Source: Chloroflexia bacterium
Lineage (GTDB): Bacteria; Chloroflexota; Chloroflexia; Thermomicrobiales; UBA6265
Reading direction: 5' to 3'
Assembly: GCA_013697005.1 (NCBI GenBank)
Contig: JACCXM010000403.1
Coordinates: 1 to 36,299, forward strand
DNA: 36,299 nucleotides
Part shown: one piece after another, positions 1 through 36,299 of the stretch
Position numbering within the stretch: position 1 is the stretch's first letter
Layout of the letters: each line of letters starts with the position of its first letter
Made by a program: the position numbers and the translations under genes
Notes under the pieces: model-generated
What the model saw: only the letters and a program-made list of their open reading frames with translations
Told to the model about the DNA's origin: nothing
The model's database searches: none

Positions 1-932
1 TCGATGAGGTGTTTGTGACCGCCGGGCTCGCGCAATGTGGTGATCTGTTCCCAGGCCTGCCCACCCTCCAGCGAGACATGCAAGCGCGCCTGCCGCACGT
101 GACGGTTGCGTAGCGCGGCGCGATCGAATGCACGAAGAACGAGCCGGGTGATGGCGATGACGAGCGTTTCCCGGCTGGTGGCTGGCGCCGGTAGGGTGAG
201 CGATTCGCTGACGGTTTCTGGTTGTAACCGGGGATGCACCGGCTCGCGGTCGTTGCCTCGCGCCAGCTCCCAGGCTCTTCGCCCTTCGGCTCCGAAGCGA
301 GCCTGTACGGCCGCTGGGGGAAGGGCGGCGAGATCACCAAGGGTGCGTAATCCCAATCGTTCCAGGCGGCGTTGCTTGTCTGAGGAGAGAGGAAGCAGCG
401 AAATCGGCGCCGTGGCGAGAAACGATTCGATCAGGGTAGGATCGACCACCTGAACCGTGCCGGGCGCTGCCTCATAGGCGGCAACGCGCGCCGTGAACTT
501 GTTCGGGGCCACCCCGGCGCGCGGCCGGAGGAGCGCCGGAACGGTGGCGAGCAAGCGCTCGGTAGCAAGAGAGGGAGGACCAAGCAGGCGGTCCAATCCA
601 GTCAGGTCGATGGCATAACACCCTGGATGTCCGGGATCGCTCTCGACCGCGGGACTGAGCCTTTCCAGCCCGGTGACAATCTGTTCGATCGCCGCGCTTT
701 CGCGTACCGGATGCGGGGTGAGAATCACCGCTTCTGGACATAGAGCAACAGCCTCACGTAAGCCCAGACCGGTCCGGACACCCTGCATCGCCGCTTCTGG
801 GGTGGCGTCGTAGACGATTGGCCGCTCGCCTTGCGCTGGGCCCAACAGCAGTGGCGCTCCGTCGAGCTCCGGGCGATTGAGCAGGGCCACCCGCAGGGCG
901 AAATGCGGAATCACGATACAGGCGATGGACAC
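1..932 (-). CDS. imuB: ImuB-like Y-family DNA polymerase homologue, partial (3' end outside window)
   Basis: The reverse frame is open from a GTG at 932 to the window edge, about 310 codons, so the C-terminus is missing. The protein reads as a Y-family polymerase: an IDLTGLDRLLG segment near residue 108, a palm/finger motif GVAPNKFTARVAAYEA, then the helix-hairpin-helix part (RRLERLGLRTLGDLAALP) and the little-finger start. The catalytic carboxylates of active DinB/UmuC enzymes (DxD near the N-terminus and the SxDE motif) are not seen: the N-terminus reads CIVIPHFALR and the second motif AIDLTG. This is the known state of ImuB, the non-catalytic partner of ImuA and DnaE2 in damage-induced mutagenesis. 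The start is supported by AAGGAGG just upstream. A promoter with a LexA box lies 50-80 bases upstream, so SOS induction is likely. No imuA or dnaE2 is in the window. Confidence 0.85.
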   Translation of the reverse strand, partial: MSIACIVIPHFALRVALLNRPELDGAPLLLGPAQGERPIVYDATPEAAMQGVRTGLGLREAVALCPEAVILTPHPVRESAAIEQIVTGLERLSPAVESDPGHPGCYAIDLTGLDRLLGPPSLATERLLATVPALLRPRAGVAPNKFTARVAAYEAAPGTVQVVDPTLIESFLATAPISLLPLSSDKQRRLERLGLRTLGDLAALPPAAVQARFGAEGRRAWELARGNDREPVHPRLQPETVSESLTLPAPATSRETLVIAITRLVLRAFDRAALRNRHVRQARLHVSLEGGQAWEQITTLREPGGHKHLI

Positions 933-985
933 GGTCCCTCCTTCGTAGGCTCGTCGCCAGGGGCGCGAGGTTGCTCACTCCGCAG

Positions 986-1014
986 ATAATAGAACATATG
1001 TTCTATATTTGCAA
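986..1014 (-). promoter_or_regulatory. imuB promoter with LexA operator in the spacer
   Basis: Read on the minus strand, TTGCAA (1014-1009) is followed after exactly 17 bases by TATTAT (991-986). The spacer is filled by the perfect 18-base palindrome ATAGAACATATGTTCTAT (989-1006), whose core GAAC-N4-GTTC is the Gram-positive/actinobacterial LexA box. Bound LexA would occlude RNA polymerase. Transcription would start near 979, giving a leader of about 45 bases before the imuB GTG. The same box lies about 120 bases upstream of the divergent ftsK. Confidence 0.88.
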
Positions 1015-1126
1015 GAGCGGATCGCCAAAGCCGCGGTGTATACTCGTACAAAGTGAACGGACACCTTGATCGTTCAGGGTTCTGCCTGGGCGATCTGCGA
1101 ACGCCACCACGAGACGTGCCGAGATC

Positions 1127-3460
1127 ATGGCGATGACAACGCGAACGCGTGGATCCTCTGCGACCTCCGCTTCCCGCGGGAGTGAGAACCGCTCCCGCGG
1201 CATGACATTCTCCCGGCGGGTCGCCAATTTCACATCTTCATTCCAGGCAGCTCTTCCCGAGCTCGCCGGCACGCCCCGCTTTCGGCGTGAGCTCCTCGGG
1301 ATTCTTCTCGTCCTGATGGCGCTTTTGAGCGCCTACGTCATTGGACGGGGTGGCGACGAAGGACGACTCGTTTCCTGGTGGGGACACCATCTTGAACGTG
1401 CGCTGGGGGGCGCCGCCTTCCTCGTTCCCGTCTTGATTGCACTCGCCGCACTGAGAGCGTTTGGGGGACAACCTGGCAGGGTCCTCGAGGCGCGGCACTA
1501 TCTTGGCGGGTTCGCTTTTACCGTTTCTGTCGTCGGTCTCCTTCATCTTGGAGCGCGACAAGCAGCGGCGCCGCCGGGTGGCGTGCTGGGAGTCTCGGTC
1601 GCCAATTTGACTCTCCGCTGGCTGGGCAGTTTTGGCGCTGGTCTGGCGCTGTTTGCCATCGGTGTGCTGGCGGTATTTCTCCTGGCGGGGAGCGACCTGC
1701 AAACATTTACCCAGGATATCCGCGCGCTGTGCAGCGTGATCTGGAGGGGGATGCGAACGCTCCTCGCCAGCGCGGCCGCGCTGGAAACCGGTATTCGGCG
1801 ATTCGGCGCATCGTTGCACCGCCGAGATGAGGGCCACTGGCATAGCGGCACGGCGGCCATTGCCGTTGCAGCATCAGCCAGCGAACCGCGCCGCAAGCCC
1901 ATCAAACCGCTGACTTTGCCCACGAGCATCGTGCCGGCGCCACCGGTGGCGCCACCTATAATCAACGTGCCGCCGCGCAAACCCCAGTCAGCGCACGCAG
2001 ACTCTGAACCAAACGCCAGCGACGTTCCACCTCCGCGCCCGGTCGCGCCTTCCCCACCCCTGCCACTTCCTGATGTCTCGCGTATGGCCTACTACGATGA
2101 CGTTGCGCCCGACACCGCGGATCTGCATGGCAAGGCCAGGCTTATCGAAGAGACGTTGGCGAGCTTCAAAGTCGAAGCCAAGGTGCGCGAGATCAACCCG
2201 GGACCGGCGGTGACTCAATTTGCCCTTGAACCGGGCAACGGTGTCAAAGTCCGCCGTATCACCGAACTGCAGAGCGATCTCGCTTTGGCGTTGGCAGCGC
2301 CAAGTATTCGCCTCGAGGCGCCGATACCCGGATTCGCCCGCGTTGGTCTGGAGATTCCGAACGCACAGATTGCGACCGTCGGTCTCCGGGAGACACTCGA
2401 ATCGGCTTCGTTTGCAAAGGGAAAGCAGAAACTGCCAATTCCCCTCGGCCGCGATGTCAATGGCCGCTACGTCGTGGGCGACCTCACCCGCATGCCGCAT
2501 TTGCTGATCGCCGGCGCGACTGGCGCCGGGAAAAGCGTGTGTCTGAACGCGATTATTTCGACATTTCTTTCAACCCGGTCTCCAGACGACCTCAAGCTGC
2601 TGATGATCGATCCGAAGATGGTGGAGCTGACCGGGTATAATGGTGTGCCCCATTTGCAGGCCCCGGTCGTCACCGACATGGACAAGGTCGTCGGTGCATT
2701 GCGTCTCACGCTCCGCGAGATGGAGCGCCGATACACTATTTTTTCGAAGCTAGGAGTGCGGAATCTCGATGGTTACCGCATGAAAATGGCGGATGAAGCT
2801 GGCGCTGAAGCGCTGCCGTATCTGGTGGTGATCATTGACGAACTGGCCGACTTGATGATGACGGCACCGGATGAAGTCGAGACACTTTTGGTGCGGCTCG
2901 CCCAAATGGCACGCGCCACCGGCATCCATCTCATCATTGCAACGCAGCGGCCGTCCGTGGATGTTCTGACCGGCTTGATCAAAGCGAATGTACCATCGCG
3001 GATCGCATTTGCGGTTTCGTCGCTCACCGATAGCCGGGTCATCCTCGACATGCCTGGCGCGGAACGTCTTCTTGGCCGCGGCGACATGCTGTTTCTGCCC
3101 CCGGACGCGGCAAAGCCGCAGCGCATCCAGGGAGCGTTCATCGAAGACAAGGACGTCCACTACATCGTGCAACATTGGTACCACGTTGCGCCGGTGCCAC
3201 GTTACCCGCCGGAGTGGCTCGATCTTCCCGCCGCGGGAGGGAGTGGCGACGACGAGTTAGACGGCGAAGAAGACCCATTGTTCGAGCAGGCACTTTCGAT
3301 TGTCCGGCTGCACGGCACGGCATCGGCCTCGATGCTGCAACGCCGGCTGCGGGTAGGCTACAACCGCGCCGCGCGCCTGATCGAACGCATGGAAGAGGAC
3401 GGAATCATCGGCCCGGCGGACGGCATACGAGGACGCCCTGTGCTGGTCGGGGTGGACTAG
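1127..3460 (+). CDS. ftsK: DNA translocase FtsK/SpoIIIE
   Basis: Membrane-anchored ATP-driven DNA pump that clears and segregates chromosome termini at the division septum. The 777-residue protein has the full layout: four hydrophobic segments between about residues 50 and 190, a Pro-rich linker (about 260-315), then the motor domain with Walker A GATGAGKS near residue 463, Walker B VVIIDELADLMM near 566 and the ATQRPSVDVLTG motif. The winged-helix gamma domain that reads oriented DNA sequences follows from about 715 (DPLFEQALSIVRLHG) to the end. A second start, ATG at 1202 (MTFSRRVANF), is possible because the first 25 residues are low-complexity; I cannot decide between them. It is divergent from imuB. 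In E. coli ftsK is itself SOS-inducible, so the shared upstream region may matter. Confidence 0.95.
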   Translation: MAMTTRTRGSSATSASRGSENRSRGMTFSRRVANFTSSFQAALPELAGTPRFRRELLGILLVLMALLSAYVIGRGGDEGRLVSWWGHHLERALGGAAFLVPVLIALAALRAFGGQPGRVLEARHYLGGFAFTVSVVGLLHLGARQAAAPPGGVLGVSVANLTLRWLGSFGAGLALFAIGVLAVFLLAGSDLQTFTQDIRALCSVIWRGMRTLLASAAALETGIRRFGASLHRRDEGHWHSGTAAIAVAASASEPRRKPIKPLTLPTSIVPAPPVAPPIINVPPRKPQSAHADSEPNASDVPPPRPVAPSPPLPLPDVSRMAYYDDVAPDTADLHGKARLIEETLASFKVEAKVREINPGPAVTQFALEPGNGVKVRRITELQSDLALALAAPSIRLEAPIPGFARVGLEIPNAQIATVGLRETLESASFAKGKQKLPIPLGRDVNGRYVVGDLTRMPHLLIAGATGAGKSVCLNAIISTFLSTRSPDDLKLLMIDPKMVELTGYNGVPHLQAPVVTDMDKVVGALRLTLREMERRYTIFSKLGVRNLDGYRMKMADEAGAEALPYLVVIIDELADLMMTAPDEVETLLVRLAQMARATGIHLIIATQRPSVDVLTGLIKANVPSRIAFAVSSLTDSRVILDMPGAERLLGRGDMLFLPPDAAKPQRIQGAFIEDKDVHYIVQHWYHVAPVPRYPPEWLDLPAAGGSGDDELDGEEDPLFEQALSIVRLHGTASASMLQRRLRVGYNRAARLIERMEEDGIIGPADGIRGRPVLVGVD

Positions 3461-3496
3461 GATTGTGAGCGGTTGGTCGAATCGCCATAAAGCTCA

Positions 3497-3505
3497 TGCT
3501 AGACT
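3497..3505 (+). promoter_or_regulatory. Extended -10 promoter candidate for recR
   Basis: TGC-TAGACT at 3497-3505 is a good extended -10 element in the 102-base gap between ftsK and recR. No convincing -35 is seen at the usual distance, which is tolerated for extended -10 promoters. The transcript would start near 3512, about 50 bases before the recR ATG. Confidence 0.4.
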
Positions 3506-3562
3506 GCGCGAGGATTTCGCTGATGTCCCCGCACTCGTATCACTCCGAAGGGTGCTCAATCG

Positions 3563-4174
3563 ATGTCCATCGGCCATGGGCCGGCGACGGCGCAGCCTGT
3601 CGCGCGCTTGATCAACGAACTCGCGCGGCTACCCGGGATTGGAACGAAGACGGCTTCGCGTTTGGCCTATCATCTCTTGCGCACCTCACGTGAAGAGGCC
3701 GTCTCCCTGGCCGAAGCGATCCTCGACGTCAAGGAGCGGGTGCGTCTTTGCTCGATCTGTTTCAACACGACCGAGGCTGATCCGTGCGCGATTTGCAGCG
3801 ATCCTGGACGCGACGGCGCGATTTGCGTCGTCGAAGAACCGCTCGATGTGATCGCACTGGAGCGCACCGGCCAGTTCCGAGGCCGATATCACGTGCTCCA
3901 CGGAGCGGTCTCACCGGTGGAAGGAATAGGACCGGATCGACTCAAGATCCGGGAGTTGATCGAGCGGGTTGAAAAAGATCCTCCACATGAAGTGATTATC
4001 GCGACGAACCTCGATCTCCCAGGTGAGGCAACGGCAACGTATCTCCACCGGTTGCTGGCGCCGTTCGGGATAACCGTCTCACGCCCGGCGAGCGGATTGC
4101 CGGCGGGCGGAGACCTCGAGTATGCGGACGAAGTGACCCTGGGACGTGCGCTGACGGGACGTAGAGTTCTTTAG
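3563..4174 (+). CDS. recR: Recombination protein RecR
   Basis: RecR forms a DNA clamp and, with RecF and RecO, loads RecA at gaps. The 203-residue protein has the standard size and order: helix-hairpin-helix LPGIGTKTA (23-31), a four-cysteine zinc finger (Cys63, 66, 75, 78), a Toprim domain starting at [10 protein letters not shown], and the C-terminal [13 protein letters not shown] and [16 protein letters not shown] segments. AAGGGTG lies about 8-11 bases ahead of the ATG. In Firmicutes recR sits with dnaX and ebfC near tmk-darA; here tmk-darA follow 3 kb downstream but dnaX, ebfC and holB are absent. RecF is encoded elsewhere in this window, at 22138. Confidence 0.96.
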
Positions 4175-4235
4175 CGAATTAGCTATCGTTGCTCACGCGG
4201 ATGACGGTGATACAGACCGCAATGGCTGCTCAAGT

Positions 4236-4243
4236 GGTACACT
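4236..4243 (+). promoter_or_regulatory. Possible -10 element for the GNAT-R3H-tmk gene cluster
   Basis: GG-TACACT at 4236-4243 lies only 9 bases before the ATG at 4253, and no Shine-Dalgarno sequence is visible. If it is used, transcription would begin almost at the start codon, a near-leaderless message. There is no clear -35, so confidence is low. Confidence 0.3.
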
Positions 4244-4252
4244 TTGTGATGA

Positions 4253-5404
4253 ATGGTGACGCCTTACCACGTTAGTATGCAGCAAAAAATACTCGCCTTA
4301 CTCCGGCCTCACGTCGTGTTTTTTCGTGAGCCAGCGGAACTGGCGGACTCCTTCGATTCAGTGTCAAGCTCTAGTGATCAGACTGGAGATCATCCCCCAG
4401 AACTCCGGGTTCGACAGTACACTTTTCGAGATGCACCGCGGATTTTTCGATTGCGCGGTTCCCTGCGATTAGACCTTCCGGACTCCCTCGTGAACGAAAG
4501 TCCACGACTCATCGATCTCCTGGCCGCGATGCCCTTCCTGCGCCGTGGTCGTCCGACGTTCATCGCAACCGCGGACGGGCAACCGGTGGGATACGTACGA
4601 TTTTCGCCACGGCGCCCGGATGGACGGTGGGTCGTAACCGAGATCGCGTCTTCAACCGGGGTGTTTTCGCCAGAGCCCGTCTGGGAATTGATGCTTGGCT
4701 ACGGCGTCCGGGCTGCCGGACTGCGAGGTGTGCGGCGGCTCTTCGCACGGGTTCCTGCCGGGCATGCGCTGGCGGAGACGATGCGACTAAATAGCTGGGT
4801 TCCGTACGCAAGCGAAACCATCTTTCGCGCGGAGCGGATGACACCGTTGACGCGGCCGACACACAAACTGCGGCTTCAGGAACCGGCAGACATGTGGTCG
4901 GTTCACCAGCTTTACGCTTCATCCGTTCCGCGCCAGATTCAAGAAATCGAAGCGTTGACAAGCCACGTTTGGTACATGGAGCGACTGCGCCGGATGAAAC
5001 GTGGCGTTCGCACAACAGTGTGGCTGCTGGACGATGAGGAAGGAATCAAGGGCTACGCGCGATACACGCGAGACGCCAAGGGGGGGTTGATTGATGTCAT
5101 GGTGCCGGCGGGGGCCGGACGCGAACTCGGCGCACTGCTCGACGGGGTTATTTCGCGGCATCGCCAGGGCCAATCTCAGCCAATCTACTGCGCGCTGCGA
5201 ACGTATCACGCCGATTTGCGAAATGAGTTGATCGATCGCGGGTTCAGTGAAATAGGAGAGCAAGACCTGCTAATACGATACACAACAGCGACCGCCCGAA
5301 CGCCGATCTTCGACCCCGTGCATTTTCCTGTCGAGCTACGTCCGGCCATGCCTCGCCGTGTGCCGACGTTTCTTGAAGGTCAGCCAACGGACGGGATGTC
5401 ATGA
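4253..5404 (+). CDS. GNAT-family acetyltransferase-like protein, two GNAT-like halves
   Basis: The 383-residue product looks like two tandem GNAT-like folds. The first half has a typical start ([19 protein letters not shown], about 50-68), the core strand [18 protein letters not shown] near 103-120 and a long amphipathic helix; the second half begins at [19 protein letters not shown] (about 205) with a matching strand [17 protein letters not shown]. Neither half shows a clear acetyl-CoA pyrophosphate loop (Q/RxxGxG/A), so enzymatic activity is uncertain; the substrate is unknown. The stop overlaps the start of the next gene (ATG at 5401), which suggests translational coupling with the R3H ATPase. 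A second start, ATG at 4277, is possible. The protein is cytoplasmic by absence of hydrophobic segments. Confidence 0.75.
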
Positions 5405-7197
5405 GTGCGGAAGCGACAGCCAAATGGCTGGATAGTTCCCAGGAGTGGCATCGCGATGCCATGCGGCCAATGTATGAACTCGCAAGTACAGATAATCTCG
5501 ACGTGCTGCTGGCGGTGCTGCCGAGCGATATCTCGCAGGCAGTTGCGGAGGCAGGGCGAAGCGAGGGTTACGACGATCTGGTCGAGATAGTGATGGATCT
5601 GGGGCGAGTTCCGGAGGCGCGATTCCAATCAGGCGAGCTTCCGTTGATCGCGCGCGAAGTCGATCGTTCCGATTTGGCGTTTGTAGAGGCGCGAATCGGC
5701 GAGTTTGGCGGCGACAACCGGGCGGGCATCGAGCGCACCCTCCATCGCATCTCCGCAATTCGCAATCGCACCGGCGAAATCGTCGGTTTGACGTGCCGGG
5801 TCGGCCGTGCCGTTTATGGAACCATCGCGATCATGCGTGATCTCGTCGAAACGGGACAGAGCATCCTCTTGCTGGGCCGGCCCGGCGTTGGCAAAACGAC
5901 ACTACTGCGAGAAACGGCTCGCGTGCTGGCCGATGAGCTGCACAAACGCGTGGTAGTTGTCGACACGTCAAACGAGATTGCCGGAGACGGCGATATTCCG
6001 CATCCGGCGATCGGCCGCGCGCGGCGGATGCAGGTTCCGACGCCAACCGATCAACATGGCGTGATGATTGAGGCGGTCGAGAATCACATGCCGCAGGTGG
6101 TTGTGATCGACGAGATCGGAACCGAGTTGGAGGCGATGGCGGCGCGCACGATTGCCGAGCGAGGGGTCCAGCTCATTGGAACCGCGCATGGCAATACGCT
6201 CGAGAATCTGATGATGAACCCCACCCTTGCCGATTTGATCGGGGGGATTCAATCGGTCACATTGTCCGACGAAGAAGCACGCCGGCGCGGGACGCAAAAG
6301 TCGATTCTCGAGCGGAAGGCGCCACCAACCTTCGACACGATCATCGAGATCATCGATCGCGATCAGGTTGCGGTCCATAACAATGTGGCAACGACGGTGG
6401 ATATCATCTTGCGCGGTGGGGTGCCGCGGCCGGAGTTGCGGCAACGAGGTAACGATGGTGAGGTGGCAATCACGGTCGCGCCTCGTGTGGTTGGGGTCCA
6501 GGAGCGAGAGAACGTTCGTGTGATCGGGCGAACGGGAACCCGTGCGGATGCTTTCGATGACGCCGAACCTGGTTTCAGCGTGCTCGGAAGTGAGGCGCTG
6601 AGTGGAGGAGCAGCGACCGAGAATGCCCTTCCCACGAATCTGCGGGGGAAAGGTACGGATCGCCGACCGTTGCGCATATATCCGTTTGGTGTGAGCCGGA
6701 ATCGCCTCGAACATGCAATTCAGACATCGCGCGCCCCCGCTATCGTTGTGCGCGAAGCGAGGGATGCCGATATCGTTCTCACGCTGAAAAACTACTTTCG
6801 GCAGAAAGCGCAGCCAGTTCGCGATGCCGAATCGAGGGGTACTCCAGTTTATGTGCTGCGGTCGAACACTGGCGTTCAGATGGAGCAGCTCCTTACCGGA
6901 CTTTTCCCACCGCGAGGCGACGATGACCGCATCCCCAGCCGGGAAGCGAAAAGTCATTCGGACGTCCCTCCCGGGGCGCCTTCCAGTAATGACGATCCTC
7001 TGCTATCGGCGATCGCCGAGGCTGAGGACGCAATAGCCACCGTCATCGACGGAGGGTCTCCTGTCCAACTGGCCCCCCAAGTGTCAAGGATCCGGCAAAT
7101 TCAGCATCAATTGGCAGAGCGATATGCGCTCGCGTCACGCAGCCGCGGCCGCGAACCCAACCGCCGCGTGGAAATCTCTCGAAGCTCGCTGAGATAG
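5401..7197 (+). CDS. R3H domain-containing AAA ATPase (Ycf45/SpoIIIAA-like)
   Basis: A 598-residue single-stranded nucleic-acid-binding ATPase of the Ycf45 family. The AAA core has Walker A GRPGVGKT (159-166), Walker [11 protein letters not shown] (233-242) and the sequence [12 protein letters not shown], all typical of this family and related to sporulation protein SpoIIIAA. After a variable linker come a second domain starting [14 protein letters not shown] (about 420) and a C-terminal R3H motif ([11 protein letters not shown]..., about 565-580) followed by EPNRRVEI. The exact cellular role is not established for the family. The gene overlaps the GNAT gene by 4 bases and ends 4 bases before tmk, so the three are probably cotranscribed. 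Confidence 0.9.
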
Positions 7198-7201
7198 TGC
7201 G

Positions 7202-7879
7202 GTGCGAGGTATCTTCATTGCGCTCGAAGGAACTGAAGGATCAGGCAAGTCGACGATCGCGAAGCGACTCGCGGAATCGTTTCGCGGGCAAGGGCGCGAC
7301 GTCATCGTCACTCGTGAGCCTGGTGGCACCGAGATTGGAGAACGCATTCGACGCGTGCTGCTCGGCGCGGGGTCCAGCGGGATGCTTGCCGAAACCGAGT
7401 TGCTGCTCTTTGCTGCCGCCCGCGCACAGCACGTGGGCGAACTGATTCGCCCGGCCCTCGACCGGGGATCATTCGTCATAGCGGACCGATTTAGTGATTC
7501 ATCGATCGCGTATCAGGCGGCAGGCCGAGGCGTTCCAATTCAGTCTGTCGCCGCGGTGCAAAGGATTGCGACCGATGGCCTTGAGCCGGATCTGAAGCTT
7601 CTCCTCGACCTTCCCGTTGCGGTTGGCCTGCAGCGGCGGCTCGCGTTCGGAAATGAGTCAAATCGTATAGATACGGAGGCCTTGCGGTTTCATACACGAG
7701 TTCGCAATGCTTACTTATCCCTTGCAGTCGCGGAGCCGCAGCGTTGGCGCATTATCGATGCGTCGGGCACCGAAGCTGAGGTGTGGAAAGACGTCCAGGA
7801 ATCCGTAACGGTAGCCATCCGAGTGAAGCGCCCGGATGAGTTTTCCGTTTGTCAGGACGATCACCGGCGGCTGTCGTGA
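7202..7879 (+). CDS. tmk: Thymidylate kinase
   Basis: Phosphorylates dTMP to dTDP, an essential step in dTTP synthesis. Seen in the 225-residue protein: P-loop GTEGSGKST (10-18), the TREPGGTEIGE motif that binds dTMP, the ADRFSDSSIAYQ motif with the DR(Y/F) pair, and the LLLDLPVAVGLQRR segment before the LID region. It starts at GTG. The last 20 or so residues past the helical end (VKRPDEFSVCQDDHRR) look like a lineage-specific tail. Its stop overlaps the GTG of the c-di-AMP receptor gene (GTGA), which reproduces the tmk-darA pair of Firmicutes and suggests coupled translation. Confidence 0.95.
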   Translation: MRGIFIALEGTEGSGKSTIAKRLAESFRGQGRDVIVTREPGGTEIGERIRRVLLGAGSSGMLAETELLLFAAARAQHVGELIRPALDRGSFVIADRFSDSSIAYQAAGRGVPIQSVAAVQRIATDGLEPDLKLLLDLPVAVGLQRRLAFGNESNRIDTEALRFHTRVRNAYLSLAVAEPQRWRIIDASGTEAEVWKDVQESVTVAIRVKRPDEFSVCQDDHRRLS

Positions 7880-8214
7880 GACTTGTGCTGGCGGTGATTC
7901 AGGCGGCAGACGTCGAAACCCTGCTGCGCGATTTCACCGAGTTTGGCGTTTCGGCGACGCAGATCGAGGGTGATCTCGCGGTCGGACAAGGAGGGCTCGC
8001 CGCCGTCATCATCGGAGTACGCGACGATCAAGTGCCAGACATCTTGACGCTCATCCACGCGCGCGCGCGGGGGCGGGCGCTCCAAGTCGAACCACTGCGT
8101 CCATTTGCCGAAAGGGTAGAGTTCTGGATTCCCGGCCCCACGGAACGAGGGACCGGAGGCGCAAGCGTATTTGTTCTTCCGGTCGAGAGGTTCGAACGCA
8201 TGGGGTACGCTTGA
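7876..8214 (+). CDS. DarA/PstA-like cyclic-di-AMP receptor (PII-like)
   Basis: A 112-residue PII-like protein of the family whose characterised members (DarA/PstA) bind c-di-AMP as trimers. The first strand MRLVLAVIQAADVETLL, the G-rich hairpin QIEGDLAVGQGGLAAVIIGV and the helix DDQVPDILTLI match the family plan; the C-terminus ASVFVLPVERFERM is also typical. I chose GTG 7876 because it overlaps the tmk stop and gives the canonical N-terminus; the longer frame from 7849 lies inside tmk. The family's conserved loop residues (usually a GGFLxxGNTT pattern) are only partly kept, so ligand binding is likely but not certain. No diadenylate cyclase gene is in the window. Confidence 0.82.
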   Translation: MRLVLAVIQAADVETLLRDFTEFGVSATQIEGDLAVGQGGLAAVIIGVRDDQVPDILTLIHARARGRALQVEPLRPFAERVEFWIPGPTERGTGGASVFVLPVERFERMGYA

Positions 8215-8258
8215 TCGTGAGGCAACCTGAATCGTCGCAACCGTAGGGACGTTGATCT

Positions 8259-9092
8259 GTGATTGAAACTGCCGCGCGAGGCGCACAATTTTTGCTTGCG
8301 ATAGGAATTGCCTATGTGTTCGCGATCTGGTTTGCACTCGTGGCCTGGACATTTCGCGATATCGAAGCGCGTAGCCGGAGCGTATTCACGCAGGTTTTCT
8401 CGACACTCCTCGTCGTCCTCTTTTTTGCTCCGGGTCTCGTTCTCTATTTAATCCTTCGTCCTAAAGAGACACTTGATCAGACTTTTCAGCGTGCGCTAGA
8501 AGAGGAGTATCTTCTTCAAGATCTCGATGACTTGCCCCTCTGTCAGGGGTGTCAACGCTCAGTAGATCCGGAGTTCGTGCTCTGCCCGCATTGCCAGACA
8601 CGACTGCGTGGTCCGTGTTCCGCCTGCGCCAAACTCATCGATCTCCGATGGACGGTGTGTCCTTATTGCGCAGTTCCGGTTGAGCGAGCGGCCCTGGACT
8701 CTCCTGGCAAGGGGGCGGACTCGGTTCGCGTTCTCGACGACGTACGATCCGATCGCCGAAGACGCGCAATGGCTGCCGCCGCGCAGCGAGTCGGTATCGA
8801 TCCGGTGGAACTGGATGCGCTTTCCGATGCGTTGGCTGGATCCACCGGACATGTGGCCGTTGGCGCTGGCCCAACGCGGTTTGGTTTGTCGCGGCGGCTG
8901 GCGACTATTGGAGAGGCCGCGCGAGCGAGAGGGGGAGAGCGCACGCTGCCAGGAACCGCCGGGGATGAGTCCGTTCATGCCGCCGAAGCTGGCGGCACAA
9001 TGAGCCCGCTCGATGAAAACTCGACGATCACTACTCAAATCGGGGACGGCTTCTGGGCCGACCCGCTGCCGGGGTCCGAGCGACGCCGGTGA
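8259..9092 (+). CDS. Membrane-anchored double zinc-ribbon protein, function unknown
   Basis: The 277-residue product has two hydrophobic helices (about 9-32 and 43-66) followed by a cytoplasmic double zinc ribbon: CQGC (95-98), CPHC (108-111), CSAC (119-122) and CPYC (133-136), i.e. four CxxC knuckles in the DZR arrangement. The rest, to about 277, is low-complexity and acidic/Gly-rich with no recognised domain. The start is GTG. It takes the place that holB often holds after darA in Firmicutes, but it is unrelated. A regulatory or scaffold role at the membrane is only a guess. Confidence 0.8.
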   Translation: MIETAARGAQFLLAIGIAYVFAIWFALVAWTFRDIEARSRSVFTQVFSTLLVVLFFAPGLVLYLILRPKETLDQTFQRALEEEYLLQDLDDLPLCQGCQRSVDPEFVLCPHCQTRLRGPCSACAKLIDLRWTVCPYCAVPVERAALDSPGKGADSVRVLDDVRSDRRRRAMAAAAQRVGIDPVELDALSDALAGSTGHVAVGAGPTRFGLSRRLATIGEAARARGGERTLPGTAGDESVHAAEAGGTMSPLDENSTITTQIGDGFWADPLPGSERRR

Positions 9093-9158
9093 TTCGCGCT
9101 GCCATATCGCTCCCCAATGATGCCCGGACGCTGTGGTAAACTGCGCCCGATTTCTTGA

Positions 9159-9233
9159 TCCCCGATAGCTCAATGGTAGAGCGACCGGCTGTTAACCGGT
9201 AGGTTCTAGGTTCGAGTCCTAGTCGGGGAGCCA
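9159..9233 (+). tRNA. tRNA-Asn(GTT)
   Basis: Full cloverleaf: acceptor TCCCCGA pairs with TCGGGGA (9223-9229), D arm GCTCAATGGTAGAGC, anticodon stem ACCGG/CCGGT with loop CTGTTAA giving anticodon GTT, T arm CTAGG-TTCGAGT-CCTAG, discriminator G at 9230 and encoded CCA at 9231-9233. A possible -10 (TAAACT, 9137-9142) lies just upstream. Confidence 0.97.
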
Positions 9234-9282
9234 GCTGCGGACCAGGCGGCGCGATGTTCGGGCCACGGGCGGATGCCACAGG

Positions 9283-9708
9283 CTAAATTGAATAGTTCGC
9301 ATTTGGCTGTCGACCAGTTTGTCGCTCCACGAGCGTCTCGAGCGTGATGGAACGCAGTTGACTCTCTATTCGCTCCTGCAGCTCGTGCCAAATCTCATGC
9401 ACGATGTCGGTGGCGCCGATGCCGTCCGGATGGGGATGCGGTTGGCGATCGACGCCATCTAAGGCCGCGAGAATATCGTAAACGGAAATCTCCGCGGGTT
9501 GCAGCGCGAGCTCATGGCCGCCTAAAGGGCCGCGCGTGCTTTTGATCAGCCCCGCGCGGCCAAGCGCACCGAGTACTTGATGGAGATACGCCTCCGGAAT
9601 GTCTTGACGCGCCGCTATTTCTTTACTGTGCACTGGGCCCCGGCCCGCCCGGGTCGCAAGGTCAAATAGTGCTCGGACGCCGTAGTCCGCGCGACTTGAG
9701 ACGCGCAT
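9283..9708 (-). CDS. Rrf2-family transcriptional regulator lacking cysteines (CymR-like type)
   Basis: A 141-residue winged-helix regulator with the family start MRVSSRADYGVRALFDLA, the recognition region IPEAYLHQVLGALGRAGLIKSTRG and the GGHELALQPAEISVYDIL wing. IscR, NsrR and RsrR-type members hold an Fe-S cluster through three cysteines after about residue 90; this protein contains no cysteine at all, so it cannot. The cysteine-free members known best are CymR-like, which control sulfur/cysteine genes. Its first 47 bases overlap the 3' end of larE, so the two are translated from one message and a sulfur-related role is plausible. The N-terminal motif fixes the start. Confidence 0.88.
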   Translation of the reverse strand: MRVSSRADYGVRALFDLATRAGRGPVHSKEIAARQDIPEAYLHQVLGALGRAGLIKSTRGPLGGHELALQPAEISVYDILAALDGVDRQPHPHPDGIGATDIVHEIWHELQERIESQLRSITLETLVERQTGRQPNANYSI

Positions 9709-10516
9709 TCAGCACCTCGTTCATATTTCCGCTTCGATAGCCCGCGAGGTCGAGGACGACGTGGCGATAACCGGCGGCTGTGACCGCAGCGACGAGTTCG
9801 CCAGCGCGTTCAATTGCCATTCCAAACTGTTCGTGCGGAACTTCCAAGCGAGCTATTTCATCGTGATGGCGGACTCGAAACCCAAGAAACCCCAGGCGCC
9901 GCACAGCGCTCTCGGCGGTTGCGACTTTACGGAGTTTCTCGACGGTGATTGGGTCCCCGTAGGCGAATCTCGATGATAGGCATGCAACCGCGGGTTTATC
10001 CCAGGTCCGCAACCCATGCCGTTCCGATAGCTGACGGATCTCCGCCTTGAAAAGGCCAACCTCCTGCAACGGGCTTCGGACGCCAAGGTCCCGAGCGGCG
10101 CGCATTCCGGGTCGATAATCGTCGAGATCATCGGCATTTGCGCCGTCAACGACCACCTTCAGTCCACGTGTGACAGCGACATTGCTGAGCTGCGTGTACA
10201 GCTCGGTCTTGCAAAAAAAACACCGCTGATGCGTATTATCCGCGTATCTTGGATCAGTCAGCTCGGCGGTATCAACGAGAAGATGCTCCGCGCCAATTTC
10301 GGTTGCTATGACACGCGCTTCATCCATTTCCTCCGCGGCATAGGTCTGAGAAAGTCCCGTTGCCGCGACCGCATTTTGGCCGAGGGCATCGACCGCGATC
10401 TTGAGCAGATAGCTGCTGTCGACACCGCCGGAAAACGAGACGAGGACGGATTGAAACCCGACCAGGAGTGCCGAGAGTTGAGACTCTTTTTCCTCGATGC
10501 TGCCCGCCACGACCAT
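9662..10516 (-). CDS. larE: ATP-dependent sacrificial sulfur transferase LarE
   Basis: LarE adenylates the carboxylate of the nicotinic-acid mononucleotide derivative and donates sulfur while building the nickel-pincer nucleotide cofactor of lactate racemase-type enzymes. The 284-residue protein has the PP-loop SGGVDS (29-34), the RCFFCK motif (98-103), DGANADDLDDYRPG and the DKPAVACLSSRFAYG segment; Cys179 there matches the sacrificial cysteine (Cys176 in Lactiplantibacillus plantarum LarE). It follows pnp after 50 bases and overlaps the Rrf2 gene. larA, larB and larC are not in the window, so its target enzyme is unknown and it may serve another sulfur-insertion reaction. Confidence 0.9.
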   Translation of the reverse strand: MVVAGSIEEKESQLSALLVGFQSVLVSFSGGVDSSYLLKIAVDALGQNAVAATGLSQTYAAEEMDEARVIATEIGAEHLLVDTAELTDPRYADNTHQRCFFCKTELYTQLSNVAVTRGLKVVVDGANADDLDDYRPGMRAARDLGVRSPLQEVGLFKAEIRQLSERHGLRTWDKPAVACLSSRFAYGDPITVEKLRKVATAESAVRRLGFLGFRVRHHDEIARLEVPHEQFGMAIERAGELVAAVTAAGYRHVVLDLAGYRSGNMNEVLNARLKSRGLRRPSTI

Positions 10517-10566
10517 CAGATGTTGTGTTCTCCAGAAGCCTTCCGCGCAGGCCGCGGCTGCCTCGA

Positions 10567-12912
10567 TCAGAACTCCTGACCTCCGGGTCCGGCCGGCCGG
10601 CGGCTGTCTCCGGGACGGCTGGCGAATTCCCCATTGCTGCCTGACTGTTGCTGACGAGGCATCGCGTCAGGGTGAGCTCCAGGTCCGCCGCGAAATCCTC
10701 GATCGTCGCGGCGAGGGCCGCGATCTCCGCGGTCGTCGCCGCGACGCGACGGGCGGTCCGGCTTCGGTTCAGGGAGTGTTCCGGTAAGCGCGGCCCGCCG
10801 CGACAAGCTCACTTTTCCGTTAGGGGCGACCTCCGTCACCATTACCGTGATTTCGTCGCCGACGGTCAGCACATCCTCGACGCGGGCAACGCGGATCGAT
10901 GGATCTTCGGATAGCTCCGAAATGTGCACCAATCCATCCTTGCCGGGCAAAATTTCTACGAACGCACCATACGGCATGATGCTGACTACTTTACCGTTAT
11001 AAATCTCGCCGCGGTCAATGCGAAGTTCCTGGGTCAGTCCGAGAATCCTCTGAATTGCTGCCTCGGCACCTTTCACGTCAGTTGAAGCTACCGACACCGT
11101 TCCGTCGTCGTTGATGTCGATGCGGGTGCCGGTGTCTTCCTGAATAGACCGGATCATTTTCCCGCCTGGTCCGATGATGGCACCGATCTTCTCCGGGTTG
11201 ACTTTCAGACGGATCACGCGCGGGGCAAACTGAGACAATTCTGAGCGCGGCTGCTCAATCGATTTGTTCATTTCGGCGAGGATGTGCAGGCGACCCTCTC
11301 TGGCTTGAGCGAGTGCCTCGCGCATGACCCGCGGGGTAATTCCCTTGACTTTGATATCCATCTGGACAGCAGTCACGCCTTTTTCGGTGCCGGCGACCTT
11401 GAAGTCCATGTCGCCAAGTGCGTCTTCCATCCCTTGTATATCGCTGAGAATGGCATAGCGCCCGGTTTCTTTCTCTGTTACCAGCCCCATTGCGATCCCT
11501 GCCACCGGGGCGGTTATGGGCACGCCCGCGTCCATCAAGGCGAGCGTGCTGCCACAGACGCTTGCCATAGAGGTCGACCCGTTGGAGCTCACGACTTCCG
11601 AAACGAGACGCATGGTGTATGGAAACGAGTCGGCGTCGGGAATGACGGCGATCAGCGCGCGTTCGGCAAGTGCGCCGTGGCCGATGTCCCTCCGACTCGT
11701 TCCCCGGAGTCGCCGTACTTCCCCGACGCTGAACGGTGGAAAGTTGTAATGATGGATGTAGCGCTTTCGGGCTTCCGGACCGATCGAGTCAAGACGCTGC
11801 TCCTCGGCGGTGGAGCCCAGTGTCACTGAGGTAACAACCTGGGTTTGTCCGCGGGTAAAAATCGCGGAGCCATGTGTTCGGGGCAGATATCCAGTTTGTA
11901 CCCAGATGGGACGGATTTCGTCTGTGCGTCTCCCGTCTGGCCGCGACCCCTCGTCGAGGATCCCGCGACGCACCTCAGACTTCAGGATGTTTTCAAAGGC
12001 TTCGATCACGTCCTTGGATGCATAAGCGGCAATTGCTCCGTCTTCTGGCGAAGCAAAGTTCGCTTGAAGCTCGGCGCGTAGGTTTGAGGTGCCTTCAAGG
12101 CGGAGGACTTTGTCGGGATTGTTGATCGTGTCCCGTAATCGTTCACCAAGAAACTCGCGAACCTGGGCCGCGGTTTGGTCATCGGCCGCAGGTGGTGCGA
12201 ACGACCATTTTTCTTTGCCTGCCTGATGCTGAAGCTCGAGCTGAATCGCAACTATTCTTTTGATTTCTTCGTGCGCGCGTTCGATGCCGGCAACAACGAT
12301 GTCTTCGGCAACTTGATCGGATTCGCCTTCAACCATCATGATGGCATCGCTCGTTCCAGCGACGACCATATCCAACGTACTTTCGGCAAGATCCGAGGCG
12401 GTGGGGTTGATGACAATCTGATCGGCAATGTAGCCGACGCGCACCGCGCCGAGCGGTCCGTCCCAGGGGATCTGGGAGAGCGTCAGCGCAGCGGATGCGC
12501 CAATGATGGACAGGATGTCCGGGTCATTTTCCTGGTCAGTAGACATGACGGTCGAGATAATCTGGACTTCCGCCATGTAGCCTTCTGGAAAAAGCGGCCG
12601 GATTGGCCGGTCAGTGAGTCGCGCGGCCAGGGTTGCTGCTTCCGTGGGGCGCCCTTCCCGCTTGATGAACCCCCCAGGAATCTTGCCCGCGGCATACATT
12701 CGCTCTTCATATTCAACCGTCAGGGGAAAGAAGCCAACTGCCTGATTTGGCTCGCGTTCGCCGACAACGGTCGACAACACCAAGGTATCGCCGTAACGGA
12801 CGACGACCGCGCCGTCAGCCAACTGGGCGATGAGGCCATTTTCCAAAGAAAGCGTTCTACCCGCGATTTCGCTTTCGACCCGACTGACGGCCGGTAATTG
12901 AGTTCGATCCAT
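10567..12912 (-). CDS. pnp: Polyribonucleotide nucleotidyltransferase (PNPase)
   Basis: Phosphorolytic 3'-5' exoribonuclease of the RNA degradosome. The 781 residues hold two RNase PH domains (starts at about 10 and 325; catalytic-core sequences GGFIKREGRPTE and FSVGEVRRLRGTSRRDIGHG), the all-helical linker, then KH (INPEKIGAIIGPGGK-like segment near 565) and S1 (EIYNGKVVSIMPYGAFVEI near 630). The final 70 residues are an Arg/Gly/Asp-rich low-complexity tail, longer than in E. coli, of the kind that can bind RNA. It lies downstream of rpsO, an arrangement conserved across bacteria; the gap between them carries three hairpins. Confidence 0.97.
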   Translation of the reverse strand: MDRTQLPAVSRVESEIAGRTLSLENGLIAQLADGAVVVRYGDTLVLSTVVGEREPNQAVGFFPLTVEYEERMYAAGKIPGGFIKREGRPTEAATLAARLTDRPIRPLFPEGYMAEVQIISTVMSTDQENDPDILSIIGASAALTLSQIPWDGPLGAVRVGYIADQIVINPTASDLAESTLDMVVAGTSDAIMMVEGESDQVAEDIVVAGIERAHEEIKRIVAIQLELQHQAGKEKWSFAPPAADDQTAAQVREFLGERLRDTINNPDKVLRLEGTSNLRAELQANFASPEDGAIAAYASKDVIEAFENILKSEVRRGILDEGSRPDGRRTDEIRPIWVQTGYLPRTHGSAIFTRGQTQVVTSVTLGSTAEEQRLDSIGPEARKRYIHHYNFPPFSVGEVRRLRGTSRRDIGHGALAERALIAVIPDADSFPYTMRLVSEVVSSNGSTSMASVCGSTLALMDAGVPITAPVAGIAMGLVTEKETGRYAILSDIQGMEDALGDMDFKVAGTEKGVTAVQMDIKVKGITPRVMREALAQAREGRLHILAEMNKSIEQPRSELSQFAPRVIRLKVNPEKIGAIIGPGGKMIRSIQEDTGTRIDINDDGTVSVASTDVKGAEAAIQRILGLTQELRIDRGEIYNGKVVSIMPYGAFVEILPGKDGLVHISELSEDPSIRVARVEDVLTVGDEITVMVTEVAPNGKVSLSRRAALTGTLPEPKPDRPSRRGDDRGDRGPRRDDRGFRGGPGAHPDAMPRQQQSGSNGEFASRPGDSRRPAGPGGQEF

Positions 12913-12986
12913 GTGAAGCCCCTTTCGGCAGTTGGCGTGCGTCTGATGCGTTTGTTTGGATCATGCACTTTCGTACTGCGAGGAAC

Positions 12987-13121
12987 TGGAGCGTGCCCAC
13001 CGAGGCCGCTGAGCACGCTCCAATACCCCAAGCGATCGTGCACTCCGGACCATTCTGCTACGTAGCGACTACGTGTCCCCCGTTCCAACGAAATGGCCCA
13101 AGACACCGAGCCCTGGGCCAT
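12987..13121 (-). promoter_or_regulatory. Three hairpins in the rpsO-pnp intergenic RNA
   Basis: The 271-base gap between rpsO and pnp can form three stems in the transcript: an 8-bp stem (13093-13100 with 13114-13121, ATGGCCCA/TGGGCCAT), a 6-bp stem with a 3-base loop (13060-13065 with 13069-13074) and a 10-bp stem (12987-12996 with 13013-13022, TGGAGCGTGC/GCACGCTCCA, 16-base loop). None is followed by a T-tract, so RNA processing or pnp leader control is more likely than termination. In E. coli the pnp leader is cut by RNase III for autoregulation. Confidence 0.5.
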
Positions 13122-13184
13122 CCGCATCGAGTGATCGCACCACCAAGGGAGGTGTTGTCGAAGAAATAACCCCCACGCATCACG

Positions 13185-13454
13185 CTATTTGCGAAGACCG
13201 AGCCGCGCGATTGTCGCCCGGTATCGTTCGACGTCCTTGTCGGCAAGATACGCAAGCAACCGCCGCCGTTGGCCAACGAGCTTCAAGAGCCCGCGGCGGG
13301 AGTGAAAATCATGTTTATGAGCTCGCAAGTGTCCAGTCAAACCCTGGATACGCTCGGTTAGAAGGGCAATCTGGACCTCGGGCGAGCCCGTATCTCCACC
13401 ATGCGTCTGAAACTGCGAAATGATGGTTTCTTTCTGTTCGCGCTGCAATGCCAT
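13185..13454 (-). CDS. rpsO: 30S ribosomal protein S15
   Basis: Primary 16S rRNA-binding protein of the small subunit platform. The 89-residue length and sequence are canonical: [17 protein letters not shown] in the N-terminal helices, [16 protein letters not shown] around residues 41-56 and [12 protein letters not shown] next, ending KLGLRK-like (ARLGLRK). A purine-rich GGGAGAGGGA lies 9 bases before the ATG. It is the first gene of the rpsO-pnp-larE-rrf2 leftward group. Confidence 0.98.
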
Positions 13455-13585
13455 ATTCAGGAATCCCTCTCCCGATCAAAATTGATAACGCACACAATAA
13501 TCCGGCGCTCTTACAAGCGCGCAACCGGGTGAGTATACCATTCGGTCTGTGGCCTTTCCATTGAGGGAGTGTGGGAAAAGATGCA

Positions 13586-14455
13586 ATGTCCGTGCTGGGA
13601 GTGATCGGCGGAAGCGGCATTTACCACCTTGGCAGTATGAGCTCGCGAAGGGACATTGAATTGGAAACGCCGTTTGGATCGCCGAGTGGCGCGATTCTGA
13701 AGGGCACTGTTGGAACGACTGAAGTCCTCTTCCTGGCGCGGCACGGCGCGGGGCATGTATTTTCGCCGGCAGAGGTACCGTACCGCGCTAATATCCACGC
13801 GCTCAAGCAACTGGGCGCCACGCACGTGCTCAGTCTGAGTGCGGTTGGCAGCTTGCGAGAAGACCTTCCGCCACGCTCCCTGGTGGCTCCCGATCAGATC
13901 ATCGATAGGACCAGCGGACGAAGCCGGACGTTTTTTGACGACGGGATCGTCGCTCACGTGGGAATCGCTGACCCATTTTGTTCCAGTTTCCAGGACGAAC
14001 TGGACATCGCGGCACACTCCGTGGACCATCCCTTGCGACGTGGGGGTACGTACGTGTGCATCGACGGACCCCAATTCTCGACGCGAGCGGAATCTCATCG
14101 CTTTCGGAGTTGGAATGCAGCAATAGTCGGAATGACCGCGATGCCGGAGGCCCGGCTGGCGCGCGAAGCGGAGCTTTGTTATGCAACTTTGGCAATGGTC
14201 ACCGATTTTGATGTTTGGCATGAAAGCGAAACAGATGTCAGTGTCGAAGTGGTCATGTCGAATCTGGAGGCGAATAGCCAAGCCGCCACGGACATTATTG
14301 TTTCACTGGCCAAGAGAGGGCTGGCGGAGCGCACGTGTCGCTGCGGCGCTGCACTGGACGGCGCCATAGTTACGTCTCCAGATTCCATATCTTACGAGGC
14401 GAGGGAGCGCGTGAGTCTTCTGGTTGGAGACCGGTTGGGCATTGAGCCGCGGTGA
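13586..14455 (+). CDS. mtnP: S-methyl-5'-thioadenosine phosphorylase
   Basis: Cleaves MTA with phosphate to adenine and 5-methylthioribose-1-phosphate in methionine salvage. Visible: GVIGGSGIY at the N-terminus, phosphate-binding RHGAGH, the DRTSGRSRTFFDDG loop, PQFSTRAESH, and the long signature GMTAMPEARLAREAELCY followed by VTDFDVWH, where Asp at the purine site indicates 6-amino purines (MTAP) rather than guanosine/inosine. I prefer ATG 13586 since GGGA sits 9 bases upstream; a GTG at 13571 adds five residues. It is divergent from rpsO and overlaps the next gene by 4 bases. Confidence 0.9.
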   Translation: MSVLGVIGGSGIYHLGSMSSRRDIELETPFGSPSGAILKGTVGTTEVLFLARHGAGHVFSPAEVPYRANIHALKQLGATHVLSLSAVGSLREDLPPRSLVAPDQIIDRTSGRSRTFFDDGIVAHVGIADPFCSSFQDELDIAAHSVDHPLRRGGTYVCIDGPQFSTRAESHRFRSWNAAIVGMTAMPEARLAREAELCYATLAMVTDFDVWHESETDVSVEVVMSNLEANSQAATDIIVSLAKRGLAERTCRCGAALDGAIVTSPDSISYEARERVSLLVGDRLGIEPR

Positions 14456-15759
14456 ATCTTCAGCACAGACCAATGCGGTTCATCGAGATCCTCCCGACGT
14501 TGACCGCGGCCGTGGGCATTGCCGCCGTTCAAGGTTTTTCCGGATCACGGTGGGCGATCGGTTCTGAGGCTAGCGTTGCGTTGCTCGTGACGATCGTTGC
14601 GCCGCTCGCGGCAGCAATTCTTCTCAGGCGCGTGAGTCCGGGGAGTGATTTGCTCCTGATTTCCGTTGCCGGCATGTTGGTGGCGATTGGATCGGTGACT
14701 TTGATTGCACTATCCGGTGAGGCGGGGGCCGCTGGTGAGTTTTATGGCGCGATTGCGTTTCGGCATGGATTGTTCGCCGGGGTGGGCTACCTGGCTTTGC
14801 TGGCGGGCGTATTGGCCGCAACAAGGGTCGATAAAGTCATCAAATATCCGTTCACGATTCTTGGTATCGCTATCACGTTGACGTTGGCCACCGTGGTATT
14901 CGGATCGACGGTGAATGGTGCGCGGCTGTGGTTGCAAATCGGGGCGGTGCGATTCCAGCCATCAGAAGTCGCCAGAGTCTTGATCGCGATATTTGTCTCC
15001 ATTTACCTGTACGATCGGCGCCACCTTATCGCCGCACCCTGGCGAGTTGGTTCAATGGATCTCGTGTTTCTGCCCTATCTCTTGCCGCTGCTGGCCGCAC
15101 TCTCTGGAGCGGCGGCGGTGCTCGTTTTGCAGAACGACCTCGGCATGGCCGCGCTCGTCTTACTCGGAGCCTTCGCTTCAATGGTGGCGGTATTCACTTC
15201 CCGCGCAACTCTCGGTTTCGCGATTGCATTGCTTGGGCTCGCTACTATCGGAGCGTATGTCACGGTCGAAAGAGTTCGCGATAGGGTTGCGGGATGGCTC
15301 AATCCGTGGGACGACCCGGCCGGTCGCGGATTTCAATTCGTGCAGGCTGACTATGGGTTTGCCGCGGGCGGAGTTTTCGGAGGGGGCTCGTCCCTTGTCG
15401 GCGCGAATGTCCCCGAAATCCATACGGATTTGATTCTGGTTGGTGTCGGCAACCAGTTTGGCTGGTTGACCGCAGTCGGGTTGGTCTCAATGCTCTCCCT
15501 GCTCGTTTGCCGATGCGCCCTCGCTTCGCTGCGAGCAAGGAATAGATTTGAGGTGATGCTGGGGTTGAGTCTGACAGGCGTGATCGCAATCCAAAGTATT
15601 CTGATCGTCGGGGGCACGCTTCGGGTGTTGCCGCTAACTGGGCTCACCGTTCCGTTGGCGTCGTACGGTGGCTCGTCGATAACGGTTACGTTGTTCACGA
15701 TTGGTGTCATTGCCGGATTGCGGGCTTCTCCACGGCGAACTCATCGTTTGCTTAGTTGA
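14452..15759 (+). CDS. SEDS-family peptidoglycan glycosyltransferase/shape protein (FtsW/RodA)
   Basis: A 435-residue polytopic membrane protein with about ten hydrophobic segments. SEDS signatures are clear: the STVNGARLWLQIG and RFQPSEVAR motif at about 160-180, WLNPWDDPAGRGFQ, VPEIHTDLILVGVGNQFG, and the C-terminal LPLTGLTVPLASYGGSS. The family polymerises lipid II glycan strands together with a class B PBP. I cannot tell FtsW from RodA; there is no mreC, mreD, pbp2 or mur gene nearby. The acidic pair usually found after the HTD motif (AEE/xEE) is replaced by VGN, which is unusual. GTG start overlaps the mtnP stop by 4 bases; the internal ATG at 14473 is an alternative. Confidence 0.88.
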   Translation: MNLQHRPMRFIEILPTLTAAVGIAAVQGFSGSRWAIGSEASVALLVTIVAPLAAAILLRRVSPGSDLLLISVAGMLVAIGSVTLIALSGEAGAAGEFYGAIAFRHGLFAGVGYLALLAGVLAATRVDKVIKYPFTILGIAITLTLATVVFGSTVNGARLWLQIGAVRFQPSEVARVLIAIFVSIYLYDRRHLIAAPWRVGSMDLVFLPYLLPLLAALSGAAAVLVLQNDLGMAALVLLGAFASMVAVFTSRATLGFAIALLGLATIGAYVTVERVRDRVAGWLNPWDDPAGRGFQFVQADYGFAAGGVFGGGSSLVGANVPEIHTDLILVGVGNQFGWLTAVGLVSMLSLLVCRCALASLRARNRFEVMLGLSLTGVIAIQSILIVGGTLRVLPLTGLTVPLASYGGSSITVTLFTIGVIAGLRASPRRTHRLLS

Positions 15760-15872
15760 CGATTCACATTCCGAAACTGGGAACGACCGCGAGATATTTG
15801 ACGCCGCGGCATATCAATGGCGGAAATGGTTGCGAATCTCGGTGAGTAGGCGATGATCGTGAGAGCAGGCCG

Positions 15873-16859
15873 ATGATCAATGCGGTGCAGGTGAAGGAAG
15901 GCCGGATCGTGGTTCCGCCGCGAACAATTGGACTGGTCGCCGCGCGAAGTAAACAAGAAGCTGGAGATTTAGCGCTAAGCGTTGCCCAGACGCTGATCGC
16001 CGCCGGCGCCGCGGTCGTCCCTGAAGACGAACTTGGCGCGGCCGATGGTGATTCGGTCGATGTAATCGTGGTTCTCGGCGGCGACGGACTGATGATGCGT
16101 GCCGCGAATACATTTCCTGACATTCCGCTACTTGGAATCAACTTCGGCAATGTTGGATTTCTCGCGTTGGTGGAGCGCAGAGACTGGAGAAAGGCAGTTG
16201 CGACTCTGCTCACCGGGGAGTATGCAATTCAGGAAGGGCCCACTCTGCAAGCGACGTTAGTCCGCGAAGCCGACATCGTTCCTGAGGGATGGGCAATTAA
16301 TGATGTCGTGGTCCGTTCTGGCATGCGCATGGTGGACGTCGAGATCTACATTGATGGTCAGTACGTCAACACGTATCCGGGCGATGGCATGATCATCGCC
16401 ACCCCGCACGGCAGCACCGCGTATTGCATGGCCGCGGGGGGGCCGATTCTGACCGCGGGTGTGCGGGGATTCGCGATTGTGCCTATCTCTTGCCACAGTC
16501 CGATTCGAACCCCCTTTGTGGTACCGGAAGAGGGAATCATCGAGATGGTCATTGCCAACGATCACGATGCGTCGCTCATCCTGGATGGCCGAGAAGTGGT
16601 TCGCCTTGATCGTTTCGATGTTGTCCGCGTGGCTCGAGGGGAGCACGCGTTCCGTTTGGTGACGCTGGGGTCGACGAATTTTTATGAAGCATTTCGAACC
16701 AAATTCAACTTTAGAATTAGACCGGATGCGGTACCTAGTCGCTCGACGAGACAATCGACCAGGCAAAGCACTACCCCACCGAGAGGTGGCGGATCAGGCA
16801 AGTCATCAGGCGCTGGCGCGGACGAGGCGATTGACTCCGGGAGCGAACAAACGTTCTGA
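15873..16859 (+). CDS. nadK: NAD kinase
   Basis: ATP-dependent phosphorylation of NAD to NADP. The 328-residue protein contains the GGDG motif (69-72), LLGINFGNVGFLA, the ND pair (143-144) and the long glycine-rich motif GDGMIIATPHGSTAY (170-184). After the catalytic domain, from about residue 285, comes a low-complexity Ser/Thr/Gly tail with two copies of RQST that is not part of the normal fold. The last codons and the stop lie inside a LexA box that controls ruvB, so the 3' end doubles as a regulatory site. It follows the SEDS gene after 113 bases with no obvious promoter. Confidence 0.93.
   Translation: MINAVQVKEGRIVVPPRTIGLVAARSKQEAGDLALSVAQTLIAAGAAVVPEDELGAADGDSVDVIVVLGGDGLMMRAANTFPDIPLLGINFGNVGFLALVERRDWRKAVATLLTGEYAIQEGPTLQATLVREADIVPEGWAINDVVVRSGMRMVDVEIYIDGQYVNTYPGDGMIIATPHGSTAYCMAAGGPILTAGVRGFAIVPISCHSPIRTPFVVPEEGIIEMVIANDHDASLILDGREVVRLDRFDVVRVARGEHAFRLVTLGSTNFYEAFRTKFNFRIRPDAVPSRSTRQSTRQSTTPPRGGGSGKSSGAGADEAIDSGSEQTF
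16844..16857. promoter_or_regulatory. LexA box upstream of ruvB, inside the end of nadK
   Basis: CGAACAAACGTTCT has the GAAC-N4-GTTC core with both half sites intact. It covers the place of the -35 element relative to the ruvB -10 (16869-16874) and overlaps the nadK stop codon. ruvB is an SOS gene in many bacteria, so repression by LexA fits. Confidence 0.8.
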
Positions 16860-16865
16860 TATCTC

Positions 16866-16874
16866 TGCTATAAT
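16866..16874 (+). promoter_or_regulatory. ruvB extended -10 promoter, possibly leaderless
   Basis: TGC-TATAAT (16866-16874) is a consensus extended -10. The ruvB ATG begins 7 bases later, at the expected transcription start, and no Shine-Dalgarno sequence precedes it. The message therefore may have no leader. Confidence 0.7.
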
Positions 16875-16880
16875 CACGCT

Positions 16881-17972
16881 ATGGGTGAACCTCTGTCCAC
16901 CGCCATCCAAAGCAGCGCACAATCAAACGTTGGGATCGATCGGCCGAGTACACCCACGTTGCTGGTTGAGGACGCGCCCCTAGAGCGAAGCTTGCGTCCC
17001 CGCCGGCTGGCCGAGTACATCGGCCAGGAACGGGTCAAGGAGACGCTGCAGGTTTTCATCGACGCGTCGAAGCAGCGCGGCGAAACGCTCGACCATGTGC
17101 TTTTTTACGGTCCACCTGGACTTGGCAAAACGACTCTGGCATCAATCATTGCCGTCGAGATGGGAGTCAGTCTGCGCATTACCTCCGGACCGGCGATCGA
17201 ACGTCAAGGTGACCTGGTCTCGATTTTGACCAATCTGAAGGCGGGCGATGTTCTTTTCATCGATGAAATCCATCGGCTGAATCGGGCAGTAGAAGAAGTT
17301 CTTTATTCCGCAATGGAGGACTTTGCGGTCGACATCGTGCTTGGCAAGGGACCCGCGGCAAGGACGATGCGAATCAATCTTCCCAGGTTTACGCTTGTCG
17401 GCGCCACGACACGCTTGGCGCTGCTGACAGGTCCCCTGCGTGACCGTTTCGGATCCGTGTTGAGACTCGGTTTTTACAGCCGGGCAGCGATGGAAGAAAT
17501 CGTGCATCGGTCGGCACGTGTACTCGACGTGCCCATCTCCGAGGAAGGCGTGCGAGCGCTGGCAGAACGAGCCCGCGGGACCCCACGTGTGGCTAATCGC
17601 CTGCTGAAGCGAGCGCGGGACTTTGCGGAGGTGCGAGGTGAAGGCGCGATCACCGACAAGATCGCAAGCGACGCATTGCAGATGCTTGATATCGACGATC
17701 TGGGACTCGACGAGATCGATCGACGCATTCTGCGTTCAATCGTGGAAAAGTTCAACGGCGGTCCAGTTGGGATAGATACGCTTGCGGCGGCGATCAGTGA
17801 AGAAACTGACACGATCATGGACGTTTATGAACCGTATCTGATCCAACTCGGGTTTTTGCAGAGGACTCCGCGCGGCCGTATTGCAACGGATGGCGCTTAC
17901 GCTCATCTTGGTTATGAAGCCCCTGCGGAATCCGCTCGCCAACCAGTTCTCTTTGGTGGGGCCAAAGGTTGA
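16881..17972 (+). CDS. ruvB: Holliday junction branch-migration ATPase RuvB
   Basis: Hexameric AAA+ motor that with RuvA moves Holliday junctions. Seen in the 363 residues: [12 protein letters not shown] (39-50), Walker A GPPGLGKT (77-84), Walker B LFIDEIH (125-131), sensor-1 LVGATTR, arginine-finger region GPLRDRFG, sensor-2 [12 protein letters not shown] and the winged-helix DNA-binding C-terminus ([11 protein letters not shown] onward, ending at [13 protein letters not shown]). It has about 25 extra residues at the N-terminus compared with most RuvBs. LexA box and -10 lie directly upstream. ruvA and ruvC are not in the window; ruvB-queA adjacency is common in bacteria, and the TGA overlaps the queA TTG. 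Confidence 0.97.
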
Positions 17973-19045
17973 CGTTGGAAGACGAGCCGCGACGTAGTGG
18001 GGACGATCTGAACGTATCGGATTTCGATTACGAACTTCCCGAGTCTTTGATTGCGCAAACGCCTTTGGAAAATCGGGAGGACTCCCGACTTCTCGTCCTC
18101 GAAAAGAACTCGGGTCACATCCACCATTCGCGATTCAAGCATCTAGGCCAGATGCTGGCGCCTGGTGATCTTTTGGTGGCGAACAACAGCCGAGTCAATC
18201 TCGCGCGGATGCACGGCATCCGCGATGCGACCGGCGGAGCGGTCGAAATTCTTTTGCTGAGAGAGGTAGATGGAACCTGGAGCGCAATGGCCAAACCTGC
18301 CAGCAAGCTTCGCGCTGGGGCGGCTCTTACCTTTCCATCTCTCAGAGGGGATGTCGAACCAGCCAGGGGCATAGTCGAGGAAAATCTGGGCGAAGGGGTC
18401 GTCAGACTCCGATTCGATCCAGTAGCCAACCAGCGTCTCTCGTGCTATGGAGTGACACCATTGCCGCCGTATATCACCCAAACACTGCTCGATCCAGATC
18501 GATATCAGACGGTGTACAGTAGCGTTTCAGGATCGGCGGCAGCGCCAACCGCGGGACTCCATTTTTCACTTGAGCTGATTGCTGATTTGAACCGGCAAGG
18601 GATCGGGTGGACCGAAGTTACCCTGCACGTGGGTCTAGACACGTTCCGACCAATCATGGTCTCGCGAATCCGCAATCACGCGATCCATGAAGAATGGTGT
18701 GAGGTGTCGACCGAGGCAGCGCGCTCTGTCGCCGAGTGCCGGCAACGAGGGGGACGTGTAGTCGCAGTTGGTACAACCGCGGCGCGCACGTTGGAGACTT
18801 TAGGCGCCTGCTGGAGTGATGATACGCCGCAAGGTTTCGCCGGAATGACCAAGATCTTCATCGTCCCTGGTCATCGATGGCGACTTGTCGATGCTTTGGT
18901 GACGAACTTTCACCTGCCGCGCTCCAGCCTGTTGTTGCTGGTAAGCGCGCTTGCGGGACGCGAGTCGATACTCCACGCTTACGCAGAGGCGATTCGGCAG
19001 GGATATCGGTTTTACTCGTTCGGGGATGCGATGCTCATTCGATGA
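17969..19045 (+). CDS. queA: tRNA preQ1(34) S-adenosylmethionine ribosyltransferase-isomerase
   Basis: Transfers and isomerises the ribosyl moiety of SAM onto preQ1 at tRNA position 34, giving epoxyqueuosine. Family features in the 358 residues: [20 protein letters not shown]-type N-terminus (17-35), the [14 protein letters not shown] segment, [21 protein letters not shown], the SAM-site sequence [22 protein letters not shown] and [16 protein letters not shown]. The first 15 residues are an unusual extension, and the true start could be TTG 17969 or TTG 17975; both are near the ruvB stop. tgt is not adjacent. The stop overlaps the next gene in an ATGA. Confidence 0.94.
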
Positions 19046-19809
19046 GCCAGAAAAGGATCATGATGCTGAGGTCTGACCGCGCCGCGAGCGATACCACGAC
19101 GCTGATAGCGTGCGCTCGATCGTTCGCTCTTGCTGGCTTGGCGTTTGTTGTGCTGACAGGATGCGGTGCGGCTCCCGCCGGTGGGGTATCTCTTGGGGCA
19201 ACACCAGCACCGGAAAGTTCGCCCAGCGCGGATGGTTTAAGTTGTTGGACGGACGAGCAACGATTGGAAGGAGACCAGGGAATGTCTAAAATGTACACGT
19301 CGCCGCCGGAGCTGCGAATCGACCCGGCAAAAAATTACACCGCGACACTGCAAACGAATAAGGGTGAGGTTGAGGTGGAGTTTTTTCCGGCTGATGCTCC
19401 GAATACCGTCAATAACTTTGTCTGCCTTGCCGAGGATGGATATTTCGATGAGACGCCATTTCATCGGATCGTCAAAGGATTTGTGATACAGGGTGGCGAT
19501 CCGACGGGTACTGGCAGCGGCGGACCTGGCTACCAGTTCAACGACGAAACTGTAACGCGAGACTATGAGCGGGGGATATTGGCAATGGCCAACGCCGGTC
19601 CCAACACGAACGGGAGCCAGTTTTTTATCGTGCTCGACGATCTCCGTGGCCGGCTTCCAAAAAACTACACGATTTTTGGTCGCGTCACCGGTGGACTCGA
19701 CGTCGTCGATGCGATTGCAGAAACTCCTACCGCCTCCGGCCGGAGCGGGGAAAAATCGACTCCAACCGAGCCAGTAACGTTGGAAAAGGTGACAGTCTCT
19801 GAGTCGTAG
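19042..19809 (+). CDS. Cyclophilin-type peptidyl-prolyl isomerase, lipoprotein
   Basis: Extracytoplasmic proline isomerase. The N-terminus has a positively charged start, a hydrophobic stretch and a lipobox LTGC (Cys41 counted from ATG 19042), then a linker of about 65 residues and the cyclophilin domain. Active-site signatures: FHRIVKGFVIQGGDPTGTG, GILAMANAGPNTNGSQFFI and the NYTIFGRVTGG loop. ATG 19042 overlaps the queA stop (ATGA); ATG 19060 or 19063, after AAAAGG, would also give a normal signal peptide. The longer frame reaching back to 18877 lies inside queA and is not credible. A strong stem-loop follows the stop. Confidence 0.9.
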   Translation: MSQKRIMMLRSDRAASDTTTLIACARSFALAGLAFVVLTGCGAAPAGGVSLGATPAPESSPSADGLSCWTDEQRLEGDQGMSKMYTSPPELRIDPAKNYTATLQTNKGEVEVEFFPADAPNTVNNFVCLAEDGYFDETPFHRIVKGFVIQGGDPTGTGSGGPGYQFNDETVTRDYERGILAMANAGPNTNGSQFFIVLDDLRGRLPKNYTIFGRVTGGLDVVDAIAETPTASGRSGEKSTPTEPVTLEKVTVSES

Positions 19810-19846
19810 CTTGCTTGGTCAATTCCACTTGAACAGGAGAACAACC

Positions 19847-19879
19847 GCGGGCCGGACGGGCATACACCGTCCGGCCTGC
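19847..19879. terminator. Stem-loop between convergent genes
   Basis: GGCCGGACGG (19850-19859) pairs with CCGTCCGGCC (19867-19876) around a 7-base loop; three further pairs, one G-U, extend the stem. It lies between the cyclophilin stop and the oppositely oriented 73-residue gene and may stop both transcripts. No T-run follows, so it is not a textbook intrinsic terminator. Confidence 0.55.
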
Positions 19880-19896
19880 TGATCGACATCATAACC

Positions 19897-20118
19897 TCAA
19901 GCGGCGACATCCAGTTCGCGGCACACTTCTTCATACTCGCCGAGCAGCTGAAACCAAAACGCTTCCCACTCCGAAACGTCGGCGCCAGAGACTACGGCTT
20001 CGTCGATGCGGCGATATCCATCATCGAGACGTTGCTCGAGAGAGCTCCGCTTCGCACTCAGGCAGCCGCTCAAATGCACAGGATCACGGTCGATGCCGGT
20101 TTCTTCCGCGTCGTTCAT
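19897..20118 (-). CDS. Small acidic helical protein of unknown function (73 aa)
   Basis: I do not recognise a named family. The product is acidic and should be mostly alpha-helical: a first helix around residues 25-42 (LEQRLDDGYRRIDEAVV) and a second around 49-70 (WEAFWFQLLGEYEEVCREL) rich in aromatics. It starts 27 bases after the stop of the Rad52-like gene, with GGGAG 10 bases ahead of its ATG, so it is the second gene of a LexA-boxed operon. The two-helix shape resembles small accessory proteins seen beside phage or plasmid recombination genes, but this is impression only. No other promoter is visible. Confidence 0.75.
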   Translation of the reverse strand: MNDAEETGIDRDPVHLSGCLSAKRSSLEQRLDDGYRRIDEAVVSGADVSEWEAFWFQLLGEYEEVCRELDVAA

Positions 20119-20145
20119 CGAATTGCGCTCCCAGTCCCCTCACTC

Positions 20146-20775
20146 TTATGAGGCTATCTTGTCGGCCCCGGCCTGGGTCTGAATGCGATCGATGAGCGTC
20201 GAGGCATCCCTGCGGCTCAATGCCACAGCCTGGACGCCGAACTCCTGAACGGCACGTTCATCGAGGGACGGGCCATCGAGACCTGCTTCGCGAGCGACCG
20301 CTTGCAAGTAACGGAGCTGCCGCTGTGTGGCTGCCTGATCTGGACCAATGGCCGCGATGGCGATCGGAGCTTGGCGTTCCTGCGCCGTGCTGCCTCTCGC
20401 CGACGCCGCTGACTTCACTGGGGCGTCGACTACGCGTCCGGCCGCAGCGCCGAACTCGAAATCGGGACAGAATTGGGTACCAAACCCGAGGGCACCGAGA
20501 GCGCGGCCAATTGCTTTGGTTTCGGCCTTCTCCAGATAATCGCGGAAGTCGCCGGCGGTCTCGCTACCCCAGCCAGTCGAGGAGCCACCATCCGGAATCG
20601 CGATCCGGGCGCGAAAAACAGCGATGTTATCGGCGTGAGACACCAACTCTGTTTCGACCGTCGCGTCAGGATGTCGATCACGGAGCCAGACCAGCCGCCA
20701 TTTCACTTCCAGGTAGTCTGACCCGTTGACGCGGGTGAGATAGCGGGCGGGTTCAAACGGGGTTGCCACTGCCAT
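20146..20775 (-). CDS. Putative Rad52/ERF-like single-strand annealing protein, SOS-controlled
   Basis: The 209-residue product has two parts. Residues 1-108 carry YLEVKWRLVWLRDRHPDA (21-38), an alternating strand region and the helix EKAETKAIGRALGALGFGTQ (82-101). That last pattern, a conserved A-E-T..A..RAL...G(Y/F)G, is what I associate with phage and bacterial Rad52/ERF/RedB-type annealing proteins. After a linker, residues 148-200 (TQRQLRYLQAVAREAGL..., SRRDASTLIDRI) form a small helical domain often appended to such proteins. Family assignment is from memory of motifs and uncertain. GGAGGAA lies 5 bases before the ATG. A near-consensus promoter and a LexA box precede it, pointing to DNA-damage induction. 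It sits back to back with dnaN-recF. Confidence 0.6.
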   Translation of the reverse strand: MAVATPFEPARYLTRVNGSDYLEVKWRLVWLRDRHPDATVETELVSHADNIAVFRARIAIPDGGSSTGWGSETAGDFRDYLEKAETKAIGRALGALGFGTQFCPDFEFGAAAGRVVDAPVKSAASARGSTAQERQAPIAIAAIGPDQAATQRQLRYLQAVAREAGLDGPSLDERAVQEFGVQAVALSRRDASTLIDRIQTQAGADKIAS

Positions 20776-20795
20776 GGTATTCCTCCATACGGATT

Positions 20796-20809
20796 AGAAC
20801 TTTTGTTCT
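20796..20809. promoter_or_regulatory. LexA box upstream of the Rad52-like operon
   Basis: AGAACTTTTGTTCT: both half-sites (GAAC and GTTC) match the boxes at imuB and ruvB. It lies just downstream of the -10 element, over the likely transcription start, where a repressor would block initiation. Confidence 0.85.
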
Positions 20810-20817
20810 GATACTGA

Positions 20818-20846
20818 AGTTTAGAGGATACCGAAACCTCTGTCAA
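20818..20846 (-). promoter_or_regulatory. Near-consensus sigma-70 promoter of the Rad52-like operon
   Basis: On the minus strand TTGACA (20846-20841) is followed after exactly 17 bases by TAAACT (20823-20818). This is among the best promoters in the window. The LexA box begins 8 bases downstream of the -10. Confidence 0.85.
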
Positions 20847-20921
20847 GGGGTCAACGCAGGACATATTTTGCCGTGACCGCGGGCCACACAAGAGACGCAA
20901 GTCTGTCCATCGCTCCCATGC

Positions 20922-20927
20922 TATAAT
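20922..20927 (+). promoter_or_regulatory. -10 element of dnaN
   Basis: Perfect TATAAT at 20922-20927. No good -35 at 17 bases. The transcript would begin near 20934 and give a 40-base leader before the GTG of dnaN. Confidence 0.6.
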
Positions 20928-20973
20928 CGAGTCCTTATGTGTACGGACACTCGAAACCAGAGGAACAGTTGAG

Positions 20974-22116
20974 GTGAATGTCTCCTCTCCGCAGGAACTC
21001 CTGCAGCGATCTCTGGCTCAAGTAAGCCGTGCTGTCGCGACCAAAACGACGTTCCCAATCCTGAGCAACGTACTCATTGATGCTGATGGCGAGAGTCTTC
21101 GATTGGCGGCCACCAATCAAGAAATCGGCATCTCGTCCAGTATTCCCGCACAAGTCGATGAACCAGGGCGGGTCACGGTGGATGCGCGGTTGCTCTCAGA
21201 ATTTGTGAACACGCTGCCCCACGAAACCGTACGCCTTTCCACCGACCTGGGCCGGCTCATGCTCAAGGTGAACGGGCTCGGCGCTGACGCCGAGATAAAC
21301 GGAATCGATGCGGAGGAATTTCCCTTGTTTCCGCGCCAGGAGGACGGCGCATTCACGGCGAGTGTTGACCCTCAGATGCTGCGCGAAATGATTGGGCTCG
21401 TGGAGTTCGCGGCAGCCAGCGACGACAGCCGACCAGTTCTGGCTGGCGTTCTGATTCGATTCGAGGACAACAGAATCATCATGGCGGCGGCAGACGGATT
21501 CCGGCTCGCCGTGCGCGAAGGTGAACTCGTATCGTCGGTCCTGGAACGTCTCGACATCATTGTGCCGGCCAGGGCGTTGCGTGAGCTGGCGCGAATTATT
21601 GGCGATCGAACCGAGCCGATCGCACTGAGAGTAACCCCGAATCGCGGGCAACTTCTCGTCGAAACGGAAGATACGGAATTCTATTCTCGTCTCATCGATG
21701 GGACGTTTCCGGATTTCCGGCAGATTGTACCTCCCGAGTTCGCCACGCGAATCGAGTTGGGCCGGGATGATTTTCTCGCCGCGGTGCGGCGGGCGGGCTT
21801 TTTTGCGCGTGACAATAACGACGTCGTAAGGCTGAGCGCGAAGATGTCCGACGACGAGCTGGCAGCGGGCAACGTTCAGGTGTCCGCCAATGCCGCCGAA
21901 CGGGGCAGCAGTCAAAGTGACGTGGCCGCGGCGATCCAGGGTCCGGAAGGTCAGATTGCCTTCAACAGCCGATACCTGGTCGATGTGTTGAGCGTGTTAC
22001 GGTCCGCACGAGTCATGCTCGGGATGAACGGGGCAAATCAGGCGGGCGTTGTGCGCTCTCTCGATTCAGATTCCTATACTTACGTCATCATGCCCATGGT
22101 CATCGGCGCCAACTGA
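20974..22116 (+). CDS. dnaN: DNA polymerase III beta subunit (sliding clamp)
   Basis: Ring-shaped processivity clamp for the replicative polymerase. The 380 residues follow the three-domain beta plan: SPQELLQRSLAQVSRAVATK at the N-terminus, TTFPILSNVLIDAD, second-domain GVLIRFEDNRIIMAAADGFRLAV and the third-domain C-terminal VRSLDSDSYTYVIMPM(V/R). GTG 20974 is preceded by AGAGGAA at a good distance, and an in-frame stop lies upstream, which fixes the start. recF follows 21 bases later. dnaA is not in the window, so the dnaA-dnaN origin arrangement cannot be checked. Confidence 0.97.
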   Translation: MNVSSPQELLQRSLAQVSRAVATKTTFPILSNVLIDADGESLRLAATNQEIGISSSIPAQVDEPGRVTVDARLLSEFVNTLPHETVRLSTDLGRLMLKVNGLGADAEINGIDAEEFPLFPRQEDGAFTASVDPQMLREMIGLVEFAAASDDSRPVLAGVLIRFEDNRIIMAAADGFRLAVREGELVSSVLERLDIIVPARALRELARIIGDRTEPIALRVTPNRGQLLVETEDTEFYSRLIDGTFPDFRQIVPPEFATRIELGRDDFLAAVRRAGFFARDNNDVVRLSAKMSDDELAAGNVQVSANAAERGSSQSDVAAAIQGPEGQIAFNSRYLVDVLSVLRSARVMLGMNGANQAGVVRSLDSDSYTYVIMPMVIGAN

Positions 22117-22137
22117 CCTGTACCGGTCATTTCGCAT

Positions 22138-23340
22138 ATGCGGTTACGGACACTCGAGCTCAATGAGTTTCGATCATTTCGCAGGCTATTCCTGCCGCTT
22201 CAACCGGCTGGATTCCGCGCGGTAGGACCAAACGCAAGCGGGAAGTCGACGCTGTTGGAAGCAATGGCGATGCTGGCTACGACGCGGTCGCCACGCACCT
22301 CTGCCGAACGTGAAATCGCCAATTGGCAAAGTGGCTCGGACCTGGCAATCCCGCCGTACGCAAGGCTTCGCGCCGAATTCGAACGGGGTGATGGTTCGCA
22401 CCATATTGAGATTGGCCTCACGCTCGATGGCGGCGAGTCTGGAGCGCTGAAGAAGAGGACGCGTTTCGATGACCGCTCCGTTCGCAGCGTAGACGCTGTT
22501 GGTCAGCTCAAGACGGTTTTGTTTTCTCCTCAAGATGTAGACCTGATTTCAGGTTCGCCGAATCTCCGCCGACGCTACCTGGATATGGCTGTAAGTCAAG
22601 CGAGTCGAAGCTATCTGCGCGCCCTATCTCGATATAACCGGGTGCTGGAGCAACGGAACAGCCTACTGCGAGGATTCGCGAGAGAGAAGGTCAGTTCCGA
22701 GGCATTGGGTCCAGCTCAAGAAATGGCATTCTGGAATGCAGAGCTGATCTCTACGGCCGTAGATGTTATGGCGATGCGACTCGGCGCCGTGAATTTTCTC
22801 AATTCGCGTGCGAAGTTTCATTTTTCAATGTTGACGGGGGACGAAACATTGTCGGTTGCCTATGTCGCGCCGCGCGTCAACCTTCCCGAAGAAGAATGGG
22901 TTGGCGTGGCGTGGCCAGCGACTCCGCAAAGCATCCGTCAGGCATTGGCGGCGTCATTTGCGGCGAGTCTGGAACGGCTTGTGGCGGAGGAGCTGCGCCG
23001 CGGAATAACCGTCATCGGGCCACATCGTGACGATATTGAGGTGATGGCCAGCGGCGTTGATCTTGGTAGATTCGGATCGCGAGGACAGCAACGCCTCGCC
23101 GTACTGGCGATCAAACTTGGGGAGCTTGATTTGCTGGAGGATGCTGGGGGAGAAACACCGGTGCTTCTGCTCGACGATGTCTTGTCGGAGCTCGATGGCC
23201 GTCACCGTGAAAAGCTGGTCAATCTGCTGTCAGCGCGGGACGCTCAAATTTGTGTGACGTCGACCGACGACCGCGATCTAGCGTCGCCTGGACTTTCGCA
23301 TTTGCCACGTCTCCGGGTTGCGGACGGTGCGGTTGGATGA
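22138..23340 (+). CDS. recF: DNA replication and repair protein RecF
   Basis: SMC-like ATPase that marks single-strand/double-strand junctions and works with RecO and RecR. In the 400 residues: MRLRTLELNEFRSF start, Walker A GPNASGKST (30-38), the FSPQDVDLISGSPNLRRRYLD segment, the ABC signature region FGSRGQQRLAVLAIKL and Walker B PVLLLDDVLSELD, with the CVTSTD sensor near the end. Length is slightly above the usual 360-370. Its position after dnaN is conserved in bacteria, and recR lies 18 kb upstream in the same window. Confidence 0.96.
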   Translation: MRLRTLELNEFRSFRRLFLPLQPAGFRAVGPNASGKSTLLEAMAMLATTRSPRTSAEREIANWQSGSDLAIPPYARLRAEFERGDGSHHIEIGLTLDGGESGALKKRTRFDDRSVRSVDAVGQLKTVLFSPQDVDLISGSPNLRRRYLDMAVSQASRSYLRALSRYNRVLEQRNSLLRGFAREKVSSEALGPAQEMAFWNAELISTAVDVMAMRLGAVNFLNSRAKFHFSMLTGDETLSVAYVAPRVNLPEEEWVGVAWPATPQSIRQALAASFAASLERLVAEELRRGITVIGPHRDDIEVMASGVDLGRFGSRGQQRLAVLAIKLGELDLLEDAGGETPVLLLDDVLSELDGRHREKLVNLLSARDAQICVTSTDDRDLASPGLSHLPRLRVADGAVG

Positions 23341-23434
23341 GTCAGATCACGATATGTTCCTACACGGTATTGGGCTGGCGTGGCAACGGCGATCAGAATC
23401 GGAACCGGAACGGTCAGAGCTGTGGTTTACGCAG

Positions 23435-24511
23435 GTGAATGGCCCTGCGGTGCGGGTTATTTTCGTTCTCACTTGTGCGATCGCTACACTGCACGGCTGC
23501 ACTCAGGCGTCAGTGGATCAAGGTGGCATTTCCGTACTGGATTCATTGGAAGGTACGCCTAGATGGATCGATACCGCGCCGGCTGCGCCGGTTTGGTCGC
23601 CGGACGGTGAGGTCATAGCCTGGGGCACTGAAGATGGGCTCTACGTTAGTCCAGGAAAAAGTTCAGATCCAGAATTGCTCACGACGGAAATCTCAGTGGC
23701 TGGTCGCCCAGCCTGGTCGCCGGATGGACGCAGGTTGGTTTTTGTCGATGAGATTCGATCGTCTTTGGTTGTAATCGATTCAGCCTCAGGGCACAGAACA
23801 TTGGAACTCGAATTGGCGAGTGACCGCGCGAAGTTTCCTTCGATCGGAACACTGACATTTGGCGGACCGGCGTGGTCCCCAGATGGTTCTCAAATCGCAT
23901 TCAATTGCTGGGATGGCGCAGGCGACGAATTGTGCGTGGTCCGGGCAGACGGCGGGAACGAGCGGCAGGTGACCCAAATTGACCCAGCTCGCTCAACCAG
24001 CGGAGCCCCGGAGCAGGAGTTTTCGGCGGCGCCGGCGAACGTGGGGCCAGCCTCATGGTCGCCTGACGGTTCATACCTTGCCGTCGCCGCATACCCCGAG
24101 CAGCGAGGCGCCGCGTCAGGGGTTTTCATAGTTGATCTGGAACGGGGCAGCGCACGGAGAGTTTCCTCGCTTGTTCCAAATTCGGAAATTCTCTGGTTTG
24201 GTGATGGAGACTCGTTGTTATTCACCGCGAGCGAAAAGGGACGCAGCGATGCCTGGCGCTGCTGGCTCGATAGTTCGGTATTGGAAAATCTGACGATGGG
24301 GCTCGAAAGTGGGGCGCGCGAACCCGCGCTCGCACCAGATGAATCTCAAATAGCGGTGTCGAGCCGGGGGAAGATCATCGTTCAAAGCCTGGAAGGTGTT
24401 GTCAAGGCGGCGATGGATTCACATCACTATGGTCGGTTTCCGGCCTGGAAACCAAACGGAGACGGGCTGGCGTTCGCCGCCGAGCCCGATGTGGTCCGAA
24501 ATTTCGTTTGA
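23435..24511 (+). CDS. Beta-propeller (TolB/PD40-like) lipoprotein
   Basis: A secreted, lipid-anchored protein. From GTG 23435 the signal peptide is short and regular, with hydrophobic IFVLTCAIATL and lipobox LHGC (Cys22). The rest is a propeller: at least six WSPDG-type blade motifs (APVWSPDGEVIAWG, RPAWSPDGRRLVFVD, GPAWSPDGSQIAFN, PASWSPDGSYLAVAA, PALAPDESQIAVSS, FPAWKPNGDGLAFAA) spaced through the chain. The frame stays open back to 23318, overlapping recF; using that start would place 39 charged residues before the signal peptide, so I prefer GTG 23435 or 23450. Role unknown; such propellers usually bind proteins or ligands. Confidence 0.8.
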   Translation: MNGPAVRVIFVLTCAIATLHGCTQASVDQGGISVLDSLEGTPRWIDTAPAAPVWSPDGEVIAWGTEDGLYVSPGKSSDPELLTTEISVAGRPAWSPDGRRLVFVDEIRSSLVVIDSASGHRTLELELASDRAKFPSIGTLTFGGPAWSPDGSQIAFNCWDGAGDELCVVRADGGNERQVTQIDPARSTSGAPEQEFSAAPANVGPASWSPDGSYLAVAAYPEQRGAASGVFIVDLERGSARRVSSLVPNSEILWFGDGDSLLFTASEKGRSDAWRCWLDSSVLENLTMGLESGAREPALAPDESQIAVSSRGKIIVQSLEGVVKAAMDSHHYGRFPAWKPNGDGLAFAAEPDVVRNFV

Positions 24512-24547
24512 GTGTTGGCTGATTCTTGTGGGCAGTTGGCACGATCG

Positions 24548-24621
24548 TGGCTGGGGAGCAGGGATTCGAACCCCAACTACCTGATCCAGAATCAGGCGTC
24601 CTACCGTTAGACGACTCCCCA
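24548..24621 (-). tRNA. tRNA-Gln(CTG)
   Basis: On the minus strand the acceptor TGGGGAG (24621-24615) pairs with CTCCCCA (24558-24552), the discriminator is G and CCA is encoded (24550-24548). The anticodon stem CCTGA/TCAGG encloses the loop TTCTGGA, anticodon CTG. The T loop reads GGTTCGAATCC. It lies just after the convergent lipoprotein gene. Confidence 0.97.
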
Positions 24622-24631
24622 ACGCAATACG

Positions 24632-24661
24632 AGTCTAACATGCGGCAAAACGGCCATCCAA
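24632..24661 (-). promoter_or_regulatory. Promoter of tRNA-Gln
   Basis: Minus strand TTGGAT (24661-24656), 18-base spacer, TAGACT (24637-24632) with an upstream TG (extended -10, TGT-TAGACT). The start would fall about 5 bases before the mature tRNA. Confidence 0.6.
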
Positions 24662-24691
24662 CGCGCCGAGACTTCCCTATCAGATCTCCCG

Positions 24692-25582
24692 TTACGCACG
24701 TTCAACAGGACCAAGTGCAAACGCCGCAGTGACCGTGTTTCTGGCAAGAGCCATTGTCGTTACTGGAGTCGTCCCTCCAGGAACTGGCGTGAAAGCGGCG
24801 GCGACGCGCGCCACGGAGTCTGCATCGGCGTCACCCACGACGCGGCCCCCTTCCACATTCACGCCGAAATCGATCACGATGGCACCGGGCTCGATCATGG
24901 AACCGTGCAGCAAACCCGGATGCCCGGCGGCGAGCACCACTAAATCGGCACTTTGCGTTTCGTCTGCAAGTGATGGAGTCCGGGTGTGGCAGATTGTGAC
25001 CGTCGCATCGCGTGCCATGAGGAGTGCGGCCATCGGTTTGCCAACAACGTTTCCACGGCCGATGACAACCGCCCGTTTCCCGGCAACGGGGATCTTGTAG
25101 TAGTCGAGAAGCTCAAGACCAGCTAACGGTGTACTCGGATGGAGTGTGGGCAGACCAAGGTGAAGGCGTCCGACGCTCGTTGGCGAGACTCCGTCGACAT
25201 CTTTCTCCGGAGCGATCGTGGAAATCACGTCCAAGGCCTGAATGTGTGGTGGCATCGGAAGCAGCACCAGAACGCCGTGGACATCCGGACGATGATTGAG
25301 CCGTTCGATCGTTTCCACGACTCTGCGCGTGGTTGAGGCGACAGGAAGCAAAACATCCATGTGGGCGATGCCGCAGCCTGCCATCGCGCGGGCGATAGCG
25401 GTCCGATAGGCAACGGACGGCGGAGCCTCACCGACCAGGACCGTTGCCAACCCGGGTGCGACACCGGTCTCTTCCAGCAGGAGACGGGTCGCGTTCTGCA
25501 CCTCATTCCGAATGCGGCGCGCCGGAGGCGCGCCCAGGAGCTGCTTGGCGGTCGTTAGCGTTTTCTCCTGTTCTCCGCTCAC
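24692..25582 (-). CDS. folD: FolD-family methylenetetrahydrofolate dehydrogenase/cyclohydrolase, cyclohydrolase residues lost
   Basis: FolD interconverts 5,10-methylene-, methenyl- and 10-formyl-THF with NADP. The 296-residue protein is clearly FolD: APGLATVLVG (42-51), EKDVDGVSPTSVGRL (126-140), the NADP motif VIGRGNVVGKPMAALL (173-188), GAIVIDFGVN and PVPGGTTPVTTMAL. Two catalytic residues are replaced. In the YVxxK motif (human MTHFD1 Lys56) the sequence is YRTAI, so Lys is Ile63; in VQLPLP (Gln100) it is VLLPMP, so Gln is Leu107. PVPGGVGP(M) is also changed to PVPGGTTPV. GTG 25582 is chosen as start; the frame is open to 25831 but that part does not resemble FolD and contains the promoter. 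Confidence 0.85.
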   Translation of the reverse strand: MSGEQEKTLTTAKQLLGAPPARRIRNEVQNATRLLLEETGVAPGLATVLVGEAPPSVAYRTAIARAMAGCGIAHMDVLLPVASTTRRVVETIERLNHRPDVHGVLVLLPMPPHIQALDVISTIAPEKDVDGVSPTSVGRLHLGLPTLHPSTPLAGLELLDYYKIPVAGKRAVVIGRGNVVGKPMAALLMARDATVTICHTRTPSLADETQSADLVVLAAGHPGLLHGSMIEPGAIVIDFGVNVEGGRVVGDADADSVARVAAAFTPVPGGTTPVTTMALARNTVTAAFALGPVERA

Positions 25583-25688
25583 GTGGCGCGCAGCGAACTG
25601 TCGTCTGCGGTCGGATCCGAAACTCCTAGCGCAGCATAGAGCACCACTTCCCGGCACATGACCGGGCCAAACGTCCGACGAACCCACA

Positions 25689-25766
25689 GTATAACGACAG
25701 TGATAGTCAGATGCAGACAGTTGTGCTGGCGGCGTCACCGAGAGCAGAGCTCTAGTGTCGTTATAC
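25689..25766. repeat. 11-bp perfect inverted repeat in the folD leader/promoter
   Basis: GTATAACGACA (25689-25699) and TGTCGTTATAC (25756-25766) are exact reverse complements 56 bases apart. One arm covers the -10 of the folD promoter and the other lies in the leader, the layout of a pair of operators joined by a DNA loop. Confidence 0.6.
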
Positions 25767-25789
25767 GGGCGACTAAGCCCAGTGGTCAA
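25760..25789 (-). promoter_or_regulatory. Promoter directed toward folD
   Basis: Minus strand TTGACC (25789-25784), 18-base spacer, TATAAC (25765-25760). The start near 25753 leaves a leader of about 170 bases before folD. The -10 overlaps the right arm of an 11-bp inverted repeat (25756-25766 with 25689-25699). Confidence 0.6.
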
Positions 25790-25816
25790 TGGAACTGTCG
25801 AAATCCATAAAGATAG

Positions 25817-25845
25817 TTGACCTTTGGGCAACCCGGTGATAGACT
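25817..25845 (+). promoter_or_regulatory. Promoter of the XRE regulator gene
   Basis: TTGACC (25817-25822), 17-base spacer, TAGACT (25840-25845). It is divergent from the folD promoter with only 27 bases between the two -35 elements. The stretch 25583-25930 holds no confident gene; it is filled by these two promoters and inverted repeats. Confidence 0.7.
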
Positions 25846-25863
25846 CGTGTCAACGGGTTGCCC
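25826..25863. promoter_or_regulatory. Candidate operator: 10-bp inverted repeat straddling the XRE promoter
   Basis: GGGCAACCCG (25826-25835) and CGGGTTGCCC (25854-25863) are perfect reverse complements with an 18-base gap. The left arm is in the -35/-10 spacer and the right arm at about +3 to +12. This suits autorepression by the helix-turn-helix protein encoded just downstream. Confidence 0.55.
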
Positions 25864-25930
25864 GCATGTTGACTCGTAGGCAATAGGGCCGGGCGGAACC
25901 GCTCCGACTCAGGCTGAGGTGCGAAAAGCG

Positions 25931-26347
25931 ATGGGATATGCGGGTGCTGACTTCGGTGGCTTGCTCAAGGTGATGCGTGAGGCGCGCCGCATCTCACAGA
26001 GCAAATTAGCGGAACGAGCGGATTTCGATCACAGCTATGTCAGCCGTCTGGAAAGTGGGGCGCGCATGCCGACCCGCGATGCGGTCGAGCGCTTGGCGTC
26101 CGCGCTCACGATGGCACAAGCTGAGGAAGACGGACTCCTCGCGGCGGCGGGGTTTTTACCGCGCGATGTTTCAAGTCTGCTCTCGGGAGAACCGGTGCTC
26201 GGGGAGGTCCTCGATCTTCTCCAGAACGATTCCGTGCCCGCGGAATACCGAGACAACATCAGGCAAGTGCTGCGGCTGTTGACAGAGCAAGCCCGTTTCG
26301 CCGTCCGTCCGCGCGATCAGGACGGATTGACGGGCGTCGCCGCCTAA
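25931..26347 (+). CDS. XRE-family helix-turn-helix transcriptional regulator
   Basis: A 138-residue DNA-binding protein. The HTH lies in the first 65 residues: FGGLLKVMREARRISQSKLAERADFDHSYVSRLESGARMP contains the standard xre helix 2-turn-helix 3 (SKLAERADFDHSYVSRLE). The remaining part (LLAAAGFLPRDVSSLL... EYRDNIRQVLRLL) is helical and probably for dimerisation; no ligand or peptidase domain is seen, so it is not a LexA or CI-type cleavable repressor. ATG 25931 has GAGG 8-10 bases upstream; GTG 25919 would add four residues. Own promoter, candidate operator and a strong downstream terminator make it a single-gene unit, likely self-regulated. Confidence 0.85.
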   Translation: MGYAGADFGGLLKVMREARRISQSKLAERADFDHSYVSRLESGARMPTRDAVERLASALTMAQAEEDGLLAAAGFLPRDVSSLLSGEPVLGEVLDLLQNDSVPAEYRDNIRQVLRLLTEQARFAVRPRDQDGLTGVAA

Positions 26348-26366
26348 GGCGGTGGTCAGAGACGGG

Positions 26367-26407
26367 GAAACCGCGGGTGTTTAGGCGCCCGCGGTTTCTC
26401 GTTTTCT
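26367..26407 (+). terminator. Rho-independent terminator after the XRE gene
   Basis: GAAACCGCGGG (26367-26377) pairs with CCCGCGGTTTC (26388-26398), with two more pairs toward the 6-base loop, followed by TCGTTTTCT. This is the most typical intrinsic terminator in the window. Confidence 0.85.
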
Positions 26408-26516
26408 GAGCGCGGTGAACTCATCTTGAGCTGGCGACCGGTGTCGCTGGGCGCTCACTAGAATTGCAGATACCCCGCGCCGTTTCAACAACAAACAATC
26501 TGCCGCGGAGGCTGTC

Positions 26517-29500
26517 TTGGCTGAGTTTGCACATCTCCATCTCCACACAGAATATTCGCTCCTTGATGGTATGGGTCGCAGCAACGAGTACGCGGCTCGC
26601 GCCCTGGAGTTAGGTATCAAGCATCTCGCCGTCACCGACCACGGTGTGATGTATGGGGCGATGGATTGGTACCGGACAGCGCTCGCTTCTGGACTTCACC
26701 CCATCGTCGGAGTTGAAGCCTATCTGGCTGAGGGGAGCGCGCGTGCCAGGGAGCGTAAGTCTTATCATCTGCTGCTGCTCGCAGAAAACGAACAGGGGTA
26801 TCGCAATCTCCTGAAACTCTCCAGCCTGGCTCAGCTCGAGGGGTTCTATTACCGGCCGCGGGTAGATCTTGACATGCTCGCGGAGTTTGGTTCCGGGATC
26901 ATTGCGACATCGGCGTGCCTGGGCGGTCCTGTTGCGAATAACTTCTTACACCATCAACCAGAATTGGCCAGAGATTATGCGGGCAAATTGGCAGAAATTT
27001 TTGGACCAGATCGCTTTTTCATCGAGCTGCAAGATCACGGACTTGCCGAGCAGACGCGAGTCAACGTCGATCTGATCGCACTCGCCCAGTCGCTCGATCT
27101 GCCAGTTGTGGCGACAAATGATGTTCACTATTGTCTCCAGGAGGATGCCGCAGCGCAGGAGCTGCTGGTATGCATCCAGACGAACACCACTCTGAACGAT
27201 CCAAAACGGCTCAAATCTGAAAGCGATCAGTTCTATCTGAAAAGTCCCGAGGAGATGTCAAGACTTTTCAAGGACGTGCCGCAAGCAGTCACCAACACTA
27301 TCAGAATTGCGGAGATGTGCTCACTTGATCTTGATTTTCGTGGTTACCATCTACCCGAGTTTCCAGTTCCCGGCGATCACACCCCCGACACGTTTCTCGA
27401 AGGTCTGTGCCAAGAAGGCGCCATGCGACGATACGGTCACATGACTGGCGATGTGGCCGATCGATTGGCTTATGAGCTGAGTGTCATCAAGGGAATGGGG
27501 TTTGCCAATTACTTTCTCGTCGTGTGGGATTTTATCCGGTTTGCCAGAGAGCAGGGCATTCTGGTCGGACCGGGCCGCGGCTCTTCGGCAGGCAGTATTG
27601 TCACGTACGCTCTCGAGATCACCGCATTGGATCCATTGCATCATGATTTGATCTTCGAGCGATTTCTGAACCCGTCACGCATTTCGATGCCCGATATCGA
27701 TATCGACTTTGCCGACGACCGACGCACCGAAGTGATTGATTATGTGATTCAAAAATACGGGAACGACCATGTGGCGCAAATTGTCACATTTGGAACGCTG
27801 GCCGCAAAAGCCGCCGTGCGTGACGTGGGGCGCGCCATGGGCAGATCATTCGGCGAAACCGATCGAGTGGCGAAGCTCATTCCGGTTGGACCGGGAATTA
27901 CGATAGCGAACGCGCTCGTCAAGGTCCCCGAGTTGCTCGCGATGTACAAGAGTGACGATGCCGTGCGGGAGCTGATTGATTCTGCGCGCAAAGTCGAAGG
28001 CATCGCACGCCACGCATCGACCCACGCGGCTGGGGTGGTCATCTCGCGCGATCCGCTAGTGCAACATGTGCCGTTGCAACGCGCAGGCGGGAAGAGTGAG
28101 GGTGATGTCACGACCCAGTTCCCAATGGCGCAACTGGAAGAAATCGGTCTTCTCAAGATGGATTTTCTTGGCCTGCGTACGCTGACCGTGTTGGGCAAGG
28201 CGGTAGCGTTGCTGCGCGCGTCCGGTCACGACATATCCCTGGAGAATATTCCATTCGATGACCCGAAAGCGTACCAGCTTCTGCAGCGAGGCGAGACTAC
28301 GGGCGTATTCCAGTTGGAAGGCGGCATGACCTCGCGAATGACGGTAGACGTCGCACCGGAGCGATTCGAGGATCTCGTCGCGTTGATGGCACTTATTCGG
28401 CCCGGTCCGATGGCGATGGCTCCGGATTACATCGCGCGGAAACATGGCAAGACGGTCATTGAATACATCCACCCAGACGTTGAACCAATCTTGAGCGAAA
28501 CGTTTGGTGTGGCGCTTTACCAGGAACAGGTAATTCGCATCGCCAATGTGCTAGCAGGATTCTCGATGGCGGAGGGCGATGGACTGCGCAAGGCAATGGG
28601 GAAAAAGCTCCCCGCAGAGATGGCCAAATATCGGGATCGATTTCTGGCGGGTTGCGAGGAGCGAGGAATCACCAAGCGTTTGGCAACCGACATTTTTGCC
28701 ATGATCGAACGGTTTGCGGGATATGGTTTCCCGAAGGCGCACAGTGCGGCGTACGCGGTAATTGCTGCTCAGACAGCGTATCTCAAAGCGAACTTCCAGG
28801 TGGAGTTTATGGCCGCGCTGCTCTCATCGGAAATCGGCAATACCGACCGGATCGTTGCCCTGATGGCGGAGTGTCGTCGCGCGGGAGTTGCCGTGCTTCC
28901 ACCGAGCATCAATCACAGCGGTGTGGAGTTCGGCGTCGAGAAATTGGAGAATCACGCGGCGGCAGTACGATTTGGGTTGGCGGCAGTCAAAAATGTTGGC
29001 GAATCAGCGGTGCGCGCAATCATCGATCGGCGCGCAGAGCAACCAGCGCAAACATTTGCCACGTTGGGATCATTGTGTGAGGCGATTGATTGGTCAAGTG
29101 TCAACAAGCGCGCGGTCGAGTCACTTGCGAAGTCCGGGGCGCTGGATGAATTAGGACAGCGAGGCGCTGTCCTAAGTGGTCTGGACGGTGCAGTTTCCGC
29201 AGCACAAAAGCGGCAGCGGGCATCAGCCCGCGGTCAAATGGATCTGTTCGGCGTTGCGTCTTCCGACTCCCCAACGGCGGCGCCACCGATTTTTTCCGCC
29301 GTGACCCGTCGCCAACTCCTGGAATGGGAAAGAGAACTGCTTGGTACGTACATGAGTGACCATCCATTGACTGAAATCTTTCAAAATCTCGGGAAGCACA
29401 ACGGACGTGATTCGGTGAGCGAGGTTGCGCAGTTGGAGGAGCGCGCGGTTGGATCGCCCGTTCGCTTGATAGCGATGGTATCGAGTGTGCGGCGGATCGC

Positions 29501-29993
29501 TACCAAGGCCAATCGCACCATGGCCGTGGCAATTTGCGAGGACTTATCCGGTCGTGTTGACACCGTGTTGTTTCCGGACACCTTCGATCGGTTTGGAGAG
29601 CTGCTCTCAGACGGCGCGATTCTCGATGTGAGGGGGAGGTTGGATCGCCGTGGTGAACAGCTCCAGATTGTGTGTGAGACCGTCTCCAACGATCTGTCCG
29701 CCATCCAAAGCGCTGAGGATACATCAGACTCGATCGCAATTCATTTCCAGCCCGCGGTCGATTCCTGGGGCGAAATTCGCGCAATGCAGCAGGTTGACGA
29801 GATTTTGAAGCGTCATGAAGGACAGTGCGTGGTTGTCATCGTGGTGCCAGCTGGGCAGCAGGCGGTGAGACATTTAAAGAGCCGCAACCGACGGGTTGAA
29901 TGGTCGCGCGAGCTTGAAGCCGAGCTGCACAGCGTGCCCGGAGTCGTGACTGCCGAGCTCATTTCCGCGGAAGGATCCCGTTTGGCCTCGTAA
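26517..29993 (+). CDS. dnaE: DNA polymerase III alpha subunit
   Basis: Replicative polymerase, C family, 1158 residues. Domains in order: PHP (HLHLHTEYS at 6-14, AVTDHGVMYGA, near 38-50), palm with PDIDIDF (Asp393, 395, 397), GPGRGSSAGS upstream of it, thumb/fingers with GKKLPAEMAKYRDRF and FPKAHSAAYAVI, helix-hairpin-helix region, then the OB fold (VRLIAMVSSVRRI to LDVRGRLDRRGEQLQIVCE, about 980-1060) and the tau-binding tail. Start is TTG 26517 with CGGAGG 7 bases upstream, giving the standard MAEFAHLHLHTEYS N-terminus. It appears to be the DnaE1 type by length and full PHP motif; the DnaE2 partner expected for ImuB is not here. Confidence 0.97.
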   Translation: MAEFAHLHLHTEYSLLDGMGRSNEYAARALELGIKHLAVTDHGVMYGAMDWYRTALASGLHPIVGVEAYLAEGSARARERKSYHLLLLAENEQGYRNLLKLSSLAQLEGFYYRPRVDLDMLAEFGSGIIATSACLGGPVANNFLHHQPELARDYAGKLAEIFGPDRFFIELQDHGLAEQTRVNVDLIALAQSLDLPVVATNDVHYCLQEDAAAQELLVCIQTNTTLNDPKRLKSESDQFYLKSPEEMSRLFKDVPQAVTNTIRIAEMCSLDLDFRGYHLPEFPVPGDHTPDTFLEGLCQEGAMRRYGHMTGDVADRLAYELSVIKGMGFANYFLVVWDFIRFAREQGILVGPGRGSSAGSIVTYALEITALDPLHHDLIFERFLNPSRISMPDIDIDFADDRRTEVIDYVIQKYGNDHVAQIVTFGTLAAKAAVRDVGRAMGRSFGETDRVAKLIPVGPGITIANALVKVPELLAMYKSDDAVRELIDSARKVEGIARHASTHAAGVVISRDPLVQHVPLQRAGGKSEGDVTTQFPMAQLEEIGLLKMDFLGLRTLTVLGKAVALLRASGHDISLENIPFDDPKAYQLLQRGETTGVFQLEGGMTSRMTVDVAPERFEDLVALMALIRPGPMAMAPDYIARKHGKTVIEYIHPDVEPILSETFGVALYQEQVIRIANVLAGFSMAEGDGLRKAMGKKLPAEMAKYRDRFLAGCEERGITKRLATDIFAMIERFAGYGFPKAHSAAYAVIAAQTAYLKANFQVEFMAALLSSEIGNTDRIVALMAECRRAGVAVLPPSINHSGVEFGVEKLENHAAAVRFGLAAVKNVGESAVRAIIDRRAEQPAQTFATLGSLCEAIDWSSVNKRAVESLAKSGALDELGQRGAVLSGLDGAVSAAQKRQRASARGQMDLFGVASSDSPTAAPPIFSAVTRRQLLEWERELLGTYMSDHPLTEIFQNLGKHNGRDSVSEVAQLEERAVGSPVRLIAMVSSVRRIATKANRTMAVAICEDLSGRVDTVLFPDTFDRFGELLSDGAILDVRGRLDRRGEQLQIVCETVSNDLSAIQSAEDTSDSIAIHFQPAVDSWGEIRAMQQVDEILKRHEGQCVVVIVVPAGQQAVRHLKSRNRRVEWSRELEAELHSVPGVVTAELISAEGSRLAS

Positions 29994-30020
29994 ACCTGTT
30001 CGTAGTAAACATGAGATTTG

Positions 30021-30036
30021 CTCGGTTCGAACCGAG
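30021..30036. repeat. 16-bp perfect palindrome between convergent dnaE and the Mur-ligase-like gene
   Basis: CTCGGTTCGAACCGAG is its own reverse complement. It lies 28 bases after the dnaE stop and 47 bases before the end of the leftward gene. As RNA it would be a hairpin with almost no loop; no T-run follows, so a protein-binding site or weak terminator are both possible. Confidence 0.4.
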
Positions 30037-30082
30037 ATCCTTCGGTCGCGGCCTCAGTATGACACGATCTTCGATCGCGGCT

Positions 30083-31351
30083 CTAGGCGGTGCCGGCGGC
30101 CGGTTGATTGAGGCTGGTCTGACGACGGACTCGCCTCGCAACGACCCGAACTGCCGCGACCGCGTCTTCGGCGAGCACGAGCAGTACGTCACCAGAGCGC
30201 AGCATCCCTATACCTTGTTCGATCGCCGATCGTTCGCTGACAGCCTGGAGCACGATCGGCGGCACAGTGTTTGCCGCGGCGCCCCGGCGAATCAATCCGA
30301 GCCGATCATCGGTCCAGTCGCCATGGATGATCATGACGCTGTCACCTCGTCCGAGCAGGCGTCCTATGGCAAACAATTCATGGGTGTCAATCTCGTACAT
30401 TGGACCTGTCACGTGAATCTGCCGCCCTGTTCCCAACGACGCGGCCGCGCGCAGCGTCCTTTTCAGGAACCAGGGAGGCATTGGCCGGTCTACGACAATT
30501 TGAGAAGAACCCAATCTGAACATGTTGAATGCGCCTGGCATCAACTCGGGCTTTGGCTCGTGGGCGACCAGCCCGGAGGCTATGAGTTCGAGGGGAAGTC
30601 CGCAACCGCGAGCGATTGCGGTGGCGAGCAACGCTGTTTGCACCGCAAAAGGGATGCTTCCATTTCTCGTCCATTTGAGCCAGCGCAAATCTATCACGGG
30701 TTTCGACTGTTGGTTTTGGTAGAGGACGATCTCTGACCCATCAATCCAGCATGCTGCGCCTTTATTGTCCACGTGGTGGCGGAGCAGAGGTGAGTCGGGG
30801 TTCATGCCAACCAGGAACCGCTCCGCTGACTCAAGCTCATTCTCTTTGACGACGGCGTAGTCGTCCGCATTCAAGATGAGACGGGCACTCTGCAACGAGT
30901 TGGCCCTCAGACGATCCAACGATCGCCGGGCCCGAAACATCTCAGGTGAAATCAAACAGGATTCGTTGTTGGCGCAGAGATTTGTTATGGCGATCACGGG
31001 GAATCGTTTCAACGAGGCGCCGAGCGTCGCCACAGTTGCCCAGTCCAATTCCTGGATGGCGACGTCGAGTCCTCCAGCGGAAAGACTGGTAAGCGCGCGC
31101 GCCCACGGGCCGATCTCTCCGCGTTGACTCTTGCCTTCGATGTCGACACCTTGGTCAGTCCAGGAGGCGACTCGGTATCCGGCCTCGCGGAATATCGACT
31201 CCACCGCCCGCACGACACTTGTTTTTCCGCGCGAGCCAGCGACGGCAATCACCGGAGCGATGCGCACACGGTCCATTCGAGTACGCCAAGAATCAAAAGT
31301 CTCGGCGCGCGATGCGCGATGCCCGCGATTCTGAAACGATTGCGCGATCAA
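30083..31351 (-). CDS. Mur-ligase-like protein (PgsB/CapB or cyanophycin-synthetase-like core), substrate unknown
   Basis: The 422-residue product has the Mur ligase P-loop AGSRGKTSVVRAVESIF (about 37-53) and a following central domain (LDVAIQELDWA, FPVIAITNL), as in PgsB/CapB and the C-terminal half of cyanophycin synthetases. Other family landmarks are altered: the TN..xDH motif reads TNLCANNES, and the DYAHNP motif of the C-terminal domain appears as VVDRPMPPW. Residues around 290-420 still look like the Mur C-terminal Rossmann domain (GRQIHVTGPMYEID, SVMIIHGDWTDDR, GDVLLVLAED). So it probably binds ATP, but ligase activity and substrate cannot be stated. ATG overlaps the rdgB stop by 4 bases, making it the last gene of glmS-tatD-rdgB. 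Confidence 0.7.
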   Translation of the reverse strand: MIAQSFQNRGHRASRAETFDSWRTRMDRVRIAPVIAVAGSRGKTSVVRAVESIFREAGYRVASWTDQGVDIEGKSQRGEIGPWARALTSLSAGGLDVAIQELDWATVATLGASLKRFPVIAITNLCANNESCLISPEMFRARRSLDRLRANSLQSARLILNADDYAVVKENELESAERFLVGMNPDSPLLRHHVDNKGAACWIDGSEIVLYQNQQSKPVIDLRWLKWTRNGSIPFAVQTALLATAIARGCGLPLELIASGLVAHEPKPELMPGAFNMFRLGSSQIVVDRPMPPWFLKRTLRAAASLGTGRQIHVTGPMYEIDTHELFAIGRLLGRGDSVMIIHGDWTDDRLGLIRRGAAANTVPPIVLQAVSERSAIEQGIGMLRSGDVLLVLAEDAVAAVRVVARRVRRQTSLNQPAAGTA

Positions 31352-31971
31352 CTCTCGTTCCTTCGCGATTCGCGCCGTATCGTTCGTTCATACAGCACAT
31401 CGGGAAGGATTTTGGCAATTGCCACGGCACGGTGGCTCATAACATTCTTCTCCTCATCGAGAAGCTCGGCGAGAGTTCGCCCGTCTGGGACGAGGAACAC
31501 CGAGTCGTATCCGAACCCGCCAGATCCGCGCTCCTCTAACGCGATATGGCCGGAAAGACACCCCGTGCTTCTCCCAAGAATCTGAGATGGAGCCGCAAAT
31601 GCAACAGCGCAGACAAAGCAAGCAGTCCGCCGCGGCGGCGGCGTGCCCTTCAATTTCTGCAGCAACAACTGACGGTTGCGCCGGTCGTCTGGCGGTTCCC
31701 CAGCAAAACGAGCAGAACGAACGCCTGGTTCCCCCGCGAGGGAATCCACTTGCAATCCCGAGTCGTCGGCCAGGGCAAGCAGACCTGATTCGCGAGCCGC
31801 GAAGCTGGCCTTCGCTTCGGCATTCTCGAGAAAAGTAGCGCCTCGCTCAGGCGGCATGATGATCCCCAGTCCGTCGATACCTACCAGCTCTATTGTCCTG
31901 GGGACGATGGCACGGAACTCACTTAGCTTGCCTGGGTTTGCAGTGGCGATTAGCAGCGGAGAATCTTTCAT
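31348..31971 (-). CDS. rdgB: XTP/dITP diphosphatase (non-canonical purine NTP pyrophosphatase)
   Basis: Hydrolyses (d)ITP and XTP to monophosphates, keeping deaminated purines out of DNA and RNA. The 207 residues begin MKDSPLLIATANPGKLSEF, with the NPGK motif, then ATFLENAEAKASFAARESGLLALADDSGLQVDSL-type core (LADDSG catalytic aspartates), GEPGVRSARFAG and the C-terminal GSGGFGYDSVF, MSHRAVA. ATG 31971 is preferred because it starts at the family N-terminus and lies 7 bases after the tatD stop; the frame upstream to 32013 only overlaps tatD. Confidence 0.95.
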   Translation of the reverse strand: MKDSPLLIATANPGKLSEFRAIVPRTIELVGIDGLGIIMPPERGATFLENAEAKASFAARESGLLALADDSGLQVDSLAGEPGVRSARFAGEPPDDRRNRQLLLQKLKGTPPPRRTACFVCAVAFAAPSQILGRSTGCLSGHIALEERGSGGFGYDSVFLVPDGRTLAELLDEEKNVMSHRAVAIAKILPDVLYERTIRRESRRNES

Positions 31972-31978
31972 GGTGAGC

Positions 31979-32791
31979 CTACGCCCGGATTTCGAGTTCT
32001 GCGGCGAGACCAAGGTTGAACAGCGAATTGGCGTTTTCGGTTGTAACTCGACGGAGATCAGCCGCAGTCATGCCCCAGATCGGGGCGAGCAACTGCGATA
32101 TTTGGGGCAAGTTTGCGGGGGTGTTTCGGCGATGACACTGAGGTGGCGAAAGGTAGGGTGCATCTGTTTCCAAGAGCAACCGGTCAACCGGTATAGACCG
32201 GAGAAGATTCCGAAGCGCAACGGATCCGGGCCGAGTGGCCAAGCCACCGATACCTATATAGCATCCACGCTCAACTGCCCATCCGGTGAGCAGCGCCGTT
32301 CCATCGAACGAGTGGAGCACAATATCGGCCACATCGGGCCATTCGTCCAAATCCTTCATGAGGGCGTCGCTGGCGTTTCGTTGATGGATGATGATCGGCA
32401 GCGAGCGTGACGAGGAAATCTCGATCTGCGTGCGAAACGCACGTGCTTGCTCAAGAAAGGTGGGGCCGGTTCTTGCGAAATCAAATCCGGTTTCACCGAT
32501 CGCGACAGGTTGGCATTCCTCGATAGCGCGGACCAGGGACCGTTCGGTCTCCGGGTCAAGCGTTGCCGATTCCGCAGGGTGAAGTCCGATGGCAACTGCA
32601 ACGTCTTTGTTGACAAGTTGGATCGCGCGCGAGCTCTCCCAGCGCTCGGGTTTGTACGCGATGTTGATGAAGCGGCGAACACCGAGTGATCTCGCTTCGT
32701 CCAAAACGGTGTCCCGATCGAGATCAAATGCTGGTTCGTCGAGGTGGACATGGGTATCGACGATTTGTGGCAAACCTGTTGCCGGGATCAT
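31979..32791 (-). CDS. tatD: TatD-family metal-dependent hydrolase (DNase)
   Basis: TIM-barrel metallohydrolase with reported 3'-5' DNase/RNase activity in the TatD/YcfH family. Metal-site motifs seen in the 270 residues: DTHVHLD (12-18), GLHP near 69, GETGFDF near 98, IIIHQRNA, VLHSFDGT and LLLETDAPYLSP near 215. The GETGLD-type Glu and the final ETDAP Asp are present. The more common HxRxA motif reads HQRNA, as in active members. ATG overlaps the glmS stop by 4 bases (ATGA), so expression should be coupled to glmS and rdgB. Confidence 0.93.
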   Translation of the reverse strand: MIPATGLPQIVDTHVHLDEPAFDLDRDTVLDEARSLGVRRFINIAYKPERWESSRAIQLVNKDVAVAIGLHPAESATLDPETERSLVRAIEECQPVAIGETGFDFARTGPTFLEQARAFRTQIEISSSRSLPIIIHQRNASDALMKDLDEWPDVADIVLHSFDGTALLTGWAVERGCYIGIGGLATRPGSVALRNLLRSIPVDRLLLETDAPYLSPPQCHRRNTPANLPQISQLLAPIWGMTAADLRRVTTENANSLFNLGLAAELEIRA

Positions 32792-34554
32792 TTCACCGTC
32801 ACGCTCTTGGCGAGATTGCGGGGACGATCGGGATCGTTGCCTCTGGCCAGGGCTGCCGCATATCCAAGCAATTGTCCCGGAACTGCTTCGACGATGGGAG
32901 TGGCAACTCCGGCATCCTGGATATAGATGAACTCGTTAAACGCCTCATCGTCGACCGAGCCAACGCCAATAATTTTGGCGCCCCGGCTGCGCAGTTCAGA
33001 CGCTCCGGTCAGGACGTCAGTTCTCGTGCCGTCCTGCGGCGCGAAAACGAGGCACGGTGTGCCTGGCTCGATGAGGGCAATCACCCCGTGCTTGAGCTCA
33101 CCCGCGGCAAACCCCTCAGCGTGAATGTAGCTGACTTCCTTGATCTTGAGAGCGGCCTCCAGAGCAGAGGCATAGTGCACGCCGCGACCAATGACGAAGA
33201 GATTCCCCGCATCAGCGAAATCGCGTGCGATCTGGAACATGTGTGCCTGACGCTCTCGATCAAGAACATGCTCCACGGCTTCAGTTGCTCGACCCACCGC
33301 GGCGGCGCCGCGATCCCATTCCTCTCTGACCTCATATGCCGTTAGGAGCAAGACGGCAAGCATTGCCGTGTATGACTTGGTAGCGAGAACACATTGTTCA
33401 ACGCCGGCGCGGAGCATCACGCTGGTTTCTACGAACCGATTCAAGGTTGAGTTTGGCGAATTGACAATTGCCGCGAGTTGGGAACCGCGGGCTCGCGCGT
33501 CGGTCATGGCGTCAAGAACATCGACTGTTTCACCGCTTTGAGAAAGGGCAATAACCAACGATTCGGAATCGAGGATCGCCGAGCGGTAACGAAATTCGGA
33601 CGCCGGGAAAAAGGAAACATCGCGCCGGCACAACTGACTGAACACGTACGTACCGGCAATCGCGGCATTGCCAGCCGTGCCGCTACCAACCAATACGACT
33701 CGCTTTGCGGCCCGTAGTTTCACAGCCAATTCTGTGATTTCCTGGTGAGCCTCGTCGATCAGCCTGCGCAAGGTCCCCGGCTGCTCCGACACTTCCTTCG
33801 ACAAAAAGTCGGGGTAGTCGCCAAGCTCGATGCTTTCCTGTCGATTATTGTTGGGAATCGCGCAGGGGGATAGCGGCTTCATCGTGGACCGTTCGTAGAA
33901 ATCTGTCCCGTTTTTGGTGAGGACCGCCAGATGATGGTCTTCGAGAAAGACTAACTGGTCCGCGTGACCGCGAAGGGCGATGGAGTCTGAGGCGATAGTC
34001 GACGCGAGGGCGCCTTGGCCGATGACGAGTGGAGAGACACATTTCGTCGCGGCAAGCTGCTGCCCGACTCGATCCATGACGACAATCGCGTTGTATCCGT
34101 GAAGCCTGTCAAAGGAGTCGGCAACGGCAGACGCGAAACTCTCACCCGTAGCGAGCTGCTCTTCGACCAGGTGGGCAACGATCTCGCTATCGGTTTCGGA
34201 TGTGAACTGATGACCGCGCGCAATGAGCGCAGCGCGTAACGCGGTATGGTTCTCGATAATGCCGTTATGCACGACGGCGATACTGCCAGAGCAGTCTCGG
34301 TGTGGATGAGCATTGGCTCGAGTCGCGCCACCGTGAGTTGCCCAGCGCGTGTGTCCGAAACCAATGCATCCCTCGGGGTAGGCGCGATGATGTCCATTGA
34401 TTCGCCCGACACTCTTGTCAATGATCAGGCGGTCAGGTGTTGAGACCGCAATTCCCCAGGAATCGTAGCCCCGATATTCAAGCGTTTTCAACGCCGTGAC
34501 GACGGCGTCGCCGACATCGGTTGACTGCCCGACGTAGCCAAAAACACCACACAT
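32788..34554 (-). CDS. glmS: Glutamine--fructose-6-phosphate aminotransferase (isomerizing)
   Basis: Makes glucosamine-6-phosphate, the first step to UDP-GlcNAc for peptidoglycan. The ORF can start at 34590, but ATG 34554 puts the nucleophile Cys at position 2 (MCGVFGYVG), which the mature enzyme needs, and GAGGGA lies 7 bases upstream. In the 588 residues: glutaminase domain with YRGYDSWG, GHTRWATHG, HNGIIENH and SETDSEI, then two SIS domains (VLVGSGTAGNA near 300 and FVIGRGVHYASALE near 460) and the typical C-terminus PRNLAKSVTVK. First gene of the glmS-tatD-rdgB-Mur-like operon. No glmS ribozyme-like leader was recognised. Confidence 0.96.
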   Translation of the reverse strand: MCGVFGYVGQSTDVGDAVVTALKTLEYRGYDSWGIAVSTPDRLIIDKSVGRINGHHRAYPEGCIGFGHTRWATHGGATRANAHPHRDCSGSIAVVHNGIIENHTALRAALIARGHQFTSETDSEIVAHLVEEQLATGESFASAVADSFDRLHGYNAIVVMDRVGQQLAATKCVSPLVIGQGALASTIASDSIALRGHADQLVFLEDHHLAVLTKNGTDFYERSTMKPLSPCAIPNNNRQESIELGDYPDFLSKEVSEQPGTLRRLIDEAHQEITELAVKLRAAKRVVLVGSGTAGNAAIAGTYVFSQLCRRDVSFFPASEFRYRSAILDSESLVIALSQSGETVDVLDAMTDARARGSQLAAIVNSPNSTLNRFVETSVMLRAGVEQCVLATKSYTAMLAVLLLTAYEVREEWDRGAAAVGRATEAVEHVLDRERQAHMFQIARDFADAGNLFVIGRGVHYASALEAALKIKEVSYIHAEGFAAGELKHGVIALIEPGTPCLVFAPQDGTRTDVLTGASELRSRGAKIIGVGSVDDEAFNEFIYIQDAGVATPIVEAVPGQLLGYAAALARGNDPDRPRNLAKSVTVK

Positions 34555-34944
34555 GGCATTCCCTCGCTCAGTGACGAACTGGCAAGACACTGTCGAGACC
34601 AGCGCCGGATACTCGCGGCATTGATCATCACATTGACTGTGTTTGAGGGAAAACTTGAATGAGGAATCGAAATTTGCACCGCGGCCGGTGTTTGTCGGTG
34701 AGTCGCCTCACCGGTTTGTGCCGGACGTAACGACTGTGCGAGCCGGGGAGCCATCCGCCGAATCGTTCGATCGGCTCCCACCTCGTCAACTCGCGCCTCA
34801 GGGCGAGTCCTGGCGCTTCAACTCGAATCTGTCTCGTTGACCTAGACCGATTCCGATTCAGTTTCCCTCGGTGAAAGTGTACGCTTCGGGGCAGGGGGCA
34901 ACAATGCTAACGACATCGCACGTCAATACGATCTGGGGTGGGAT
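34555..34944. other. 390-base gap between glmS and purB with several GC-rich hairpins
   Basis: No convincing gene. It contains at least four local stems: 34678-34691 (CACCG/CGGTG), about 34696-34713 (CGGTGAG-TCGC-CTCACCG), 34740-34745 with 34772-34777 (GAGCCG/CGGCTC) and ACTCGC/GCGAGT near 34790-34808. They could form in the leader of either divergent gene. I recognise no known riboswitch. Promoters for glmS and purB must lie here but none is clear. Confidence 0.4.
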
Positions 34945-36234
34945 GTGATCGAGCGGTACATGCGTAAGGAAATGGGTGAAATCTGGAGCGACCAGCAAAA
35001 AATCGAAACTTGGCTTGCTGTGGAAAAGGCCGTTTGTGAAGCCTGGCACCGCCAGGGTCGCATCCCGGATGAGGCAATGCCGGCGATCCGGGCGGCGACG
35101 TGCGATCTCGGGCGGATGCGAGAGATCGAGCAAGAAGTCGATCATGACTTGATTGCTTTTCTGAGAGCGACCGGAGAATCCGTTGGCGCCTATGCCAGGT
35201 TCATCCATATAGGCTTGACCAGCTCTGATGTGGTGGATACAGGTCTCGCTGTGCAAAGCACAGCCGCGGGGCTCATTTTGGATCGGGATCTTGCCCGATT
35301 GGTCAAAAGTGTTGGCAATCAGGCCGTATCGCACCGCCATACGATCATGATCGGCCGCACCCATGGGATGCATGCGGAACCGACGACGTTTGGACACAAA
35401 CTGGCGGTCTGGTACGACGAACTCCGGCGCCAGCGGCGCCGATTGGACCTCGCGCGCGAGGACATGGCGGTCGGCAAAATTTCCGGCGCAGTCGGTACCC
35501 ATGCCCACGTTTCGCCCCAATTCGAAGAAGAGGTTTGCGCCGATCTCAGCATCGCGGTTGCACCCGTGACAACCCAGATCGTTCAGCGCGATCGCCATGC
35601 GTTTTTCATGACGGTGCTTTCCGGAATCGGCGGAACCTTGGAAAAGATGGCTGTTGAGATTCGACATTTGCAGCGAACTGAAGTGAACGAAGTGGAAGAG
35701 CCGTTTCATGCGGGCAACCAGGGCTCCTCCGCCATGCCGCACAAGCGCAATCCGCATGCATCCGAGCGGATTTCCGGGCTTGCTCGCCTCTTACGTGGTT
35801 ACGCCACGACAGCGGCGGAAAACAACGCGCTATGGCATGAGCGAGACATCAGCCACAGCTCCGCGGAACGAGTCATCATACCGGACGCGTGTATCTTGCT
35901 CGATTTTATGATGCACGAGATGGCAGAGATTATTGAAGGAATGGAGGTCTACCCGGAGCGAATGCGGCGGAATCTCGACGCGACGCGAGGGCTCATTTTT
36001 TCACAACCTGTTTTGCTTGCCCTTGTCGATGGCGGCATGGATCGTCACGACGCGTACAAGTTGGTTCAGGACCATGCGCAGCGAACGATTGAAGGGGGGG
36101 AGAGCTTTCGCGATCGCCTCTCCGCCGACCTAACAGTGCAACAGTTGATACCGTCCCACGCACTCGAGGCACTATTTGATCCAGGAGCGCAACTTTCTCA
36201 CATCGACGAGGTCTTGCGGCGGGTCGGCCTTTAG
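34945..36234 (+). CDS. purB: Adenylosuccinate lyase
   Basis: Splits SAICAR to AICAR and adenylosuccinate to AMP in purine synthesis. The 429 residues show the fumarase/aspartase-superfamily signature GSSAMPHKRNP (about 261-271, the mobile catalytic loop with Ser), plus HIGLTSSDVVDTG, GRTHGMHAEPTTFG (catalytic His), ERDISHSSAERVI and LIFSQPVLLALV. GTG 34945 gives the usual MIERYMRKEMGEIWSD N-terminus; the ATG at 34960 would remove part of it. It is divergent from glmS. No other pur gene is in the window. Confidence 0.96.
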   Translation: MIERYMRKEMGEIWSDQQKIETWLAVEKAVCEAWHRQGRIPDEAMPAIRAATCDLGRMREIEQEVDHDLIAFLRATGESVGAYARFIHIGLTSSDVVDTGLAVQSTAAGLILDRDLARLVKSVGNQAVSHRHTIMIGRTHGMHAEPTTFGHKLAVWYDELRRQRRRLDLAREDMAVGKISGAVGTHAHVSPQFEEEVCADLSIAVAPVTTQIVQRDRHAFFMTVLSGIGGTLEKMAVEIRHLQRTEVNEVEEPFHAGNQGSSAMPHKRNPHASERISGLARLLRGYATTAAENNALWHERDISHSSAERVIIPDACILLDFMMHEMAEIIEGMEVYPERMRRNLDATRGLIFSQPVLLALVDGGMDRHDAYKLVQDHAQRTIEGGESFRDRLSADLTVQQLIPSHALEALFDPGAQLSHIDEVLRRVGL

Positions 36235-36267
36235 CACAACATATCCCTTGTAGCTTAGTACACACAA

Positions 36268-36297
36268 TTGACGAATCTCTCCGGATGTACCTAGAAT
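36268..36297 (+). promoter_or_regulatory. Promoter at the right edge, directed out of the window
   Basis: TTGACG (36268-36273), 18-base spacer, TAGAAT (36292-36297), starting 34 bases after the purB stop. It should drive a gene beyond base 36299, which is not visible here. Confidence 0.6.
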
Positions 36298-36299
36298 CC

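Follow-up and report, generated by a model that had tools for sequence, protein, structure and literature searches.

Organization of the P1-P2 locus

The window analyzed here is a 36,299-nucleotide stretch of a Chloroflexia genome (contig JACCXM010000403.1), and two adjacent ORFs, P1 and P2, are found on its minus strand, divergent from dnaN. P1 (20146–20775) encodes 209 amino acids from an ATG start preceded by GGAGG, and its product is predicted to comprise a Rad52-type core, a linker, and a helical C-terminal domain. P2 (19897–20118) begins 27 bp past the P1 stop codon and encodes 73 amino acids, identified as a helical hairpin from the ORF, its conservation, and a structure model. A motif scan placed a −35 hexamer, TTGACA (20841–20846, minus strand), and a −10 hexamer, TAAACT (20818–20823, minus strand), upstream of P1 with a 17-bp spacing; the resulting promoter (20818–20846) is the sole match in the window to TTGACA-N16-18-TANNNT, for which 0.2 matches are expected by chance and at least one is found in 19 of 100 shuffles. 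TTGACA with 17-bp spacing is also present upstream of most P1 relatives. A palindromic LexA (SOS) box, AGAACAAAAGTTCT (20796–20809), lies at or just past the transcription start; within it, GAACTTTTGTTC (20797–20808) is immediately downstream of the −10 hexamer.

On one side of the pair, dnaN (20974–22116, plus strand), which adjoins P1 in 26 of 30 loci, is followed by recF (22138–23340, plus strand), assigned by a family match (RecF/SMC N domain). On the other, a cyclophilin gene is convergent with the P1-P2 operon, and a GC-rich hairpin without a T run, situated between the two gene ends (19847–19879), is a possible terminator. The promoter, the LexA box, and the two ORFs divergent from dnaN-recF are present as the initial annotation had described them. 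It had also reported that integrase and phage structural genes are absent, and none was found among the neighboring genes examined; core genes flank P1-P2 on both sides.

Conservation of the LexA box

Three GAACNNNNGTTC sites occur in the window, a mildly unusual number (0.75 expected; three or more in 3 of 100 shuffles). As the window alone is insufficient to identify the element, its assignment as a LexA box draws on conservation across relatives. We examined 55 chromosomal P1 genes, comprising that of the window and 54 relatives from related Chloroflexota genome contigs. A strict GAACNNNNGTTC site was found no more than 150 bp upstream of the start in 42 of the 55; first-order resampling gave a mean of 0.14 (maximum, 2), and random stretches taken from these loci gave 1.1. 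Twelve of the remaining 13 genes carry a one-mismatch box at the same place; such boxes read TTAGCACAGATGTTCGTG and similar in Thermomicrobium, and AGAACATGTATTCTA in a group related to Dehalococcoidia. The start of the 13th gene, L078, is unclear.

The lexA gene of the same genome (C35:8721) is preceded by GAACATGTGTTC, and a strict box is found at all 29 readable lexA genes of the order, this one included. Because every readable lexA of the order has the same box, the GAACNNNNGTTC element is, judged by sequence, the SOS box of this lineage. The operator overlaps the P1-P2 promoter and is identical to the lexA operator; its 14-base form, AGAACNNNNGTTCT, occurs seven times in the 4.05-Mb genome, and two of these occurrences are in the window. 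Many Ktedonobacteria-like P1 operators read TAGAACNNNN(A/T)TTC, a form that is also found upstream of the lexA genes of those genomes; in this group, the P1 operator has drifted to the form of its own lexA. Control of the operon by LexA, as proposed in the initial annotation, is thus supported by the conserved box at P1 relatives and by the same box at lexA.

Further LexA-type boxes were observed in the window. At 991–1004, the same box precedes an impB/mucB-family (ImuB-like) polymerase gene (3–932, minus strand; PF00817, 3.7e-16) located beside ftsK. Another, GAACAAACGTTC (16845–16856), lies at the end of an NAD kinase gene and precedes ruvB (gene at 16881) by 24 bp; several related loci have boxes beyond P1, at a distance like that of the ruvB-side box.

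P2 is a conserved helical hairpin

Among 158 genomes of the class, 47 have P2 relatives, with 11 invariant residues (R30, L31, G34, I38, G45, W51, E52, W55, L58, L59, and Y62). P2 is modeled with confidence as a hairpin of two helices (13–43 and 49–72; pLDDT, 84). Comparison with PDB folds identified generic helical hairpins only (E ≥ 0.16), and a PDB sequence search with the P2 alignment gave nothing meaningful, the matches being designed helical fusions and flagellins. The ORF is genuine, and its product is a helical hairpin conserved among relatives.

P2 is found behind P1 in 21 of 30 loci, and two of the remaining nine have P1 at a contig edge. In six genomes of family f8, P2 is found, under a LexA box, after a divergent P1 (P1′) that keeps the C-terminal domain. 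In G008, the gene ahead of P2, again under a box beside dnaN, is a P1 with only the C-terminal domain left. A 131-aa P1 remnant (L224, 2462–2857) has lost the Rad52 core and kept the C-terminal domain with its -VAS end; the LexA box, the downstream P2, and the dnaN neighbor are all retained. P1 and P2 homologues were also observed in one cluster in Candidatus Chloroheliaceae (L088/L220), with ∼1.5 kb of small genes between them. P2 is repeatedly linked to proteins that share the P1 C-terminal domain, which suggests that this domain could be the P2 contact.

P2 may alternatively act outside the P1 pathway, as an independent SOS product (a factor in a growth or division checkpoint, for example, or a modulator of the clamp or replisome) whose place in the operon is a matter of convenience; we consider this a credible possibility, albeit with the odds somewhat against it. 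In two groups, f2 and f3 (L223, L230, L227, and L228), a solitary P2 gene next to dnaN has a LexA box of its own; most f7 copies of P2 are solitary and lack a box, and no P1 is found beside P2 in these genomes; and several lineages, including Thermomicrobium, Thermalbibacter, and Dehalococcoidia, have P1 without P2. In Dehalococcoidia and relatives, P1 is located among other core genes, often with the box present. Against an independent role, P2 follows three P1 architectures (P1, P1′, and a P1 that consists of the C-terminal domain only), always under one LexA box, and P1 in Ktedonobacteria-like genomes also has a comparable small ORF behind it: 15 of the 24 P1 loci examined there have a 64- to 99-aa ORF with a P2-like pattern directly downstream. 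The register of this ORF is the same as that of P2, but the profile comparison gave a P value of 0.13, and we do not claim it as a P2 homologue. The initial annotation had presented P2 as the dedicated partner of P1. The usual position after P1 agrees with this; the solitary P2 genes under their own box beside dnaN, the P2 genes behind divergent or core-less P1, and the P1 genes that lack P2 do not.

P1 has a predicted Rad52-type fold

The AlphaFold model of P1, obtained with 71 sequences (mean pLDDT, 84), consists of a Rad52-type core (residues ∼7 to 103), a disordered linker (∼113 to 141), and a helical C-terminal domain (∼148 to 208). The modeled core has an α-β3-α topology, with an N-terminal β hairpin before the first helix. 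A search of solved structures with Foldseek identified the Sak single-strand annealing protein (SSAP) of phage 80α (E value, 5e-5), human RAD52 (2e-3), and Mgm101 (3e-2), all with a probability of 1.00, and many further matches were found among structures of viral proteins labeled Rad52, Erf, or Sak3. TM-scores over the query are modest (0.27 to 0.41) for the Rad52-type matches, because the model has two domains and a flexible linker. The three-helix C-terminal domain matched the Redβ C-terminal domain (CTD) (6m9k_D; TM-score to target, 0.72; rmsd, 2.0 Å; probability, 1.00), but at an E value of only 0.1.

At the level of sequence, neither P1 nor its 27 relatives matched Pfam Rad52_Rad22, ERF, or SSAP_Sak at E ≤ 1, and no Pfam or NCBIfam family reached its cutoff on P1; a match of DUF3072 to the C terminus fell below the curated cutoff. 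Searches of PDB sequences with P1 and with the P1 alignment gave no meaningful match. Profile comparison with the Sak alignment (hhalign) produced a plausible register that was not significant (E value, 0.04; probability, 1.3%). P1 matches two PHROGs without an assigned function (27776 and 11717). Given that the fold is matched and the Pfam Rad52, Erf, and Sak families are not, P1 appears, on the evidence of the model, to be a separate, sequence-distinct branch of the Rad52-type annealing proteins, outside the described families by sequence. The assignment of P1 to the Rad52/ERF/Sak proteins therefore stood with respect to fold, for which the modeled structure retrieved Sak, RAD52, and Mgm101, and failed with respect to a Pfam or profile match.

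It is unlikely, in our judgment, that P1 is instead a DNA- or RNA-binding protein of the double-stranded RNA-binding domain (dsRBD) kind that does not anneal strands. Such domains share the α-β3-α topology of the core and are found among the lower-ranking Foldseek matches, and a precedent exists in DdrA, a Deinococcus Rad52 homologue needed for genome integrity (PMC515370); P1 could then be a regulator or a gap-protecting binder of ssDNA/dsDNA ends, a role like that proposed for DdrA. Sak and RAD52, however, rank 2 to 4 orders of magnitude better, and the N-terminal β hairpin before the first helix, the Redβ-like C-terminal domain, and the recombination-module neighbors of distant phage homologues all argue for an annealing protein.

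Distribution and chromosomal residence of P1

P1 relatives were found in 67 of 101 related genomes, a count that takes in a longer paralogue, as well as in other Chloroflexota, some Clostridia, and one Armatimonadetes genome. In several Chloroflexota lineages the gene is on the chromosome; a plasmid search gave no match. The longer paralogues form one well-supported clade in the tree. The copy in the genome studied here encodes 277 amino acids (G000:C6:22803–23636; locus L169, 10804–11637) and is downstream of a DEAD-box helicase gene; a LexA-type box, GAACATGCGTTC, is located 84 bp upstream of it, and the copies of several relatives also have boxes. In single-contig genomes of family f11 (L346 to L348), a protein was observed that contains two P1 C-terminal domains and from which the Rad52 core is absent; in L346, TTGACA followed by the box-like TTGAACATTTGTGC is found upstream of its gene.

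P1 relatives are also common on viral contigs, and some nest among the chromosomal sequences in the tree. Those distant phage homologues that are annotated sit in replication-recombination modules with a helicase, a primase, a Holliday junction resolvase, or SSB. A Sak-based scan of viral contigs returned near-identical copies only. That P1 was captured from a phage recently, as a recombinase, and is a prophage remnant beside dnaN by chance, is a reading to which the abundant phage homologues and the nested viral sequences (which may instead be captures from hosts) could lend support, but it is very improbable and largely refuted by conserved synteny: P1 adjoins dnaN in 26 of 30 loci, the LexA box and P2 are found across the order, LexA-boxed chromosomal P1 genes are present in other Chloroflexota, and the box was detected in 0 of 15 viral copies checked and P2 in no viral locus. 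The conserved chromosomal locus agrees with the description of P1-P2 as resident in the initial annotation.

The C termini of the two proteins resemble, by sequence, protease tags. Thermomicrobiales P1 proteins end in -AS, with a hydrophobic residue plus AS in 17 of 28, and P2 proteins end in -AA or -VA; the preceding residues of both tails are not conserved. In Ktedonobacteria-like genomes, the C terminus is -KAS or -RAS in nearly every P1 protein and in many small proteins encoded downstream of P1.

Proposed role of the P1-P2 operon

We propose that P1 and P2 form a resident DNA-damage operon repressed by LexA, an SOS-induced module that repairs gaps or breaks by single-strand annealing and in which P2 is an accessory; we assign this reading a probability of about 0.75. 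The regulatory signal and its conservation, the operon, the folds, and the chromosomal residence of the genes are supported by computation. In the proposed mechanism, LexA bound at the transcription start would block the P1-P2 promoter; upon DNA damage, LexA would be cleaved, RNA polymerase would use the strong promoter, and P1 and P2 would be made. The Rad52-type core of P1 would bind single-stranded DNA, probably as an oligomer, and would anneal complementary strands at gaps or resected breaks, while the C-terminal domain, which resembles that of Redβ, would attract a partner as Redβ's does; SSB, a nuclease, and P2 are the candidates. In the same SOS repair step, P2 would most likely have an accessory or regulatory part. 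We infer the annealing activity, oligomerization, and DNA substrates of P1, its contact with P2, and the induction of both genes from these features, and on this hypothesis the operon would represent a new gap- or break-repair pathway.

A broader proposal, which we offer as speculative, is that an SOS annealing pathway extends throughout the Chloroflexota. It would consist of a chromosomal Rad52-type annealing protein and a small helical modulator that would work together with it and, beside the clamp gene, sometimes by itself; a C-terminal -AS/-AA protease signal common to the two would shut both down once the SOS response is over.

Comparison with known systems

Bacterial Rad52-type annealing proteins are known mostly from phages. 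Both these proteins and LexA regulons are of already known kinds; neither the protein families nor the open-licence literature searched contained a resident, LexA-controlled Rad52-type protein with a sequence family of its own and a conserved small partner, and no report of the P1 family or its LexA control was found in that literature. The presence of resident, LexA-controlled P1 in several lineages within a deep-branching phylum would make strand annealing part of the ordinary SOS program rather than a loan from phages, and P2 would be a handle on the control of such annealing. Cultured relatives such as Thermomicrobium or Sphaerobacter, in the latter of which the box, P1, and P2 are all present, would allow this question to be tested.

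The Bacillus YnzC-type proteins (DUF896) are small two-helix proteins from an SOS operon. P2 resembles YnzC in size and shape only, and none of 20 P2 members matched DUF896 in Pfam at E ≤ 1.

The closest solved structural match of P1, over both the core and the C-terminal part, is Sak from Staphylococcus phage 80α (Pfam SSAP_Sak), which is of similar size (∼207 aa); like Sak, distant phage homologues of P1 are located near SSB or recombination genes. The two have no significant sequence or profile similarity, however, and Sak is phage borne, whereas P1 is chromosomal and predicted to be LexA controlled. The Rad52-type core fold is also common to P1, eukaryotic RAD52, and yeast Mgm101, but identity is ∼15%, the C-terminal domain of P1 is different, and no part of P1 could be identified as a region that binds RAD51 or RPA. 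λ Redβ may be alike in the C-terminal domain, to judge from the structural match at an E value of 0.1, and a Redβ-CTD-like domain was reported earlier to be common to several SSAP families (PMC8093625); the P1 core is of the Rad52/Sak type rather than that of Redβ. Like P1, DdrA is a chromosomal Rad52-type protein tied to genome maintenance after damage (PMC515370). Going by the description of DdrA, P1 is set apart from it by the absence of a Rad52_Rad22 match, by the LexA box, by dnaN beside it, and, usually, by P2 downstream.
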